From: Rubellicoccus peritrichatus
GTDB taxonomy: Bacteria; Verrucomicrobiota; Verrucomicrobiia; Opitutales; Cerasicoccaceae
Direction of reading: 5' to 3'
Assembly (NCBI RefSeq): GCF_033100135.1
Contig: NZ_CP136920.1
Span: 4,397,001-4,461,000 of the forward strand
Length of the DNA: 64,000 nucleotides
Part shown: one piece after another, positions 1 to 64,000 of the stretch
Position numbering within the stretch: position 1 is the stretch's first letter
Layout: each line of letters begins with the position of its first letter
Made by a program: the position numbers and the translations under genes
The notes under the pieces: generated by a model
What the model was told of the DNA's origin: nothing
The model's input: the letters and a program-made list of their open reading frames with translations, nothing else
Database searches by the model: none

Positions 1-334
1 GTGCACCATTTAGCTCTTTGAGATATTCGCGATTCCACTCAATCACTTCAGGAAGCAACTCAACCACCTCGACTTTCACCTCAGGGCCAACTGACTCCAA
101 TACACTCTGAAGCGTAAAGCCCAGACCGAGACCGCCAACAAGAACACGAGCGGGATTATCACTTTTCAAATGTGCCACTCCGAGTTCGCCGAGTAACCTC
201 TCCGAAGTGAATGATTTTGATTGCATCAACTCATTACCACTAACGTTGATACTAAAAGCCCCATCATGACTATAGAGGGCAAGAATTTTGCCATCTTCAG
301 TTCTAGACTCAGCCAACTTAATTCGTGGTTTCAT
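1..334 (-). CDS. Spermidine-synthase-like methyltransferase, N-terminal part
   Basis: The gene runs off the left edge, so only the first ~111 codons are present; the start is the ATG at 334. After a short beta-rich N-terminus (residues ~1-50, with pieces like ALYSHDGAFSINVSG) comes a glycine-rich nucleotide-binding loop, GGLGLGFTLQSVL, followed by a strand ending VEVVELLPEVIEWNRE. This is the layout of motif I and the acidic post-I loop of S-adenosylmethionine-fold enzymes of the spermidine synthase (SpeE) superfamily. The family transfers aminopropyl or methyl groups, but catalytic residues beyond motif II are outside the window, so the substrate cannot be stated. A stand-alone SpeE-like methyltransferase of unknown substrate is as likely as a true polyamine synthase. 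Confidence 0.75.
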   Translation of the reverse strand, partial: MKPRIKLAESRTEDGKILALYSHDGAFSINVSGNELMQSKSFTSERLLGELGVAHLKSDNPARVLVGGLGLGFTLQSVLESVGPEVKVEVVELLPEVIEWNREYLKELNGA

Positions 335-879
335 AAAAAAATGCCAGCAACCTTAGTCAGCACCATAAATTGACCAAGGATTAGCACGCCATATGCTGCC
401 TGACCAGAAAAAGCTGTGCTACTTTAAAAATCTTTGATTCGCCTGCGCTGGAAAAGGAGGAGGTATTTGATAGGATAAAGCGGTGTTCAATGAAAAATTT
501 ACGCCTGGATCAACAACACAAGAGCAGAATCGATATAATCCCACCAGTATTGTTGCCCCCAAAACCTGATTTTAGACCACTTGAAGACACCAAAGGAACC
601 CCGTCTCAAAAACCACTCCCTAGCTCTCCTAGCGGCATGCCAGAAGCAACTGCATTTATGTCGAATAATAGAAACCCAGCTTTCCTTAGTGATCTTAATG
701 GCAGCCCTGGCGTAGGCGGTATGGTTATATTCATTGACATATCCGCACCAACTGAACGAGATCCTCCCCTGCAAGGTTTTCCAAAGGAAATGAGTTTTGT
801 AAAAATTCTTATTTCAGAGATTGACCTGAGGTAAATGTTTCAGCATTTTCCATCCCTTTCGCAAATTGAACGCGATCAA
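335..879. other. Intergenic region with one doubtful ORF
   Basis: This stretch separates the methyltransferase-like gene from tRNA-Ser. It holds a plus-strand ORF at 490-834 (114 codons). A purine-rich AAGGAGGAGG lies about 30 bp upstream, too far for a normal ribosome binding site. Overlapping frames on the minus strand are also open, and none has a recognisable domain. The translated product is proline-rich and low in information. I do not call a gene here; a degraded reading frame is possible. Confidence 0.3.
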
Positions 880-967
880 GGAGAGATGGCAGAGTGGCCG
901 ATCGCGCATCCTTGGAAAGGATGTGTACCGCGAGGTACCGAGGGTTCGAATCCCTCTCTCTCCGCCA
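880..967 (+). tRNA. tRNA-Ser (anticodon GGA)
   Basis: An 88-nt class II tRNA with encoded CCA. The acceptor arm GGAGAGA pairs with TCTCTCC. The anticodon stem CATCC/GGATG encloses the loop TTGGAAA, giving anticodon GGA (serine, UCC/UCU codons). A long variable arm, GTACCGCGAGGTACC, forms its own stem as expected for tRNA-Ser. The T arm contains GGTTCGAATCC. Confidence 0.97.
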
Positions 968-1003
968 TGATTGGGCGAGGTATCGTGCTGTTTTCATTCA
1001 TTA

Positions 1004-3448
1004 TCAATCTGGTTCATCAGCTTCGTAACAAACCTCCACGCCTTCCTCATCATTGAGCCGATACGCAATTGAATTCGATTTGCTCCTCAATCCGCCGGGT
1101 AAATCTACAGTTTGGCCGTAAGGATTAGCAATTAGAGTCCAATCGCCATATTCAACCACCGCTACTTCGTCATTATCTGAAAGCAGATCAACAGCATCGG
1201 CCAGAGTAGAGAGCTCGGCAGTATCCAAATCGGCTTCATGAGGAAGCAAAAAGGAATTAAATGATATGCGCTGGCCAGGATGCAGCGTGCCGGACCATTT
1301 TTGAAAAACAATCTCATTACGATAACTTGCCGTCTCTGGATTTGAAGAATTCTCTTGATCCGGATAGCCCGGCCTTATTGGCATCAAGACAAGTAAATCA
1401 CGCCTAGGACCATATGCATGTAATCGATACTGCCTATCCAAATCACTTCTGGAATAAAGATTCGAATAAGAGCGAGTATTTGCCCACTCATTAGTAGCTC
1501 CAGTAATATCGCCTACGTGCCAGAGTGGCCCAATCTGAAAAGTACCCGAATCACTGCCCTTATACTCGAATGAATCCCTGATCCATATCAGTTCGTTGGG
1601 CAAAATAAAGATATCTCGATACTGCTTGTGGTCAGCTCCGTCATAGCCAAATAGATCAACTTCAATCGAGGCTATATGAATATCATCAAAATCCTTTGAG
1701 TAGCGCACTGTGCTACTACGCCAATTGTTGAGCAGGAATTCATAAAAGCGCGTCGTCGTAACAGGACTACTGGAGTTGATCCAAACTGTCGGATTCTTTG
1801 GATCTGCGATGGGGTCATAGGACCACTCGAATTCAAGATAATCATGGCCACTGACATCCAATGGATATCCAAGTGAATTTTGATAGTTCATCCACTTATT
1901 GGACACAGGATAAGACTGAGGAGTTGTAGATATTTTGGTGCGCTCAGTTCCACTAACCAGATAAACATTCTGGATCAATGTGTTCTGAGCTGACGGATTG
2001 TTTGCATCAAAACGCAATCCCATTCCGGTCACCGATTGTAGATTAATATCTTTGCCACCAGTTGCTGTATTGCCTCCCTTAAGATCGACAACAGTTCTGC
2101 GCAATGTACCGTTATCAATTGACCCCAATGGAAAAGGATCCCCATCCTTTCGAAAAAGCAGAATATTCTGGTACTGCTCATAAGCTTCACCACGAGCTGG
2201 AGGATTCAGAAGCAGGCCATACTCATCAACAAGAGTAATAACTGACGAACCGTCTGCCATACCATGCCCACCTCCATTGAACAGATTAACAGAAAGAAAA
2301 GTCGCAGCAGGTCCAAAGCCACTTCTTAAGGCAAGCTTATCGGGAAATAACTGGTCATAACGACGGTCACTGTAATATGAGTTGCCATTGGGTTGAACAG
2401 GGATGATATCATCCGAAGTATAGAGGAAAACGGGCTCACGATAAACATGATTGGCTTGTGCTTCTTGAGCACGGAGGAAGTTAAATATTCTTTGCGCCGC
2501 CCATTTATAACGCCCATCCCGGTAAATGGTAGCCGCCCATTCATAAATAGCAGGATTTTGAATTTGATCACTAGAAGATATACGAAAATCCATTCCAAAT
2601 GAGTTCAGCAAGCCTAGCTTACGTTCAAAAATATTCTTAACCCATGACTGCTGAAAGAAATCCTGTGGATCAGGTTCAATTTCATAAGCAGCCATCATCA
2701 TATTGTATAACCAGAGTTCAACGTAACTGGTGGAATCCTCGTTTGAGTCCTTTGTCCGCATGAGCCCTTGATTCCAATTCTCAAGTGCTTTACTTCTCCA
2801 ACTAGCACTATTTGAATGATCAGGCAGCAACTTGGAAGTTCGATACAAACCAAGAGTATTCATGATGCCTCGGTTCATTTCAGTTCCCGACTCCATCGAA
2901 AGACAAGCATCCGCATGAGCTGCTAACATAGCCTCGACATCACTACGTTCAGAGTCGGCCAACTCAATGTCATCCCTGGCTTTCAAATAACAAAATGTGA
3001 TCCGGCTCAAAGTAAACTGAATGTCAGTTGAGGGAAATTGTACCTCGTGCAGCAGTGCAGTCTTAACCCTGTCGAGGTAAATCGCATCACCAGTTTCCTC
3101 GTAAAGAGCCGCTGCCGTTTCAAGCCATACCCATTTAAAGCGATTCAATCCTTCCTTTCTAATAATAACTTTATTGATATCTTCATCAATTCGATTGAGC
3201 ACAAGTTGATGCTTATAGACATCAATATATTGCTCCCTCGTCCAAGTCTGCTGCAACTTGTTATCAAGATCGGAAATTTCAGTATATTCGGTAAGGACTT
3301 GTCCCTCGAGCAACGAGTGCACATGAGATGACAAAGCAGTTACACCCAATACTTTAATGGCAAATATTCCCCTTACAATTATCGCACTAAACATTATCTT
3401 TAAACCAAGAAGCAAACACAGACTTCGATTAGATTTTACTGCACCCAT
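1004..3448 (-). CDS. Heparinase II/III-like polysaccharide lyase-type protein
   Basis: An 814-residue predicted exported protein. A hydrophobic N-terminus (residues ~9-40) can act as a signal or anchor. Residues ~60-370 are helix-rich with repeated WAA/YKWAA-type segments, as in an alpha/alpha toroid; the remainder is beta-rich. The junction holds GGGHGMADGSSVITL (about 392-406), matching the H-x-x-x-D-x-x-S arrangement seen at the start of the beta-sheet domain of heparinase-II/III-fold lyases. The same fold and motif recur in the upstream lyase-like gene of this operon, but overall identity between the two is low. The first ATG overlaps the end of the preceding pseudopilin gene by 13 bp, pointing to translational coupling. 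The likely role is cleavage of an acidic polysaccharide outside the cytoplasm. The exact lyase family and substrate are not decidable by eye. Confidence 0.65.
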   Translation of the reverse strand: MGAVKSNRSLCLLLGLKIMFSAIIVRGIFAIKVLGVTALSSHVHSLLEGQVLTEYTEISDLDNKLQQTWTREQYIDVYKHQLVLNRIDEDINKVIIRKEGLNRFKWVWLETAAALYEETGDAIYLDRVKTALLHEVQFPSTDIQFTLSRITFCYLKARDDIELADSERSDVEAMLAAHADACLSMESGTEMNRGIMNTLGLYRTSKLLPDHSNSASWRSKALENWNQGLMRTKDSNEDSTSYVELWLYNMMMAAYEIEPDPQDFFQQSWVKNIFERKLGLLNSFGMDFRISSSDQIQNPAIYEWAATIYRDGRYKWAAQRIFNFLRAQEAQANHVYREPVFLYTSDDIIPVQPNGNSYYSDRRYDQLFPDKLALRSGFGPAATFLSVNLFNGGGHGMADGSSVITLVDEYGLLLNPPARGEAYEQYQNILLFRKDGDPFPLGSIDNGTLRRTVVDLKGGNTATGGKDINLQSVTGMGLRFDANNPSAQNTLIQNVYLVSGTERTKISTTPQSYPVSNKWMNYQNSLGYPLDVSGHDYLEFEWSYDPIADPKNPTVWINSSSPVTTTRFYEFLLNNWRSSTVRYSKDFDDIHIASIEVDLFGYDGADHKQYRDIFILPNELIWIRDSFEYKGSDSGTFQIGPLWHVGDITGATNEWANTRSYSNLYSRSDLDRQYRLHAYGPRRDLLVLMPIRPGYPDQENSSNPETASYRNEIVFQKWSGTLHPGQRISFNSFLLPHEADLDTAELSTLADAVDLLSDNDEVAVVEYGDWTLIANPYGQTVDLPGGLRSKSNSIAYRLNDEEGVEVCYEADEPD

Positions 3449-4083
3449 TCAGGCTGAATGATCTCTTCAACCATCTCATCCGAAGTTAGTGTACGGATAC
3501 TCCCATCCAGCATGAGGGCATGCGTTTGAGTATCGTCATTAATGGGATAACCGATTCGATCTCCAGCAGTGGCCCACCAGAATTGGTAGCTATTGCCATT
3601 GTTGATCGTGAGAAAAACAATATTCGCCGGATCAACAGCTCGTGAACTAAGTAAGAATGAAGTGTTTTGATTTTGTATATAGTGAATTGGGTAGGTGTAA
3701 CCTGGATCATCTTCGCTTTTCAAAGGTGACGCAAAAACGCTGGTTTTATATGCCTCAGTACTACCACCAGCTTCAACATAAGGATCAATTTGCTTAAACA
3801 AGCGATTATTGTCTTTGGTAATTAAATAACCGCTCACACTCGCATTTTCACTATCATCGGGAATTGTCAAGTTCCCTGGGTAAATTTGGTTGTCAGAAGC
3901 AAACAATTGACTGGCCACACCAATATTACGAAGGTTGGAAGCATCTTTCGTCACTCTTGATTGCTCAACCATCCCAGAGATAACAGGAAAGACGATTGCC
4001 GCAAGTATTGCTACAATTGCGACGGATACTAAAAGCTCTACAATTGTAAAAGCGCGTGGATATACGTGGGTTAGTTTACGCAT
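3436..4083 (-). CDS. Pseudopilin-like protein with prepilin N-methylation motif
   Basis: A 215-residue protein. A longer frame starts at 4188, but the ATG at 4083 is preferred because it places the prepilin signal (short basic leader MRKLTHVYPRA, then FTIVELLVSVAIVAILAAIV) at the N-terminus and overlaps the upstream oxidoreductase stop by only 8 bp. The leader is cut before Phe by prepilin peptidase in this family, and Glu five residues after the cut is present. The C-terminus has ALMLDGSIRTLT, resembling the H/D-G-S element at the end of many planctomycete and verrucomicrobial DUF1559-like pseudopilins. It sits between an oxidoreductase and a lyase gene in the same operon, an odd place for a pilin. 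It may serve secretion or surface display of the neighbouring enzymes, which is inference. Confidence 0.85.
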   Translation of the reverse strand: MRKLTHVYPRAFTIVELLVSVAIVAILAAIVFPVISGMVEQSRVTKDASNLRNIGVASQLFASDNQIYPGNLTIPDDSENASVSGYLITKDNNRLFKQIDPYVEAGGSTEAYKTSVFASPLKSEDDPGYTYPIHYIQNQNTSFLLSSRAVDPANIVFLTINNGNSYQFWWATAGDRIGYPINDDTQTHALMLDGSIRTLTSDEMVEEIIQPEWVQ

Positions 4084-5269
4084 GGTAAAGGGGAATATTT
4101 TTGAGGTTTTCGGGTTGAACAATATACCCCGGAACACTCCAAGGCAAACTCTGCTCAGCAAATGTTTTTCCAGTCTTCCAAGCTGCACGAATGGCAGTAA
4201 AAATATCGCTCTTATCTTTCTCCTGAATTACTGCAGATTCATGGGCTGCGATCACCAGATCAGCAAATTTCTCTGCCATGGAAACATCAGCTACGATGAC
4301 GTCATCTCCTTTGACACGAGCCAGGACCTGATCTAACATCTGTAAGCGATTGAAATGCACAACTTCACTCCGCTGATCCGGCTGGAGTGATTCATTAATC
4401 TTCCACCGAGTACGATTGCCATTGCGCCAGATCATATAACCTCGTTCACCTTCAACACGTAACCTCGGTTCCATACTTTCGTTGGCGGCATGAGTAAAAC
4501 TCAGATTGATCGACACATCATCATCTGTTTGAGCCCGTAAAGAAATCGTGTCACAACTTTCGATTCTCTGGCTTCGATACATTTCTGCACAGACAGACTT
4601 AATATCTGCAGACTGTCCTAGCTTCTCACTGGCGAAATAGAGTGCCAAATTACCGAAGTGAGCAAAAGCATTATTGAGTGGAGAGTCTAAAACGGGCTTT
4701 TTGTCATCCAAAGCGAGTCGCCCTGCCCAGGAGTTACGTTGATAATATGAAAGATCACGCGGCCAGGAGCCAACTGCAGTGATCCTTCGAAGAGGCCCTA
4801 AGATACCTCCAACGAGCAAGCTCTTAGTCCGTGCAGCAAGTTCTCCATAGATATCCTGAAACCCAACGCTAACTGTCAGGCCAGTGATCGCTTCCGCGTG
4901 CTTGATCTGCTGAATTTCTTTGTGTGATGAAGCGAGCGGTTTTTCAACCAAAACATGAGCACCAGCACGAAGAGAGGCAAGCGTCATTGGCGTATGTAAT
5001 GGAATCCCCGTCGGTATCATGACCAAATCCAACAAGCCAGTATTCTCCTCCAGCATAATTTGATAATCTCGATAGATAAGGACATGCTGCCGCTTAAGCC
5101 ATTGCTCTACGAGTATTTCATCTTCAGGGTTTGGAATAACGACTGCATGTAGATGGGCGCAACCTCGCATGTGCTGATCGACTGCAGCAGCAAGATGCCA
5201 TCGCCCGTAGCCGGATACTCCAATGACTGCAATTTGCGGTAGCTGCTCGTTCCTGTCTCTTGAAATCAT
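4076..5269 (-). CDS. Gfo/Idh/MocA family NAD(P)-dependent oxidoreductase
   Basis: A 397-residue cytoplasmic enzyme. The N-terminal Rossmann fold has AVIGVSGYGRWHL (about residues 14-26) as dinucleotide-binding loop, and the family hallmark EKPLA occurs at about 109-113 in VLVEKPLASSHKE. A C-terminal alpha/beta substrate domain follows. Members oxidise or reduce sugars, inositols and uronates. Standing six bases downstream of a lyase gene and in one operon with a symporter, it probably converts the imported monosaccharide or unsaturated uronate. The last codons (LYHA-stop) overlap the ATG of the pseudopilin gene. Confidence 0.9.
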   Translation of the reverse strand: MISRDRNEQLPQIAVIGVSGYGRWHLAAAVDQHMRGCAHLHAVVIPNPEDEILVEQWLKRQHVLIYRDYQIMLEENTGLLDLVMIPTGIPLHTPMTLASLRAGAHVLVEKPLASSHKEIQQIKHAEAITGLTVSVGFQDIYGELAARTKSLLVGGILGPLRRITAVGSWPRDLSYYQRNSWAGRLALDDKKPVLDSPLNNAFAHFGNLALYFASEKLGQSADIKSVCAEMYRSQRIESCDTISLRAQTDDDVSINLSFTHAANESMEPRLRVEGERGYMIWRNGNRTRWKINESLQPDQRSEVVHFNRLQMLDQVLARVKGDDVIVADVSMAEKFADLVIAAHESAVIQEKDKSDIFTAIRAAWKTGKTFAEQSLPWSVPGYIVQPENLKNIPLYHA

Positions 5270-5275
5270 AAAAAT

Positions 5276-8200
5276 TTAGTTATGGGCAATTTCAAATCCG
5301 GGCTCACTGGCATGTTTAAGTTGAAACACATATTTGCCCCAGGCCAAACGTGAATCACCAGATGGAAGTGTTTCCCATTTTGCTGACGCTGCCTGCGGCA
5401 ATGTCAGCAGCGTATCAATAACTGGCTTAGGATTATTAGAAGAAAGTTGAAACACTTGCGAATTACGCATACCATAAACAGCATGCTGAGAAAACACCGC
5501 TGATCGACCTTCTTCTGATCGTAAATACAGATGCGAACCACCCGGCAAGACAACCTTGTCTTTATCGACCAATCGAGAATTCTGCAGGTGCCAATATACA
5601 GTTGCCTGAGTCTCCTTAGGCATATTAGTCAGAAGCGTATCGCGAATCCATATTCCCTGCTGTTCAACGAAAATGAATTCCCGTACGGTAACCTGATTAC
5701 GCCCTTCTCGATCTGTAAGTCTATTCTCAACACGAACATAACTTCCACCATTGAAGGCTTGTTGATCAACAACCTCCGAGGTGACTGCTGGATTGTTTAT
5801 TTCAAGATAGCGCTTCGGGTAGCCATCCTGATCACCTATAAGTGTTGAATTGAGAAAAACGTCTCCTCCGGTTTCTTCCACTTTCATATAGAAATCAAGA
5901 AAGAGCTCATTTTCATCATCAATGCAAAGCGACTGCGGAAAACGTAGACCAACATAAGTAGTTTCAGTGCCTAAAGAGAAATCAAAGCGCCCTATAGAAC
6001 CACCTCGCTCATCATCTGGAAGCACATCCAATTCTCCGTTCAACGCATCCGGAATACTACTGGTATTTTCAAAATCGACTAATACTTGAGGTGACTTGTC
6101 ATCCATGCTTGAAAGCAGTTTGATATCATCCAGATAAACTGTTGCACTTTGCTCACTGCTTCCCTCACCCTTCCATTCCCAACCAAGCACAAATTCTCTT
6201 TCGGTGTTGTAGGAAAAAGGAACATCCGGATGATACTGGGCACGGTCCAGGCTGGGTAAGCCGATTTCGCCAGCAAAGTTCCCCCAGATCCAATGTTTTG
6301 GTAGAGCAAAACGGTAGTGCATCCATTTGCCAGGCTTGAACTGGCGAGTTTGCATACGACGACTTTGTTCTGCTGTATCCCGTAAACCAGAGGCTGTATC
6401 CTGTGGCTCCAGAACCATCAAGTTATGGAGGCGATGTGCCCTTGAATAGCGTCCATTATCTTCAATAAGCTTTTGATTTTGAGTAATTGAAACCACAGCT
6501 GAGGCATCATTGTGACCGTGTTCGGTGCCGTTGAGTAGATCTATTAAGACAAACAGGTCATCAGGCGCATTTCCGCTACGATAGGATAACTTAAGAGGAT
6601 AGCCTCTATTTGATGAGAGTAATTCAACCCCTCTCCCATCAGGCACAGAAGGAAGCCCTGGGTTATCCTCTTTCATCGAACGCAATGCATACGCCAACCC
6701 CAGGATATCTATAGCCTTCATCGACATGGGATTATATCCCTTGTAGAAGTGCATATTGAAAACACGGTTTGCAGCCCATTGATATTTTGAATCTCCAGTC
6801 ACATCAAAAGCCATCTGAAATAACCCTGTGAGCAAACCAGGATGTGAATCTTCATCATCGCCATATGCCGGTATAAATCCTAGTGGCGAAAGAGAAAAAT
6901 ACAGACGCTCAAAGATACGAACTAAACGGGGATCACTTAGTAAACCATACTGCTGAGACTCTTCAATAATTAGCAGTGAGAAAAACAGAGTCAGCATCGA
7001 GTAGTTTGTTGAGTCTTCCAAAGGGTCAAGATGCCTGTAATCGCTCCATACTAGATCACGAATTGAATTAATACTCACCGCTTGAGGCACGTCCGGCGCT
7101 ATTCGAAGCGCAGGAAAAGTGCCAAGTGCAACACCTAATGAACGATTCATTGGCCCCCTCTCATAAGCCGCATGAGATAAAGTTTTCTCTATGATTTCTT
7201 TTAATTTCGATTTTTCTTCGTCACTCAGTTCAGGAGATACTAATGCCGTTTCAATGGTTCGAGACATGGGATAGAAATCATGAAATGTCACTGGCAATGA
7301 ATCATCACGATCATACTCCGAAAGGAGGATCCGTGCCCTGTTAATTAGTAAATCGATGTAAGTCGGCGACGAAGTCACTTCATACATCCACACATTGAGC
7401 AAGCTCCAATCCGAACTTCGATAATCTCGCGTGTTTTGTCTCGCATGATAAACCTTAGCCTGTTCAATAGCTTCCAGTAGGCGTGATTTAGTAATTGGTT
7501 GATCGAGATCGGCTGGAATCTCTACCCTTGGAATATCAGATTGTTTTATTGGGTTCAGAAAACTAAGCTCAATACTCTCTCCATTTCCTTCATTATCAAT
7601 TGGGACAATTTTTAGAGCAAGTAAGTCGGGCTCAGATGGAAAAGTCAGCCAGACATTTTGACTACCAGCATTCAGCCTAGCAGCGTCCAATAATATTTCT
7701 TGTCGTCCATAATCCGTATATATGATGCACTTAGGGTCGACTGTTTCCCGAATATCAGTTGAAATTCTTATCGAAAACTCAGCATCAAACTGATTAGGCG
7801 AGGTTTGCATGGTATTAGCAGTATAGCGCAAACTTGTAAGATCCCGTCGATCAATTGTATCTTCAACATCGATAGGCGGAGCCAAGTTAAACCAAGTTTT
7901 AGGCGTTCCCGCAACAATGCCAATTTTAGAGCCTGGAGCACCATCCGGCAAATCGACACTCAAACGAGGCTCCCACTGAATCGCATCATTTGAAAGCCAT
8001 GCCTGTAACCTACTGCCATTTTTCTCAACTTTTAACAAAAACCATTCACCTGGGCTGGTAGGAAAGCCTTCTTTGGAAATGGCTAACTCATCAACTCTAT
8101 TATTATCGAGTTCTGTCAGGCGCAATTGCCCGGTTAAACGATCAAGCGTAACACGACGCATATTTTTGCGGTCAAACGCACCAAAGGCGATACCCGACTT

Positions 8201-8521
8201 TGGTAAATAACGAGAGAAACGCAACTTGTCGTAACGCATTCCAATAATCCATACAAAATCCTCTACAGGCTTACGATAAAACGCAATGCCCTCTTCTCCG
8301 ACCACGAAATCTTGTGCTTGCAAAAGTTCGCTTGAGTCATGTTCGATACTCCACTTGCCTGACATTTTCCACTGGGCATCGTCAAGTGAAGGTGACGCAC
8401 CCTCAAACGCCTTGTTTAAGTTCTCAATCTCAGCCTGAAGGATAAACGAGTAACCACAGAGAATGCTTGTCACCCAAACGAGTCGAAGTGATGCAAGATA
8501 TTTCATCAGCTTAACGGTCAT
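5276..8521 (-). CDS. Large heparinase II/III-like polysaccharide lyase-type protein
   Basis: A 1081-residue secreted protein with signal peptide (SLRLVWVTSILCGYSFILQAE). Residues ~40-220 form a LamG/DUF1961-like beta-sandwich (ISKEGFPTSPGEWFLLKVEKN...). A helical toroid follows at ~330-640, with repeated WAANR and YRHLDPLEDSTNYSML segments. The motif EHGHNDASAVVSI near residue 667 and a second beta domain complete the lyase fold. The H-x-H-x-D-x-S pattern is that of heparinase II/III-like enzymes, in which His and Tyr act on uronate-containing chains. The ATG at 8521 overlaps the symporter stop by 11 bp; an ATG at 8506 is an alternative start. The family cannot be fixed without a profile search. 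Alginate, ulvan and glycosaminoglycan-like substrates are all possible. Confidence 0.7.
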   Translation of the reverse strand: MTVKLMKYLASLRLVWVTSILCGYSFILQAEIENLNKAFEGASPSLDDAQWKMSGKWSIEHDSSELLQAQDFVVGEEGIAFYRKPVEDFVWIIGMRYDKLRFSRYLPKSGIAFGAFDRKNMRRVTLDRLTGQLRLTELDNNRVDELAISKEGFPTSPGEWFLLKVEKNGSRLQAWLSNDAIQWEPRLSVDLPDGAPGSKIGIVAGTPKTWFNLAPPIDVEDTIDRRDLTSLRYTANTMQTSPNQFDAEFSIRISTDIRETVDPKCIIYTDYGRQEILLDAARLNAGSQNVWLTFPSEPDLLALKIVPIDNEGNGESIELSFLNPIKQSDIPRVEIPADLDQPITKSRLLEAIEQAKVYHARQNTRDYRSSDWSLLNVWMYEVTSSPTYIDLLINRARILLSEYDRDDSLPVTFHDFYPMSRTIETALVSPELSDEEKSKLKEIIEKTLSHAAYERGPMNRSLGVALGTFPALRIAPDVPQAVSINSIRDLVWSDYRHLDPLEDSTNYSMLTLFFSLLIIEESQQYGLLSDPRLVRIFERLYFSLSPLGFIPAYGDDEDSHPGLLTGLFQMAFDVTGDSKYQWAANRVFNMHFYKGYNPMSMKAIDILGLAYALRSMKEDNPGLPSVPDGRGVELLSSNRGYPLKLSYRSGNAPDDLFVLIDLLNGTEHGHNDASAVVSITQNQKLIEDNGRYSRAHRLHNLMVLEPQDTASGLRDTAEQSRRMQTRQFKPGKWMHYRFALPKHWIWGNFAGEIGLPSLDRAQYHPDVPFSYNTEREFVLGWEWKGEGSSEQSATVYLDDIKLLSSMDDKSPQVLVDFENTSSIPDALNGELDVLPDDERGGSIGRFDFSLGTETTYVGLRFPQSLCIDDENELFLDFYMKVEETGGDVFLNSTLIGDQDGYPKRYLEINNPAVTSEVVDQQAFNGGSYVRVENRLTDREGRNQVTVREFIFVEQQGIWIRDTLLTNMPKETQATVYWHLQNSRLVDKDKVVLPGGSHLYLRSEEGRSAVFSQHAVYGMRNSQVFQLSSNNPKPVIDTLLTLPQAASAKWETLPSGDSRLAWGKYVFQLKHASEPGFEIAHN

Positions 8522-10571
8522 AGATTGTCAGTCCCTTAAGGCTTTGAGTTGAAGCTGGCGTTAACAAACTCACGAGATAGCCTACTGCGATACAACTGAA
8601 AGTCGCCATTGCCGCTACAGCAAAACCATTAGCATCTGTTGCTGCATCAAACCATAGAGTGATTATCAGACTCGCGACCGCACCTGTTAAAGCACCGATC
8701 GAATTGGCACGCCGAGTAAGGAGTCCAAGCGTAAAAACCCCTCCAAACCCGCCACCAAGCAATGCCATCAACTTTATGAAGATATCCCATAGCGAAGGAA
8801 GATCAAATGTCGCCAACAATAAAGCAACACTGGTTCCGATAACACCAACAATGATAGTCACCCAGTGAGCAACAGATAATCGTGCAGCATCGCTCATATT
8901 TTTTCGAACCCGAGCCACAAAATCCACAACTACAACAGTCGCCACACTGTTCATCGCACTGTCCAGTGTAGACATTGAAGCTGCGAATAACGCTGCAATG
9001 ACTAAACCAGCAACACCAGCTGGCAGCTCACTTACAATGAAATGTGGAAAAGTTGCGTCCAAGTCCAACGACGGATTTGCGGCAACGGGGTGGCTCTGGT
9101 AATATGCAAATAGCGCAGTTCCCAGAAAGAAGAAAAGCAGGTTACCGGGAATCACGATAAGATTGAGCGTCCATATAGATTTGCCTGCCTCCTTTGCAGA
9201 TGGAGTTGCAAACACTCGCTGCATCATAACCTGATCACGTGGCCAGGTAAGTAGATCAGCTGCCTGAGAAAGTAATAAGATCCAAAAACCTGGCACTACA
9301 TAACTCCATGAAAAGCTACCCGTAGAAAATTTTCCAGCTTGGCTTGATGTTTGAATGACTCCTTCCAAACCACCGGGTACTTCCATTATAATAGCGACCA
9401 AACTAACCAGCGCACCACCTAACAAGACAACTACCTGAAGTACATCTGTCCAAATCACGGCACTGATACCACCCATCACAGTATAAACAATGCTCACACC
9501 TCCCATAACAATGATACAGGCATAAATATTGAAACCTGTAACTGTCGATAGAGCGAGAGCAGGCAAAAAAAGTACAACACTCATTCGCCCACCAACTTGT
9601 GAAACGATACAGATCAGCCCACCGAGTAACCGTACCGCTACGTTAAATCGCATTTCGAGATATTCATAAGTAGACGTGAGTAATAGGCGTCGAATCAACG
9701 GCACAATATATACAGCAAGCAGTCCAAATCCAACGATCCCAAAGACACTCATCCATATGTAGGTCCAATCCGTAGCAAAAGTCTTGGCAGGAATTGCCAT
9801 GAAACTGATCGCACTTGTGCCCGTTGCATAAAGACTAAAGCCAACAGCCCAGAATGGGATCTTACGCCCACCAAGGAAAAAGCCACTACTGGTTGATGAT
9901 TTTTTAGACGTAACCAAGCCAATACTGATCAACACAATCATATAAATTATAATCGCGGTATAGTCCAACCAGCTGAAACGCACTGTAGTCGAAGCAAGTT
10001 CGATTTCGTATATAGCCTCTGCTAACTGATCAGGCTCACTACGATCGAAAAGAAACAATGCTCCGTCGTGACTCTGTAATACTGGAAGCTTGAAAGTCCT
10101 ATCAGTCTCCAAGGGCAGTGAAGTCCAACGATCAGTTACCGTATGATAACTCCCCAATTGGAGGCCTCCATCATCATCCATGATTAAAGCAACAACACCA
10201 ACCATTCCCAAATCGGCCAGTTGGCAGGTACCAAACGGTGGAGAAGACAACTCAGCCCAATCTCCTTTCTTATCAATCCGACATAACTGATATTGATCCA
10301 AAGCGTCATGCGACTTCAACAAGACATAAAAATCATTATCTTTCTGAAAGAAATCAATCAAAGTATCATTTTCATAAGCACTAGGACGATCATCCCACGC
10401 AAAGAAAGGGATACTTTCTGATTCAAAGCTAAACTTTTCAGGCATATCCGAGCGCAGCTGAAGTCGATGCATAGACTCAGCTTTAGCCATCAAATCTGCC
10501 TGCAGAGCAACGTAGGCCGAAAATAAGAGAAGCAATAGCCACTTGATAATGTAAATCTTCGAGATTCGCAT
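8511..10571 (-). CDS. Sodium:solute symporter (SSS family) with periplasmic N-terminal domain
   Basis: A 686-residue membrane protein. The ATG at 10571 is chosen over the GTG at 10589 because the latter lies inside a palindromic operator. After a first hydrophobic helix (WLLLLLFSAYVALQA), residues ~30-195 form a soluble beta-rich segment resembling a degenerate Kelch/propeller half. From ~200 onward there are about 13 hydrophobic helices with SSS signatures: FFLGGRKIPFWAVGFSLYATGTSAISFMAIP and TWPRDQVMMQRVFATPSAKEA are split around helices of the conserved core. The family couples Na+ entry to uptake of sugars, uronates or sialic acids. As first gene of the operon it likely imports the oligosaccharide product of the downstream lyases. 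The extra-cytoplasmic domain may be a ligand trap, which is inference. Confidence 0.9.
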   Translation of the reverse strand: MRISKIYIIKWLLLLLFSAYVALQADLMAKAESMHRLQLRSDMPEKFSFESESIPFFAWDDRPSAYENDTLIDFFQKDNDFYVLLKSHDALDQYQLCRIDKKGDWAELSSPPFGTCQLADLGMVGVVALIMDDDGGLQLGSYHTVTDRWTSLPLETDRTFKLPVLQSHDGALFLFDRSEPDQLAEAIYEIELASTTVRFSWLDYTAIIIYMIVLISIGLVTSKKSSTSSGFFLGGRKIPFWAVGFSLYATGTSAISFMAIPAKTFATDWTYIWMSVFGIVGFGLLAVYIVPLIRRLLLTSTYEYLEMRFNVAVRLLGGLICIVSQVGGRMSVVLFLPALALSTVTGFNIYACIIVMGGVSIVYTVMGGISAVIWTDVLQVVVLLGGALVSLVAIIMEVPGGLEGVIQTSSQAGKFSTGSFSWSYVVPGFWILLLSQAADLLTWPRDQVMMQRVFATPSAKEAGKSIWTLNLIVIPGNLLFFFLGTALFAYYQSHPVAANPSLDLDATFPHFIVSELPAGVAGLVIAALFAASMSTLDSAMNSVATVVVVDFVARVRKNMSDAARLSVAHWVTIIVGVIGTSVALLLATFDLPSLWDIFIKLMALLGGGFGGVFTLGLLTRRANSIGALTGAVASLIITLWFDAATDANGFAVAAMATFSCIAVGYLVSLLTPASTQSLKGLTIYDR

Positions 10572-10588
10572 GTGATTTTCAGAAAACA

Positions 10589-10606
10589 CATGAAACGCAT
10601 TTCATG
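10589..10606. promoter_or_regulatory. Probable LacI-type operator between symporter operon and LacI gene
   Basis: CATGAAACGCATTTCATG has perfect 7-bp inverted arms (CATGAAA / TTTCATG) around CGCA, the shape and central CG of LacI/CcpA-family operators. It lies in the divergent promoter region between the symporter and a LacI gene. If it is used, both genes must start outside it, which fits the ATG at 10571 and the GTG at 10668. Confidence 0.6.
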
Positions 10607-10667
10607 CAAGATAAATTCTTTCAGAAAATTATTGCATCTTTCAGAAAGATCTTTTCAATATACATCA

Positions 10668-11687
10668 GTGAATTTAAAACTAGTAGCAAATAAAGCAGGT
10701 GTTTCAGAAGCGACAGCATCCAGAGTTTTCAATCAACCGGACCTGGTTGATCCTCGTAAAGTTGATGCTGTAAAGGCCGCAGCTTCTGAACTACGTTATG
10801 AGCCGAAGAAAGGCTCTTCCGCTCAGCGTAAACGTCGACAGGAGAAACCCTTAAAACGGATCGGCGTATGGATCATCGGAGCCTCCAGCTCACGGGCAGC
10901 TCAAAATTTGCAAGAGCAGCTCTACCTACTACAAAAATGCCTTGAAAGTGAAGGCGCAGAGGCTCTGGTCGTTTTCTCCAAAGATCAATCTGAAGTTCCT
11001 TCACTTTTGAGTAACGGTAATCTGGATGGCTTGCTCCTTCAAGGCTACGCTCCAGATGAATCAATCTCAAAACATATAGAAGGATTGCCATGCGTATGGT
11101 TAATGACGCGCAGGGAATTCAATTGTAAATTCGATTCAGTCGAACCCGACAACGAGGCAAATGGGCGAATTGCAGCGCAGTGGTTTGCCCAAAAAGGGCT
11201 TAAGCGAGTAGCCGTCGTCAATGCTTGGCCTCGACATCCTGCTTTTTCCGCACGTACCCAATTTTTCTCCAACGAAGCACAAATCCGCTCACTTGAATTA
11301 AGCAAACTTGAGGCGGGTGATTGGGGAAAGGAATCTTTCCTCGAAGAATCACCTGGAGATGAATCAGTTAGAAAGCTGGTTGAGCTCTACCTTGCCATGC
11401 AAAATGTAGAGAACATTCAAGGCATCTACTTCCCAGACGACATTATTTACAGCTCATTTATACGCCACCTACGTAATGCCAATATTGATGTAGAGCGCTT
11501 AAGCTGTATCCTTGGAGATCACCATCCAGACCTGATTGAACACCTCGACCCTCGACCCGCATGCCTCGATATCAATTTACCCAGCATTATCAAGCAGGCT
11601 ATTTCACGACTAAGCACCTTAGGGCAAGAACCATCATCAAATGTTGAGCGACTACGTATTCTCGTCCCGCCAATTCTAAATCATTGA
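10668..11687 (+). CDS. LacI-family transcriptional regulator of the symporter/lyase operon
   Basis: The N-terminus VNLKLVANKAGVSEATASRVFNQ is the LacI helix-turn-helix with the hinge region following. The frame is open upstream to 10572, but the GTG at 10668 puts the HTH at the normal position and leaves the operator at 10589-10606 in the leader; 339 residues is the usual family length. The C-terminal two-thirds is a periplasmic-binding-protein-like ligand domain (RIGVWIIGASS ... DGLLLQGYAPDES ... IAAQWFAQKGLKRVAVVNAW). It is divergent from the symporter operon, so autoregulation and repression of that operon, relieved by a sugar ligand, are likely but inferred. Confidence 0.88.
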   Translation: MNLKLVANKAGVSEATASRVFNQPDLVDPRKVDAVKAAASELRYEPKKGSSAQRKRRQEKPLKRIGVWIIGASSSRAAQNLQEQLYLLQKCLESEGAEALVVFSKDQSEVPSLLSNGNLDGLLLQGYAPDESISKHIEGLPCVWLMTRREFNCKFDSVEPDNEANGRIAAQWFAQKGLKRVAVVNAWPRHPAFSARTQFFSNEAQIRSLELSKLEAGDWGKESFLEESPGDESVRKLVELYLAMQNVENIQGIYFPDDIIYSSFIRHLRNANIDVERLSCILGDHHPDLIEHLDPRPACLDINLPSIIKQAISRLSTLGQEPSSNVERLRILVPPILNH

Positions 11688-11740
11688 AATTAATATTTTA
11701 AACAAAACACTTCAACAATCAAAACCTCAAGTATCCCAAA

Positions 11741-12604
11741 ATGAAAAAATCACATACACTAGCACTCGTCATGATGACAGGTTTGGTATCCACACTGTCT
11801 GCTCAATTACTAGATTATGATTTTAATCAGACAGGCACTAACGTAACAAATGCAGGCTCACTGTCTTCTCCATATAATCTTACACTTCGAGCACAAAATG
11901 GCAGTGCACAAGACCTGCATGGTGCAGATGGCTCTGGAGTATCGGGATTGGCTGGCGACCGTGCAGTTGACTTCGGTTCAATAGCTGTATCGATGGGTGG
12001 AGCCGGTGGGCTTGGTAACTTCATTTCTGAAACCAATAGTGACTTATCGCCACTCAGCGCAATGACCGTAACCGGATGGTATCGGGTCGCCGATGGTACG
12101 GACTTAGACGGTGGTCAGATTATTCGCAACAATGGCGGAAATGGAGGCTGGTCGATCTCTTTTGTTTCAGCAGAACGAATGCAATTCGCATTTGGGACTG
12201 GTACCGAAACATTGAATCTCCGCACATCAACTGGTATTTACAATTCTAACGGTGGTGACTGGGTTTTCTTTGCTGTCTCATGGGATGGAAGTGATTTGCT
12301 CTTCTATCAAAGCGACATTAGCACATCGATCACCGCACCTGCCAGCACTGTTGCCCTCAGTGCGACAATGGCAGAAGATACACAGAGCTTCAGCCTAGGG
12401 CGATCAAACAGCACATCAGGTGCATTTGACGGCTTACTCGATAACATTCAAGTGTATGATAGCGCTCTTAACCAAACAGCAATAGAAGCAATTCGTGTCG
12501 GTGCGATACCTGAGTCCAGCAGCACCACCTTACTCATAACCTTGGGAGTAATAATAGTAGCTCCAATACTCCTACGCAAACGCACTAAGAAACTGCATAA
12601 CTAA
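11741..12604 (+). CDS. Secreted LamG-domain protein with PEP-CTERM-like C-terminus
   Basis: A 287-residue protein with signal peptide (KSHTLALVMMTGLVSTLSAQ). The body is a LamG/concanavalin-type sandwich: MTVTGWYRV ... DGGQIIRNNGGNGGWSISF ... WVFFAVSWDGSDLLFYQ ... FDGLLDNIQVYDSALNQTAI, the usual ending of the family. The C-terminus IPESSS, a hydrophobic helix LLITLGVIIVAPILL, and RKRTKK is the layout of a PEP-CTERM sorting tag, with ES in place of EP. Such tags are processed by an exosortase, none of which is in the window. Likely a cell-surface carbohydrate-binding protein. Confidence 0.8.
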   Translation: MKKSHTLALVMMTGLVSTLSAQLLDYDFNQTGTNVTNAGSLSSPYNLTLRAQNGSAQDLHGADGSGVSGLAGDRAVDFGSIAVSMGGAGGLGNFISETNSDLSPLSAMTVTGWYRVADGTDLDGGQIIRNNGGNGGWSISFVSAERMQFAFGTGTETLNLRTSTGIYNSNGGDWVFFAVSWDGSDLLFYQSDISTSITAPASTVALSATMAEDTQSFSLGRSNSTSGAFDGLLDNIQVYDSALNQTAIEAIRVGAIPESSSTTLLITLGVIIVAPILLRKRTKKLHN

Positions 12605-12652
12605 GCTCTTACATCATCACGGTCTGGAAGAAGTAGCCAGGCCTTAGTAACT

Positions 12653-12683
12653 GAAGGTATCTGATCTATGGTCAGATGCCTTC
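12653..12683 (+). terminator. Stem-loop after the LamG gene
   Basis: GAAGGTATCTGA and TCAGATGCCTTC form a 12-bp stem with one G-U pair and a 7-nt loop, 49 bp after the stop at 12604. The downstream stretch is AT-rich but has no uninterrupted T-run, so termination strength is uncertain. Confidence 0.6.
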
Positions 12684-12703
12684 CTTCATTATTAATTAAA
12701 AAA

Positions 12704-12730
12704 CCCGGCGATGGAGTTACCACCGCCGGG
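12704..12730 (-). terminator. Rho-independent terminator for the minus-strand esterase gene
   Basis: CCCGGCG/CGCCGGG arms extended by TGG/CCA surround a short loop. Read on the minus strand the hairpin is followed directly by TTTTTTAATT, 32 bp past the stop of the gene ending at 12762. Confidence 0.85.
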
Positions 12731-12761
12731 CAGGAATCCACTTCCTATCGACTCTACTTGC

Positions 12762-15700
12762 TTAGAGTGAATCTGAGATAGTAAGATTATCAAACTCGAA
12801 CACAGCCGGTTGACCCGTTGTGCTGTGAAAGTACAAATCGGTCAGGTTCGTGCTACCGAAATTCGGATTACGCGGCTCGTTACCAATGAGAAGCGTCGTT
12901 CCACCCCAGAGCGAACTAGAACCGTCGTCCAGCGTATGGGATCCACCATCAGGGCCAATGTAAGACTGTGTGATGCCTGACGCATTCAAATACCATACAA
13001 CATGAACGAAAGAACCATCTTCAGCATATGTAACCGTGTTTGTGCTGTTTATACGTAAACGGAAGAACCCTGGTCCCCCACCCTTGATGGCGATATCAAA
13101 AGCGGTTGCGACACTTGGTATACTATTTGAGTAATCCCATATTCCACCATAATTTCCAATCCGCATACTGGCCATATCTGAATAGGTCGTTGTATTGCTT
13201 ACTGCTAAATCGAACTCAATCTTGAGCACATTAGGAGAACCAGCAAAATCCTCATAACGCATAAAACCAGCACCTGCATCAGCACCGCTCAAACCAGCAC
13301 GCACTAACTGCAATGCTCCATTGTTGATCGACCAAGTCCCTCCATTGACTTCCGCACCGATGTCACTCAGTTGATTCGCCGAAGGACTAACAGCATCGAA
13401 GTAATCAACGATCGTAGTTGAGCTATTGAAATCCTGCGTAAACAGAGCCGGACTTACTGTAAGTTCGAAATCCTCAATCGTCGCATCAGCAATAGTACCA
13501 ATATCTCCACTGCTGGCAAATAGACCCGCTTGAACAACAGCTCCTAGACCAGTTAATGTAACACTGTCAATCTGGCTGTAACTCTGACCATCCGACGAAA
13601 CTGCAACATTAATGATATCACCAATACGCTCCAACATAAGCCAGGCATCAGGATAAGCATATGACTCTGTTGTAATAACTTCATTGGCAGAGCCGCCAAC
13701 TATCGTCCGATCAATGACCGCATAATTGGTCGCCAGTGTGGTCGCGAGTGCCACCATTCGGGCATCGGCATTATTGCTCTCTCGTATCATAATACCAGCG
13801 CGAGGTGAGCTGCCCGAACTCGTCAAGTCTTTGACTCGAGCATAAAGTGCGAAGTCACCCTCGACTCCAGTTTCCTCATAATGAAAACTGTCAGATGTGC
13901 CGGACAAACCACTTCCGGAACCTGTCACTTCCCACTCTCCTGATAGTAAAATACGACTAGAACCAGCACTACCTGCTCCGATGTCATGGCCATTTAAACC
14001 TTCACTTGTCAATGTTTCCAAGAGGGTGTCACTCACAACAGCCGATTGGTCGAAGATGTTTAGATCATCGAACACCAGTGTTACAGGTTGGCTGCTTGCC
14101 GTTCTAAAGCGAAACGCACTTATTGCCGAAGCTTCATAATTGGAGTTACGAGTAATATCATCCAACACTAATTGGCCGTCAATCCAGAGGTCACTATTAC
14201 CATCGTCAACCGAGTGGACCGAACCATCAGCGCCATCGTATGTCTGAGTGCTGCCTGTCATATTAGCATACCAGACTACTTGAATAAGTGAGCCATCCGT
14301 TGGAATATCTGCTGCAGAAACACCGTTTAAACGCAAATAGTAGTTATCAGCACCTCGCGCCTTAACAGAGAGAGCAAAAGCCTTGGTAGCACTGGCCCCA
14401 CCGCTTGTATTTGCGACCATATTCTGCCAATCTCCCAAAGTCAAATTACCGATCTCTGAGTAGGTTGTGGTTCCAGTAACTGCTAGTTCGAATTCAACAC
14501 GGGCAAATGTCACTGATGGCAGACCTGAGAAACGCTGAAATGTAGCTCCGCCATTTCCACCATTTGCACTGACACGTTCATGCTCCAAAGCACCGTTATT
14601 GATAGACCAGGTTCCTCCATTCGCATCGACACTGATATCATCAAACTCGTCGTCTGAGACAGCAGGCGTAGTCACATAATCAGCCACAACTGAAGAAGCA
14701 GTGAAATCCTGACTAAAGATCGGGGAACCACTACCACCGGCGTTTACCTCAGTAACAGTAACGGTTAGTGAATCGCTTCCAGTCAGCTCACCGTCATCTG
14801 CCGTTAATTCGAGCGTGTAGCTACCAGCAACATCGAATGTAATAGTACTATCGACTGCATTGGCATCCGTGAAGGTAGGAGCTGAGCCGGCTGGAGAGTC
14901 TGTTACTGTCCAAAGGCTAGTTAAAGAACCTGAAGGTAAGCCGTCATCACTCACCGCTCCGGAAAGCACAGCTGAAACATTGCTGCCTGCTGGCAAGTCC
15001 AAATTTAAATCTGAACCGGCAACAACAACAGGCGCCGCATTTACCGGCGCAGAAGACACAGTCACATTCAACGAACTGCTACCGGTTAGTTCGCCATCAT
15101 CAGCTGTCAATTCAAGTGTGTAATTACCAACTAGATCAAATGTTACAGATGTATCGACTAAACTTGCATCGACAAATACAGGATTTGAACCAGGAGGAGA
15201 GGAAGTCACTGACCAAAGGCTTGTCAATGAGCCGGACGGCAATCCGTCATCACTCACCGAACCAGCAAGTGTAGCCGAGACTGTGCCCCCTAATGGCAAA
15301 ACAAGATTCAAATCCGAACCTGCAACAGCAACGGGCGATGCATTAGAAGGACCACCAGAGCCGCTTCCATCAGACTCAATAATCATTGCACCGAGATAGG
15401 CATATTGATGATTAACAGCATCTAGCTCGAGTGTGACTTGTCCTAATGCGTTAGGCATTACATTGTTTATCACAGCAACATTTGAAGTATTGTTGATTGC
15501 TTCAAGTGTGGCTACTTGGCCGTTCACTGTATATTGAGATATTCGACTACCCGATGCAGAACGCGAGGCAAAGATCGTAAAGTCATATCCCTGCGATGGG
15601 TTGAGCCCACTAATCAGAAGTTCTCCATGTGGCGCAGCATTGCCGACGTAAACAGTGTCACGTTGAACATTCACAGGATATAGGGAGCTGTCCTGGACAC

Positions 15701-17057
15701 CTCCACTGTTGATCCCTAGAAAACCATCGCTGACTTCAACACGCATACCTGTAGGAACTCCAGTATCACTAACGGCATTTTCAATAACACTGCCACTGAA
15801 ACCCACCCGATAGTCAGTCAAATCATTCCAATTGGGCGAACCAGATAGATAGCTACTAGCACCAATATCGATCTGGGCCGTGAATGCGCCACCGTACACG
15901 ATACTCACTGTTACGGTAGATCTGTTGATGCGATTACTAGAATCTGTGGCTGAGCAAGTAACCTTGTGAACTCCGACGCTAAGAGATGAAAGCGCCAAAG
16001 ACTCACCAGAGCCAAGTATACCATCGATATTACTTTCCCATTGAATAGCGCTTCCAGTAATTGGAGTACCATTGAGGTCAGTTACTGTAGCCTGAAAATT
16101 CACTGTGTTGCCTGTAGTGCTCAAGTGATTCTCACTGGGCGAAGTAATCGCAATATCGGGCTTTATCTGGCCGAAAAGCCAATTCCATGTTTCGATATTA
16201 TTATAGGCACGGTCCCAGCTATTATGACTGCTGCCAGTAAAAAGGGTCAGCTTAATGTTGCTGTCCGCATTAACATTCACACCAGTTTCCCATACCCATG
16301 ACCCAGTCTGCAAATCAAAGGTTGCTGTATGTACAGCAAATTTTCCGGGATAATTTGCCTTTACATCAGTAGGCCCAGTCCCGAGAAGAAAGCCTGCAAG
16401 ATTGTTAACCGACGTTCTGACCAAATCGGCCTCACCTCCACCGGCATCGACTGCGGTTTGTCCCCAATAGGAAACTCGCTTACCAAGGTAGTCCCCTGCT
16501 CCAGCTAACACCTTCCCCCTGATTCCAGTGGGAACAAAGCCAGCAACTTGATCAGCGAAAGGATCATTATTCATGAAAGAATGAATGCCGGTACTGCCAG
16601 CACTTTGACCCACCATATAAATTCTACGCTCATCTATCCTATAATAAGAAAGTGCAAAATCCAGGAACTCCCGGATCGCTCCATGGTTCCACCAGTCCAC
16701 ATATTGCGGTGCGAGTATAATTACATTTTCCTGATCAAAGAAATCATGGAGAGCATGCGAAGGGTTATTAACAATCGATATAGGTCCATTTTGTAAAACC
16801 TCCTGAAGCTTTCCATTGACACTTTGGCCGGGAGCCGCAAGTAAGCCATCGCCTACTTTTCCAAGGCCATGTAAGGCAATAAGGACTGCAAATTCCTCGG
16901 TTGGGTTTTCATGATATGCAGCTGGAAGATATTCATGATATCCTCGCGGGTTACCGACTGTATTAATCTCCACCGGCTGGAGAGTGGGGTCTGCAGCAGT
17001 GGCCGTCAAAGCCACCAAAGTCGCAAACATTATCATAAGGGGGTTGAGACATTTCAT
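12762..17057 (-). CDS. Multidomain secreted esterase with malectin-like, PKD and LamG-like modules
   Basis: 1431 residues from the ATG at 17057, which gives a clean signal peptide (MKCLNPLMIMFATLVALTATAA). Residues ~25-310 are an alpha/beta hydrolase of the PHB-depolymerase/feruloyl-esterase type, with ALHGLG oxyanion region and nucleophile Ser152 in VGQSAGS. An Ig-like segment follows (~320-400), then a malectin-like module (AQIDIGASSYLSG..., ~405-570) and two near-repeats of a K319/PKD-like domain (~580-780, each ending YTLELTADDGELTGS). The rest is a LamG-like module, a DUF1349-like module and another LamG-like module that nearly match the C-terminus of the next gene. It probably removes ester groups from polysaccharide at the cell surface. 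The terminator at 12704 ends it, and no downstream partner is cotranscribed. Confidence 0.8.
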   Translation of the reverse strand: MKCLNPLMIMFATLVALTATAADPTLQPVEINTVGNPRGYHEYLPAAYHENPTEEFAVLIALHGLGKVGDGLLAAPGQSVNGKLQEVLQNGPISIVNNPSHALHDFFDQENVIILAPQYVDWWNHGAIREFLDFALSYYRIDERRIYMVGQSAGSTGIHSFMNNDPFADQVAGFVPTGIRGKVLAGAGDYLGKRVSYWGQTAVDAGGGEADLVRTSVNNLAGFLLGTGPTDVKANYPGKFAVHTATFDLQTGSWVWETGVNVNADSNIKLTLFTGSSHNSWDRAYNNIETWNWLFGQIKPDIAITSPSENHLSTTGNTVNFQATVTDLNGTPITGSAIQWESNIDGILGSGESLALSSLSVGVHKVTCSATDSSNRINRSTVTVSIVYGGAFTAQIDIGASSYLSGSPNWNDLTDYRVGFSGSVIENAVSDTGVPTGMRVEVSDGFLGINSGGVQDSSLYPVNVQRDTVYVGNAAPHGELLISGLNPSQGYDFTIFASRSASGSRISQYTVNGQVATLEAINNTSNVAVINNVMPNALGQVTLELDAVNHQYAYLGAMIIESDGSGSGGPSNASPVAVAGSDLNLVLPLGGTVSATLAGSVSDDGLPSGSLTSLWSVTSSPPGSNPVFVDASLVDTSVTFDLVGNYTLELTADDGELTGSSSLNVTVSSAPVNAAPVVVAGSDLNLDLPAGSNVSAVLSGAVSDDGLPSGSLTSLWTVTDSPAGSAPTFTDANAVDSTITFDVAGSYTLELTADDGELTGSDSLTVTVTEVNAGGSGSPIFSQDFTASSVVADYVTTPAVSDDEFDDISVDANGGTWSINNGALEHERVSANGGNGGATFQRFSGLPSVTFARVEFELAVTGTTTYSEIGNLTLGDWQNMVANTSGGASATKAFALSVKARGADNYYLRLNGVSAADIPTDGSLIQVVWYANMTGSTQTYDGADGSVHSVDDGNSDLWIDGQLVLDDITRNSNYEASAISAFRFRTASSQPVTLVFDDLNIFDQSAVVSDTLLETLTSEGLNGHDIGAGSAGSSRILLSGEWEVTGSGSGLSGTSDSFHYEETGVEGDFALYARVKDLTSSGSSPRAGIMIRESNNADARMVALATTLATNYAVIDRTIVGGSANEVITTESYAYPDAWLMLERIGDIINVAVSSDGQSYSQIDSVTLTGLGAVVQAGLFASSGDIGTIADATIEDFELTVSPALFTQDFNSSTTIVDYFDAVSPSANQLSDIGAEVNGGTWSINNGALQLVRAGLSGADAGAGFMRYEDFAGSPNVLKIEFDLAVSNTTTYSDMASMRIGNYGGIWDYSNSIPSVATAFDIAIKGGGPGFFRLRINSTNTVTYAEDGSFVHVVWYLNASGITQSYIGPDGGSHTLDDGSSSLWGGTTLLIGNEPRNPNFGSTNLTDLYFHSTTGQPAVFEFDNLTISDSL

Positions 17058-17096
17058 ATCTATTATTTTGTTTTGTGATTTGTATCCCGGTACCAC

Positions 17097-17227
17097 GCAG
17101 AGGTTGGAGTTTGTCTCGGGACAAAGGTTTGACTAAGCTTTTGCTAAGTACATGAAAACATACTAATTGATACCATAACTCTTTTGCTCAAATAACGAAG
17201 GACAAGCAAAGGAATACATTTTGCAAA
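17097..17227. other. Short gap between two large minus-strand genes
   Basis: 131 bp, AT-rich. I see no hairpin terminator for the upstream giant gene and no operator of the AACGTT family. A promoter for the esterase gene may lie here but no clear -35/-10 pair stands out. Confidence 0.4.
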
Positions 17228-20200
17228 CTACAAGGATTTGGAGATCGTTATATTATCAAACTGGAACACAGCCGATTGACTCGTCGTGGATCGAAAATAG
17301 AGATCTGTTAAAATTGAGCTGCCGAAATTCTGATTTCGCGGTTCATTACCAAGCAGGAGAATGGTCCCACCCCAAAGAGAACTGCAACCATCGTCCAAGG
17401 TATAAGAACCACCATCAGGACCAATGTAAGATTGAGTCGTTCCTGAGGCATTCAAATACCATACGACATGCACAAAGGAGCCATCCTCAGCATATGAAGT
17501 CGTATTCGTACTATTGATTCGAAAACGATAATATCCATTCCCTGCCCCTTTGATCGCTAAATCGAAAGCAGTTAAAACGCTAGGCATACTGTTCGAGTAA
17601 TCACGCTGTGACGAGAATTCACCTATTCGCAATCCAGCCATATCCGAGTATGTCGTGGTATTGGCTACGGTGAGGTCGAATTCAATTTTCAATACACTTG
17701 GCGAATCCGGAAAGTCCGTATAGCGCATAAAACCTGAGGCCGCATCAGAGCCGCTACCTCCGTTACGTTCCAATTGCAAAGTGCCATTCGTAATCGACCA
17801 CGTGCCACCATTAACTTCAGCACTGATGTCATTCATTTGATTGGCCGAAGGATTAGTTGCGTCAAAGTAATCAGCCACGATAGTGGAACTATTGAAATCC
17901 TGTGTAAAGAGTGCAGGACTTAACGTAAGCTCAAAATCCTCAAAGGTTGCATCTGCGTCGACTCCGATATCTCCACTACTGGAGAAGATACCTGCCTGCA
18001 CTGTCGGGCTTAGACCGACCAAATTGATACTATCAACTTGGCTATAAGCTTGGCCATCATTTGAAACAGCAATATTTATGATATCACCAACGCGCTCTAG
18101 CATGAGCCATGCATCAGGATAGCTATAAAAGCCTGTCATGATGCTTTCGCTCGAAGCACTGGCATTTACCAATCTTTTGATTACTGAGTAAGCAGTCCCA
18201 TTGGAGGTGGCGAGAGCCACCATACGTGCATCAGGATTGTTACTCTCACGAATCATGACACCAGCACGAGGGGTTGAGGCAGAGCTATTTAAATTCTTCA
18301 CGCGTGCATATAGGCTGAAGTCCCCTTCCACACTGGACTCTTCAAAATGAAAGCTGTCTGATACTCCAGTGAAACCGTTTCCTGATCCGATCACTTCCCA
18401 TTCTTCGGAGATTAATACGCGACTGGAACCATCACTACCTGTTCCGATAGTCTGACCGGTAAGGCCTTCGCTTGATAGGGTCTCGAAAAGCGTGTCACTA
18501 CCAACTAATATACTAACAAGTCCCCAATCCTGTTCTGCTCCGTCTGTGACCAGATAAGTGAATTCATCCATTCCAGAAAACCCGGAATCAGGAGTATATA
18601 GAACATTTGTGCCAACTACGCTAAGCGAGCCATGACGTGGCTGACTCACACTATATATTGCCAATGGAGATGGCTGTGCATCACTATCTGTGTCATTCGA
18701 AAGCACATCAATACTGACTGGAGTATTCTCGTCTGTCTCAACAGAATCGTTAACAGCAACAGGTGGCTCATTGACCAGGAAGCTATCGTCAATAACGAGA
18801 TTATCAAAAGCAATTGTGATCGGCAGTCGAGTCTCACACCGCAAACGGAAATTAACAATATCATCGATATTATAAGGAGTCGGACGTAGAACGTTGTCAT
18901 GCAATAGCACTCCGTTACCCCAAACAGATGAGCACTCGTGATCCAATGTATGCGGTAATCCATCCAATCCCGTATAGACTAGAGATTGCCCGGAGGTATT
19001 TACGTACCAAACAACACTCACTGGTGTTCCGTCTGCGGGAAATGTTACGCTGTTTTGTCCATTCAAACGGAAGCGGAAGAGTCCCTCTCCAGCTGCTTTA
19101 AAAACCAAGGAATTAGCATAAGCTGACGTAGAACCATTTGAGTTATAATCAGCATGGGTGCTCCAGCTTCCCAATTCGAGGGCTGCAACATCAAGATAAA
19201 GTGAAGTATTTTCCAGTGCGACATCAAAGGAAGCCTTTAAAATATTGGGTGGACCAGCCAGATCTGCCAAGCGATAGAAACCGGCTCCGTTCTCGTTGCT
19301 GTCGATTCCTGGACGCGTAAGTTTGAGACTTCCGTTATCAATCGACCAAGTCCCGCCATCTGACTCAGTACCGATATCCGTAAATTGGTTTCGCGTTGGA
19401 GTAATACCATCGAAATAGTCAGCAACAACAGTGGATTCTGAAAAATCCTGCTCCAGAAGAGCTTCCTGCTCAGGAAGAAGGAGAAAATCAGTCGCAGTCA
19501 TACGCGATGCCGCAGCAAATAAGCCCAGGTGAACTGTTTCTTTCAGACCATTGATCGTAACTGTGTCAATGGACGTAAAGTTGAGTCCATCACTTGAAAC
19601 CAAAAATGTAATCTCATCTTCTACACGGACAATGCGTATCCATGCACCAGGATAAGCAAAAGAAATGCCAGAATCCAGTTCGGACACAATACCCCCAATA
19701 GCAATTCTGGAACCATAACGATACTGAGCGTCAGTTCCTGTCGTTAACACTGCCATACGTGCATCGTCTTCAAGGTCTTCACGAATCATGAGACCTCCAC
19801 GAGCTGACGAACCATCTGTAGAAGTAAGATCGACAATACGTGCTTCCAGGATGAAGTTTCCGCTATAGCTCATCTGCTCATAATGAATGGCATCAGCAAC
19901 ACCACCTAAGCCTACTCCACTACTGGAAACCTCTAAGTGATTATCTTCAAATAAACGACTATAACCGCTGGCTCCGCCAATCGTTGAGCCATTTAATCCT
20001 ACGCTAGTCAAATCCGACGCAAGAGAAGTGTCATTGATCGTTACATTGACAGTCGCAGTATCAGTATTCAGCCCATCAGACAATGTATAATCAAATGTAT
20101 CCGAACCAAAATAACCAGGTGTCGGTGTATAGTGTAACTTATTACCAACCTGTTCAACTGTTCCATTTGCTGGCTGATTGAAGCTAATAACAGTCAAGCC

Positions 20201-23200
20201 ATCAGGACCATTATCAGAGTCATTGTCATTCGATAATGGATCAATGATCAGCGTCATCCCCTCGTCGATTGAAATAAAATCATCGACTGCTGTCGGCCCT
20301 AGATTTGTGACTGTATCCGGAACAATGGGAAAAGTGTTTTCGACTACAAAGTTGTCAAAACGTATTCTCGAGAAATCGTTCGCATAGACATTGACCCGGA
20401 AAGTTTTAATTCCGGATGCATCATAATTTTGAGAGCGCTCAAAATTCTCGAGGATCACTTCACCATTAAGCCAATAAGAAGACTTAAGGTTCTCGATCAA
20501 ATAGATATTACCGTCAGGCCCTTCGTAAGTCTGGGTCTGGCCAGAGTCATTTAAAAACACGACAATGTTACTCATATCGCCATTCGCGAGCGATTGCCCA
20601 TACTTCGCACTTCCAAATGGAAAATGATAAAGCCCTACACCCTGCCCTTTGATTGTAAATTGATTAAACTTCGAAGCGGAAGCACCACCACTGTTGTAAT
20701 CAGAAACAGAATCGAAGTCTCCATGGGTAATCGTTACCATGGTTCCATTAGTGGACGAACCCGAAACTCCAAAATCGAAACTGAATTTCATTACACTCGG
20801 TGGACCTGAGAAATCAACAAAACGGGCAAAGCCTGCTCCATCATCAGACGAGTCAACACCAGTCCGAATAATTTCAAGCGCACCTTCAACGATGGACCAC
20901 ATACCTCCGTCTGCTTCGGCGACTATTTCACTAAACTGATTTTGGGAAGGCGAAATATCAAAGTAGGTCTGTAAGTTTGATCCATCTGAAAAAGACTGAG
21001 CAAAAAGAACATTACTGGCCAAAGATTGATTAGAGATGCTGAAGTCTTGTACAAAACCGTAAACAGGTGCATTGACATCACCACCGTAAAGAAAGATACC
21101 TACATCTAATTTTACTGGCAAGCCGGGTAAAACTCGACGCCCAACAGTCACATAGTTCATGCTATCGCTGGACACCTGCATTTCGATAACGGTACCTGTG
21201 CGAACAAGACGAACCCATCCGCCAGAAACTATATTGTCACTTCCCCCAGTAGATGCATAGTCGCTACTTTTTCTCGACGAGAAAATGACATTGCCAGCAC
21301 TATCCAAACCCAGTGCAACAAAACGGCTATTGGGAACCAAGCCTTGGCGAATCATAATTCCGGCTGCTCCATCTCCAAGCTGCGAGAAATCACTAAAATG
21401 TGCGGTCAGTGTAAAATCTCCGAGCACTGATTGACTTTCAAAGTATGCGCTATCTTCGGCACCTTGAAAGCCAAGCCCTGATCCACGCAACTCACCAGTT
21501 AAGCCATCCGCTAATAAACGACTGTTACCTGTTACAAAATTCCCGACAAGATTGCTGCTTAAACCCCAATGATCAAAACCATTAGCAATTGATGTGTCAT
21601 TAACCGTAAAGTATATGCGAGCGATATCATTATCAGTACCATTAGTTAGAGTATAAGCGACTGAGTCCTCACCATAGAAACCCGTATCAGGAGTATAACG
21701 AATACTAGTTCCCTCTATAGTCGCGGTTCCATTACGTGCTTGTCCAACCGATACCAAGCTGAGCGAACCTGGGCCACTATCATTCGAAGTTACATCAACA
21801 TCGACTGTCCCACCTTCGTTAAGCGTAACAAAATCATCGACAGCCACAGCGCCATCAAGGGTCTGCTTATCAATTCGAAAAGACCTCAGCTGGTTCGGAT
21901 ACATCTCGAGAGAGATCGCATCTGTATTGCTATGAACAATCTGCCCCGTTGCTGCATCATAAACAACACCACGTTCGGGGAGCGCAACAGTGACTGAAAC
22001 ATCATTTCGAGCAGTATTAACAACACCGAGATACGTGCCATAGCCTTCCGTTTCAATCGAACGCACAACCACTTCTGGCTCGGAAGATGCCCCAATCAAT
22101 TTAGAGCTTGGTAAAGCAGGTAACGCGAGAAATGCTTGATTAAACGCACGAACGTATGCCGGAAAACCCGGGTTGTATCGCCATGAGCATAGATAACCCA
22201 AGTACCGAGGATCACCATTAGCAAAAGCAAGCGCCTCCTTCATCATAACGAAAGGCCCTGCGTACTCACAATCAGCCACAAAGTATCCCATAACCGCGTC
22301 TTCATTTGGGCCACCGAGATCAAGAGTCATCGCATCTTCGTTCAGACTAAAATGCCGAACCATAGCGAGCCCGGAAGTCGTATTGAAGGCTTGAAGTGAT
22401 TCCACATCTGATACCGTAAAGTTTCGATTGTAAGAATAAGTAAGCATGCCACCCTCGTTGCTACTATAATTATACGGATCATTCTCGACATCGGCGTGGT
22501 GCCATTCCCAACTCCCCCAGGTATCACGAGGAATCGTCAAGGCACGATAGTGGCGATCCGTATCAAGGGCCTCCTGAAGACTGGTTGCAGGATATCCTAA
22601 CGCATTCCAGGCCGCCACATCTTCTGCAACCAAATCCTCCTGACCAGGCGGCACATCGGCTTTACCTGTTTCCTTAGCATCAGAGGTAAAAAGAATACTA
22701 GCCTCTGGGTTGACCCCCTGAGCACGCAGATGGTCGCGCATTTCATTGATAAAATCACGGCGCTTCCCGAACCACCATTGCTTATAATTTTCGTAAAGAG
22801 CGTCCGAATCAATTATCTGCTGACGGCTTATTGGTATGCCATTGTTCATGTCTTCGGCAAATGCAGCAAAATTGGCTTCATTAAAAGATATCGGCATCTG
22901 CGACACGCGGGCCCGGAACCATGCACCAATAATATTCACCTTATCCTTATAACGTGAAATCGTTGCATCAAGGAGCAGTTTGGCGTCAGCAATTGTCTCA
23001 GGGTCGGTAATGTCTGCTCGAGAAATCTCCGACCAGCTAATTTGCGTATAAACCGTTTGATTCTCTTGCAGAGGGCGTGCCCGCTTCTGATGGCCAAGAC
23101 TATCAGCCCCACGACTTCCCGCATATTCGTAGTATGGTAAGAAATCCAGGTCATAGCCACCAAGCATATCAAGGACATTCTCCAAACGTTCAGGATCCCT

Positions 23201-24652
23201 GGCCAAGTAATACCAGTCATTACCTCCACCATATCCAGAGTCGAATCCTTGATTACTTCCAAACTCCAGCAAATTCAAAGCATACGTATTCATTCCCAAA
23301 AACTTCTGGCGCTTGGCCTTATTTTCATACCAGTCGATCGTATTCAAAAGGCTTCGCTGCTCAGGATCATAAGACCAAACAACACCGTCTGCCATTTCTT
23401 CGCGATAAAATGTATGACGACGTGGGAGCTCTTTGGGAGGAAGATTGAGTGGCAGCGTAAAGGCTGCCTCATCAGTTACTTCGTAAAGCCTGATACTTGA
23501 AACAGCTGCGCCATTCGACATCGGCAACTCATGGTTTGCGAACTGTGAAATCACAACCATGAAACCATCAGCTGGCAAATCCGGATAAGAGCCTTCAGTT
23601 CGATTGCGCACAATGCCAGTAAACCGATCATGCAGATAAAAAAGATTCTGCCATGTTTTAATTTCGCCAGATAATGGAATATCCAGAGATTCGGGACTTG
23701 GGTATACGTATGGAGCATCAAGAGCATCCCCTACTGACTTGCCGATGTGGAAGCCACGAGTCATGGATCCACCAGCATTGGTCACATATATAGTGCGAGA
23801 TGAATCTTCAGGATAATCAACCTGCAACAAATAAGCCTTCCCTGCTTCCAACCCTAAGTTTGCACCAATACGATAGGCGAAGTAACGAACATCTCCGCCA
23901 ATTGGATTAGGTAGAACACGAGTGGGAACGCCCAATATATTTTGAATCTCACTAACTCCAACGGGGTATTCTTCAAATGGATGAGGGTCATTGACATCAC
24001 CACAATTAATCTCATCTAGAAGCACTAGATTTTCGAGTGGCAAAACAGGATGGACTGGCCCCTCGGCAGCGACTGTCTGCACACGAATCGCACTTAGTTT
24101 ACCGTTTCCAGCAAGACCTTTTATAACACTTACATTCAACTCACCATCTGTGACGGTAACGGGGAGTGATTCAATAACTTCAATACGTTTATCTGGCACT
24201 TGTGCACGAATATCGTAATCATCAAGCACCAGGCTATCCTCTATGTTAACATCGAATACACGACTACCCAAATTGAGTGCATCAGCAAAATAGAGATCAA
24301 CCACGTAATCACCATTAGGTACAGGAAAGTCATAACTAAACGAAGTACTTGACCAACGATAGCGAGCATGAAGTTCGTCATCTAGTGTCCCACCGATATC
24401 TCCACTCAGACTCGTCAAAGAACCACCATTTGAATAAGAGTCTGCGACAAACTGCGTCCCATCCGTAGATACGTAAGCATTACCTCCACAATTAACTGCA
24501 AAAAGGACTTCAGCACGGATAGAGCAAACAAAGCAAAAGAGCATAATCGCTAGAACGAATAATAGCCGTAGGGCTTCGCCAAAACTGATAAGTTGCTGAT
24601 TATAGTGATAGCTCGCTGACTTCACAATCGGACTAAGGGGGTTCAGAATCAT
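17228..24652 (-). CDS. Giant secreted protein: malectin + glycoside-hydrolase-like core + three tandem Ig/DUF1349/LamG-like units
   Basis: 2474 residues with a signal peptide ending near SIRAE. Residues ~48-190 are a malectin domain (LFAVNCGGNAYVSTDG ... FPVPNGDYVVDLYFAD). Residues ~205-400 are a beta-rich domain. Residues ~410-985 resemble a TIM-barrel glycosidase (FLGMNTYALNLLEFGSNQG; DFLPYYEYAGSRG; WGSWEWHHADVENDP) with a C-terminal beta domain; I cannot assign a GH family or the catalytic acids. From ~985 to the end there are three tandem copies of a ~490-residue unit: a cadherin/Big_9-like domain (VAVDDFVTLNEGG... and two relatives), a DUF1349-like sandwich (ARMVALATS, SYPDAWLMLERVGD) and a LamG-like sandwich (DGGTWSI.NG). 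The last unit is nearly repeated in the esterase gene downstream. Two AACGTT operators lie upstream. Probably a surface polysaccharide-degrading enzyme. Confidence 0.75.
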   Translation of the reverse strand: MILNPLSPIVKSASYHYNQQLISFGEALRLLFVLAIMLFCFVCSIRAEVLFAVNCGGNAYVSTDGTQFVADSYSNGGSLTSLSGDIGGTLDDELHARYRWSSTSFSYDFPVPNGDYVVDLYFADALNLGSRVFDVNIEDSLVLDDYDIRAQVPDKRIEVIESLPVTVTDGELNVSVIKGLAGNGKLSAIRVQTVAAEGPVHPVLPLENLVLLDEINCGDVNDPHPFEEYPVGVSEIQNILGVPTRVLPNPIGGDVRYFAYRIGANLGLEAGKAYLLQVDYPEDSSRTIYVTNAGGSMTRGFHIGKSVGDALDAPYVYPSPESLDIPLSGEIKTWQNLFYLHDRFTGIVRNRTEGSYPDLPADGFMVVISQFANHELPMSNGAAVSSIRLYEVTDEAAFTLPLNLPPKELPRRHTFYREEMADGVVWSYDPEQRSLLNTIDWYENKAKRQKFLGMNTYALNLLEFGSNQGFDSGYGGGNDWYYLARDPERLENVLDMLGGYDLDFLPYYEYAGSRGADSLGHQKRARPLQENQTVYTQISWSEISRADITDPETIADAKLLLDATISRYKDKVNIIGAWFRARVSQMPISFNEANFAAFAEDMNNGIPISRQQIIDSDALYENYKQWWFGKRRDFINEMRDHLRAQGVNPEASILFTSDAKETGKADVPPGQEDLVAEDVAAWNALGYPATSLQEALDTDRHYRALTIPRDTWGSWEWHHADVENDPYNYSSNEGGMLTYSYNRNFTVSDVESLQAFNTTSGLAMVRHFSLNEDAMTLDLGGPNEDAVMGYFVADCEYAGPFVMMKEALAFANGDPRYLGYLCSWRYNPGFPAYVRAFNQAFLALPALPSSKLIGASSEPEVVVRSIETEGYGTYLGVVNTARNDVSVTVALPERGVVYDAATGQIVHSNTDAISLEMYPNQLRSFRIDKQTLDGAVAVDDFVTLNEGGTVDVDVTSNDSGPGSLSLVSVGQARNGTATIEGTSIRYTPDTGFYGEDSVAYTLTNGTDNDIARIYFTVNDTSIANGFDHWGLSSNLVGNFVTGNSRLLADGLTGELRGSGLGFQGAEDSAYFESQSVLGDFTLTAHFSDFSQLGDGAAGIMIRQGLVPNSRFVALGLDSAGNVIFSSRKSSDYASTGGSDNIVSGGWVRLVRTGTVIEMQVSSDSMNYVTVGRRVLPGLPVKLDVGIFLYGGDVNAPVYGFVQDFSISNQSLASNVLFAQSFSDGSNLQTYFDISPSQNQFSEIVAEADGGMWSIVEGALEIIRTGVDSSDDGAGFARFVDFSGPPSVMKFSFDFGVSGSSTNGTMVTITHGDFDSVSDYNSGGASASKFNQFTIKGQGVGLYHFPFGSAKYGQSLANGDMSNIVVFLNDSGQTQTYEGPDGNIYLIENLKSSYWLNGEVILENFERSQNYDASGIKTFRVNVYANDFSRIRFDNFVVENTFPIVPDTVTNLGPTAVDDFISIDEGMTLIIDPLSNDNDSDNGPDGLTVISFNQPANGTVEQVGNKLHYTPTPGYFGSDTFDYTLSDGLNTDTATVNVTINDTSLASDLTSVGLNGSTIGGASGYSRLFEDNHLEVSSSGVGLGGVADAIHYEQMSYSGNFILEARIVDLTSTDGSSARGGLMIREDLEDDARMAVLTTGTDAQYRYGSRIAIGGIVSELDSGISFAYPGAWIRIVRVEDEITFLVSSDGLNFTSIDTVTINGLKETVHLGLFAAASRMTATDFLLLPEQEALLEQDFSESTVVADYFDGITPTRNQFTDIGTESDGGTWSIDNGSLKLTRPGIDSNENGAGFYRLADLAGPPNILKASFDVALENTSLYLDVAALELGSWSTHADYNSNGSTSAYANSLVFKAAGEGLFRFRLNGQNSVTFPADGTPVSVVWYVNTSGQSLVYTGLDGLPHTLDHECSSVWGNGVLLHDNVLRPTPYNIDDIVNFRLRCETRLPITIAFDNLVIDDSFLVNEPPVAVNDSVETDENTPVSIDVLSNDTDSDAQPSPLAIYSVSQPRHGSLSVVGTNVLYTPDSGFSGMDEFTYLVTDGAEQDWGLVSILVGSDTLFETLSSEGLTGQTIGTGSDGSSRVLISEEWEVIGSGNGFTGVSDSFHFEESSVEGDFSLYARVKNLNSSASTPRAGVMIRESNNPDARMVALATSNGTAYSVIKRLVNASASSESIMTGFYSYPDAWLMLERVGDIINIAVSNDGQAYSQVDSINLVGLSPTVQAGIFSSSGDIGVDADATFEDFELTLSPALFTQDFNSSTIVADYFDATNPSANQMNDISAEVNGGTWSITNGTLQLERNGGSGSDAASGFMRYTDFPDSPSVLKIEFDLTVANTTTYSDMAGLRIGEFSSQRDYSNSMPSVLTAFDLAIKGAGNGYYRFRINSTNTTSYAEDGSFVHVVWYLNASGTTQSYIGPDGGSYTLDDGCSSLWGGTILLLGNEPRNQNFGSSILTDLYFRSTTSQSAVFQFDNITISKSL

Positions 24653-24693
24653 GAGGGTATCGGGGTTAGGTATTTTGAGATAAAATCAAAAAC

Positions 24694-24706
24694 GTGAACG
24701 TTCTAG
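24694..24706 (+). promoter_or_regulatory. Putative operator, copy A (GTGAACGTTCTAG)
   Basis: Contains the perfect palindrome GAACGTTC and matches the six-copy consensus GTGAACGTTATAT at 11 of 13 positions. It lies 42 bp upstream of the start of the giant gene. Confidence 0.55.
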
Positions 24707-24926
24707 TAATGGGGCAAAATAAATTCAGGTAACTTCATTGTGAGATTAAAGAAAGAAGCAGGTATATAAGAAAAAGGATATAAGTCCTCGTATATATCTT
24801 TTATACAGGGTATTCCACCTATCGAGAATAGGATATCAGAAAGATCCTAAATCTCCGATTAAGTGAAAAGCAAAAGATTGATATAAGTATCATCAATAGT
24901 ATTCACTGGATAAATTCAAGCAAAAA

Positions 24927-24939
24927 GTGAACGTTATAT
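24927..24939 (+). promoter_or_regulatory. Putative operator, copy B (GTGAACGTTATAT)
   Basis: Exact match to the consensus, identical to copies C and E. It lies in the middle of the divergent promoter region. Confidence 0.6.
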
Positions 24940-25092
24940 TCAAGTGACTAATAAAAGTGATCAAGATCTTCGATTCAGCCACGAAAACAATACTGGCATT
25001 ATCAGATAGAAACGAAAAATCTCCTTAAAATATATGTAAATAGGAGGACATAGCCCCTCACCATCACGCAGAACATACTTGACAAAACAAAG

Positions 25093-25105
25093 ATATAACG
25101 TTCAC
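25093..25105 (-). promoter_or_regulatory. Putative operator, copy C (GTGAACGTTATAT on minus strand)
   Basis: The plus strand reads ATATAACGTTCAC, the exact reverse complement of copy B. It lies 88 bp upstream of the start of the pseudopilin gene at 25193. Confidence 0.6.
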
Positions 25106-25192
25106 TTAATAAGAGAAAGCAATCATCCTACTGTAAGAACAAATCAACAGAGAAGCATTCCCCAAACCCCTTCCTTCCACTAATCTTCAAAG

Positions 25193-28100
25193 ATGCTCAA
25201 TCAACCCAATACTCAAATAGCATCAGGCAATAAAGGCTTCAGCTTAATTATAGCAATCGGTCTGATGAGTATGATACTTCTAGTCATCCTTGCCCTCTCA
25301 ACAGTCGCAACCACGGAGCTATTATCCTCTCAACAGAAAAGTAATCTGATCCAAGCTCGCCAGAATGCTATTCTGGGCCTCCAGATTGCCATTGGTCAAC
25401 TTCAGGCAACTGCGGGACCCGATCAGAGAGTAACAGCCCCCGCAAACATCATTGGAGCTCCTGAAGAATTTCGTAATTGGACCGGGGTCTGGGACACGAC
25501 CACCCCCGCTGCATCCCCGACCTGGCTAGTCTCAGGAAACAAGGACCCTTTGACCTGGGGCACTCCCTGGAATGCTTCTGGTGAATTGACTGACCAAGCG
25601 AGTGCACTCATGGTGAATACCGGCTCAGTAACACTTCAGGATAATAATAGCAATAGCCTGCCTGATGACTTAGTGGCAGCGCCAAAAGTTCCAATCGAGA
25701 AAAACAATATAGAGGTCGGCTCGTATGCATACTGGGTCAGCGATGAAAGCCAGAAAGCTCGCATCAATATCGCCCCAAACAGCCAAGGGTGGTCCGACGC
25801 TCCACAAAAAGCAGAAGGACGCATCAATCTGACGACACTTAATCAGACTGGCCTAAATGACCTGTCAGATTTCGCAAATGTTGACCTGAGTAACGCTACG
25901 ACAGTGAATAACCTGACACGTACCGAACATTATCGTGAATTGGAACTTTCTTTGGATGGCAGCTTTGACAATAGCCACAAACCTGAACGCAACTATCATG
26001 ATTTGACCACGCTCTCACTAGGCTTACCAGTCAACGTAGTAACCGGTGGTTTAAAAAAGGATTTATCCCTTGCTTTCGAAATGGAAGGTTCTGACTTTCG
26101 TAATTCCGAGTTTGCCAACGAATATACCAACCCAACCGGCGAACAAGTATCTTTTCTTTACACAGAGCACGACGATACGACGGGTGGTGATGTTCGCGGA
26201 CCAACCTGGGATCTACTCAGAAACTACTATCGACTGTATAAGGAAGTCCCAAACAGCACATCCAATCCTGTAGTAGAGACACAAGGATTAATGCCCAACA
26301 GGCTGGAGCTAGGCGATGCATCAGCAGATTATATCACTCTGATGCCAAAGGACAGCACAGGCAACATCAAGACCAAAGCCAATTATGTAAACACATCAAT
26401 CGGAGGCTATGAGGTTCCGTATCCAACTGAAATGCAGATCAGTCCAGTGCTACAACGGTTAATGTTCATCGTAACCATAGCTCAGGATGATTCGGGAATG
26501 CTAAATACAGTATTAAAACCAGTAGTAGTCCTTTGGAATCCCTATAACATAGCTTTGAGCTTCGACTGCATTGCCCTTACCTACAAAAGCATCCCTCTTT
26601 ACCTAAAGACCAGTGTGACACTCACAAACGATGAGGAAATAAGCAGTACGGCCGGCTTCATGAAAGCTGCATATGAAAGTGCCGTTAACAACATGAGCTC
26701 TGCAACAAGAATGAGACTCTACATTATGTCGGGCAGCAATGGAATCATGAGCGCCCCCACAACACTCGAACCAGGGGAGGCAAAAATATTTTCCATGGCC
26801 GGCATTGAGCCTACCCTACTCCAAAGCCATTCAACAAAATCTCTGGTTCCACGAGTAACACTGAGTGAAGGCTGGAATCCAGCCGGCGGAATCAGGGCCA
26901 ACCTCATTGGTCCCGACTGGACGAAGCAACTTGCTGTTAGCGACATAAGTGAAGGAGAAAGCCAGATACTCCTAGCCACGGATCCCGGCAACAATCCCAA
27001 TTTCGCTCTCAGTATCTACAACCTACACGAAGGCAGTGATTTATCAGATGCATACGCAAACCTAGGCAATGGCGCAACAAGCAGCCTCCATGAAATCCTG
27101 TTCAACATGCAACTGTACCTAAACGTACGCGATTACACCAGGATTGATGATCCATTCGACCCAGTTTCATTCACGCCGGCCAGCTTGCCACCTCCAGACT
27201 CTTCAGGAAACTGGACCGAAAGACCGATTGGAATGATCGACATATTCACGCGCACCATCGATACACCAGATCGCCCAACCAATCTTGGGGCCACGCATAA
27301 TATCCGAGCTAGCCTGACCAATCGAAAGTTTGGCAATCAGCAAATAACTGCCGGTGATGAAGTATTCCTCGATTCACGCATGAGCGTTCCAGGCTCCATG
27401 GATCTCGAAGAAACCCAAATCCCTACTGGTGCCAATGTCTATTGGGGGACATCTCTGGATGCCAACCAAGGCCAAACCCACACACCCTTCTTCGACATCC
27501 CCACAACTCCACCAATTTCTTTGGCTGACTTTCGACATGCTGACATCTTCCCTTCGTACTTCGCTCCCGGGATGGCGATCGGGAACTCACGCGCCTCTCC
27601 CATGATGAATCGAGACAAACGGATAGAACGCTTAAGCTCATCACGTTATGCTCTAACCGATGTCTCATACCTCGCGAATGAAGCCCTCTTCGACAACTAC
27701 TTCCTCTCCGGAATCGTACCAGACATTAATTATTCCGGAGCTACCTACAGTGAAAACCGAAGCGTGGCACAAGTCCTCACAGATCATTTTGATAATAACG
27801 AAACCCTGTCTCTCAATCCAAGGATAACACCGACATTTGATCCAGAGAGCTCAGCAGCGATCCGTGACGAATTTCTAACCAGTAACGGTCAATCACTAGC
27901 CAATGATGCTTACAAAAAAAGCGCAGCACTCACCTCCATCCTTGGGCCATTCAACGTCAATTCAACCAATATGGATGCCTGGTCCACACTACTTTTCAGT
28001 CTGCGTAATGACGCAATTTCTCAAATCAGTTCAGATGGCAGCGTATCAAGTCTCAATAACCACTCCGATTTCAAGCACTCCCTATGGTCACGGTTTTCGC

Positions 28101-28723
28101 TCCCACTTGAAAGCAGCACAAACACCCAGGCGGAATACTGGAAAGGCTGGGCAGCACTCAGCGATGACAAAATCAAAGAACTGGCAACAGCAATCGTTGA
28201 AGAAGTAAAATTACGCGGACCCTTCGAGTCCTACGCCGATTTTGTTAATCGCGAAATCGTTGCGGAAAACAACGATCCGAACGACTTAGGCCTGCAAGGT
28301 GCACTACAGGCAGCCATCGAGAAGGCTAAAATCAATGATGACATCCTGGCTGGCACCGGCTCACAGCCCGAACACCCAAGGTCTTATATTACACCCGAAC
28401 ACTCATTCGACGAATCCGCAGCCGGCATTCCCGGATTCCTCATGCAAGCCGACCTCCTGGGAGCATTGGCACCAGTCCTAACTGTAAGGTCGGATACTTT
28501 TGTTATACGAGCTTACGGTGACGTCACAAACCCAATCACAGGTAAGATTGAAGGCAAAGCATGGTGTGAAGCCGTCATCCAGCGCATGCCGGATTATGTA
28601 AACACTGGAACGACCACAAACGCCGCCTGGGATGAGCAGGATACACTCGACACAACCAATCAAACCTTTGGCAGACGACTTGAAATCAAATCATTCCGCT
28701 GGCTCGAACCCAATGAAGTTTAA
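25193..28723 (+). CDS. Giant PilX/Verru_Chthon-A-like pseudopilin
   Basis: 1176 residues. The N-terminus (NKGFSLIIAIGLMSMILLVILALSTVA, residues ~17-43) is a prepilin-like cleavage site G/F followed by a hydrophobic helix, without the usual Glu5. It continues into a helical Q-rich segment (NAILGLQIAIGQLQATAGPDQRVTA). This matches what I know of the very long PilX-like proteins (Verru_Chthon cassette protein A type) found in Verrucomicrobia. The rest has no enzyme motif that I recognise; it contains YWVSDESQKARINIA and a proline/beta-rich C-terminus. The next gene overlaps it by 11 bp. Its position opposite the giant secreted enzyme, behind shared operators, suggests that it is induced with polysaccharide use. 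A role in secretion or surface assembly is inference. Confidence 0.75.
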   Translation: MLNQPNTQIASGNKGFSLIIAIGLMSMILLVILALSTVATTELLSSQQKSNLIQARQNAILGLQIAIGQLQATAGPDQRVTAPANIIGAPEEFRNWTGVWDTTTPAASPTWLVSGNKDPLTWGTPWNASGELTDQASALMVNTGSVTLQDNNSNSLPDDLVAAPKVPIEKNNIEVGSYAYWVSDESQKARINIAPNSQGWSDAPQKAEGRINLTTLNQTGLNDLSDFANVDLSNATTVNNLTRTEHYRELELSLDGSFDNSHKPERNYHDLTTLSLGLPVNVVTGGLKKDLSLAFEMEGSDFRNSEFANEYTNPTGEQVSFLYTEHDDTTGGDVRGPTWDLLRNYYRLYKEVPNSTSNPVVETQGLMPNRLELGDASADYITLMPKDSTGNIKTKANYVNTSIGGYEVPYPTEMQISPVLQRLMFIVTIAQDDSGMLNTVLKPVVVLWNPYNIALSFDCIALTYKSIPLYLKTSVTLTNDEEISSTAGFMKAAYESAVNNMSSATRMRLYIMSGSNGIMSAPTTLEPGEAKIFSMAGIEPTLLQSHSTKSLVPRVTLSEGWNPAGGIRANLIGPDWTKQLAVSDISEGESQILLATDPGNNPNFALSIYNLHEGSDLSDAYANLGNGATSSLHEILFNMQLYLNVRDYTRIDDPFDPVSFTPASLPPPDSSGNWTERPIGMIDIFTRTIDTPDRPTNLGATHNIRASLTNRKFGNQQITAGDEVFLDSRMSVPGSMDLEETQIPTGANVYWGTSLDANQGQTHTPFFDIPTTPPISLADFRHADIFPSYFAPGMAIGNSRASPMMNRDKRIERLSSSRYALTDVSYLANEALFDNYFLSGIVPDINYSGATYSENRSVAQVLTDHFDNNETLSLNPRITPTFDPESSAAIRDEFLTSNGQSLANDAYKKSAALTSILGPFNVNSTNMDAWSTLLFSLRNDAISQISSDGSVSSLNNHSDFKHSLWSRFSLPLESSTNTQAEYWKGWAALSDDKIKELATAIVEEVKLRGPFESYADFVNREIVAENNDPNDLGLQGALQAAIEKAKINDDILAGTGSQPEHPRSYITPEHSFDESAAGIPGFLMQADLLGALAPVLTVRSDTFVIRAYGDVTNPITGKIEGKAWCEAVIQRMPDYVNTGTTTNAAWDEQDTLDTTNQTFGRRLEIKSFRWLEPNEV

Positions 28724-29420
28724 TACACGCAGGCAAACGATCAAGTGCTGGGCAATACCAGTACTCCTACTCTTCACACTGATTCGATTGGATGCGCAGG
28801 AAGCAACTCGCATGGGCTTTGACTACAGTGTGATATCCTGGGAAGGCTCCATCAAGAACCAGCTCTATCGACAAGATGGTTCGACTTACGTTGCCATGAA
28901 CCTTTACCCAACATCACGTACGCCATGGTTCCGGCATCAAGGCAGCGAAACGGTCACCTTCTACACCAAACAAACACTACAGGATGAAAGTCATCAATAT
29001 ACCCCTGCCGTAAAAGCCACTGTTCCGGAAAATATTGAACGCGCATTGATCATAGTAACGAAGAACAAAAGTACCAACTCATTCGAAGCGCTTGTGGTTA
29101 ATGACAGCATAGACATCTGCCCGGTTGGCAGCTACAGATTTCTCAACTGGACTGACAAGAAAATCGCCGGCCGCCTCGGCTCAGACAACTTCCTGCTCGC
29201 CCCCAAGGACGGCAAAACAATCCAACCCGAAAAAACGGACGACAAAAATCTTTCAATCCAGTTGGTGGAATTGACCGATCCGGATAACCAAAGACTTTAC
29301 TCTTCCCGCTGGTCACTCCAGTCAAGCACACGCAAACTCGTATTACTCGTCCCCCGCGATCAGCAAGGGCAGTCATCTGTCCGAATAAAAATCATAACCG
29401 ACTACGGGCCTCCGGCCTGA
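28713..29420 (+). CDS. Exported protein of unknown function, coupled to the giant pseudopilin
   Basis: 235 residues from the ATG at 28713, which overlaps the last codons of the pseudopilin gene (ATGAAGTTTAA) and gives a signal peptide (TIKCWAIPVLLLFTLIRLDAQ). A longer frame begins at 28632, but the internal start explains the leader better. The mature part is beta-rich (FDYSVISWEGSIKNQLY, ALIIVTKNKSTN, YRFLNWTDKKIAGRLG) with no known domain. The overlap indicates the two products are made together and may interact, for example as a secreted partner or cargo of the pseudopilin. Confidence 0.75.
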   Translation: MKFNTRRQTIKCWAIPVLLLFTLIRLDAQEATRMGFDYSVISWEGSIKNQLYRQDGSTYVAMNLYPTSRTPWFRHQGSETVTFYTKQTLQDESHQYTPAVKATVPENIERALIIVTKNKSTNSFEALVVNDSIDICPVGSYRFLNWTDKKIAGRLGSDNFLLAPKDGKTIQPEKTDDKNLSIQLVELTDPDNQRLYSSRWSLQSSTRKLVLLVPRDQQGQSSVRIKIITDYGPPA

Positions 29421-29437
29421 AAAGGCACCAACCACTA

Positions 29438-30457
29438 TTATTGCTTCGGTGCTGGCCCCAGCGAATCGCGGGTCACCAACTCACAATGCAAAGCTCTCTG
29501 AAGCGGTGGGTCCTCAGGGTTTTTCATTCTAAATTGAAGCATGCTAAATATCTCAGAAGCGATTTTCGTCCTGTCCGACCGAATCGTCGTTAGACCTATC
29601 AGCTTGGCCTCAGCAACGTCATCACTTCCCAGCAGAGAAAAATCCTCGGGGACTTTCATCCCCCGATAAAGGGCTTCATAGTAAAGTGATCCAGCGGTAT
29701 GGTCATTATAAGCAACTACAGCGGTGGGGCGGCTCCCCATACCATTCCAACGATCAAGCGCCACCGGACCAGCGGCATCGCCAGTCGCATCAAAAATGGA
29801 ATGTTTCTCATCGAATTCCATATCAAACTCAGGCAGCTTTTCCAAAAGTATTCCGTACTTACCACGCGGTTTTGCTCCGAGAGGAATTTGCCCGACATAA
29901 GCAACTTTGCGATGACCAACGTCGCGAAGATATTTAAGTGCTTTAGAAAGACTGTTACGGTAGTTGAAACCAATCCCGTCAAAGTCACTTCCCGGTATCC
30001 CATAAAGAAAAAACAGAGGATACCCCCAGGAGTGCACCTTTTTATAGAGATCAAGGTTTTCTGAAGCGCGAATCGGATTCAAAATCAACGCATCCGTTTC
30101 TCCGGCCGACCAGTGCAAAATGATATCCATCTCCCGCTTCATGTCGTCATGCGTCAACGCCAGTACCGACGACAAGCCGGCTTGGGATATAACGTAATCC
30201 AACTGCTCATACAGCTCGGCGTAATTGGTATTACGCAAGTTGGGTAGAATAATTCCGATCCGCCCACTATACCCACGCTTAAAGTTACGTGCAGAAGAAT
30301 TCGGGTGATAGCCAATCTCCCGGGCAGTTTTCAGTATCAGTGCACGCGTGCCATCGCTAATCCCCTTTTGCCCGTTAAAAGCGCGAGAGATAGCACCATG
30401 AGAAAAGCCCGTTTTCTTTATCAGATCTTGGAGCGTTGGACGTTTTTCAGATTTCAT
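29438..30457 (-). CDS. LacI-family transcriptional regulator (candidate regulator of the AACGTT regulon)
   Basis: 339 residues. HTH at residues ~6-30 (TLQDLIKKTGFSHGAISRAFNGQ), hinge, then a type-I periplasmic-binding fold (RIGIILPNLRNTNYAELYEQLDYV ... DALILNPIRASENLD ... GHRKVAYVGQIPLG ... DDVAEAKLIGLTTIRSDR). It diverges from the GH94 gene with 182 bp between. In that gap lie one strong AACGTT operator, a half-matching site at 30539 and an ACGTGT/ACACGT inverted repeat. Because the GTGAACGTTATAT element occurs in five promoter regions around this gene and nowhere near the other LacI gene, I infer this protein recognises it. The effector is probably a sugar. Confidence 0.88.
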   Translation of the reverse strand: MKSEKRPTLQDLIKKTGFSHGAISRAFNGQKGISDGTRALILKTAREIGYHPNSSARNFKRGYSGRIGIILPNLRNTNYAELYEQLDYVISQAGLSSVLALTHDDMKREMDIILHWSAGETDALILNPIRASENLDLYKKVHSWGYPLFFLYGIPGSDFDGIGFNYRNSLSKALKYLRDVGHRKVAYVGQIPLGAKPRGKYGILLEKLPEFDMEFDEKHSIFDATGDAAGPVALDRWNGMGSRPTAVVAYNDHTAGSLYYEALYRGMKVPEDFSLLGSDDVAEAKLIGLTTIRSDRTKIASEIFSMLQFRMKNPEDPPLQRALHCELVTRDSLGPAPKQ

Positions 30458-30476
30458 ATGAGGAGGATCAAGTAAA

Positions 30477-30491
30477 ACGTGTCTTACACGT
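30477..30491. promoter_or_regulatory. Inverted repeat upstream of LacI gene
   Basis: ACGTGT-CTT-ACACGT, perfect 6-bp arms, 20 bp upstream of the LacI start codon. It could be a binding site for autoregulation or for another factor. It differs from the AACGTT family. Confidence 0.4.
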
Positions 30492-30538
30492 CTGGAACAA
30501 GCATTTAGACTCTAAAATTAGCCATGCCAAGTCAAGCC

Positions 30539-30554
30539 GTGAACGTAGGCTCAC
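30539..30554. promoter_or_regulatory. Degenerate operator-like site in the LacI/GH94 gap
   Basis: GTGAACGTAGGCTCAC shares GTGAACGT with the operator consensus and has GTGA/TCAC outer arms. It may be a weak autoregulatory copy, but the right half does not match. Confidence 0.3.
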
Positions 30555-30607
30555 AATGATAGATCAATTATACGAATAAATCCTTTATTAATAACACTTT
30601 TAGCTAG

Positions 30608-30620
30608 ATATAACGTTCCA
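30608..30620 (-). promoter_or_regulatory. Putative operator, copy D (TGGAACGTTATAT on minus strand)
   Basis: The plus strand reads ATATAACGTTCCA. It lies 20 bp upstream of the GH94 start codon, where repressor binding would block initiation. Confidence 0.6.
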
Positions 30621-30639
30621 GTTATGCTTTCATTTAAAT

Positions 30640-32970
30640 GTGAATCAAAATGAAACGATCGCCGCATTCCCTGAAATAGAGCAGACACCAGATCAACTGC
30701 CAGTCGAACAATGGGGACACTTTGACATTCCAAATCAAGAGTTCGTATTAACCCACCCATGCCCCCCTAGGCAGTGGAAGAACATCCTCTGGAACCGACA
30801 CTTTAATACACAGCCCACTCAGGCCTCATCAGGGATCAATTACCGCAGGGATTCCGACGGACGCTGCATCCTGCTCAACTGGACCGGGGATCGCTATTTC
30901 TATCTGCAAAACAAAACCACAGGTGAATGCTTCAACCCAGGTTTCTACCCGGCCTGCAATGAAACATGGACAAACTTCTCAAGTCGATACGGCCTTGGCT
31001 ATCAGGTTACCAATATGGAGTGCCTTGGTTTGTCGGTCGAACTAAGCCACACGATAGATCCGGAGCATCCCATTGAGTATTTCAATTTACGTATCACTGG
31101 TAAAGTAGAAGACCCATCCTCCTGGCGACTCGTCTTTTATTCCGAACTCGACTTAAAACAGAATGACGGAATTTTTGCAAACTCACCACATTACGTAGCT
31201 CGCATCTCTTCTAACCAAAAACGGATGGAAATGCTCAATCAGTCGGCAACTTCGACGGATTACAACGCCGCCTTAGAATGCTCCCTGCCGATCGAGGACC
31301 ATTGTTTCGAGCGCGAGGAATTTATCGGAACTTATGGCAACTTATCCAATCCAAGTGCGCTTGATGGTGATTGGCCCAAGGCAACACATGCCATTGATAA
31401 CGCCATCTTTGCCGCAAGTGTTTCCCTTGACGAATTATCAGCCGGCACAATCGAAGTCGCCTTCTCCATAAGCAACAAAACGGAACAAACAAAGGACATA
31501 AATAATCGGCACGACGAGCTATCGCCAAATCTGATTCGGGAAAAACTCTCTCTGCAAAAGAATTTTTATACTGAAGCTTATACAAATCCATCTGTAAAAA
31601 CTCCAGATGCGACCTTTGATCTGTTCACCAATACATGGATCAAGCATCAGCTAACCTATTGCGCCTACTGGAACCGAGGCTGGGGAAAAGGATTCCGTGA
31701 TAATGCACAGGACGCATGGGCTTACAGCTTACTCGACCCGAAGCACGCCCGATTCATGATCCGGGAAAGCCTCCCCTATCAATTCTCCGACGGGCGCACA
31801 GTTCGGCGCTGGGCACCAGTGGTCAGGCATCAATACAATGATGGTGGCATCTGGCTGGTCCTGGCTACTCATGCCTATCTTGCAGAAACATCTGACTATG
31901 CATTCCTCGACGAGGAAGAGCCTTTTTTCGAATCAGAGGAAACCGGTGATGTTTATGAACACTTGAAAAGAAGCCTGGATTATCTATGGGATAATCGCGG
32001 GCAGCATGGGCTTTGCCTCATGCCCTTTGGAGATTGGAATGATCGCCTGACAGGTGTCGGCAAAGCCGGAAAAGGAGAAAGCGTCTGGACGACAATGGCT
32101 TTGGCTGAAGGTCTACGCCGCCTGGCCTCGATTGCTGATAAAAGTGGCCGGGCTAATGAAGTTCAAACGCTGAATGAACGCCGCGAAGTCATTCTGGAGA
32201 TTCTTCAAAAAGAAGCCTGGAATGGCGAATGGTATAACCGCGCTTTCAAAGACGATGGCTCACCACTTGGAGCTCCAGAAGACAAAGAAGCATTTATTTT
32301 TATCCTTCCTCAGGCATGGAGTATTCTCTGTGGACTGGCTTCAGCCTCACAAAGAAAACAAATTGTCCGAGCTGTGCAGGAACATCTTGAGATGGAGCAC
32401 GGCTTTCGCCTCTTCTATTCTCCAATTACCAAGTATGATTCCAGCATTGGCCACCTGAGCGCAGTCGCACCGGGGCGACTTGAAAACGGTGGCAATTACT
32501 GCCATGGCAGTCTCTTCATGATCTACGCCTTATGTGAGGCTGGCGAAGTTGACTATGCACTCGACATCTACCATCGCTTACTACCCGTCAACCCCAAGAA
32601 CCCTCCGTCGAAATCACGGCAAGAGCCCTTCTCGTTGACTAATTCCTATGCTGCTCCGGAAGCTGGAGACTACAGCGGACGCTCCATGTTCCCCTGGCGC
32701 ACCGGTGCTGCTGGTTGGGCTTTTCGCTCTGCCCTCGAAGGAATCCTCGGAGTCATCCCAACACTCGACGGGCTGGTCGTGAGGGGCACCCTTCCGAGTT
32801 CGTGGCATCACGCATCATTGACGAGAGATTTTCGTGGATTCACTATAAGAATCACATGGCAGAAAAATGGAAAACCCGGTCGCCAGTTAAACGGGATCCC
32901 ATGCGAAAATGAACCGCTGTCCAAGAGCAACTTAAAGCCCGGAATCAACGAGTATCATATTTCCATTTAG
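30640..32970 (+). CDS. GH94-family glycoside phosphorylase-like enzyme
   Basis: 776 residues, no signal peptide, so cytoplasmic. N-terminal beta-sandwich (~30-290), helical linker, alpha/alpha-barrel core, C-terminal beta domain. Family signatures: WNRGWGKGFRDNAQDAWAY, GDWND at 464-468 with the catalytic Asp, GRLENGGNYCHGSLFMIYAL, and SYAAPEAGDYSGRSMFPWRTGAAGW near the phosphate/substrate site. GH94 enzymes cleave beta-linked disaccharides (cellobiose, chitobiose, laminaribiose) with phosphate, yielding a sugar-1-phosphate and saving ATP. The substrate cannot be told from these motifs. The start may be GTG at 30640; no strong ribosome binding site precedes it. It diverges from the LacI gene. 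Confidence 0.88.
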   Translation: MNQNETIAAFPEIEQTPDQLPVEQWGHFDIPNQEFVLTHPCPPRQWKNILWNRHFNTQPTQASSGINYRRDSDGRCILLNWTGDRYFYLQNKTTGECFNPGFYPACNETWTNFSSRYGLGYQVTNMECLGLSVELSHTIDPEHPIEYFNLRITGKVEDPSSWRLVFYSELDLKQNDGIFANSPHYVARISSNQKRMEMLNQSATSTDYNAALECSLPIEDHCFEREEFIGTYGNLSNPSALDGDWPKATHAIDNAIFAASVSLDELSAGTIEVAFSISNKTEQTKDINNRHDELSPNLIREKLSLQKNFYTEAYTNPSVKTPDATFDLFTNTWIKHQLTYCAYWNRGWGKGFRDNAQDAWAYSLLDPKHARFMIRESLPYQFSDGRTVRRWAPVVRHQYNDGGIWLVLATHAYLAETSDYAFLDEEEPFFESEETGDVYEHLKRSLDYLWDNRGQHGLCLMPFGDWNDRLTGVGKAGKGESVWTTMALAEGLRRLASIADKSGRANEVQTLNERREVILEILQKEAWNGEWYNRAFKDDGSPLGAPEDKEAFIFILPQAWSILCGLASASQRKQIVRAVQEHLEMEHGFRLFYSPITKYDSSIGHLSAVAPGRLENGGNYCHGSLFMIYALCEAGEVDYALDIYHRLLPVNPKNPPSKSRQEPFSLTNSYAAPEAGDYSGRSMFPWRTGAAGWAFRSALEGILGVIPTLDGLVVRGTLPSSWHHASLTRDFRGFTIRITWQKNGKPGRQLNGIPCENEPLSKSNLKPGINEYHISI

Positions 32971-33092
32971 CGATAAAGCGCACCTCTGGCTTCAGAGTTT
33001 CCAGCTCCGGATAAGGTTCCTTTAAAAGGGAAGCATGTCGCCTATTGCATTCACCTTCTGATTACTTAATTATAGCAAGTACGCAATTATCT

Positions 33093-33815
33093 ATGAAAAG
33101 CATAAGACTCATAACATACCTTGTATTCGCAATCAGTATTGCGGGTATCTCTGCCCAGGCCCAAAGCACCGACGCTGGTAAGAATTACCCGGATCCCAGC
33201 ACACGCTTTGTCAAACCGATTGAAAAATTTGAAGCAGCCGATGCAAAGAAGATGCCCCCCGAGGGCGCTATCGTTTGTATCGGTAGCTCCAGCATGCGGG
33301 GCTGGCATGGCTCTATCCAAAAGGACCTCGACCCACTGACGATCATCCCGCGTGGCTTTGGCGGCAGCAACATGAACGACGCCCTATACTATGCAGATCG
33401 AATCGTGATCCCATACAAGCCCCGTGCCGTAGTCGTCTACGAAGGCGACAATGATGTCGCCCAGAAAGTCTCACCAGAGAAGATTGCCGATACAACACGT
33501 GCCTTCGTTGACAAAATTCACGCGGAACTGCCCGACTGTCGAATTTACTTTTTATCCGTAAAACCCAGCATACGCCGATGGGACATGTGGCCGGACATGG
33601 TGAAAACCAATGAGCTGATCGAAGCAATATGCGCCGAGGACGATCGTCTAACCTACATTGACGTCGCAACCGTAATGCTGGACGAAGAAGGCATGCCCAA
33701 GAAACATATTTTCAAGAAAGATGACCTGCACATGACCCGGGACGGCTACGCCCTGTGGCGCGATCAAGTCCGTCCCGTGCTGATCGAAAAAGAACTGGAA
33801 TTCGAACAACAATGA
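33093..33815 (+). CDS. Secreted SGNH/GDSL-type esterase
   Basis: 240 residues from the ATG at 33093, which gives a signal peptide (RLITYLVFAISIAGISAQAQ); the frame is open back to 33045. SGNH blocks are in order: nucleophile Ser in VCIGSSSMRGW (near residue 65), Gly in GFGGSNMND, Asn in YEGDNDVA, and the Asp/His pair in DDLHMTRDGY. Such enzymes remove acetyl or other acyl groups from glycans and lipids. Its place after GH94 in a polysaccharide locus suggests a carbohydrate acetylesterase. A hairpin terminator follows the gene. Confidence 0.88.
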   Translation: MKSIRLITYLVFAISIAGISAQAQSTDAGKNYPDPSTRFVKPIEKFEAADAKKMPPEGAIVCIGSSSMRGWHGSIQKDLDPLTIIPRGFGGSNMNDALYYADRIVIPYKPRAVVVYEGDNDVAQKVSPEKIADTTRAFVDKIHAELPDCRIYFLSVKPSIRRWDMWPDMVKTNELIEAICAEDDRLTYIDVATVMLDEEGMPKKHIFKKDDLHMTRDGYALWRDQVRPVLIEKELEFEQQ

Positions 33816-33868
33816 GTTGGTTTCATTATCGTTTTTGACAGAGCCTAAGAATAGAGAATTAATAGCGG

Positions 33869-33894
33869 CAGCCTGATGGTTATTCATCAGGCTG
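33869..33894 (+). terminator. Terminator after the SGNH esterase gene
   Basis: CAGCCTGATG and CATCAGGCTG pair perfectly over 10 bp with a 6-nt loop, then TTGCTTTAAT. It lies 54 bp after the stop codon. Confidence 0.75.
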
Positions 33895-34303
33895 TTGCTT
33901 TAATAACTGTTTCAAGTCGTGTTTCCTGGCCAATCATAAGCATCAGTCACTTCATATATTATCCAAGCAGACTGATGATTCAATTAATCCAGAACTTCGG
34001 GTATTTGAGTAGCATCTTCTGAAACTTCAAGATGCTTTACTTTCATCGCGGATGCGTCGACTTACATTCCAGTAGACTTATCTCTCGTTTCATTCGTGCT
34101 TGAAGTGCATCTCAGCAGGTACAACCGTCATTTATCTAATATCTACTTTGATTTGATTCGCTCTTACCGACATTAAAGTTATTTCTACTTACGCATGAGT
34201 AGAGCAAATAAAACAAAGGAAGATTCAAAGCAGGCGTCAGTAAAGCGACGGAATCGCCATCGATCCTGAACAATCCAGTGCCTGTTAGTAAGTTCTTTTC
34301 CTG
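33895..34303. other. Intergenic region between convergent genes
   Basis: About 410 bp between the SGNH terminator and the end of the minus-strand glycosidase gene. No ORF with gene-like composition, no operator of the AACGTT type and no clear hairpin were seen. Confidence 0.4.
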
Positions 34304-37054
34304 CTAAGACTCAAACCTGAGAACAGCCCAACTTTTGCTACCGCGAAGCAAGCCTGTTGTTCCTTCTTTGCCGACCGGCCATGTGGAATCAACACGTGTC
34401 CGCCATGGACCAATATACTGACGGACAGCGACGGCAGCACCAAGTTCATCTCCCTTACGAATGCGGTCCAGTCCAAGCACATTCGCCGGGATAAAGATCT
34501 CGGCCACATAGCGAGATTCATCGGCCTTGCGCAAATCCGTCTGAATGCGTTCATCATTAAAAATACTTGCATTGATTGCATCGCTACGCTTCCACTGACT
34601 TGGAATAAGAGAAAGCGATCCGTCAGACTCCACCTTGGGAACAAAGAAAAACTGCCGCGTCTGTTCATGCCAATCACCGTCAAGTGAAACATCACTATCG
34701 ATGAAGACTTCAATGTTATCATTCTTCCAAAAATTCTTTGGATCACCAGATCGCATTTCTTCATTGGAAAAAACAAACGCCAAATAAAGCCCTTCCGGTG
34801 CCCAGCCAAAGCGAGCCTGCAAAGGATCATTATTCTCCGCATCTCGTGTAAAATTCTTATCCGCCAGCAGACCACCATCACGAGTCCACTTTTGCGGTGA
34901 AGGAGCATCGCTACCGGCAAAGGCAACCTGCGGAATCTCCATCACTCCAGGTAGCAAAACAATTCGTGCCGATGCGCCATTGTCATGTGTCGCGGAAATC
35001 TCGATATTGCCCTTTGAATTGTCATCAGGCGTCACAACCAGATTGACAGTTTCCCCTTCCGACATGGAGAGTGTATTTGCGGACAGGCGGGCCTGCCCCT
35101 CTTCAAGCTTCAAATGCCATTTACCAGCAAGTCCATCATTCGGACTTAATGATACAGTTACAGGTTGCCCAGGCTGGAAAGGCACAGCTTTAACTTTCAA
35201 TGGCTCCCTGATCGCCAACGTCAACTCATGCCGCTCACTCCATGAGCCATCATGCGCTGTTGCAACCAAAGCAAATGCTCTCCTTCCTTTTCCAATATCC
35301 GGCGCCAGTCCGACTTTACCATGAAACTCACCATCAACCAATGTCCACCCCTCGTCTATCATTCCCGGAGCCAGCTCTTTCCATTCGAATTTCGTGCCAG
35401 CAGGCGCATCGAAGCGAACCAATGCCGAATTACCCGGAGTCGCATTGACCATTTTGGTACTAAGCAGTCGAGTTTGCAATTTGCCCGCCCAACCGGAAGG
35501 GAGTTTTTCAAAAGTGAAATACTGCAACGAAGGACCAAGCGCATTGGGTTCATCGAGGATGTTTCCAAAGACATCCTGAACCGTCGACGCACTCTTGAAG
35601 TCATCCGGGAGTTTTTGTTTTTCAGCAACAGACCAGGCGGCTGCCACATAAGATCCTGAATCCTTTTTAAGCACAATGCACCAGATATCATCCGTGTCGA
35701 AATGAACACGCCCGAGGACATCAGCTGCTGCCGTATTGGCAGAAAGAGCAACCATCGTAGCGGCATTTGGTCTCAAGGAACCATCCGTACGAAAGAGCCC
35801 GCAAGAATCAAACTTGGTCTCTCTTGGCTTTCTAACATCTCGCTCAAAAAACCAAAAAACCTTATCCGTTCCAGCCCAACGAGACATTAAATAAATACGA
35901 GGCAGGTATAGCGCCTGTAGATACTCGCCGACCGAAGGTCCATAGATGGCGTCGTAACCCGTTTCAGTAAACCACGCTTCCTTTCCGTAAAGATGGGCAG
36001 CATCGTTACTCAAACGCAACTCATCGGATAGGTAACGATCAGGAGATCCAGCCACATGGTTGTTGAAATTCTCATCAGCGATTTCCGGCGGCACCAGACC
36101 CGTGTAATAGTGATAAGAAATAGCACCGAAATAGGGTTCATACTCCGATTCCAAAAAGGCCATGGTCTCATCAAGGTATATCCCGGAAGTCCCATTCAGA
36201 ACAACCTCGCCACCATTTTTACTCTGCTTCAATCCTTCATCAAAAGCCTTTATGTAAGACCCCCAATTCTCGACCGTATTTGTCTTCGTTTCACGCAAAC
36301 GCGCATCATATTCATTTTCCAGATGCCAGAAGGGAAACTTGTAGAAATCCGCCATTCGTCTGGCAGCAGTTCTGATCACTTCCGGCTCGTCAAAACCATC
36401 CTCTTTTTCATTTCGAAATGCCAGACGCATAACCGGCAGGATCGTCACACCAGCCGCACGAGCATCATTGTAGGTGGTTTCCAAATCTTCCTTTTTATCT
36501 CCGCGTGGAATGTATTTTCCATGGCCAAGACGTCCCCATTGATAATCACGCGCCCAATGAATCCCCAAACGTTCAAACATTTTGAAACGCGCCATCGCAT
36601 GTGTATTGACTCCAATAGATGAGTCCAGACGTTGTTGCTCTGTAAGCTCAGGTGGCGCTACCAACTTAACCAAATCGACCTTCGCACTGACAAGTGGCTC
36701 ACTCGCCGACGCCCCATAAAGCTGGCCTTTGATCCGATAAGACCCATAACGGGAAACTTCCATTGGAATCTTCTTCACTGACCGACCACCGACGATCTTC
36801 AGGCTTACTTCGTCACGCGAAAGTTCACGTCCTTCGAAATCAACCAGCGTTAAATTCAATCGATAATCCTGTGACTTCAAATCCCAACTCTGGAGTTTGA
36901 TCACGCACTTAAATTTGCCATCTTCAGGAATAATTCCCTCCGGAGCATCCGAGAAAAGAGACAAGCTTGGTGCCCGACTCTCAGCCATTGTATAAGCACT
37001 GGTAAGTGCAGCAACCATTAATACCAAACAGGAATGTCCCAGGCGAAAGTTCAT
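34304..37054 (-). CDS. Clan GH-A glycoside hydrolase with C-terminal CBM9-like domain
   Basis: 916 residues from the ATG at 37054 (signal peptide LVLMVAALTSAYTMA). An earlier start at 37087 would overlap the upstream stop by 7 bp but adds residues before the signal. After a beta-rich segment (~30-150) comes a TIM-barrel with GH-A landmarks: the acid/base pair in FPFWHLENEYD and the nucleophile Glu in AWFTETGYD. GH39-, GH5- or GH2-like folds are possible. Residues ~700-915 resemble the CBM9-like sandwich (DPLQARFGWAPEGLYLAFVFSNE; NDNIEVFIDSDVS; YVAEIFIPANVLG). It likely hydrolyses the same glycan that the neighbouring esterases deacylate, in the periplasm or outside. The family is uncertain. 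Confidence 0.72.
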   Translation of the reverse strand: MNFRLGHSCLVLMVAALTSAYTMAESRAPSLSLFSDAPEGIIPEDGKFKCVIKLQSWDLKSQDYRLNLTLVDFEGRELSRDEVSLKIVGGRSVKKIPMEVSRYGSYRIKGQLYGASASEPLVSAKVDLVKLVAPPELTEQQRLDSSIGVNTHAMARFKMFERLGIHWARDYQWGRLGHGKYIPRGDKKEDLETTYNDARAAGVTILPVMRLAFRNEKEDGFDEPEVIRTAARRMADFYKFPFWHLENEYDARLRETKTNTVENWGSYIKAFDEGLKQSKNGGEVVLNGTSGIYLDETMAFLESEYEPYFGAISYHYYTGLVPPEIADENFNNHVAGSPDRYLSDELRLSNDAAHLYGKEAWFTETGYDAIYGPSVGEYLQALYLPRIYLMSRWAGTDKVFWFFERDVRKPRETKFDSCGLFRTDGSLRPNAATMVALSANTAAADVLGRVHFDTDDIWCIVLKKDSGSYVAAAWSVAEKQKLPDDFKSASTVQDVFGNILDEPNALGPSLQYFTFEKLPSGWAGKLQTRLLSTKMVNATPGNSALVRFDAPAGTKFEWKELAPGMIDEGWTLVDGEFHGKVGLAPDIGKGRRAFALVATAHDGSWSERHELTLAIREPLKVKAVPFQPGQPVTVSLSPNDGLAGKWHLKLEEGQARLSANTLSMSEGETVNLVVTPDDNSKGNIEISATHDNGASARIVLLPGVMEIPQVAFAGSDAPSPQKWTRDGGLLADKNFTRDAENNDPLQARFGWAPEGLYLAFVFSNEEMRSGDPKNFWKNDNIEVFIDSDVSLDGDWHEQTRQFFFVPKVESDGSLSLIPSQWKRSDAINASIFNDERIQTDLRKADESRYVAEIFIPANVLGLDRIRKGDELGAAVAVRQYIGPWRTRVDSTWPVGKEGTTGLLRGSKSWAVLRFES

Positions 37055-37080
37055 TATTCGAAAAAGAAATTGGGATATAA

Positions 37081-37725
37081 TTACCACTTATCGTCTGTAT
37101 TTCTGGCCACAGAGCCAGGCGACTTGCTCGCAAAGCCTTGATCCGTGTCAACGTCTACTTCGACACGAGATATGTAAACCGTCATTTCACCTGGTTCCCT
37201 AGTGTTATGATCGTGGAAATTAAACCCAGCAAATGTTAATGGTTGCTTCCAACTTGCAGGAATGTCTCTGGACAGTTGCTTCCAACCAGCGAAATCAATC
37301 CGCTTAAATCCAAGCTTCTTCTTGTCGCCATTGGCATCAAGGAACAGCATCTCAACAAAGTGTTTGGAGTCCCCACCGTTGAGCCAAACCTTTGCCTTCT
37401 TAACCGGATAGGGAATCGGTTGTTGAGCCGATGAAGGGACTACTTGATAAAAACGGAACCCTTCGCCTCCCGGCCAATCCACTTTAACGCCAAGTGATTT
37501 TTCCGGAGAGTCGCCCTTGCCGGCAAGGCTTGGCGGCTGCTCTCCTCTGACTGCCATACGCCCCTTAGCCGTACTGTATGACAGCTCTTTGAATTCACCT
37601 TCTAAATTCATATCGCTAATCACAACAGTCTGCGTATCAGCACTTGTTAGTGCAGTGCCTAATGCACTCATTAACAGAATCGAAACAACTCGTTTTCCCC
37701 AATTAATATACGATATATTTTGCAT
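37081..37725 (-). CDS. Exported protein of unknown function upstream of the GH-A gene
   Basis: 214 residues from the ATG at 37725, which places a signal peptide (GKRVVSILLMSALGTALTSA) at the N-terminus. The mature chain is beta-rich with W/G motifs (KVDWPGGEGFRFYQVVP, VKKAKVWLNGGDSKHFVEMLF, LTFAGFNFHDHNT) and resembles a small jelly-roll carbohydrate-binding module. No family is recognised with confidence. Its stop lies 26 bp before the glycosidase start, so the two form an operon. Confidence 0.65.
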   Translation of the reverse strand: MQNISYINWGKRVVSILLMSALGTALTSADTQTVVISDMNLEGEFKELSYSTAKGRMAVRGEQPPSLAGKGDSPEKSLGVKVDWPGGEGFRFYQVVPSSAQQPIPYPVKKAKVWLNGGDSKHFVEMLFLDANGDKKKLGFKRIDFAGWKQLSRDIPASWKQPLTFAGFNFHDHNTREPGEMTVYISRVEVDVDTDQGFASKSPGSVARNTDDKW

Positions 37726-37840
37726 GATAATATTTTTTAATTCTCCCACCGAAACCAACAATGGAGATATAGGAATTCCCGCCATAGCCCATTAGGCTAC
37801 TGATTGATACTTAATAAAGAGAACAGGGGTTAAACCCAGA

Positions 37841-37865
37841 CGGGATGGATATCGCCTCCATCCCG
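37841..37865 (-). terminator. GC-rich hairpin after the PEP-CTERM gene
   Basis: CGGGATGG/CCATCCCG perfect 8-bp arms with a 9-nt loop, just past the stop at 37888 on the minus strand. There is no long T-run, so it could be a terminator or a 3-prime stabilising hairpin. Confidence 0.5.
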
Positions 37866-37887
37866 CCAAACTCCAAATAAATTAAAA

Positions 37888-38844
37888 CTAACGACGACGA
37901 CGTAGGACCATCGTGCCTAACAAAGTAATACCAGCAAACAAAGCTGCCATTGCAGACGGCTCGGGAATAGCAACCATTACATCCTGCATGGTGGTGCCGA
38001 TTCGAATCTCGTCAAAAATAACTTCATTATTCTGGTGACTAAAAACAGACACATTCTGGATACTACCCATCGATCCGTAGCTGCGACTAAAGGTTCCCTC
38101 ACCGCCACCGACTGCCACAATTGAAAGGTTAGTGTCTAAATCAGGATTAGCCCACACATCCACCGTCGGATTACCTGAAACACTTGTCCCGTCAACGGTT
38201 ATGCGAGCAACAATAAAATTAGCCACACCAGATGGAACTGAATCAACTGGAGTAAGGGTTCCAGCTTGAGTCTGAATGATTCCGGTAACAACATTTCCTT
38301 GAAAATTATTTCGACCAAACCCGATACCATTGCCACCGGAAGGCACTGAATCATCATCCAAGGTAATATTCCAGCCACTGGTGCCACTCGTCACATTAAT
38401 AAGAGCGCTAATCCAGAATTGATCACCAGGCTGAACAGGTGCTGGAAGTGCAAACTGACGATAATACGCATCAACGCGATCATTAGTAGACGCACTTTGT
38501 TGGTAAGCTCCACCCGGTGTGGTTTGTAAGGACACTGTATTCCCATCCGTGTATGTAAGGCCTGGAGTGTCTGTTCTCAAAGAATCAGCCTCACCAGAAT
38601 CCAGTGAATTCAGCCAGTTACCAGTCCAATTCGTACCACCGCTACCGTTAACAAGGTCTGTGTTGGCCGTGTATTCACCTGGCGTATCAAAGCCCTCGTA
38701 ACCAATCAAAACGGCATTAGATTGCAGAGGAATGAATGCACCGGCTGCCAATAAAAGCGCACCGGCTGCAGCACTCGCAGGGCCACTTTTAAGCTTCTGA
38801 AGTAACATCGATGGGATTGAGTCTGTCATATTATAATCTTTCAT
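37888..38844 (-). CDS. PEP-CTERM surface protein with LamG-like sandwich
   Basis: 318 residues from the ATG at 38844; an ATG at 38829 is also possible. The open frame runs back to 38949 with non-signal-like sequence. Signal/anchor ASAAAGALLLAAGAFIPLQSNA, then a beta-sandwich (GGTNWTGNWLNSLDSGEA; ARITVDGTSVSGNPTVDVWANP; VIFDEIRIG). The C-terminus AIPEPSAMAALFAGITLLGTMVLRRRR is a textbook PEP-CTERM tag: PEP, hydrophobic helix, Arg cluster. It should be processed by an exosortase and exposed at the surface or in exopolysaccharide. An AACGTT operator lies 254 bp upstream, so it probably belongs to the same regulon. Confidence 0.85.
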   Translation of the reverse strand: MKDYNMTDSIPSMLLQKLKSGPASAAAGALLLAAGAFIPLQSNAVLIGYEGFDTPGEYTANTDLVNGSGGTNWTGNWLNSLDSGEADSLRTDTPGLTYTDGNTVSLQTTPGGAYQQSASTNDRVDAYYRQFALPAPVQPGDQFWISALINVTSGTSGWNITLDDDSVPSGGNGIGFGRNNFQGNVVTGIIQTQAGTLTPVDSVPSGVANFIVARITVDGTSVSGNPTVDVWANPDLDTNLSIVAVGGGEGTFSRSYGSMGSIQNVSVFSHQNNEVIFDEIRIGTTMQDVMVAIPEPSAMAALFAGITLLGTMVLRRRR

Positions 38845-38954
38845 TTGGAGTATTAATCTAGCGATAGGGGTTACGGGTTGTTTCAAAAACGAGCACATCA
38901 GCATCTTAGGAAATAAATCTAATTGTGCTTTGAAGAAAACTTCATACATGTTTT

Positions 38955-38964
38955 ACGTTAACGT
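38955..38964. promoter_or_regulatory. Perfect palindrome ACGTTAACGT
   Basis: A 10-bp perfect palindrome in the leader of the PEP-CTERM gene. It contains AACGT halves like the operator family, but in a different arrangement. Function unknown. Confidence 0.25.
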
Positions 38965-39097
38965 CATTCAGGATTTAAAAGTAATTACACAATGTCAATC
39001 TCTTTTTAGCCTTTATATATCTACAAATAGTTACTATAATCGACATGCTAATGAATTCAATGAGTTTACTGTATTTACAACAAAAGAAGATTAATGC

Positions 39098-39110
39098 GTG
39101 AACGTTATAT
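39098..39110 (+). promoter_or_regulatory. Putative operator, copy E (GTGAACGTTATAT)
   Basis: Exact match to copies B and C. It lies in the gap between the end of the large esterase gene and the PEP-CTERM gene, so it can only serve the latter. Confidence 0.6.
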
Positions 39111-39224
39111 TTATTCAAAAAAGCCATAGAAATATGAATATTCAGCGGCACCAAAACAGATCTACGAATATAGCAATAGAACAGAAAGCGCAGCACTCAA
39201 ACAAGGAGCATACAAAAAGAACTC

Positions 39225-42200
39225 CTAAAAACGCGGAAGAGCCTCCAGCATCAAGAAACGCCCACTTCCATCGGTAAGCGGATTATCATCCTGAACGGTA
39301 ATAACATCCGAGCCCGCTCCCCCTTCCTCAACGACCGCCGCACCACCCCAGGCACCATCAGCCGGGTCCAGCACAGCAATCTCTATCCAGTCGATAAGAT
39401 TTTCCGATGCCATGACGCGATAAGCCAAATCAGACTCAGTCCTAATATTGAATGTGAGACCGACCATATCGTTCGCAAAACCGATCACAGGCCCAACGGA
39501 TGCCTTAGTTGCACCTGGAGGCGCGGCCAAAGCATAGGCCTCAAAATTCGTCAGGCCACGCCCCTGCGGATCAGAATCCATTGCAATCATCGGGTCATCA
39601 GATTCAACATCTGGATAAAGACTACGAATCCACGCAGAGAAACCAGGCGGAACCGTGGGCACAAACTTCTCACTAACAGCTAGCACACTAATCACCACTC
39701 GACCCGTAGCATCACTCGCTCGAGCCGAAAGCACAATGTTTCCTCCTGTATCGGGAGCCAAATCCGGCAGCGTAACAGTCTCGGTTGTGTTATCGTAAGC
39801 TTGAAGCGTTCGTACAACCCCGCCAACAGTATAAACGCCCTCAGCATCAATATCACTAGTTGTAGATGCATAAATCGTTATGTCATACAGTTTATCCGGA
39901 TCCAATCCAGACAGCGTAACCTCTGCCACACGATGCAGATTCGTATAAAAGCCATCCTTGACCGCATCGGCATTATAAAGAACTGATTCAGTTTTCCCGG
40001 TCTTATCCTTATTCAGGAAGCCAGCTGTCACAGCTAGCCCAATTCCCGTTGATTCACCATTCTCGTCGACAGCGTCAACATGCACCGCATTACTATGGCC
40101 ACTAACGACATTCCACCCAAACTCTGGAGTACTCCCACTACCAAAATCGAAACGAACCTGAGGTGACGCCGAAGCAACAGCATCAACACTGACAGTATCA
40201 GAAAACTCAAACTCCCCATCATCAGCAACCAGGGAAAGAACATAAGTTCCGGCCTCCGAAAAAGTAACATGAGGGCTTAACGCAGACTCATCCGAAAAAT
40301 AAGCTGTACCAGGTCCACTCACCTGACTCCAGCGCAACTCCGGAAACAGCCATCCGGGCAATGCACCATCATCATCCACAGACGGAGCCGGTCGCCCAGA
40401 GGCATTAAGAGGAACCGTTAGCCCCTCACCGGCATCGACCGTCGGTCCCGTATTCGCAGCCGGAGGCAGTGCGTCCCGAACAACAATCGCGGCAAGAAGA
40501 GAGCGATAGCCAAAATCTTCATGGTAAAGGAATAGCTCACCGTCACTTACCGTAACAGGAATATCCAAATCATGCGCAGTCAACTTCGGGACATGCTCAA
40601 GAACATCATATTTCTCCAGAACCCGATTCCCCCCAATAAAGATATCCCTTATATTCACACCTGCATTATTAGTAAAATCCAACATTTTAAGCGTCACCAC
40701 ATAATCGCCATTAGGCAAAGGCACACGAAACTCAAAACTGGAGCGAGACCAGTAGGCAGTCTGATAAAGAGTCGGATCAGGCGTCCCAACAATCACACTA
40801 TCTGGCTCATCATAGTTACTACCGGCAAAAGAATAATCCGGGTCCTCAAAAAGCGAGTCATCCCCTTCCATGTAAGCCACACCATCCGAACCAGTGTAGC
40901 GAGGCCCATTCACATTGATCGCTACAACAACATCATCAGGGTCAGGGACAGCCTGCGGACGCACACTAACCACCACCTGATCACTGACACAATACTCCCC
41001 ATCACATGCCGTAAGCTCCAACACATAATCACCCACTTTAGGAAAACGAGCAACTGGCCTAATCGCAGCAGGATCATCAAAAACCACCCCGGGCGGACCA
41101 GACACTTGCGTCCAAAGCAGAGTCGCCGCATTCGGTAAACCATCATCACCGACATAACTCTCCATTAACAAGGAATGCTCAGGAGCAATTATTGTCGCAT
41201 CTGGACCAGCCAACACATTCGGCGGCGCATTCACCGTCGAAACACGCATAACGCGAAGAATCTGTTGAGCGCAATTTCCGGCAGTATCTTCAACCGTCAC
41301 CGTAATAACATTCTCCCCTTCCTCCAAAGGAACATTAGCGCTCCACACCTCCAAACCACTAGCATCACCACTACCAGCCGGCACACTGCTCCATGCTACA
41401 GAAGCAACTGACTCATTATCTGCGGCAACTCCACCTATGACAATAGACGAAGCTGTCGTCTCAAACCTACCCGACACCAAAACCGGAACATCGACTTGAA
41501 GCGTCGGAGGACTAACATCAACAGTCGGCACATAATCAATCTCAATAACCTGGTTAAACGAAGTCTCACCAGGAAGGCCACTACTGACCGGAGCAGGGCC
41601 ATACCCCGTCACCCGAATAACGTTAACCCCCTCCTGAAGCACAATCCCAGAAATGGCCCATTCATCAGTCCCAAGAGCAGTACCACTACCACCACGGTTA
41701 TTCTGCCATTCCACACGCTCAACACCAGGTGCACCATTATTAGCAATCCCAGACAAGGTAAGCGTATCTCCCTTGATCACACTTTGGATATCAAGAAGAG
41801 GAATCCCAGTCGCCGGCCTGCCTCGACGCTGAGCCATCAACCAGTTTTGTAATTCAACCTGCCTGTTTGCAGCAACACCAAGCACATGACCGCCACTCGT
41901 ATATTCAGTGTAAACAACAGACCCACCTGCATTACGAACAGCCTCCACCATATTCCTGGACCCTCTCACATTGACCACTGAGTCATCCGAGGCATGAAAA
42001 TCCCATATCGGAACGTGCTTAATGCCAGGAGCATTGCCAGAAGAACTCCAGCCTGCCGTCGGAAAAAGCGCAGCAAATCGATTCGGCATGAAAAACACAG
42101 ACTTCCAGGCCCCATGCCCACCCATCGAAGTTCCACCAAGATAAATACGATCTTCATCAATACTGAATTCTTCCTCTATCGCATCAAGCAATCCCTCAAA

Positions 42201-42581
42201 AATATAGCGAACAGGACTCTGATGCCAATGCTTCGAGGTTGAAGATGGCTCCTGCGGAATCAAAACAAATGACGGCTCCCGAGCCTGAAAAGAGTCATCA
42301 GCGAAGTACATGGCCCCACCCGCATGATCAATCATATGCTTATCATTCCCTCCACTACCACCCAATCCATGCAGATTGATAATAAGCGGATAACTCCTGG
42401 CAGGGTCATAATGCTCAGGCACATACAAGCGATAAGGCATTACATCACCATAGCCATCCAACGTGAAACTACGGTCCTCAAAAGCCTCCACTGGCTTTCC
42501 ATCAAGCACAGACAAACCCAGCGAACCGAGAAATACAAATGAAGAAAAAAACAAAGAGAAATATCGCGACGCGGTCATCAT
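39225..42581 (-). CDS. Multidomain secreted esterase with Ig, PKD and malectin domains
   Basis: 1118 residues with signal peptide (FSLFFSSFVFLGSLGLSVLDG). Residues ~35-255 are an alpha/beta hydrolase related to PHB depolymerase and feruloyl/acetyl-xylan esterases: NLHGLGGSGG oxyanion loop, nucleophile Ser152 in LGGTSMGGHGAW, Asp in FHASDDSVV, His in TSGGHVLGVA. Then come two glucodextranase-B-like Ig modules (~258-445), a K319/PKD-like domain (~450-545), malectin (AINVNGPRYTGSDG ..., ~550-700), a second PKD-like domain (~705-790), a malectin-like module (~795-960), and a C-terminal anchoring-type segment ending with ENLIDWIEIAVLDP-type sequence. The architecture parallels the esterase at 12.8-17.1 kb, so the two are paralogues in their enzymatic domain. 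An AACGTT operator lies about 210 bp upstream. Confidence 0.82.
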   Translation of the reverse strand: MMTASRYFSLFFSSFVFLGSLGLSVLDGKPVEAFEDRSFTLDGYGDVMPYRLYVPEHYDPARSYPLIINLHGLGGSGGNDKHMIDHAGGAMYFADDSFQAREPSFVLIPQEPSSTSKHWHQSPVRYIFEGLLDAIEEEFSIDEDRIYLGGTSMGGHGAWKSVFFMPNRFAALFPTAGWSSSGNAPGIKHVPIWDFHASDDSVVNVRGSRNMVEAVRNAGGSVVYTEYTSGGHVLGVAANRQVELQNWLMAQRRGRPATGIPLLDIQSVIKGDTLTLSGIANNGAPGVERVEWQNNRGGSGTALGTDEWAISGIVLQEGVNVIRVTGYGPAPVSSGLPGETSFNQVIEIDYVPTVDVSPPTLQVDVPVLVSGRFETTASSIVIGGVAADNESVASVAWSSVPAGSGDASGLEVWSANVPLEEGENVITVTVEDTAGNCAQQILRVMRVSTVNAPPNVLAGPDATIIAPEHSLLMESYVGDDGLPNAATLLWTQVSGPPGVVFDDPAAIRPVARFPKVGDYVLELTACDGEYCVSDQVVVSVRPQAVPDPDDVVVAINVNGPRYTGSDGVAYMEGDDSLFEDPDYSFAGSNYDEPDSVIVGTPDPTLYQTAYWSRSSFEFRVPLPNGDYVVTLKMLDFTNNAGVNIRDIFIGGNRVLEKYDVLEHVPKLTAHDLDIPVTVSDGELFLYHEDFGYRSLLAAIVVRDALPPAANTGPTVDAGEGLTVPLNASGRPAPSVDDDGALPGWLFPELRWSQVSGPGTAYFSDESALSPHVTFSEAGTYVLSLVADDGEFEFSDTVSVDAVASASPQVRFDFGSGSTPEFGWNVVSGHSNAVHVDAVDENGESTGIGLAVTAGFLNKDKTGKTESVLYNADAVKDGFYTNLHRVAEVTLSGLDPDKLYDITIYASTTSDIDAEGVYTVGGVVRTLQAYDNTTETVTLPDLAPDTGGNIVLSARASDATGRVVISVLAVSEKFVPTVPPGFSAWIRSLYPDVESDDPMIAMDSDPQGRGLTNFEAYALAAPPGATKASVGPVIGFANDMVGLTFNIRTESDLAYRVMASENLIDWIEIAVLDPADGAWGGAAVVEEGGAGSDVITVQDDNPLTDGSGRFLMLEALPRF

Positions 42582-43041
42582 GGGTATTGAGCTAATTCAG
42601 ATTGCAGGATGGCAATCCCCTTTAAAATAGTTATCGTTAAACCTATAGGCCAATAAGGTCATTGCAAGCAAAAAACAGCATCCAATCAGCATAAATGCCT
42701 TTAAAATCTAACCTATAAAACATAGAATTAGATCATTTAGATTACTAATCAATTTAGAAACTAATCTATGTAAGGCAGAATTCACCCGGATGAGTATAAC
42801 GTTCCCCCTTATCAATCAAGAGACATATCAAATCAATCCATAACGAATAGCATGAACGCCACGCCGCTCAACCGCGATACATGCCAATACGATACTAAAG
42901 CAGACAACCACTTATGATGGTTTTCCCAATAAAGGCGATTCCAAGCCTAATCGGCAGTGGAATACCTCTCCTTGCCGACAGTATACAGGCTACCAATCCC
43001 TATATACAGTTGCCCCAAAATAACTCACACATTTAGGTAAT
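42582..43041. other. AT-rich intergenic region with operator F
   Basis: 460 bp between the esterase start and the stop of the acyl-CoA ligase. It has no gene-like ORF. One AACGTT operator copy lies at 42794. Repeats such as CCTATATACAG near 43000 are weak, and no clear terminator for the ligase is seen. Confidence 0.5.
42794..42806 (-). promoter_or_regulatory. Putative operator, copy F (GGGAACGTTATAC on minus strand)
   Basis: The plus strand reads GTATAACGTTCCC. It matches the consensus at 11 of 13 positions and lies upstream of the multidomain esterase gene; it marks the right end of the operator-bearing region. Confidence 0.55.
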
Positions 43042-44595
43042 TCACTCAGTAGCCATTTTTCTCATTCTAGCGCGATCCATTTTCCCAGTGGAATTAGTAG
43101 GCATCTCATCAACCAGGATCACCTGCTCAGGAGACTTATAAGTCGCAATGTGATGACGAGCGTATTCGATGATCTCGTCTTCGGTTGGCTTGGGACTATA
43201 ATCCTGATGAAGCTCGACGTAGGCACGGACGATCTCCCCCCACTTCGGGTCTGGCACACCCACGACACAGCAGCTCATAACTGCCGGGTGATGATCGATT
43301 ACTTCCTCAACTTCCTGTGGCGCAATATTGGAACCTCCTCGAACGATGATCAATTTGCTTCTGCCGTGAAACCAGTAATAACCGTTTTCATCACACGTTG
43401 CCAGATCACCCGTTTTCAACCAACCATCAATCAGCGTCTCTGCAGTGGTTTGAGGATTATTCCAATATTCCACCATATTTCCTGGTGACTTGACCCAAAG
43501 GTCTCCGACTTCTCCATTTGGCAGCACTTCTTTGGCGGCATTCGTGATGCGTAACTCGACACCATCAACCGCTTTTCCCATGGAGCCGACAACTTTCGGA
43601 CCATAGACCAGATTCACTGTAGCCGGTCCACATTCAGTCATCCCATAGCCTTCGGTGATACGCACCCCAGTGAGTTTATAAAACGCATCTTGCAGGTCTG
43701 GTGAAACCTTATCGCCACCCGAGCCCATGACCATAAGTGAACTCCAATCCATCTTAGCTGCATCAGGATGCTCTATCATGAGTATGGCATCGGTGGGTAA
43801 GAGAACGATTTCACTGCATTTATGTTTTGCAAAAGCTTTCAAAAGCTCACCGGGCTCCTTCTTCAAAAGAAAAACACAGGGCTTTCCCGCAAACATGTTA
43901 CGCAGCAGTTGCCAACCAAGACCACCAATGTAACAAATGGACAGATAGACAAGTGACGGCCCCACTAATTTATCAACCTGGTAAACATTACAATTCATAC
44001 GAGCCACATGAAAGAGTGTCCGGTGACTATGAATAACACCTTTCGGATTCGCAGTTGACCCTGAAGTGTGTAGCATCACGGCAGGCAGGTCCGGGTGCAC
44101 TTCAGGCCATTCGATTGCATCGTAAGATTGATTCACAAAATGGTCATAATCAATCCAATCCTCGATGCCCTGTTCTGCTCCGTCTACAATAATAGTATGC
44201 TCGTGTAATTCCTCTTTGGCACATAAAGGTTTGACCGTAGTGAAGAAATTGGCACCAACGATCAAAGCCCGCGCTCCGGAATGCTCCAAAGCATAAGCAA
44301 TCTCACGCCGCTTGTATCGTGTATTCAATGGAACAACCAGCACTCCAAGTCGAAAACACGCGAAAAAAGCATAAACCATCTCCGGACGATTCAACATCAT
44401 TACCGCCACCCGGTCGCCAGTCTGGATGCCGGAATGGCTAAGTGCGATTGCCAAGCGTTCGGCATTCCGGTGGATATCAGCAAAAGTAATAATCGACTCG
44501 CCATAATACAGACAGGGTGCATCAGGTTGCACTTCCACATTGCGATCTAGCAAGTCACCTAATCCTTTTTCTATATCGGTATTTATGAATGCCAT
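43042..44595 (-). CDS. AMP-forming acyl-CoA ligase
   Basis: 517 residues. Adenylation-domain motifs in order: P-loop-like LHTSGSTANPKGVIHSH (about 180), GYGMTECGPATVN (A5), DGWLKTGDLATCDENGYYWFHGR (A7-A8) and a C-terminal lysine region NSTGKMDRARMRK (A10). It activates a carboxylic acid as acyl-AMP and transfers it to CoA. Substrate unknown, probably a fatty acid. It starts 12 bp after the priA stop, so it is likely transcribed with priA, an arrangement without an obvious functional link. Confidence 0.92.
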   Translation of the reverse strand: MAFINTDIEKGLGDLLDRNVEVQPDAPCLYYGESIITFADIHRNAERLAIALSHSGIQTGDRVAVMMLNRPEMVYAFFACFRLGVLVVPLNTRYKRREIAYALEHSGARALIVGANFFTTVKPLCAKEELHEHTIIVDGAEQGIEDWIDYDHFVNQSYDAIEWPEVHPDLPAVMLHTSGSTANPKGVIHSHRTLFHVARMNCNVYQVDKLVGPSLVYLSICYIGGLGWQLLRNMFAGKPCVFLLKKEPGELLKAFAKHKCSEIVLLPTDAILMIEHPDAAKMDWSSLMVMGSGGDKVSPDLQDAFYKLTGVRITEGYGMTECGPATVNLVYGPKVVGSMGKAVDGVELRITNAAKEVLPNGEVGDLWVKSPGNMVEYWNNPQTTAETLIDGWLKTGDLATCDENGYYWFHGRSKLIIVRGGSNIAPQEVEEVIDHHPAVMSCCVVGVPDPKWGEIVRAYVELHQDYSPKPTEDEIIEYARHHIATYKSPEQVILVDEMPTNSTGKMDRARMRKMATE

Positions 44596-44607
44596 AACTA
44601 TATCTTT

Positions 44608-46857
44608 CTATACCATGTCTACTGGATCAACATCAAGGACGTCAATGACATCATCGTCCAATTTAAAGGCATCTCGTATCGCAGTAATGTATGGTAATGT
44701 TCGTGAAACGTTGCCAACAAAATACCAAAGATGGAACCGATACTGGTCCTTCATCTTTTCCAGCGGAGCAGCAACCGGACCACGAATTTCGATCGGCTCA
44801 GTCAATTCTTTCTCCAGTTTTTTTGCCCACTGCTCAGCATAAAATTGAACCTTTTCGGGATTTCGACCGCGGAATAAATGTCTAACTAAGTGACGGTACG
44901 GCGGATAATTGAACTCACGCCTTTGCTCCAACTCAGCATCAAGAAATCCATCAAAATCAGCCTGACGTGCATATTGGATCGGTGGGCTATGTGGCATTAA
45001 TGTCTGAACGACAACCTCCCCTGCCTTATCACCACGCCCAGCACGCCCTGATACCTGAACAAGAAGCTGGAACGTTCGTTCAGCCGCCCTAAAATCCGGT
45101 ATATGCAAAGAAACATCGGCATCAACCAAACCAACCAGGGTAACGTTCGGAAAGTCGAGCCCTTTGGCTATCATTTGCGTTCCGATCAGAATATCGATTT
45201 TACCCGTTCGGAAATCACCAAGAATCTTCCGAAAGAGATTCTTTTTTGACATCGTATCAGTATCCAGACGCACAATCTTCGCTCCAGGAACAATTTTGCC
45301 GATCACCTCTTCTATACGTTGAGTCCCATACCCTCGCCAGCGTACTTTTGAAGATTTACATTGTGGACAACCTGAAGGTGCTGGCTGGTGAAACCCGCAG
45401 ATATGACACTTCAACTGCTGTTCCGGACGGTGATAAGTGAGCATGACATCACAATGCTCGCACATTGCAACGAAACCACAATCCGGGCAATTCATGCTCG
45501 ATGAGTAACCACGGCGATTGAGGAAAAGTATCGACTGTTCAGCTTTGTCCTGACGATCCTGTAGCTTCTCGGCAAGCATCGCAGAGATGTTAGCGGAACC
45601 ATCCGGATTCAATCTTTCCCGGCGCATATCAACAAGATGGACGATCGGTAGCTGACGATCATCAATACGCTTTGTCAGGCGATTCACCCGATAGTTCTTC
45701 GTCTGAATATTGTAAAGTGACTCAAGTGACGGTGTGGCGGAACCGAGCACACAAACTGCCTTTGACAACATGGCTCGATAAACGGCAACATCCCGGCCAT
45801 GGTAACGCGGTGTCTCAGCCTGCTTGTAGGCTGGCTCATGCTCTTCATCGACAACAACGAGGCGCAAATTCTGAATGGGCGCAAATATAGCGGAGCGTGC
45901 ACCAACAACCACCCTCGCCTCACCTCGTGCTAATGTCATCCATGCATCGAGACGTTCACCATTGGATAGATGACTGTGCCATACCACGATTTTATCTCCC
46001 GCCTGCTCAAACCGTCCTCTCAGACGGCTGACGGTCTGCGGCGTCAAAGCAACTTCGGGTACCAGATAAACAATAGACCCACCGGAATCCAGCACACGAC
46101 GCATGGCATGCAGATAGACTTCTGTCTTCCCGGATCCAGTCACACCATGCAGCAAGTGCACTCGGAATTCACCTGCGGCAATACTTGCTGCGATATCTTC
46201 TTCTGCAGCAGCTTGCTCCTCGGTTAACTCTACTGCGACCTCAGATACTTTTTCGGCATTACTCAGAACATCACTATAAACCACACGCTCTTCGCGTTCT
46301 GCACGCTCCGTCAGGATGTTCTTTTTTGTCAGTGAGTCGATACTGGCGGCACTTACCTTGAGCCTGCCCATGATCAAACCACGTGCAACGGGCAAAGGTT
46401 GCTGCTGAACAAAGCGATATACCTCAGCCTGCTTCGGTGCACGTTTATCCAATGCCTGTAACTCCTCGTCATTCAAGACCTGACGAACACTCAAGAGCCG
46501 ATGCATCTTAGGGGACATCTCCTGCCGCACTGCGGAAGGAATCATCGTCTCGAAAACAGATTCGACTGAAGCAGCATAGTATCGTCTCATCCACTTCGAA
46601 AGCGTAATGAGCTCAGGCGTTAAGACAGGCTCATTAAAGAGACCGTCAATGACGTATTTGAGCTTTCCTGCCGGAACCTTCTGGTCGCTGCCTTCACGCA
46701 CAACAACGCCAAGGCAGGTTCGATTCTGCAAGGGAATACGAACTAACGCACCGATCTCCATGCATCCACGAACTCCCGAAGGAACAGCATAGGCCAAAGG
46801 GGTTTCAATGCCTGCAATGGGCATCACCTCAATAAGCCTGTCCGTAGAATTCATCAA
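44608..46857 (-). CDS. priA: Primosomal replication restart helicase PriA
   Basis: 749 residues, normal for the family. An N-terminal DNA-binding region is followed by superfamily-2 helicase motifs: Walker A GVTGSGKTEVYL, DEEH box VVDEEHEPAYK, GSATPS, and the C-terminal motifs VSGRAGRGDKAGEV and QTLMPHSP. Two zinc-binding clusters characteristic of PriA are present (CPDCGFVAMCEHC and CHICGFHQPAPSGCPQC). The protein reloads the replicative helicase at stalled forks. It has no membrane or signal segment. Confidence 0.97.
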   Translation of the reverse strand: MMNSTDRLIEVMPIAGIETPLAYAVPSGVRGCMEIGALVRIPLQNRTCLGVVVREGSDQKVPAGKLKYVIDGLFNEPVLTPELITLSKWMRRYYAASVESVFETMIPSAVRQEMSPKMHRLLSVRQVLNDEELQALDKRAPKQAEVYRFVQQQPLPVARGLIMGRLKVSAASIDSLTKKNILTERAEREERVVYSDVLSNAEKVSEVAVELTEEQAAAEEDIAASIAAGEFRVHLLHGVTGSGKTEVYLHAMRRVLDSGGSIVYLVPEVALTPQTVSRLRGRFEQAGDKIVVWHSHLSNGERLDAWMTLARGEARVVVGARSAIFAPIQNLRLVVVDEEHEPAYKQAETPRYHGRDVAVYRAMLSKAVCVLGSATPSLESLYNIQTKNYRVNRLTKRIDDRQLPIVHLVDMRRERLNPDGSANISAMLAEKLQDRQDKAEQSILFLNRRGYSSSMNCPDCGFVAMCEHCDVMLTYHRPEQQLKCHICGFHQPAPSGCPQCKSSKVRWRGYGTQRIEEVIGKIVPGAKIVRLDTDTMSKKNLFRKILGDFRTGKIDILIGTQMIAKGLDFPNVTLVGLVDADVSLHIPDFRAAERTFQLLVQVSGRAGRGDKAGEVVVQTLMPHSPPIQYARQADFDGFLDAELEQRREFNYPPYRHLVRHLFRGRNPEKVQFYAEQWAKKLEKELTEPIEIRGPVAAPLEKMKDQYRFHLWYFVGNVSRTLPYITAIRDAFKLDDDVIDVLDVDPVDMV

Positions 46858-46925
46858 GTGATTCCACCTTGCAGAAGCCCAATCGGAAAGCAGAAACTTC
46901 AGATAAAAAACAGCAACTTTTCTTA

Positions 46926-47004
46926 TTAGCCGCGGATGAAACGCGGATTAACACGGATTTAATTCAAGAAAACGGCATTTTATCCGCGTTTCATCCGCGG
47001 CTAA
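46926..47004. repeat. Long inverted repeat of the intergenic CGCGGAT family
   Basis: Arms TTAGCCGCGGATGAAACGCGGAT and its reverse complement pair over 23 bp without mismatch, separated by about 31 bp containing a further degenerate copy (ACACGGATTT). It sits between priA and a small secreted protein gene. A diverged relative is at 58575-58665. It may act as a bidirectional terminator or be a small dispersed repeat element. Confidence 0.75.
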
Positions 47005-47029
47005 ATTTTTCTTTTTCTGGTTAATTTAT

Positions 47030-47470
47030 TTATGAATGAAACTTAGACGACAGGACACTGGGCTTAAAGATGACATCTAAAGACTTACCAGTTTTCACGT
47101 CATCAAATGTACCAACTAAAGCGCCGTCTTCAAGAATCAGACTGTATTGACCAACGACTTTGCCTTCCTCTTCAATATCAATCAGCAGCGCTGGAATAAC
47201 TCCGGCAATTTCTTCAATTGAAGCCTTCTTCACTGAAATTGGGTCCGGATTGCTGACTACAGCCTTTGCCAAGCCATTCTTAGTGACTGAAACAACACTA
47301 ATCAGCTCTTTACCATCCACGCCTTGCCAATTGCCCAGAAACGAGTCCAGGACTGTAGGAGCAATGATGTCAGATGTTTCCTTAAACTCGATAAATGTAC
47401 GGGCATTCATGATACTCCAACTAGTTACTGCCATTAAAACGGTACACAGGATCTTTTTGTTTATGCTCAT
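47030..47470 (-). CDS. Small exported protein of unknown function
   Basis: 146 residues with signal peptide (KILCTVLMAVTSWSIMNA). The mature part (FIEFKETSDIIAPTVLDSFLGNWQGVDG ... QYSLILEDGALVGTFDDVKTGK) is a small beta-rich domain. GNWQGVDG and GTFDD resemble lipocalin-like or DUF4488-like folds, but I cannot assign a family. It stands alone after the DUF11 gene. Confidence 0.65.
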   Translation of the reverse strand: MSINKKILCTVLMAVTSWSIMNARTFIEFKETSDIIAPTVLDSFLGNWQGVDGKELISVVSVTKNGLAKAVVSNPDPISVKKASIEEIAGVIPALLIDIEEEGKVVGQYSLILEDGALVGTFDDVKTGKSLDVIFKPSVLSSKFHS

Positions 47471-47591
47471 GATAAGTAATAGTGAGTGAGGTAAGTAAGA
47501 GACTCTTCAGAGCAATAAATTCCTTCAGAAGGAATGAACTCCACTTAATCTATTAAGCAAAGAGGCATGACTTGCCTTCAGATGAGCACAA

Positions 47592-47620
47592 AAAAGCCCG
47601 CCGTAAACCGGCGGGCTTTT
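47592..47620 (-). terminator. Rho-independent terminator after the DUF11/OmcB gene
   Basis: AAAAGCCCGCCG and CGGCGGGCTTTT make a 12-bp perfect stem with a 5-nt loop, with A-run and T-run on either side. It lies 26 bp past the stop codon on the minus strand. Confidence 0.92.
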
Positions 47621-47645
47621 GAAAATTTAGCGAACTCGATTCGAT

Positions 47646-49331
47646 TTAGTAAATCGTGGTCGATTCCTGGTCGAGGACAGGAGTGTCGCGGAAGTTGGTC
47701 ATCGTTTCCATCTTGCTGGTCGTGGTTCCTGGCTTTGAACCGGTGACTGTGATGGTGCGGGTGACTTCCTTGCCTGGTCCGAGGTTCACTGGTGGGAACG
47801 AAACGACATTGCCGTTAATCGTGCCGCCAGAAGATACGCTCTTAACTGTCAGGCCATCGCCAACTGTAACAACCTGGCTGGTAACCGTGAAGGTGTCATA
47901 ACCGGACTGATTCTCAGCATTAACAGTGAGGATTGTGTCCTGACCAACCTGAATTGGGTCGATGCTGTCACGAATACCTGTGTGAACACCTGGAACTGCT
48001 TTCCAAACCGTAGTTGCACTAGCCTTGTCGGTCAGACCGCGTTCAGTCTTAACGGTGGCATTGTTAACTGTGGTAGAAGGCTTGTTGGCATAGAAGGTAA
48101 CCTTGAAGGACTTCGATGCACCGGCTGCGAGACTATCGATCTTCCATGTGATCTGGTCAGCATGGTCGTCTGTAAGTGGGTTCTGCGAACCTTCTCTCCA
48201 GTAACCCCAAACGGCGCGACGTGCGTCATACTTAGGTCCGATGAAGACTGTGCGTCCTGTGTCAACGTCAGCAACTTCTCCACTACCGACAACCTTGCCT
48301 TCAAGAACTGCACCTACTGGGAGCTGGTCTGTTACGGTGAGGTTTCTGAGCGTGGTATTACCCTTATTGGTAACGGTGATGGTATAAGTTTCATCAACAA
48401 AGATGAAGCCGGTTGCTGGACCAGTCTTGGTGATCGCAACTGCAGACTGAACAACTTCGATTGGAGCTGTGGCCTGAACTGGAGTTCCACCAGTGTAGTT
48501 AGCAACTGCGGTGTTGACGAACTTGCCAACCTTGTTGCTCTTGCCGGTCACCTTGAAGGTTGCATTTCCACCTGGCTGCAGGCTGCCTACATTCTTGGAA
48601 ACAGGACCAACTGCAGTGAAACCTGAGGGCATCGTGTCTGTGATTACAACATTGTCAGCAATAGCGCTTCCAGTGTTCTTAACCATGATATCCCATGTGG
48701 CACTTTCACCCATTTCAACGCGAGCTGGACCAGTCTTGGTAATCTGTAGCTCAGGCTGACCAATGAACAGTGGCAAGCAGATGAGTGGATCAGCGCGAAC
48801 TACGCTGCAAACCTTGTAGCTACCAACCTTTTGAGGAACAACAGTGACGTTGATCTTCATTTCGTCGCCAGCGTCAAAAGCTTGAAGGTCCCAACTCGGC
48901 ATGCCGAACTGATTCATAGATGCCTTAGGTGAAGAATCCTGGTACTTGATGGTGTCAGGCAGGATTTCATCAATTTCAACATTAGTGATGGCACGTTTTG
49001 CCTTCACGATGATGTCGTAATTGAAAGGAGCACCAACGGTGGATCCACTCTTGTAAATTTTTTCAACACGAACGAGGTGATCTTCGTAAACGATATCACC
49101 AGCAGCTGACTTAGTCGCTGTGGCTTGGGCAGGAGCTGAAGCTGGTCTTTGGCCGCCCTCTCTGCCGTGAGCTGTTTGAGAATACCCCTTCACTTCACGT
49201 GAAGGATAGTTACTATTATAGCCCTCAGCGGACTTTTTAACCTGGGTGGATTCACAGCCGGTCAACAGTACTACTGCTGAAAGAACGGCAGGGATCCAAG
49301 CCCTGTTGATTAATCTTTTGGTGAGTTTCAT
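47646..49331 (-). CDS. OmcB/DUF11-type outer-membrane lipoprotein
   Basis: 561 residues from the ATG at 49331; an ATG at 49433 would add 34 non-leader residues. Lipobox LLTGC at the end of the leader (VLSAVVLLTGC) marks a lipoprotein. The body has several DUF11 repeats (GESATWDIMVKNTGSAIADNVVITDTMPSGF; VDETYTITVTNKGNTTLRNLTVTDQLPVGAV) of about 120 residues, and an N-terminal region like the OmcB cysteine-rich envelope proteins of Chlamydiae and relatives in the PVC superphylum. These proteins are thought to stabilise the outer envelope. This copy has few cysteines (VCSVVRADPLIC), so disulfide cross-linking is less likely. It ends in a strong terminator. Confidence 0.88.
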   Translation of the reverse strand: MKLTKRLINRAWIPAVLSAVVLLTGCESTQVKKSAEGYNSNYPSREVKGYSQTAHGREGGQRPASAPAQATATKSAAGDIVYEDHLVRVEKIYKSGSTVGAPFNYDIIVKAKRAITNVEIDEILPDTIKYQDSSPKASMNQFGMPSWDLQAFDAGDEMKINVTVVPQKVGSYKVCSVVRADPLICLPLFIGQPELQITKTGPARVEMGESATWDIMVKNTGSAIADNVVITDTMPSGFTAVGPVSKNVGSLQPGGNATFKVTGKSNKVGKFVNTAVANYTGGTPVQATAPIEVVQSAVAITKTGPATGFIFVDETYTITVTNKGNTTLRNLTVTDQLPVGAVLEGKVVGSGEVADVDTGRTVFIGPKYDARRAVWGYWREGSQNPLTDDHADQITWKIDSLAAGASKSFKVTFYANKPSTTVNNATVKTERGLTDKASATTVWKAVPGVHTGIRDSIDPIQVGQDTILTVNAENQSGYDTFTVTSQVVTVGDGLTVKSVSSGGTINGNVVSFPPVNLGPGKEVTRTITVTGSKPGTTTSKMETMTNFRDTPVLDQESTTIY

Positions 49332-49574
49332 GATGGATGTAGCTGTTTTGTATGTATAAATGTAAGCGAATCGCCTGAAAACATTTGGAAGCCTCTGATG
49401 AAGTGCGATTAACAACACTCTGTCAACCTCCAAACATGTTCATAAACATGTCCAATTATCGCGTAGTATCCACAGAACTTAAGGATTTATATGACAAAAA
49501 GGCCAGCCTTTATCTGCTTTCTTTTTGCGATTGACTTGAGATTGAATTGGTAGCCATTATTTCACATTATTTTA

Positions 49575-50078
49575 ATGAACCCGGTGGCACCTACATCAGT
49601 CGAAATTGAGAACCCACGAGAGACTTTTAAAGAGTTTCTTGCCAGCAAGGGACTGCGCGTCACGAATCAAAGGACGGCGATATTTGATGCTGCGTTCAAG
49701 ATAGAGGACCACTTCACTGCGGAAGATCTGCTGGATCATGCTCGTGCCCTTGATGACTCTGTCTCACGTGCAACAGTTTATCGCTCACTTCCACTTCTTA
49801 CAGAAAGTGGCCTGATTCGTGAAGTTGATGTCGGCCACGACAATAAATACTACCTTGCCAGCCATCGGGCGAAGACCTTCCAGGCTCAGGTCATTTGTGA
49901 GGATTGCTCTCATATCTTTGAAGTCGATGCCCCATTTATGGAATGGTATGGTAAGACTGTCTGCGATAAGCTGGATATGACCCCAGAGTCACAAAGGCTT
50001 CAGGTCTCAGCCCATTGCTCAAATTTCACTAAAACCGGATCATGTGAAAGAGGAGGAAAAACTGTCGCCACTGCATAA
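49575..50078 (+). CDS. Fur-family metal-responsive regulator
   Basis: 167 residues. Winged helix [55 protein letters not shown] (split here by position 20-80) is the Fur HTH region. The dimerisation part has [13 protein letters not shown] with one CxxC. The usual histidine-rich HHDHL sequence before CxxC is replaced by [13 protein letters not shown], and the C-terminal CxxC is replaced by [11 protein letters not shown], so metal ligands differ from classical Fur. It may be a Fur, PerR or Zur relative; its metal specificity cannot be stated. Promoter-proximal AACATGT direct repeats lie upstream. Confidence 0.9.
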
Positions 50079-50140
50079 TGGCCCAGTTACTCATTAACTT
50101 TCAGGGCCACCGGACGATAAATAGGTCCTAACAAGCAATT

Positions 50141-50509
50141 ATGGCTGAAAAAGAGTATTCATTCGAAATCGGTTTTTTTGAAAGCTTGATTGGGCGTCTG
50201 CCAAAGGATGCCGAAGTGATTGAAATTCTTGGAGGACTCTACAGCAAGAGTGGTCGAATTGACGATAGCTTAAAAATGGACCGCCGCCTCGTGCGGCTAA
50301 GGCCCAATAATGCAACTGCTCACTACAACCTAGGCTGTAGCCTGGCCCTAAAGCGGCGAAAAGCTGATGCTGTTCGCTCGCTGAAAAAGGCGATCGACCT
50401 TGGATACCGTGATGTTGAATGGATGCGAGGTGATCCTGACCTCCACCCATTGCATGATCACCCAGCCTTTCAAGCACTGCTTGAAGAAATGGCCCAAAAG
50501 GCAAGTTGA
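50141..50509 (+). CDS. Small TPR-type protein
   Basis: 122 residues, no signal peptide. Two to three tetratricopeptide-like helical hairpins: LPKDAEVIEILGGLYSKSGR, NNATAHYNLGCSLALKRRKADA and a degenerate third (AIDLGYRDVEWMRGDPDLHPLHDHP). It has a general protein-binding role. Close to nadA and Fur but with no functional tie visible. Confidence 0.85.
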   Translation: MAEKEYSFEIGFFESLIGRLPKDAEVIEILGGLYSKSGRIDDSLKMDRRLVRLRPNNATAHYNLGCSLALKRRKADAVRSLKKAIDLGYRDVEWMRGDPDLHPLHDHPAFQALLEEMAQKAS

Positions 50510-50574
50510 AGTTTAAGCATAGAATACCTTGACCACGTTACTGGACTTTTTCATAGAACAGCTTAAATTTAGTT

Positions 50575-51558
50575 ATGCCGGAGCTAGTTGATTTAGAGCC
50601 AATGGTATTTGAACCCAGGAAAACAGGTTCAGATCCACTAACAGCAATCCAGGAGGAGATACTTGCGCTAAAGAAAGAGCGTAATGCAGTTATTCTTGTA
50701 CACAATTACCAGATTGAGGCGATCCAGCAAATTGGTGATTATGTGGGAGATTCGCTTGGCCTTTCCTACCGCGCAGCAGAGGCTGATGCGGACGTTATTG
50801 TCTTTTGTGGAGTTCACTTTATGGCCGAAACCGCCAAGATTGTGAATCCTGGAAAGACAGTCATTCTGCCGGATATGGAAGCTGGTTGCTCGCTTTCAGA
50901 CTCATGCCCTGGAGAGAAATTGGCAGCCTACAAAGAAGCCAATCCGGGGCTTTATGTTGTTGCATACATCAATTGCAGTGCAGAAGTGAAAGCGCTGAGC
51001 GATGTGATCTGCACCAGTGGCAATGCCGTCAAAATCGTGGAAAAAGTCCCGCAAGATCGTGATATTCTTTTTGTCCCCGACCAGAACCTTGGACAATGGG
51101 TTGCGAAGCAAACTGGACGGCCGATGCAATTATGGCCGGGTAGCTGCTACGCACATGTTCTTTTCACTGTCCGAGCGTTGGAAAAGGTCCGCATGCAATT
51201 CCCTGAAGCGCCTATCGTTGCTCATCCGGAATGCGTAGAATCGGTCCGCGACATGGCGGACGAGGTTTGCAGTACTGAAAAAATGGTCGCCTTCTGCCAA
51301 AACAATCCAGCCGATTCTTTTATAGTCGCAACTGAGACTGGTATGTTGCACCGGCTTCGACGTGAGCTTCCAAACAAAACTTTCATTGCCGGCCCGACAG
51401 ATCGCTGCGCATGCAACGACTGTCGTTTCATGAAAATGAATACCATCGAAAAACTCCGCGACTGCCTGCGCGATCTCAGTCCTGAGATAAAAATGGATGA
51501 GGAAGTGCGTAAGAAAGCCTTTGATCCCATTCAGCGTATGCTTGAATGGAGCCGTTAG
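50575..51558 (+). CDS. nadA: Quinolinate synthase A
   Basis: 327 residues, typical length. NadA motifs: NAVILVHNYQ ... GDSLGLS near the N-terminus, FCGVHFMAETAKI, MEAGCSLSDSCP, PGSCYAHVLFTVRALE, AHPECVESV and CACNDCRFMKMNTIEKL. The Cys residues in GCSLSDSCP, PECVES and CACNDC include the three [4Fe-4S] ligands. The enzyme condenses iminoaspartate with dihydroxyacetone phosphate to quinolinate in NAD synthesis. A large stem-loop follows the gene; nadB/nadC are not in the window. Confidence 0.97.
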   Translation: MPELVDLEPMVFEPRKTGSDPLTAIQEEILALKKERNAVILVHNYQIEAIQQIGDYVGDSLGLSYRAAEADADVIVFCGVHFMAETAKIVNPGKTVILPDMEAGCSLSDSCPGEKLAAYKEANPGLYVVAYINCSAEVKALSDVICTSGNAVKIVEKVPQDRDILFVPDQNLGQWVAKQTGRPMQLWPGSCYAHVLFTVRALEKVRMQFPEAPIVAHPECVESVRDMADEVCSTEKMVAFCQNNPADSFIVATETGMLHRLRRELPNKTFIAGPTDRCACNDCRFMKMNTIEKLRDCLRDLSPEIKMDEEVRKKAFDPIQRMLEWSR

Positions 51559-51564
51559 GTTTTC

Positions 51565-51621
51565 AGAGGGCGTCTAAAAATCCATCTCGCTTGCTTGGCC
51601 AGATTTTTTTAAACGCCCTCT
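51565..51621 (+). terminator. Large hairpin terminator after nadA
   Basis: AGAGGGCGTCTAAAAATC and GATTTTTTTAAACGCCCTCT form a long stem with small mismatches over a ~19-nt loop, starting 7 bp after the nadA stop codon. Confidence 0.8.
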
Positions 51622-51685
51622 CAAAAAACGTTACGAGTCCGCGCTTGCCAGAATCAAAAGAGCTGTTCAATCTCATCACTTTTAC

Positions 51686-51762
51686 GGGCCCATAGCTCAG
51701 TTGGTTAGAGCAGTCGACTCATAATCGATTGGTCCTCGGTTCAAGTCCGGGTGGGCCTACCA
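51686..51762 (+). tRNA. tRNA-Ile (anticodon CAU, lysidine-type)
   Basis: 77 nt with encoded CCA. The anticodon stem GTCGA/TCGAT encloses loop CTCATAA with anticodon CAT. The sequence AGAGCAG-TCGACTCATAATCGATTGGTC closely follows the pattern of bacterial tRNA-Ile2 rather than elongator Met, so it probably receives lysidine and reads AUA. The first acceptor pair is G-U, which is unusual. The 3-prime end abuts the truncated corA gene. Confidence 0.9.
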
Positions 51763-51791
51763 TATTTTACCAGCAACGTAGAATAAATGCC

Positions 51792-52754
51792 TCAAGCAAA
51801 CAGGTCAGTTAATGCTTCTGATGTGTCATGATAGGCCTCAATGACATCAAGAATCTGGACGCTATGCTCATAAGCGTCGCCAAGAAACAGTTTGACACTA
51901 TCGTCTATTAATGGGGTCTGAGACTGCTTTAGAGCTAGAAGCAAATCACGCATTGGCGTAACCTGGCGCCGTAGGACACCCAAATCTCTCTTCATTTCAA
52001 ACAAATGCTGGCGCGTTGATGATTTCGGATTACGTGTAATAGATCGCTCTAGAGTATCCAAGCTCTGACCATACTTTTCACAAATTGGAAAGTAACTATC
52101 CATTATGCAGTCCAGAATTGCATACATAAGATAATCTGCCTTGCCATTGCGAAAGCGGCTGTTGTCACGCTCAAGCCTGTCCCTTACTGGTTCCAGCAAG
52201 TCACCTTCCACTTCCTGAAAAGTCAGTAGAGTATCATCAAAGAGAAATATGCTAACCTGCTCATTTATCCATTTTTTCTGGCACATCATGATTTGGCGAA
52301 AAACCATAAAGAGATAGTTGCCATAATCCTGAGATTTCGTGCGTTCATATGGATTCATCACATCTTCAGCAGCCAGAAGATGGAAATCAAAATGAGCCTG
52401 GATTTTCTGAACGACATGAGCATTCAGACCATCGATATTGATCCAACGAACATGTATATTTTTAGGTCTCGGAGCCTTTAGATATTCAACCAAATCATGG
52501 ATCGCCATTCGGTTCAAAGTACCTGGCCCATAGTCAATACAGGTAATTTTGACAGGTGTCCCTTCCCCCTCTTCAATCTCAAGAAAATGCTCGATTCCAG
52601 GCCGAAGTCCACGCTGTTGCCTGAACTTGGGAAAGGGCACACAATCATTGGCATTTTCTACCAAGGTCTTGCCCAGGCCGCGAATCGCACGAGCAACATG
52701 ACTGGAAGAAGCATCTGGTAGTGAGCCAGAATCAAAAGAGGATTTATCAGCCAT
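51792..52754 (-). CDS. CorA-family protein lacking both membrane helices
   Basis: 320 residues. The cytoplasmic part of a CorA magnesium channel is complete: the alpha/beta domain (VKITCIDYGPGTL ... EDVMNPYERTKSQDYGNYLFMVFRQI), then the long helices (YFPICEKYGQSLDTLERSI ... MKRDLGVLRRQVTPMRDLLLAL ... AYEHSVQILDVIEAYHD). It ends TSEALTDLFA-stop, about where the family enters DLYLSS and then two membrane helices with the GMN loop. No GMN motif or hydrophobic helix follows in any frame before the tRNA, 29 bp beyond the stop. It therefore cannot form a pore. It may be a decayed remnant or a soluble regulator. The stop lies beside a tRNA 3-prime end, a common recombination site. Confidence 0.85.
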   Translation of the reverse strand: MADKSSFDSGSLPDASSSHVARAIRGLGKTLVENANDCVPFPKFRQQRGLRPGIEHFLEIEEGEGTPVKITCIDYGPGTLNRMAIHDLVEYLKAPRPKNIHVRWINIDGLNAHVVQKIQAHFDFHLLAAEDVMNPYERTKSQDYGNYLFMVFRQIMMCQKKWINEQVSIFLFDDTLLTFQEVEGDLLEPVRDRLERDNSRFRNGKADYLMYAILDCIMDSYFPICEKYGQSLDTLERSITRNPKSSTRQHLFEMKRDLGVLRRQVTPMRDLLLALKQSQTPLIDDSVKLFLGDAYEHSVQILDVIEAYHDTSEALTDLFA

Positions 52755-52767
52755 AGGTTAAGATAAC

Positions 52768-52909
52768 GTGAGAATGAAGAAGTGAGAAGGCAGAAGTTTT
52801 GGGAAACGCTAAATTCTAAATCTTAAGCGCTAAATGAACACTTGTACTCCGAAATACAAGAACCCTTGAACTTATAGAAACTTCTGCCTTCTCACTTCTT
52901 CATTCTCAC
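52768..52909. repeat. 32-bp perfect inverted repeat with 78-bp loop
   Basis: The left arm 52768-52799 begins GTGAGAATGAAGAAGTGAG and ends CAGAAGTTT; the right arm 52878-52909 is its exact reverse complement. The loop is AT-rich and contains no ORF. It lies between the corA start and the NYN gene and could be a MITE-like insert, a structured RNA or a bidirectional terminator. Confidence 0.85.
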
Positions 52910-52949
52910 TCTAAAGACAACAAACCAGCGACAAAAAGCTTCCAGAAAT

Positions 52950-53438
52950 ATGACTGATCATTTGCTTATTGATGGCTATAATGTCCTTCATGCATGGCCC
53001 GAACTTCGGCGCCAGATGAAGCGTAGTGTTGATGGTGCTCGAGATAACCTGATTGAAACAGTCCGTGTCATTCGATCTGTCGATGGATTGCGTATCACGC
53101 TTGTTTTTGATGGAAAAGGAGACAAACCAGAGGTGGAATACCCTGGAGATGATAATGGTTTCGCAGTTCTTTTCGCTCCAGCTGGCATATCTGCCGATGC
53201 ATTGATCGAGCAAATCGTGCGCAAAGCCAAGAAACCCGAACGATGCCAGGTCATTAGCCGTGACAACTTGGTTATCGAGAGTATCCGAGCTGCGGGTGGC
53301 TACGGTTACACACCTGACGATCTCGCAGACTGGGTCCGGCGCTGTGAAGAACGCCAGACGCGCACAATTATGAACCAGTCCAAGTCCAACAATAAGCTTT
53401 GGAAAGATAGCAATCCATGGGATGGGCTAGAATCATGA
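52950..53438 (+). CDS. YacP/Rae1-like NYN-domain ribonuclease
   Basis: 162 residues. The N-terminus HLLIDGYNVLHAW with DGYN, the internal LVFDGKGDKP, and acidic residues in GISADALIEQIV and VISRDNLVIESIRAAG are the conserved layout of the YacP-type NYN/PIN-like domain. Family members such as Rae1 cut mRNA on the ribosome. It is cytoplasmic. Target and partner are unknown. Confidence 0.88.
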   Translation: MTDHLLIDGYNVLHAWPELRRQMKRSVDGARDNLIETVRVIRSVDGLRITLVFDGKGDKPEVEYPGDDNGFAVLFAPAGISADALIEQIVRKAKKPERCQVISRDNLVIESIRAAGGYGYTPDDLADWVRRCEERQTRTIMNQSKSNNKLWKDSNPWDGLES

Positions 53439-53524
53439 GAAGTTCTAATTGACTCAATTATTCGAAGGAATAAAGTATAGTCCTGCTGTATCTGAATGAG
53501 TTTAAACCCTCAAACGCGCAGGCC

Positions 53525-54070
53525 ATGATCCACCATCTAAACACATTCAAGCTACTAGTAGCTTTATCAACAGCCCTGGCGGGCATATCAAGTATGCTCG
53601 CAAGTGATCCGAACACATATGATGTCGGTTTACCGCATCCAAAGACAAATGTTTCATTTGAACAGGCTCTGGCCGATGCAAGTAAAGTCGCAGCAACCAG
53701 AGGAGAGTGGGAGGTGGCGCGCTGTGAAGGCTTCTCGATGAGTCCCTTTTTCACCGAACGCTGCGTCCTGTTAGTTGAGAAATTAGCCTATGAAAACCTA
53801 AGGGTCGGTATGGTTGGGGTCTATGAGGACGTGGATGGCGATCTCGTCGCACACAGGCTTGTCGAAAAAGTCCCGGATGGCTGGATCTGCCGTGCCCTTC
53901 AGAATCAGTCAAATGATCCGCAATTGCTGGATCGCGAAAACTTTCTGGGAATCGCTTTTGGTGTATTCAATGCTGCATCAGGTCCTGAGGCAGATACTGT
54001 GGCTCAAATAGATGACTCTGTCTTGAAAATTGTAGGAAAGGACTACGATACGATTGATACTAGAAACTGA
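53525..54070 (+). CDS. S24/S26-like serine peptidase-fold protein
   Basis: 181 residues with a probable signal peptide (LLVALSTALAGISSMLAS). The catalytic Ser region is CEGFSMSPFF and the second motif is GDLVAHRLVEK. In S26B signal peptidases and S24-like proteins Ser pairs with His or Lys; here the position holds His in AHR, so a Ser-His arrangement is likely. It could process an exported protein. It has no second membrane helix like canonical LepB. The substrate is unknown. Confidence 0.7.
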   Translation: MIHHLNTFKLLVALSTALAGISSMLASDPNTYDVGLPHPKTNVSFEQALADASKVAATRGEWEVARCEGFSMSPFFTERCVLLVEKLAYENLRVGMVGVYEDVDGDLVAHRLVEKVPDGWICRALQNQSNDPQLLDRENFLGIAFGVFNAASGPEADTVAQIDDSVLKIVGKDYDTIDTRN

Positions 54071-54195
54071 CTCCTGGTCAGACATAGACTCACCCTAAGT
54101 ATTCCCCCTCAAAAAGAGGTGGAAAAGCTTAATTCCTTTTGCTTGCCAGCTTTGGAGAAAATCAGCTAGTATTTGAGTTCACCTGTTGACTGCCT

Positions 54196-55065
54196 ATGGT
54201 GCGAATCACTCTCCTCTATTTTCTAGCGCTGACACTGCCCCTGATACCATCCTCATATGGTTTTCGGAGCACTAAATATAAAACTGGTGCCGACATCATG
54301 TCGGAAGTAAAGGCGAAACAAGGTGCCAAAACCGAGTTGGAGTGGATAAAAATGACGGTCGTCGATGAAAACGGTAATACCGACGTCCGCGAAATGCTGA
54401 GCGTTATCAAGCCTGATGCCGATGGTAACCTCCGATACATGATACGTCTGCTTTCTCCAGAGAATGTTAAAGGCGTCACTCTCCTGACCTTGGAAAAGAC
54501 CGATGGAGAGGACGAGCAGTGGTTTTATCTCCCCGCATTGGGCACTCCGAGAAAGATCACTGGCAGTCAAAAATCAGGTTATTTCCTCGGATCAGATTTT
54601 ACTTACGAGGATCTCAATAGCGAAAACCCTGAGGAGCATGAGTATTATCGGCTGATGGATGACGAAGTAGAAGGTCGCGAAGTTTATGCGATCATGTCAG
54701 CCCCAGCTGGCCTTGATGTAAAAACCGCATCTGGTTATGCGAATCGACTGCTATACATTGACAAGGAAACTCTGGAAATCGCCAAAATGGAGTTCTATGA
54801 CGAGGGAAAAACGGAGCCTTCGAAAATTTTTGAAGCTGAGGATTTCAAAGGTGCACAAGTTGATGGTCCAGCAACTCGCCCCGGGCGCGTAACAATGAAG
54901 AATAAAGAAAAGAAGACACATTCGATCATGACTTTGGTAAAGTCCCGACTCGATACGCCAGTCGCAGAAGTTTTCTTTGACCCGGAGGCATTAAAAGAAT
55001 GGGAACCGGAACAAGACAAAACACTTATCTCCGCTTTCGATTCAAACACTGCTAAAAAGCAATAA
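54196..55065 (+). CDS. Outer-membrane lipoprotein-sorting-like periplasmic protein
   Basis: 289 residues with signal peptide (LLYFLALTLPLIPSSYG). The mature beta-rich body has the features of the LolA/LolB-like proteins paired with MMPL exporters: TELEWIKMTVVDENGNTDVREM, MIRLLSPENVKGVTLLTLE, DEQWFYLPALGTPRKITGSQKSGYFLGSDFTYEDL (read in pieces), and IAKMEFYDEGK. Such proteins carry a lipid across the periplasm. It is 93 bp upstream of the exporter gene and likely cotranscribed. The substrate is not known. Confidence 0.85.
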   Translation: MVRITLLYFLALTLPLIPSSYGFRSTKYKTGADIMSEVKAKQGAKTELEWIKMTVVDENGNTDVREMLSVIKPDADGNLRYMIRLLSPENVKGVTLLTLEKTDGEDEQWFYLPALGTPRKITGSQKSGYFLGSDFTYEDLNSENPEEHEYYRLMDDEVEGREVYAIMSAPAGLDVKTASGYANRLLYIDKETLEIAKMEFYDEGKTEPSKIFEAEDFKGAQVDGPATRPGRVTMKNKEKKTHSIMTLVKSRLDTPVAEVFFDPEALKEWEPEQDKTLISAFDSNTAKKQ

Positions 55066-55158
55066 AGTACAAACAGTGCGAAAGTTATCGCTTGCCTGCC
55101 GACCAATTTCTTAGCGCAATAAGAGTTCACTCTTTAACTCTGCCGAAATCGTTAGACT

Positions 55159-57915
55159 GTGCAGCGTATCTTCAAGTTCTGCCATGATCACGCGTGGTTT
55201 GTTTTTGTTTGCATCATTCTGGTGACGGCATGGTCGGTTTGGTCTGCACGCAGCCTGCGAGTCAATGTATCAACCGATGAGCTAATACCCAGGAACAGCG
55301 AACTCTGGAGCACTTATAACAAAGTCCGAAGCGAGTTTGGATCCGACCAGCTTGCCGTCATTTATATCGAGGATCAGCACCTCTTTAAACGCGACAAGCT
55401 GATCCGATTGAATGAATTGGTTGCTGAGCTACGCGGCCTTGATGGCGTAGAGCGCGTCGAAAGCCTTTTTTCTGTGAGCAACATTCGTGGAAGTGGAGGC
55501 TGGGTTGAAACCGGACCGCTCTTCGAAAGCATTCCCTCTTCCCAGGAGGCTATTGATGAAAAAAAGGAGCAGGCGCTAAAAAACCCGCTTTTGCTACGAA
55601 CTGTCCTATCACTGGATGGGCGGTCGACCCTCATATCGATTTATCTGGAGCCTTATCAGGATAATGATGCCGATGCAGACCGGCGTATATATAATTTGAT
55701 CGAGGAGAAACTCGCCCCCTTTCAAGCCGACTTCGCACGGTCATTTCAGGTTGGCTCCCCTGCCCTTCATACCCTGATGGCAGATTTCATTCTCGAGGAT
55801 CAACGTTTCCTCTTACCAGTCTCTGGCTTACTCCTGGTCCTACTCATTGGTTTGTTACTCGGTAGCGTGACCGGAGCGACGATACCGGTGCTCAATGCCG
55901 CAATCAGCACTGCCTGGACACTGGGCATAATGGCTTCATTGGATATTCCAATTTCAATGCTCAACTACATTGTCCCGGCCTTGATCCTCATCATTGGATC
56001 AACCGAGGACGTTCATATTCTGGTTGAATATCAGGAAGCCAAAGACTCCGGCCTCAAAGGTGCCGATGCCATTCAATTTATGGCCAGTCGCATAGGGCTC
56101 ACACTGGTCCTGACCGGCATCACAACCTCGCTTGGCTTTGCAGTAACGGGCTTGAATGCATTGGGCATCATGCAGGAATTTGGTGTATCGGCAGCGATCG
56201 GAATGGCAACACGCTTCCTGGTTTCTGTCTTGTTCGTTCCGGCATTTCTAAGGGTTTTCGGGAAATACCTGAGCAAGCACACACACGACGCGAAGGAAGA
56301 GCGCAGGCATCAGAAAATTGCTGAATGGATGAGCAATCTGATCAAAACAGTTCTGGCTCCCAAAGCAGCCAAAGTCATTGCTGTATTTGCACTGATTGCG
56401 ATCCCATCACTTATCCTGATTCCAAAGATAAAACTGAGTAACGACCTCATCAGCTTTCTCCACCCGGATTCCCTGATTGTTGAACGCCTCGATACTGTTG
56501 CCAATCAACTCAGTGGGAGCAAAGTTATTTATATCACACTCAATGGCAGGCCAGGTGACTTCAAATCACCCAAAATGCTCAAAAGACTTGAGAATATCAC
56601 TAACTGGCTTCGCGAAAGAAGCGACTTTGACACCGTCACTTCCCTCTCTGACTACATCTCTCTGGTGAACCGAGCGATGTATGGAGATGCTCCGAAAATG
56701 GAGATCGTCCCCGATAACGAAGCGCTTATTGCCCAGTACTTCCTCTTTTTTCACCGTTCAGACCTTCGTCCCTATGTCACGGGAGATTTCTCAACCGCCA
56801 ACATCGTCATACGATGTAACATCAATGACAGTAGCGCCTTGAACGCAACCGTGGAAGAAATCCGATCCGGCCTCCAGGGGGGACGCTTTGGTAACTTGAA
56901 CTTCTCCGTCACCGGAAAGTCAGTTCTTGTCTCATCAGCCGTGGACAAAATCGTCACTGGGCAAGTCATTTCGCTCAGCACCATGGTTCTGACACTGTTT
57001 ATTATCATTTCCGTGCTGTTTCTTTCTGTCCGAGCTGGTGTCATGAGTGTCATCGCCAACCTTTTTCCGGTCGCGATTGTCTTTGGCCTGATGGCATTGT
57101 TTGGGATATCGCTCAACATCGGAACCTGTATGGTGGCGGCCATCACCATTGGTATTGCCGTCGATGACACGCTCCACCTGATGGTGCGCTACAACAAGCA
57201 GCTTAAAAACCTGAAAAACGAAGTCCTCGCCATCGGTGCTTCGGTCAAAGAAGAGTTCTTCCCCGTGCTGACGACATCGCTTGGGCTTGCAGGCGGATTT
57301 ATCGTCCTTGGCTTTTCAAGCTTTGTCCCCGTGATGCAGTTTGGTTTCCTCAGCGCCCTCGTCATGGTTCTGGCCCTGATCACCGACTTGATCCTGACGC
57401 CTGTGCTGCTCTCAACCATCCGCCTGATAACTCTCTGGGATTTGCTTGGCTTCAAGCTGCGCGAAACGCTAATCAACACATCGCCCATGTTTTCCGGCAT
57501 GACAAAATGGCAGGCCAAAAAACTAATCCTGCTTGCGAACGTTGAAGAGCACAAAGCCGGAGCCACGGTCATCCGCGAAGGCGAAACCGGAAGCAGCATG
57601 TACGTCATAATCGAAGGGGAAATGGAAGTCTCCAAAACCGTCGAAGATGAGCGCATACCATTGACCACGTTAAAGCTCGGTGACCTCGTTGGTGAAGTGG
57701 CTCTCGTTTCCGAAACCCGCCGCACTGCAGATGTCACCGCCAAAACCGATGTCCGCGTTCTATCACTCGACTGGGACTCCCTCGTCCGCCTTCAACAGAC
57801 AAGCCCGTATCTCTCCTCCAGACTGTTTCTCAATCTTTCGAATATCCTCGGACAACGTTTGAAGTCCTCCATAAGCCGAATCGACAGCCGTGCACCATTC
57901 CCTAACAGGAAATAG
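55159..57915 (+). CDS. MMPL/RND-type exporter with C-terminal cyclic-nucleotide-binding domain
   Basis: 918 residues, GTG start at 55159. N-terminal membrane helix, large periplasmic loop (~40-190), helices with family motifs (ILIIGSTEDVHILVEYQEA, IAVDDTLHLMVRYNKQ), second periplasmic loop (~425-580) and the remaining helices. MMPL proteins move lipids or hydrophobic compounds with a proton gradient. Residues ~790-905 are a cNMP-binding/Crp-type beta-barrel: GATVIREGETGSSMYVIIEGEMEV and LKLGDLVGEVALVSETRRTADVTA. The RTA of the phosphate-binding cassette is present. This fusion would let cAMP or a related nucleotide gate export; that is inference. The preceding LolA-like gene is its partner. 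Confidence 0.88.
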   Translation: MQRIFKFCHDHAWFVFVCIILVTAWSVWSARSLRVNVSTDELIPRNSELWSTYNKVRSEFGSDQLAVIYIEDQHLFKRDKLIRLNELVAELRGLDGVERVESLFSVSNIRGSGGWVETGPLFESIPSSQEAIDEKKEQALKNPLLLRTVLSLDGRSTLISIYLEPYQDNDADADRRIYNLIEEKLAPFQADFARSFQVGSPALHTLMADFILEDQRFLLPVSGLLLVLLIGLLLGSVTGATIPVLNAAISTAWTLGIMASLDIPISMLNYIVPALILIIGSTEDVHILVEYQEAKDSGLKGADAIQFMASRIGLTLVLTGITTSLGFAVTGLNALGIMQEFGVSAAIGMATRFLVSVLFVPAFLRVFGKYLSKHTHDAKEERRHQKIAEWMSNLIKTVLAPKAAKVIAVFALIAIPSLILIPKIKLSNDLISFLHPDSLIVERLDTVANQLSGSKVIYITLNGRPGDFKSPKMLKRLENITNWLRERSDFDTVTSLSDYISLVNRAMYGDAPKMEIVPDNEALIAQYFLFFHRSDLRPYVTGDFSTANIVIRCNINDSSALNATVEEIRSGLQGGRFGNLNFSVTGKSVLVSSAVDKIVTGQVISLSTMVLTLFIIISVLFLSVRAGVMSVIANLFPVAIVFGLMALFGISLNIGTCMVAAITIGIAVDDTLHLMVRYNKQLKNLKNEVLAIGASVKEEFFPVLTTSLGLAGGFIVLGFSSFVPVMQFGFLSALVMVLALITDLILTPVLLSTIRLITLWDLLGFKLRETLINTSPMFSGMTKWQAKKLILLANVEEHKAGATVIREGETGSSMYVIIEGEMEVSKTVEDERIPLTTLKLGDLVGEVALVSETRRTADVTAKTDVRVLSLDWDSLVRLQQTSPYLSSRLFLNLSNILGQRLKSSISRIDSRAPFPNRK

Positions 57916-58502
57916 CAGTACACGAACCATTTCCATATAACACCTGGAAACGACCAAGCAGCATAACACTGTCCTAACGTCTTTTATATGACTGTAGAAA
58001 CCCGAAGTGTTTTCAAAATCGAGAGTAAGTGGCCTGAGAGACCATCACAATGCACGCTCATGCGCATCTGATCGGCAAACCGGTTTAATCCCAACTACGG
58101 GACCACCTACACGTACCATCCAATACTAACTACGGGCCTTCGCCCAAACCGAGGGAATTTTCAATTTCGGATTACTGATTGCGGATTTCAGAAGGTGAAG
58201 ACTTTAAGTTTCACCATTCCGCATTCCGCATTCGCAAATCGTCATTCCCGCTCAGCCTGGGCAAGCGCTATGTTGGACATTGCCCGGCAATAGGTATTCG
58301 AACCAAACTCCGCCCCGGCAATAAGGCATAGCCTAAGCACAACCTCCAGCCGCGAAGCCACTCGCCCACAAACATCGGTTTGGCAGACAGGATTGTTAAC
58401 AATAGAACCCTTGATGGCGGTAAGTAATTCATGCCCCAATTAGAGCAAAATGAAATATACGGTGCAACTAAAAAGTGAAAAAATGTTCACTTATTTTAAC
58501 TA
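57916..58502. other. Gap between exporter gene and cassette array
   Basis: Nearly 590 bp of non-coding sequence. It has an inverted repeat at 58194-58215 (GGTGAA/TTCACC) flanked by GCGGA-type direct repeats (ATTCCGCATTCCGCATTCGC near 58218), and short repeated phrases such as AACTACGGG. A minus-strand ORF at 58242-58439 has no gene-like traits. No integrase gene is seen. Confidence 0.5.
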
Positions 58503-58535
58503 ATTGAACTGCACGCCTTTAGCGTCTTGTTAGCT
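58503..58535 (+). repeat. Degenerate attC-like site or array edge (site 0)
   Basis: ATTGAAC at the left and GTTAGCT at the right, with CACGC-CTTTA-GCGTC between them. The right box is the same as in site 1, but the stem has mismatches and no cassette gene precedes it. It may be the left end of the array, a decayed attC or a former attI. Confidence 0.45.
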
Positions 58536-58574
58536 AAGTTTTTTCATAAATTAATACATATCAAAAAGAAGAAT

Positions 58575-58665
58575 TTAGCCACGGATTAACGCAGATGAAA
58601 CGCGGATTAAATTCAAACAATCCCGTTATTTTATCAGCGAAAATTCGCGTTCCATCTACGGCTAA
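58575..58665. repeat. Diverged copy of the CGCGGAT-type inverted repeat
   Basis: Arms TTAGCCACGGATTAACGCAG and a mismatched complement ending CTACGGCTAAC, with a central CGCGGATTAAATTCAA as in the copy at 46926-47004. It lies in the long leader of the first cassette, which also has phrases like CTCTGTGTCTCTGTGGCTAAT that commonly recur between genes of this phylum (recollection, not checked). Confidence 0.6.
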
Positions 58666-59051
58666 CAAAAACGAGCTCTGCGCTCTCTGTGTCTCTGTGG
58701 CTAATAAATAGCTTTATAAGGAATGCCCCCGCTCCTTTATGCTACCGTTAGAAACTCTCTGCCTTCATCTGAATAATCTGCGGATAGACTAAAGCCATGC
58801 ATTTGATGAGGGTTAAAGATCGGACTGCTTCCATGCCTTTTATGATCTCTGTGGTTAGCATCTTTTTACGCCTTGGCCTCCCTGCAAAAGAAAAAAACAG
58901 AAGCCTTCATGATATCTGGAAAATCTGATATTATTCCATTTAGGATATTATCCGTATAGGAACCCCATCCTTTATTGAGCAATTTCCCTTTTACTTACTA
59001 ACACTCTGGAATATTATCCGGAAATGAACTAATAACTTGTTGGACAAAAAA
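58666..59051. other. Leader of the first cassette gene
   Basis: About 385 bp without an ORF. It contains AT-rich sequence with repeated ATTATCCG (58945-59022), which could be a promoter or operator region. It is much longer than the 5-10 bp leaders of most other cassettes, so either a promoter cassette or inserted material is present. Confidence 0.35.
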
Positions 59052-59594
59052 ATGAAAATAATACTCAGCATCTTTTGTTTACTTGCCCTCTCATTCTGTG
59101 CCTTGCACGGTAACGAAGATGAACAAATTAAAATCTCGATAGAGAAGTATTTCAAAGCTTATCAAGAACAAGACTGGGAAACGGTTGTAGGACTATTCCA
59201 CCCTGAATTTATGGTCGAAATGAGGAGAGTTATGTTGTCCTCGATAGATCTTGAAAATGCGTCCGCTGAGGAACGTGAAGAGTGGCTTAAGAATTACAGA
59301 GTAGATACAGTCGAGGAGATCGAGAAGCTTAGTCCAAAAGAATTCTACCTAAGGATTCTTGAATCAACATCGCGGCTTGAACACATGAAAGTAATGAAAG
59401 AAATCAATACCTCTATCAGTGATATCGATATCCAATTAGATGAAGGGCGGTATATCGCAGCTGCGAGCGTTATTTCAATTTTACGAGATAAGAAGTTTAC
59501 GGGGACGACAATGTTCCTTTTTGAAGAGAATGAGGGGAGATATTTAATTGCGGATCTATACAAAAAGGATAAGAAAGTCCAACAAGTCGAGTGA
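59052..59594 (+). CDS. Cassette 1: exported NTF2-like protein of unknown function
   Basis: 180 residues from the ATG at 59052, which gives a signal peptide (MKIILSIFCLLALSFCALHG); an upstream TTG at 59037 is less good. The mature N-terminus IKISIEKYFKAYQEQDWETVVGLFHPEF is a classical NTF2/SnoaL-like opening. The rest is helix/strand with ASAEEREEWLKNYRVDT. A cassette-borne exported small protein may bind a small molecule or be structural; no function is known. The stop lies inside attC 1. Confidence 0.7.
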   Translation: MKIILSIFCLLALSFCALHGNEDEQIKISIEKYFKAYQEQDWETVVGLFHPEFMVEMRRVMLSSIDLENASAEEREEWLKNYRVDTVEEIEKLSPKEFYLRILESTSRLEHMKVMKEINTSISDIDIQLDEGRYIAAASVISILRDKKFTGTTMFLFEENEGRYLIADLYKKDKKVQQVE

Positions 59595-59631
59595 GGCAAC
59601 GCCTTTGGCGTGCCTCCTCTTATCGTTAGCT
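59577..59631 (+). repeat. attC site 1
   Basis: Left box GTCCAAC, right box GTTAGCT, 55 nt. A hairpin is formed by GAGGCAACGCC/GGCGTGCCTC with a TTT loop and one unpaired A, the usual asymmetry of attC bottom-strand folding. Confidence 0.85.
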
Positions 59632-59636
59632 AGAAA

Positions 59637-60101
59637 ATGAAATTAGAAAAGCTATATCACGATTCAAGAATTTCGGTTAATCAGCTTCCGAAAGGATTGT
59701 GGGTATATTTGCCACGTTCAAAATCTGACAACGAAACCGTTGAAAGATTACGGGCTTTATCAAAAGAAGAAATAAAGCCTCTATTACCATTTCTGCTTTC
59801 TTGGGTTCAGGATATGAATTGGCCGATATCTAGTGCGATGTCTGGCGTTTTAGTTTCAGCAGAAGATTATGTTGTGCCAGAAGTTGAATGGGTTCTGTCT
59901 GGTAAGGATGATATATGGAAAGCAAATTGCATAAGGTGCGTCTTATTGGATTTAAGAATCGATTATATTATACATTTGTTGCCTATTTTAAAAAGAATAG
60001 CGCATAGACCGACTGAAGGTGAAAAAGAAGAAGAAGCTGATGACGATGCGAAAGCTTGTATTGAATATATTGAGAAGGAAGGAGCTAACCAGGCGAGGTA
60101 G
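59637..60101 (+). CDS. Cassette 2: DUF5071-like protein
   Basis: 154 residues, six bases after attC 1. LLSWVQDMNWPISSAMSGVLVS and VEWVLSGKDDIWKANCIR resemble the helical DUF5071 family (W-x-QD-x-NWP, then a D-x-xWK motif), whose members are HEAT-like and functionally uncharacterised. The C-terminus is acidic and lysine-rich. The stop lies in attC 2. Family assignment is by memory of the motif. Confidence 0.75.
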   Translation: MKLEKLYHDSRISVNQLPKGLWVYLPRSKSDNETVERLRALSKEEIKPLLPFLLSWVQDMNWPISSAMSGVLVSAEDYVVPEVEWVLSGKDDIWKANCIRCVLLDLRIDYIIHLLPILKRIAHRPTEGEKEEEADDDAKACIEYIEKEGANQAR

Positions 60102-60148
60102 TCAATGCCTAGGCTGCGCCTAGTCATCGACTACTCTTTACGTTCGGC
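60083..60148 (+). repeat. attC site 2
   Basis: Left AGCTAAC, right GTTCGGC, 66 nt. Stem GAGGTAGTCAATGCCTAGGC pairs with GCGCCTAGTCATCGACTACTC with few mismatches; the loop contains CTG. Confidence 0.85.
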
Positions 60149-60157
60149 GAAAGAAAC

Positions 60158-60730
60158 ATGATCCCCCTCGACGATCCAATTTGGCAGACTTTAGAAGGCG
60201 GTTATCGAGTGCCATACAATCCAATGCCTGCTCTTGAACGGTTGGAAATGGCGGAAACAAGAGAAGAAGAGAAAGAAGTTTTTCGAGAGTTGTGGGATAA
60301 ATTGCACCACCAAGGTGACGTGGGAACGGCATCCTATGCGACCGTCCCTCACTTGGTCAAAATTGGAAAGAAGAAGGGAATAAAGAGTTATGACCTTCCT
60401 GCGCTCGTTGCTCTCGTAGAAATCCAGCGTCACGAATCGCAAAACCCAAGTTTGCCGGAAGAGTTTAAAGAAAGTTATGCGAACGCATTGGTTTCAATCC
60501 CTGAGCTTATCGCATCCAGTCTTCCAGGGGATTGTGATGAATACATCACTTCATCAGTCTGTGCGGCTTTGGCTGCATCCAAAGGTCAGTTCAACTTAGC
60601 TCGTGCATACCTTGAGATGAGAGAAGATGTTGCTTTGGAGTTCCTCAAGGAGCAGACTGGATATGAACCCTCAACAATGAATAAGACCGAACAAGTTGCT
60701 TCACGAAACCCGGACAAGCCGGTTTCGTGA
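60158..60730 (+). CDS. Cassette 3: HEAT-like helical protein
   Basis: 190 residues, no signal peptide. Helical repeats with LWDKLHHQGDVGTASYATVPHLVKIG and ALVEIQRHESQNPSL, LASSLPGDCDEYITSSVCAALAASKG (positions ~45-150). I do not know the family; similar cytosolic proteins often appear in integron cassettes. It may be a binding or immunity-type protein, which is speculation. The C-terminus lies in attC 3. Confidence 0.65.
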   Translation: MIPLDDPIWQTLEGGYRVPYNPMPALERLEMAETREEEKEVFRELWDKLHHQGDVGTASYATVPHLVKIGKKKGIKSYDLPALVALVEIQRHESQNPSLPEEFKESYANALVSIPELIASSLPGDCDEYITSSVCAALAASKGQFNLARAYLEMREDVALEFLKEQTGYEPSTMNKTEQVASRNPDKPVS

Positions 60731-60744
60731 GCTTGGCGTTCTCC
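60686..60744 (+). repeat. attC site 3
   Basis: Left ACCGAAC, right GTTCTCC, 59 nt. Stem GCTTCACGAAACC with GGTTTCGTGAGC (one unpaired base), loop CGGACAAGCC. Confidence 0.8.
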
Positions 60745-60752
60745 TAAAGAAA

Positions 60753-61160
60753 ATGCTTTTCACCGATTATTACGGAAAAATCAAAGCCCGCCCGGAGATG
60801 TATACGGGAAAGACTTCACTGGTAGCGTTGGTCTATCTTCTGGATGGTATAGATATTGCCGCAGAGAAAATGGTCTATATGCCAACTTTCAAATATTGGC
60901 TTCAAACGAAATACAACAGAAGAGACGGCATTATACCCATGATTCTTGAGAGAAGCGGTAGCGACGAAGAAGGGATGGGAGTATTTTTTGAAGAATTCGA
61001 TCTCTTTCTTGATGATTTTCAGAAAAGAGGACCTGAAGATATCCGGGAAGAAAACGATAAGTGGTTTTGCTTCCCTGCTTGGCAAGGAAAGCATTCTAAC
61101 ACTGAGTGGGAAATCCGCGTAATCAAACATGGAGAACCAGTCGGCATAGGTGACGATTGA
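60753..61160 (+). CDS. Cassette 4: small protein of unknown function
   Basis: 135 residues from the ATG at 60753; an ORF start at 60696 would lie inside the attC. AAAGAA precedes the start. Opening LFTDYYGKIKARPEMYTGK, then acidic EEGMGVFFEEFDLFLDDFQKRG and aromatic W/F residues near the C-terminus (DKWFCFPAWQGKHSNTEW). No domain recognised. The sequence is typical of acidic cassette proteins that might inhibit or bind nucleic-acid enzymes; this is conjecture. Confidence 0.6.
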   Translation: MLFTDYYGKIKARPEMYTGKTSLVALVYLLDGIDIAAEKMVYMPTFKYWLQTKYNRRDGIIPMILERSGSDEEGMGVFFEEFDLFLDDFQKRGPEDIREENDKWFCFPAWQGKHSNTEWEIRVIKHGEPVGIGDD

Positions 61161-61186
61161 CATCTCACCTAGCCTCATCGTTAGAT
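61131..61186 (+). repeat. attC site 4
   Basis: Left box GGAGAAC (weak), right box GTTAGAT, 56 nt. Stem AGGTGA/TCACCT inside, with partial outer pairing. The left box is poor, so this site rests on the right box, the stem and the position. Confidence 0.6.
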
Positions 61187-61195
61187 ATTAAAGCT

Positions 61196-61879
61196 ATGAC
61201 AGAGTTCTTAAAATTATTTGAACTGGCTAAGGCAGTCGTTGAAGAAGTCATTGAGCGTAAGAGAGAAATTAAAGATTCATCATGGGAAGAACTCATAGAA
61301 GCACTTGATGACCTCAGCGAAATCACCCGTCTCCATGCAGAAGCTATTGCAGAAGTCACTTTACCTATAGAATATTCTAACGATCTGCTAGAGACAGCGC
61401 ATCGATATTCGCGACTCGCGAAGAATCCATATTTCCCACAAGGATATAGTGCAATTCGCGGCACATTGGAATCTTGTCTTAGTGCCAAGATGTTTAAAGC
61501 AGAAGCGATTCAGTCTCATTTGACCAAAATCCTAGACGAACTAAGTAAATTTCAGGAAGGAGCCTTTTTACTTAGCTGGGACAGCTTCTCGATCTCAGAT
61601 GCATTTGCAAAAAGTGTTGATGTATATAATTCGGATAGTGAAAACGATTTTCACGATTTTCGTGAGGAGTTTCAGAAGTTCAAAGGAAGTTATGATGTTT
61701 TAATGAGAGAAACAAGTAAGCCTGATGAACTAGAGCAACCATCCACAAAGGAAGATCTCGTAGCCGTTTTGAGATCTTGGTGCATATCTTGGCAACGCCA
61801 TATCCATAATATCCTATATCGCGGTCGTGGTCTGAATTATGAAATTCATCGCCTTAAAAAATTAAAGAATTTCACCTAA
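61196..61879 (+). CDS. Cassette 5: long helical protein of unknown function
   Basis: 227 residues from the ATG at 61196, 10 bp after attC 4. Almost wholly alpha-helical with heptad-like stretches (ELAKAVVEEVIERKREIK, DSSWEELIEALDDLSEITRL) and a C-terminal half (AVLRSWCISWQRHIHNILYRGRG). No motif is recognised. The gene ends inside attC 5. Confidence 0.6.
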   Translation: MTEFLKLFELAKAVVEEVIERKREIKDSSWEELIEALDDLSEITRLHAEAIAEVTLPIEYSNDLLETAHRYSRLAKNPYFPQGYSAIRGTLESCLSAKMFKAEAIQSHLTKILDELSKFQEGAFLLSWDSFSISDAFAKSVDVYNSDSENDFHDFREEFQKFKGSYDVLMRETSKPDELEQPSTKEDLVAVLRSWCISWQRHIHNILYRGRGLNYEIHRLKKLKNFT

Positions 61880-61934
61880 CCAGTCGCTTCTGGCCAACGC
61901 CGCTAACGCGTCGCACCAGAGCTCCACGTTGTGC
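61874..61934 (+). repeat. attC site 5
   Basis: Left ACCTAAC matches RYYYAAC exactly, right GTTGTGC. Stem CGCTTCTGG...AACGC pairs with GCGT...CCAGAGC around CGCTAA. 61 nt. Confidence 0.8.
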
Positions 61935-61942
61935 AGAACTAA

Positions 61943-62410
61943 ATGAAAGAAGACCTGAACCAGATTTCTGAATTAGTGATCCGTCGAGTAATCCTTGAGG
62001 GCGATGAAACAGATCAGGTCACCATAAAAGAGGAAGAAGGAAATCAGGTTATATTTTATGAACGTGTGGACGGATATCGGCCTGAAAGAAATTTAGAGAA
62101 AACACTCAATCCAGATGGCTCGTCATGCCGAAAACTTCAGACTCTAGTAAATTTTAGCTTAGAAAACCGAAGCTTGAACTTTCAGGCGAAGGATGTGCTG
62201 GATGGAATCATATATGAGGTTCGAATCGAATCTTGTGGGACTACTTCTACGGCAGACTTATTTTGCCCAAGATATTCAAGTGACCCTCAAATAAAAAAGG
62301 CTGGCGAGCTACTTGATGCCCTGTTCGAGCAGATTGAAAACGAAGTTTCAAATGGAACAAAGGGCGCAACCAGGCGATTGTGGCAACGCCTTTGGCGCGC
62401 CACATCTTAA
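61943..62410 (+). CDS. Cassette 6: small acidic beta/alpha protein of unknown function
   Basis: 155 residues. N-terminal helices (NQISELVIRRVILEGDE), strand-rich middle (QVIFYERVDGYRPERN; SLENRSLNFQAKD) and a C-terminal helix (AGELLDALFEQIENEVSN). No domain recognised. The stop codon falls within attC 6. Confidence 0.6.
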   Translation: MKEDLNQISELVIRRVILEGDETDQVTIKEEEGNQVIFYERVDGYRPERNLEKTLNPDGSSCRKLQTLVNFSLENRSLNFQAKDVLDGIIYEVRIESCGTTSTADLFCPRYSSDPQIKKAGELLDALFEQIENEVSNGTKGATRRLWQRLWRATS

Positions 62411-62418
62411 CGCTAGAA
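62364..62418 (+). repeat. attC site 6
   Basis: Left GCGCAAC, right GCTAGAA (one T changed to C in the GTT), 55 nt. Stem TGTGGCAACGCC/GGCGCGCCACA with TTT loop, very like site 1. The changed core could reduce recombination. Confidence 0.7.
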
Positions 62419-62425
62419 TAAAACG

Positions 62426-62797
62426 ATGGGCAAGCATCCACCACTATCAGAGTTACAGAAATGTATTCGACGATGGAAGAAAGGCTATCTCTCGGAACGT
62501 GAAGTTGTAGATGGACTTTTTGCCAGTATGAAGAAGGAAGACTTGTTGACGCTCTCTGACGAATGTCCTGAGGCGCTATTGGCACTTTTGAAAACTGAAG
62601 TGAGCAGGTTCCCTAAAGCCGATAAGGGGTGGGATGGCTTTTATTTAGGAACTGTGTCGGAGTATAGTCCCAGTATTTCTCAAGAACGAATTCGAAAAAT
62701 AGGTTTAGAAGAAACTAAACGGATTCGTATCGGTGTTGAATTATTTAGGAATTGGCTAAAAGAAAATGGGGATAGTCGCAGTGAAAGGAAATTCTAA
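62426..62797 (+). CDS. Cassette 7: small basic protein of unknown function
   Basis: 123 residues. Lysine/arginine-rich (LQKCIRRWKKGYLSEREVV) and helical, with ETKRIRIGVELFRNWLKENG at the C-terminus, which looks capable of nucleic acid binding; that is inference. No known domain. It starts 8 bp after attC 6 and its stop overlaps attC 7. Confidence 0.6.
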   Translation: MGKHPPLSELQKCIRRWKKGYLSEREVVDGLFASMKKEDLLTLSDECPEALLALLKTEVSRFPKADKGWDGFYLGTVSEYSPSISQERIRKIGLEETKRIRIGVELFRNWLKENGDSRSERKF

Positions 62798-62860
62798 CAA
62801 GTCGGTGCAGACAACTCCGAACCCTGACGGGCTCTGCGTGTCTGGCCTCTGACGTTGGGA
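62792..62860 (+). repeat. attC site 7 (boundaries ambiguous)
   Basis: Left TTCTAAC, right GTTGGGA, 69 nt, with pairing CAGACA/TGTCTG and CCC/GGG around TGAC. A longer alternative ends at GTTCGGC (62919-62925) and would include the hairpin TTGGGACGG/CCGTCCCAA at 62855-62886. Confidence 0.6.
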
Positions 62861-63034
62861 CGGACTCGCTTCGCTCGCCGTCCCAACTCCGCACTGAGCC
62901 AGCTCAAGCAGCTTGTCGGTTCGGCGCGAAGCGCCTCCCAATAAATTACTTGAGGCGACTTCGGGATTGTCACTTCGCTAGCAAGTTTGCTATGTTCCAG
63001 ACCTTCGCGCCTCAGCGCGGAGTCCTAGAAGGAA
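62861..63034. other. Non-coding leader of cassette 8, possibly a decayed cassette
   Basis: 174 bp without an ORF. It contains the hairpin arm of the previous site, a GTTCGGC box at 62919, GCGAAGCGCC and a hairpin TTCGCGCCTCAGCGCGGA at 62999-63018 followed by GTCCTAGAAGG, which resembles a mutated GTT box. It could be a lost cassette. Confidence 0.35.
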
Positions 63035-63712
63035 ATGAAATACATCCACGACCTATTGCAGCGTATGAAGTCTAAAGAAAGACTTCCAGGAACTGACGAT
63101 CATGGGAGCAGCAAAGACCGTGTTGCGTGGCAAGCAACACGTGAAGCTGAAACAATTTCAGACACAGAGCACCTCAAGAAAATCGAACTTCTTTTGAAGA
63201 AGAAAATCAGTAAAAAAGATCTGAGAAGTCTGATATTTATCATCAGCTGGATCATACATAATACTGGCAACGCTCATGCAAAAGAAGTTTATCTGTCGAT
63301 CCCATGGGAGGACGCTGACGATTACACTATGATGAACCTAATTGATGGTGCCATAAGAGCAGATTTGATCGAATATATTGATCGAGTTCGCCAGATGATC
63401 AAAAAAACTGAATCAGGAAGTGATCACTACTCCTCAGCAATAGAGTATTTCGGAAAGATTGGAAAGTTGGATGCATTGCATGACATTGGAAGCGAACTCG
63501 ACGCTGACTGCTCTGGCCATTTTGAGCCGTTCATCTGCTGCACAGAATTAGCAAGAATAGGAAGCACTGATGCCATCCCCTACCTTGAACGAGCAATCGA
63601 AAGGCATCAAAAGGGAAGGAAGCAGTGGCAAAAGCAAACTATTGCATGGTCTACAAGAGCTATCGAAAGAATCCAGAACAATGAAGATCCAGCAACCCCA
63701 TGGTGGAACTAA
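63035..63712 (+). CDS. Cassette 8: HEAT-like helical protein
   Basis: 225 residues, cytoplasmic. Helical-repeat character: LRSLIFIISWIIHNTGNAHAKE, SSAIEYFGKIGKLDALHDIGSEL and IGSTDAIPYLERAIERHQKG, with D-A and A-I-pY-L motifs common in HEAT/Armadillo-like solenoids. Such proteins bind other proteins. The stop codon TAA ends just before attC 8. Confidence 0.65.
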   Translation: MKYIHDLLQRMKSKERLPGTDDHGSSKDRVAWQATREAETISDTEHLKKIELLLKKKISKKDLRSLIFIISWIIHNTGNAHAKEVYLSIPWEDADDYTMMNLIDGAIRADLIEYIDRVRQMIKKTESGSDHYSSAIEYFGKIGKLDALHDIGSELDADCSGHFEPFICCTELARIGSTDAIPYLERAIERHQKGRKQWQKQTIAWSTRAIERIQNNEDPATPWWN

Positions 63713-63714
63713 AA

Positions 63715-63771
63715 CTAGAACTAGCCTATGGTGGCAACGGCTGACGCCGTCGCCACATCTCAACGTTCGCA
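63715..63771 (+). repeat. attC site 8
   Basis: Left CTAGAAC, right GTTCGCA, 57 nt. Stem TGGTGGCAACGGC with GCCGTCGCCACA, loop TGAC, one unpaired A as in site 1. Confidence 0.8.
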
Positions 63772-63775
63772 GAAC

Positions 63776-64000
63776 ATGAAAAAAGTAACCATCATATCAC
63801 TCCTAATCGCAACCGGTCTATTGAATGCAAAGATTCCGTTAGAATTCACCGAAATCGAGTATGTCGCGAAACATCTAGACCGAATAAAAATAGAAGAAGT
63901 GAACCTAATCGAAACCGATGAACTTAAAATTGGAAGCGTGATTGAAGTTATTGGAAGCTACGAGCTAGGGTCTACCCAAAACGCTCTGTTAGGGCTTTCG
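63776..64000 (+). CDS. Cassette 9: exported protein, N-terminal part
   Basis: The gene runs off the right edge after 75 codons. Signal peptide MKKVTIISLLIATGLLNA, then IPLEFTEIEYVAKHLDRIKIEE and KIGSVIEVIGSYELGS. It starts 5 bp after attC 8, the same spacing as the other cassettes. Function unknown. Confidence 0.65.
   Translation, partial: MKKVTIISLLIATGLLNAKIPLEFTEIEYVAKHLDRIKIEEVNLIETDELKIGSVIEVIGSYELGSTQNALLGLS

Follow-up and report, generated by a model that had tools for sequence, protein, structure and literature searches.

The array at the right-hand end of the window, by which we mean the whole stretch of 64,000 nucleotides of Rubellicoccus peritrichatus DNA that was analysed, is very probably an integrase-less integron cassette array, a cluster of attC sites lacking an integrase (CALIN), that has retained its platform end: an attI site and a possible Pc promoter precede nine cassettes, all of which have an attC of their own. 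It runs on the + strand from window position ~58907 to ~64380, beyond the window edge (64000), and contains nine attC sites as well as nine cassette genes and one remnant gene, all on the same strand. This reading draws on the conserved fold and covariation of the attC sites, on an attI core common to intact integrons of other genomes in the order, and on attC lying downstream on the strand of that core; nowhere in the genome did an integron integrase score above the cut-off, and the chromosome carries more such arrays.

attC sites and cassette genes

The attC sites were identified with a covariance model (R1) made from eight attC of other genomes and from none of this genome. A crude scan for AAC...GTT plus a hairpin was dropped, having produced many false matches; the eight were chosen by eye from a stricter form of that scan, which still yielded false matches, in shuffled sequence included. 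R1 recovered eight of the nine array sites, seven inside the window and all on the + strand, namely s1 (59577-59631, GTCCAAC ... GTTAGCT), s2 (60083-60148, the best site with a whole-genome E of 1.1e-7), s3 (60686-60744), s4 (61131-61186, whose right box GTTAGAT is an exact GTTRRRY), s5 (61874-61934, whose left box ACCTAAC is an exact RYYYAAC), s7 (62792-62860), s8 (63715-63771) and, just outside the window, s9 (64201-64266). Within the 20 kb locus L023, all eight R1 matches up to E = 0.5 fell in the array, with E values from 3.6e-10 to 8.4e-7, and in the whole genome, with 150 of 342 candidates scored, at least seven array sites were matched at E 1.1e-7 to 2.4e-4. The remaining site on the + strand, s6 (62364-62418), has an altered right box (GCTAGAA) and was found solely by a second model, R2 (E 8.4e-5), for which other sites of this genome served as part of the input, making its matches here not independent; its whole-genome counts are lower bounds (150 of 1163 candidates scored). 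AAC is present in all nine left boxes and GTT in eight of the nine right boxes.

Furthermore, the sites covary strongly. In an alignment of eight of them (A4), which was fitted to the model structure, 91.2% of cells pair and 12 of the 13 pairs vary on both sides; the covariation score of 0.728 compares with 0.202 in shuffles, none of 500 reaching it, and with 0.085-0.168 when the alignment was slid. Two or more clustered attC with a conserved fold, the mark of a CALIN, are hence present. Rfam gave no attC-type match in the window, where it reported two tRNAs only, or in L023, where it reported three sub-threshold matches.

The first cassette gene, c1 (59052..59594, +, 180 aa), has a weak SnoaL-like similarity under the cut-off and a hydrophobic N-terminus that, read by eye, would be a signal peptide. 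It is followed on the same strand by c2 (59637..60101, 154 aa), which belongs to DUF5071 (PF16804, E 9.8e-28), by c3 (60158..60730, 190 aa) and c4 (60753..61160, 135 aa), both with no family match over cut-off, and by c5 (61196..61879, 227 aa), with one marginal match to a PHROGs family of unknown function. Neither c6 (61943..62410, 155 aa) nor c7 (62426..62797, 123 aa) matched a family over cut-off, c8 (63035..63712, 225 aa) is perhaps HEAT-like (under cut-off), and c9 (63776..64219, 147 aa, in the window up to 64000) is followed by s9 and by the 35-aa remnant gene (64271-64378, +), both outside the window. No attC was matched after this remnant in L023. A start codon lies 5-10 positions past the attC end in eight of nine cases, the last of these being the start of the remnant gene, and 175 positions past it in the exception. 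A non-coding repeat (62852..63030, +) occurs 12 times in this genome, and a search of 35 others gave no copy at E 1e-5; judging from its arms, end boxes and one fold, it is possibly a small non-coding cassette and, after it, a long attC-like element (~62880-63028, right box altered).

Apart from c2, no cassette product matched Pfam or NCBIfam over a cut-off, and these eight of nine are a source of uncharacterised proteins. PADLOC and NCBIfam matched none of the nine, and the marginal c5 match was the sole one in PHROGs. Matches to c2 occur at eight loci with 32-48% identity (seven labelled Bacillus- or Paenibacillus-like and one Massilia by a contig scan), beyond which tblastn of the nine proteins against the collected loci gave nothing at E 1e-3, with 14 records of the array's own window left out. 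The genomes searched include none of the same genus. Transporter and antiporter genes flank the array region.

Most of this agrees with a sequence-only reading of the window, which had proposed an integron cassette array without integrase and had suggested a covariance model as a check: the external R1, the covariation and the lack of a TIGR02249 match over cut-off bear the proposal out, with eight of nine sites matched by R1 at the L023 E values given above and the ninth by R2. Its eight attC-like elements in the window were all recovered (seven by R1, s6 by R2), as were its eight complete same-strand genes and a partial one, cut by the window edge. It was right about exact RYYYAAC left boxes at sites 1 and 5 and about most next starts following 5-10 bp after attC, and its view that the products have no known function holds for most, c2 alone having a family. 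The additional degenerate site that it described at 58503-58540 has to be given up as an attC, as it was unmatched by R1 in L023 and by R2 in the genome (150 of 1163 candidates scored); this segment sits close to the end of a stretch that also occurs at other places in this genome.

The attI site and the integrase

The same reading had the array start at 58503 and saw no intI, attI or Pc upstream. Regarding intI it was correct, and not just nearby, since none over cut-off occurs anywhere in the genome; regarding attI it was mistaken, as the array begins at an attI site (58907-59045, +), and regarding Pc it probably was too. The attI core, AATGAACTAATAACTTG^TT, lies at 59023-59041 and its right box, GTTGGAC, at 59039-59045; crossover would take place at G^TT (59039^59040), and, judged by sequence and position, the attI adjoins the first cassette. 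Upstream lies a non-coding leader (57985..58906, +) with dispersed repeats, which are also found between genes elsewhere in the genome (40 of 71 candidates scored). Homology with array C, another array of this chromosome, starts at position 58907 with a CAT that precedes the core by 112 bp. In genome G029, the intI start codon is 107 bp from the attI core, and the CAT at 58908 is two alignment columns apart from it, at a similar distance to the core.

Searched for in 177 genomes of the order, a short core pattern, AATGANNTANTAACTTGTT, matched 12 times, in six of them, and its reversed control not at all; among 384 genomes of the class it had nine matches in four genomes, all of them among the 12 and none outside the order. 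Three of the 12, each in a different genome of the order and none in this one, have an intact divergent intI nearby, with the HMM start 482-561 bp away; one further match is beside an intI remnant and eight have no adjacent HMM match. At these 12 loci R2 found 14 attC, all 14 downstream on the strand of the core and distributed over eight loci, four of the 14 being sites of this genome, which helped build R2. One core locus, G114:C5, had no attC match within 1.5 kb. Across all 13 attI loci, ungapped identity is 0.40 just upstream of the core versus 0.42 downstream, where the gene starts are A-rich, and since upstream identity is not the higher, the evidence for a break at GTT comes from close pairs; in the close pair of arrays A (the array in the window) and C, the alignment continues 16-18 bp past GTT.

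Between the leader and the core crossover is a possible Pc promoter (58990..59017, +; TTTACT-16-TATTAT, 9/12 positions). Chance would give about 0.9 such sigma-70-like matches over the stretch scanned, and its support is therefore positional: at the same place in the 13 aligned attI loci, TTGAC occurs in nine, while the three loci of this genome have TTTAC.

As to the integrase itself, TIGR02249 matched nothing above the cut-off for integron integrases in the whole single-contig 5.8 Mb genome. The best score, 82.7 bits, fell on a 316-aa ORF, which we took for a Xer-type recombinase; the eight of 36 genomes that exceed the cut-off have best matches of 330-418 bits. Other parts of the genome contain degenerate fragments of tyrosine recombinases, which resemble IntI about as much as Xer. 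No intI remnants were found beside the attI of arrays A, B and C; the sole match, of E 0.22 and in the wrong orientation at array C, was dismissed. The intI gene that makes an integron complete was accordingly not found in this chromosome at that cut-off.

Origin of the array

The same attI heads two further arrays in this chromosome, B and C, in B with an altered core (AACTTAGTAG). The leader and attI of array A align with the leader of B (genome ~287809-288928) at 84% identity over 1,128 bp, and the alignment stops inside the attI core, past which the cassettes show no match at the DNA level; array C shares with A only ~150 bp around attI. An exact attI core is missing from array D (5422-5430 kb), and small attC clusters occur at, e.g., 94, 1030 and 3478 kb of the genome in lower-bound scans. 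Other genomes of the order, for which attC counts are lower bounds as well (at most 122 candidates scored per genome), have further attI loci without intact intI. Two of these adjoin a truncated intI: at G029:C60, residues 1-77 are fused to 400-446 beside the core, and at G094:C1:115434, only the first 54 residues are left.

We propose that IntI, in cis or in trans, would have inserted the cassettes successively, recombining folded attC with attI at G^TT (59039^59040), and that Pc would transcribe the proximal cassettes. Subsequently, intI would have been lost, which may have left the array frozen unless IntI enters the cell. A rival that overlaps with this explanation, as the latter allows for action in cis or trans, is that copying spread the attI module over several loci as satellite arrays served in trans by one IntI elsewhere, and that array A never had its own intI. 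We consider this a possible but rather doubtful account. The end of the A/B leader alignment within the attI core, with no DNA match between the cassettes after it, speaks for it, as does the restriction of the likeness of array C to ~150 bp around attI. So does genome G094, in which two attI cores lack an intact intI and one is beside an intact one, and so do G077 and G063, whose flanks are 91-97% identical until the attI GTT and differ beyond, each genome having a full-length intI on another contig. However, G077 and G063 are drafts of 200-260 contigs, so that "elsewhere" here means another contig, and their copies are near contig ends (in G077, 124 bp after attI). Moreover, the truncated genes in G029 and G094 show that a solo attI can also arise by deletion of intI in place. 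Extending the satellite reading to the order, attI modules may have multiplied over the chromosome and been filled in trans by one integrase as a distributed integron, of which this genome and G114 would be late stages, with the integrase gone and several attI-headed arrays left. This idea is more tentative still; if true, some CALINs, often taken for debris, would be former satellite platforms.

The other explanations fare worse. An intI present in the organism but missing from the assembly, on a lost plasmid or in an uncovered part, could be supposed since completeness is listed as 97.48% for the one contig, but as the genome is one 5.8 Mb contig and no intI adjoins any of the three attI copies, this is improbable. 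Insertion of cassettes at chance chromosomal sites by an IntI elsewhere, without attI, is among three published CALIN routes (PMC8618304, as far as the text available to us goes), and the small clusters at 94, 1030 and 3478 kb, like array D with no exact core, could be of this kind; for array A, which starts with an attI core common to intact integrons, such an off-target origin is unlikely, even more so than a gap in the assembly. Least credible of all is that the hairpins belong to a normal gene cluster as its usual intergenic repeats or terminators: although the genome, leader included, carries dispersed intergenic repeats, a model from the attC of other genomes detects the array sites, the AAC and GTT boxes are retained at nearly all ends, and like sites adjoin intI in other genomes. 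We favour the reading of a CALIN with its platform end retained. Because the attI core is recognisable in this order by a short pattern, the origin of CALINs becomes testable array by array, and the core points to those first cassettes whose expression may be driven by Pc.

Comparison with known integrase-less arrays

According to the parts of the literature accessible to us, CALINs are about as common as complete integrons (2961 versus 2760; PMC9024848), they have been proposed to arise by off-target insertion, by loss of intI or by rearrangement (PMC8618304), and attI outside class 1 is poorly described (PMC9024848). IntegronFinder, as far as its available description goes, does not detect attI outside class 1, so the attI part of the present array would go unseen by it. 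The literature searched gave no published case of a chromosome that has several attI-headed arrays but lacks intI.

One published precedent of the layout, in the excerpts available, is a CALIN with its own attI in the Shewanella prophage M16-3 (PMC9892861), which likewise has attI at its start and a related core, ending in ACTAATAAAATGTT versus ACTAATAACTTGTT in this array. There, however, a complete integron resides in the same prophage, whereas here three attI-headed arrays occur and no intI was found in the chromosome. In Treponema phagedenis, attC and cassettes also persist after intI was lost (PMC3607928), but that study, in the part available, centred on attC, while in our case attI marks the platform end and the same core adjoins a partly deleted intI in other genomes. 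The CALINs of Xanthomonas are comparable as integrase-less arrays at several fixed loci away from intI (PMC12444791); the accessible text reports no attI for them, whereas in the present chromosome attI accounts for where three arrays lie. What sets this array apart from ordinary CALINs is that attI, together with a possible Pc, has been retained.

Array A and its attC hairpins

The host chromosome of R. peritrichatus (G000:C1) is one contig of 5,798,774 bases, of which the window covers 4397001-4461000. Array A comprises nine small plus-strand genes (c1-c9), each followed by an attC-like hairpin. The array adjoins a transporter gene of MMPL type whose product carries a cyclic-nucleotide-binding domain at its C terminus (window 55159-57915), and it is flanked on its other side by an opposite-strand large membrane-protein gene at 8873-6519 of L023 (the 20 kb locus containing the array; L023 coordinates are window coordinates minus 58000), which from its sequence we take to encode a KefB-like antiporter. 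The stop codon lies inside the gene's own attC in eight of nine cases, that of c8 falling three positions before it, and the next start codon follows 5-10 positions past the attC end in 8/9.

The sequence-only reading had proposed a cassette array with attC hairpins, and this was borne out by a covariance model, R1, built from eight attC sites that neighbour integrases in other genomes (five in locus L058, one in L056, two in L063) chosen by eye from a hairpin scan. In L023, R1 gave eight matches up to E 0.5, all on the plus strand of array A (E 3.6e-10 to 8.4e-7); the remainder of the 20 kb yielded no match. Genome-wide, with 150 of 342 candidates scored, it gave at least 18 matches up to E 10, at least seven of them in array A (E 1.1e-7 to 2.4e-4); the attC at window 64201 is absent among the whole-genome matches listed and reached 39.9 bits in a separate R1 scoring, and that at 62364 was missed by R1 and found (E 8.4e-5) by R2, a second model partly built from sites of this genome. 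Covariation is likewise strong: in eight aligned attC 91.2% of cells pair, both sides have changed in 12 of 13 pairs, and the score is 0.728 versus a shuffled mean of 0.202 (0/500 shuffles) and 0.085-0.168 for slid partners, figures that partly lean on the model to which the alignment was fitted. With at most 122 candidates scored per genome, R2 found attC at E up to 0.001 in at least 13 of 35 relatives (at least 14/36 with the host).

Among the nine cassette products, only c2 exceeded a Pfam cut-off (DUF5071); c1 shows weak SnoaL-like and c8 weak HEAT-like similarity that stays below cut-off, and PADLOC and NCBIfam returned nothing for all nine.

The attI site and the integrase search

No attI had been seen in the earlier reading, a point that now has to be corrected: the attI of array A (window 58907-59045) carries, before c1, a core common to intact-intI loci of other genomes. 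The stretch directly before c1 is repeated before two further host arrays, B (288 kb) and C (2005 kb), and in genome G029 a distance of 107 bp separates the core from the start of an intact, opposite-strand intI. The core pattern AATGANNTANTAACTTGTT occurs at 12 places in 6 of the 177 genomes of the order, where its reversed control has zero; 384 genomes of the class yielded nine places in four genomes, all within the earlier 12, and none outside the order. Three cores (G029:C5, G077:C44, G094:C1:2609623) are accompanied by an intact divergent intI whose HMM start is 482-561 bp away, one (G029:C60) adjoins an intI remnant, and eight have no adjoining HMM match (two each in the host, G114 and G094, one each in G077 and G063), among which G094:C1:115434 retains a short intI piece by tblastn. 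At the 12 loci R2 detected 14 attC, four in the host, all downstream on the core's strand. At least one attC is present at eight loci. Of the four where R2 found none, three are cut short by a contig end within 460 bp; at G114:C5 the miss is genuine, with no R2 match within 1.5 kb of the core.

Two side observations concern these sites. The G114 cores (G114:C5:23173, locus L121; G114:C11:21855, L127), one with a downstream attC, occur in a genome where no integrase match exceeds the cut-off. The leader of array A (window 58401-59039) contains stretches of dispersed intergenic repeats, with 33 genome matches including itself, several of 70-200 bp.

That the array lacks an integrase held genome-wide, as nothing in the host exceeded the TIGR02249 cut-off. 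The best host scores, 82.7 bits and below, belong to ORFs of 316 and 332 aa, by reading presumably Xer-type recombinases, and to other recombinase pieces. Across the host and 35 relatives, 8/36 genomes have a match over cut-off (best hits 330-418 bits), that of G003 with an internal stop. Broken fragments of tyrosine recombinases at 1469, 4059-4061 and 4092 kb (G000:C1:1469720, 4059085-4061276 and 4091734-4092169) could include a distant intI relic, because they resemble IntI and Xer about equally. A Pc promoter at array A is possible.

Possible integrase loss in place and capture in trans

Two histories may explain attI sites that stand without intI. Loss of intI in place is favoured by its truncated forms (residues 1-77 joined to 400-446 at G029:C60; the first 54 residues kept at G094:C1:115434) and by the A-C homology, which begins at a CAT 112 bp before the core, roughly at the position of the intI start codon in relatives (107 bp in G029); no intI pieces were found at arrays A, B and C. 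Cassette capture in trans is favoured by the duplicated leader of A and B, which precedes different cassettes, and by a solo attI shared by G063 and G077, after which the sequences differ at once, each genome having a full-length intI on another contig. Both may be true.

Close pairs of this kind show the break at GTT most clearly, because ungapped identity of the flanks, taken over 13 loci (array B and the 12 above), differs little between the upstream (about 0.40) and downstream (about 0.42) sides of the core. Arrays A and B share 84% over 1,128 aligned bp, the match ending within the core; G063 and G077 are 93% identical along the final 186 bp up to GTT and do not match beyond it, only 124 bp being available past attI in the G077 copy. 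Between A and C the match extends beyond GTT by another 16-18 bp, across an A-rich gene start. The loci of G063 (L124) and G077 (L130), from one genus, with the same flank and attI and different sequence after GTT, are a candidate case of capture in trans.

Dispersed arrays and known systems

With limits set by eye, array B spans about 288.2-298 kb, C about 2000.3-2005.1 kb and D, on the minus strand, about 5422-5430 kb, and small clusters or single attC lie at 94, 1030-1031, 2849, 2917, 3310 and 3478 kb; several of these sites, including most of array D, rest on weak scores. All eight proteins scanned from array D (L087 1500-10200, genome 5421.5-5430.2 kb) gave matches over cut-off: GNAT, PRA isomerase-like, DNA alkylation repair, cupin, DUF2200, VanY-like, RibD_C and nitrilase-like. 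A structured non-coding repeat at window 62852-63030 has 12 host copies, aligned over 63-179 bp and all located in arrays A-D; where the sequence was read, the copies end just before a start codon. A search of 35 other genomes at E 1e-5 gave no copy, and the repeat may represent either a long type of attC or an element of a promoter or 5' leader.

That array A is a CALIN, a cluster of attC sites lacking integrase, with a retained attI is well supported. The CALIN concept and its proposed origins are presented in PMC9024848 and PMC8618304, according to which attI sites outside class 1 are poorly described; further sources on the subject are PMC3607928, PMC12444791, PMC9668308, PMC12901181 and PMC9229058. 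In open-licence PubMed Central, outside which most subscription-journal papers lie, we found no published case of a single chromosome that lacks intI yet carries several arrays headed by attI, and it is these dispersed arrays, rather than array A alone, that constitute the point of interest. Truncated attI2 sites are reported to have the core AATAAAATGTTRRRY (PMC12901181), and a published Shewanella attI ends in ACTAATAAAATGTT, as against ACTAATAACTTGTT in the host (PMC9892861). The nearest precedent, also from PMC9892861, is the CALIN of Shewanella prophage M16-3, which is also headed by an attI.
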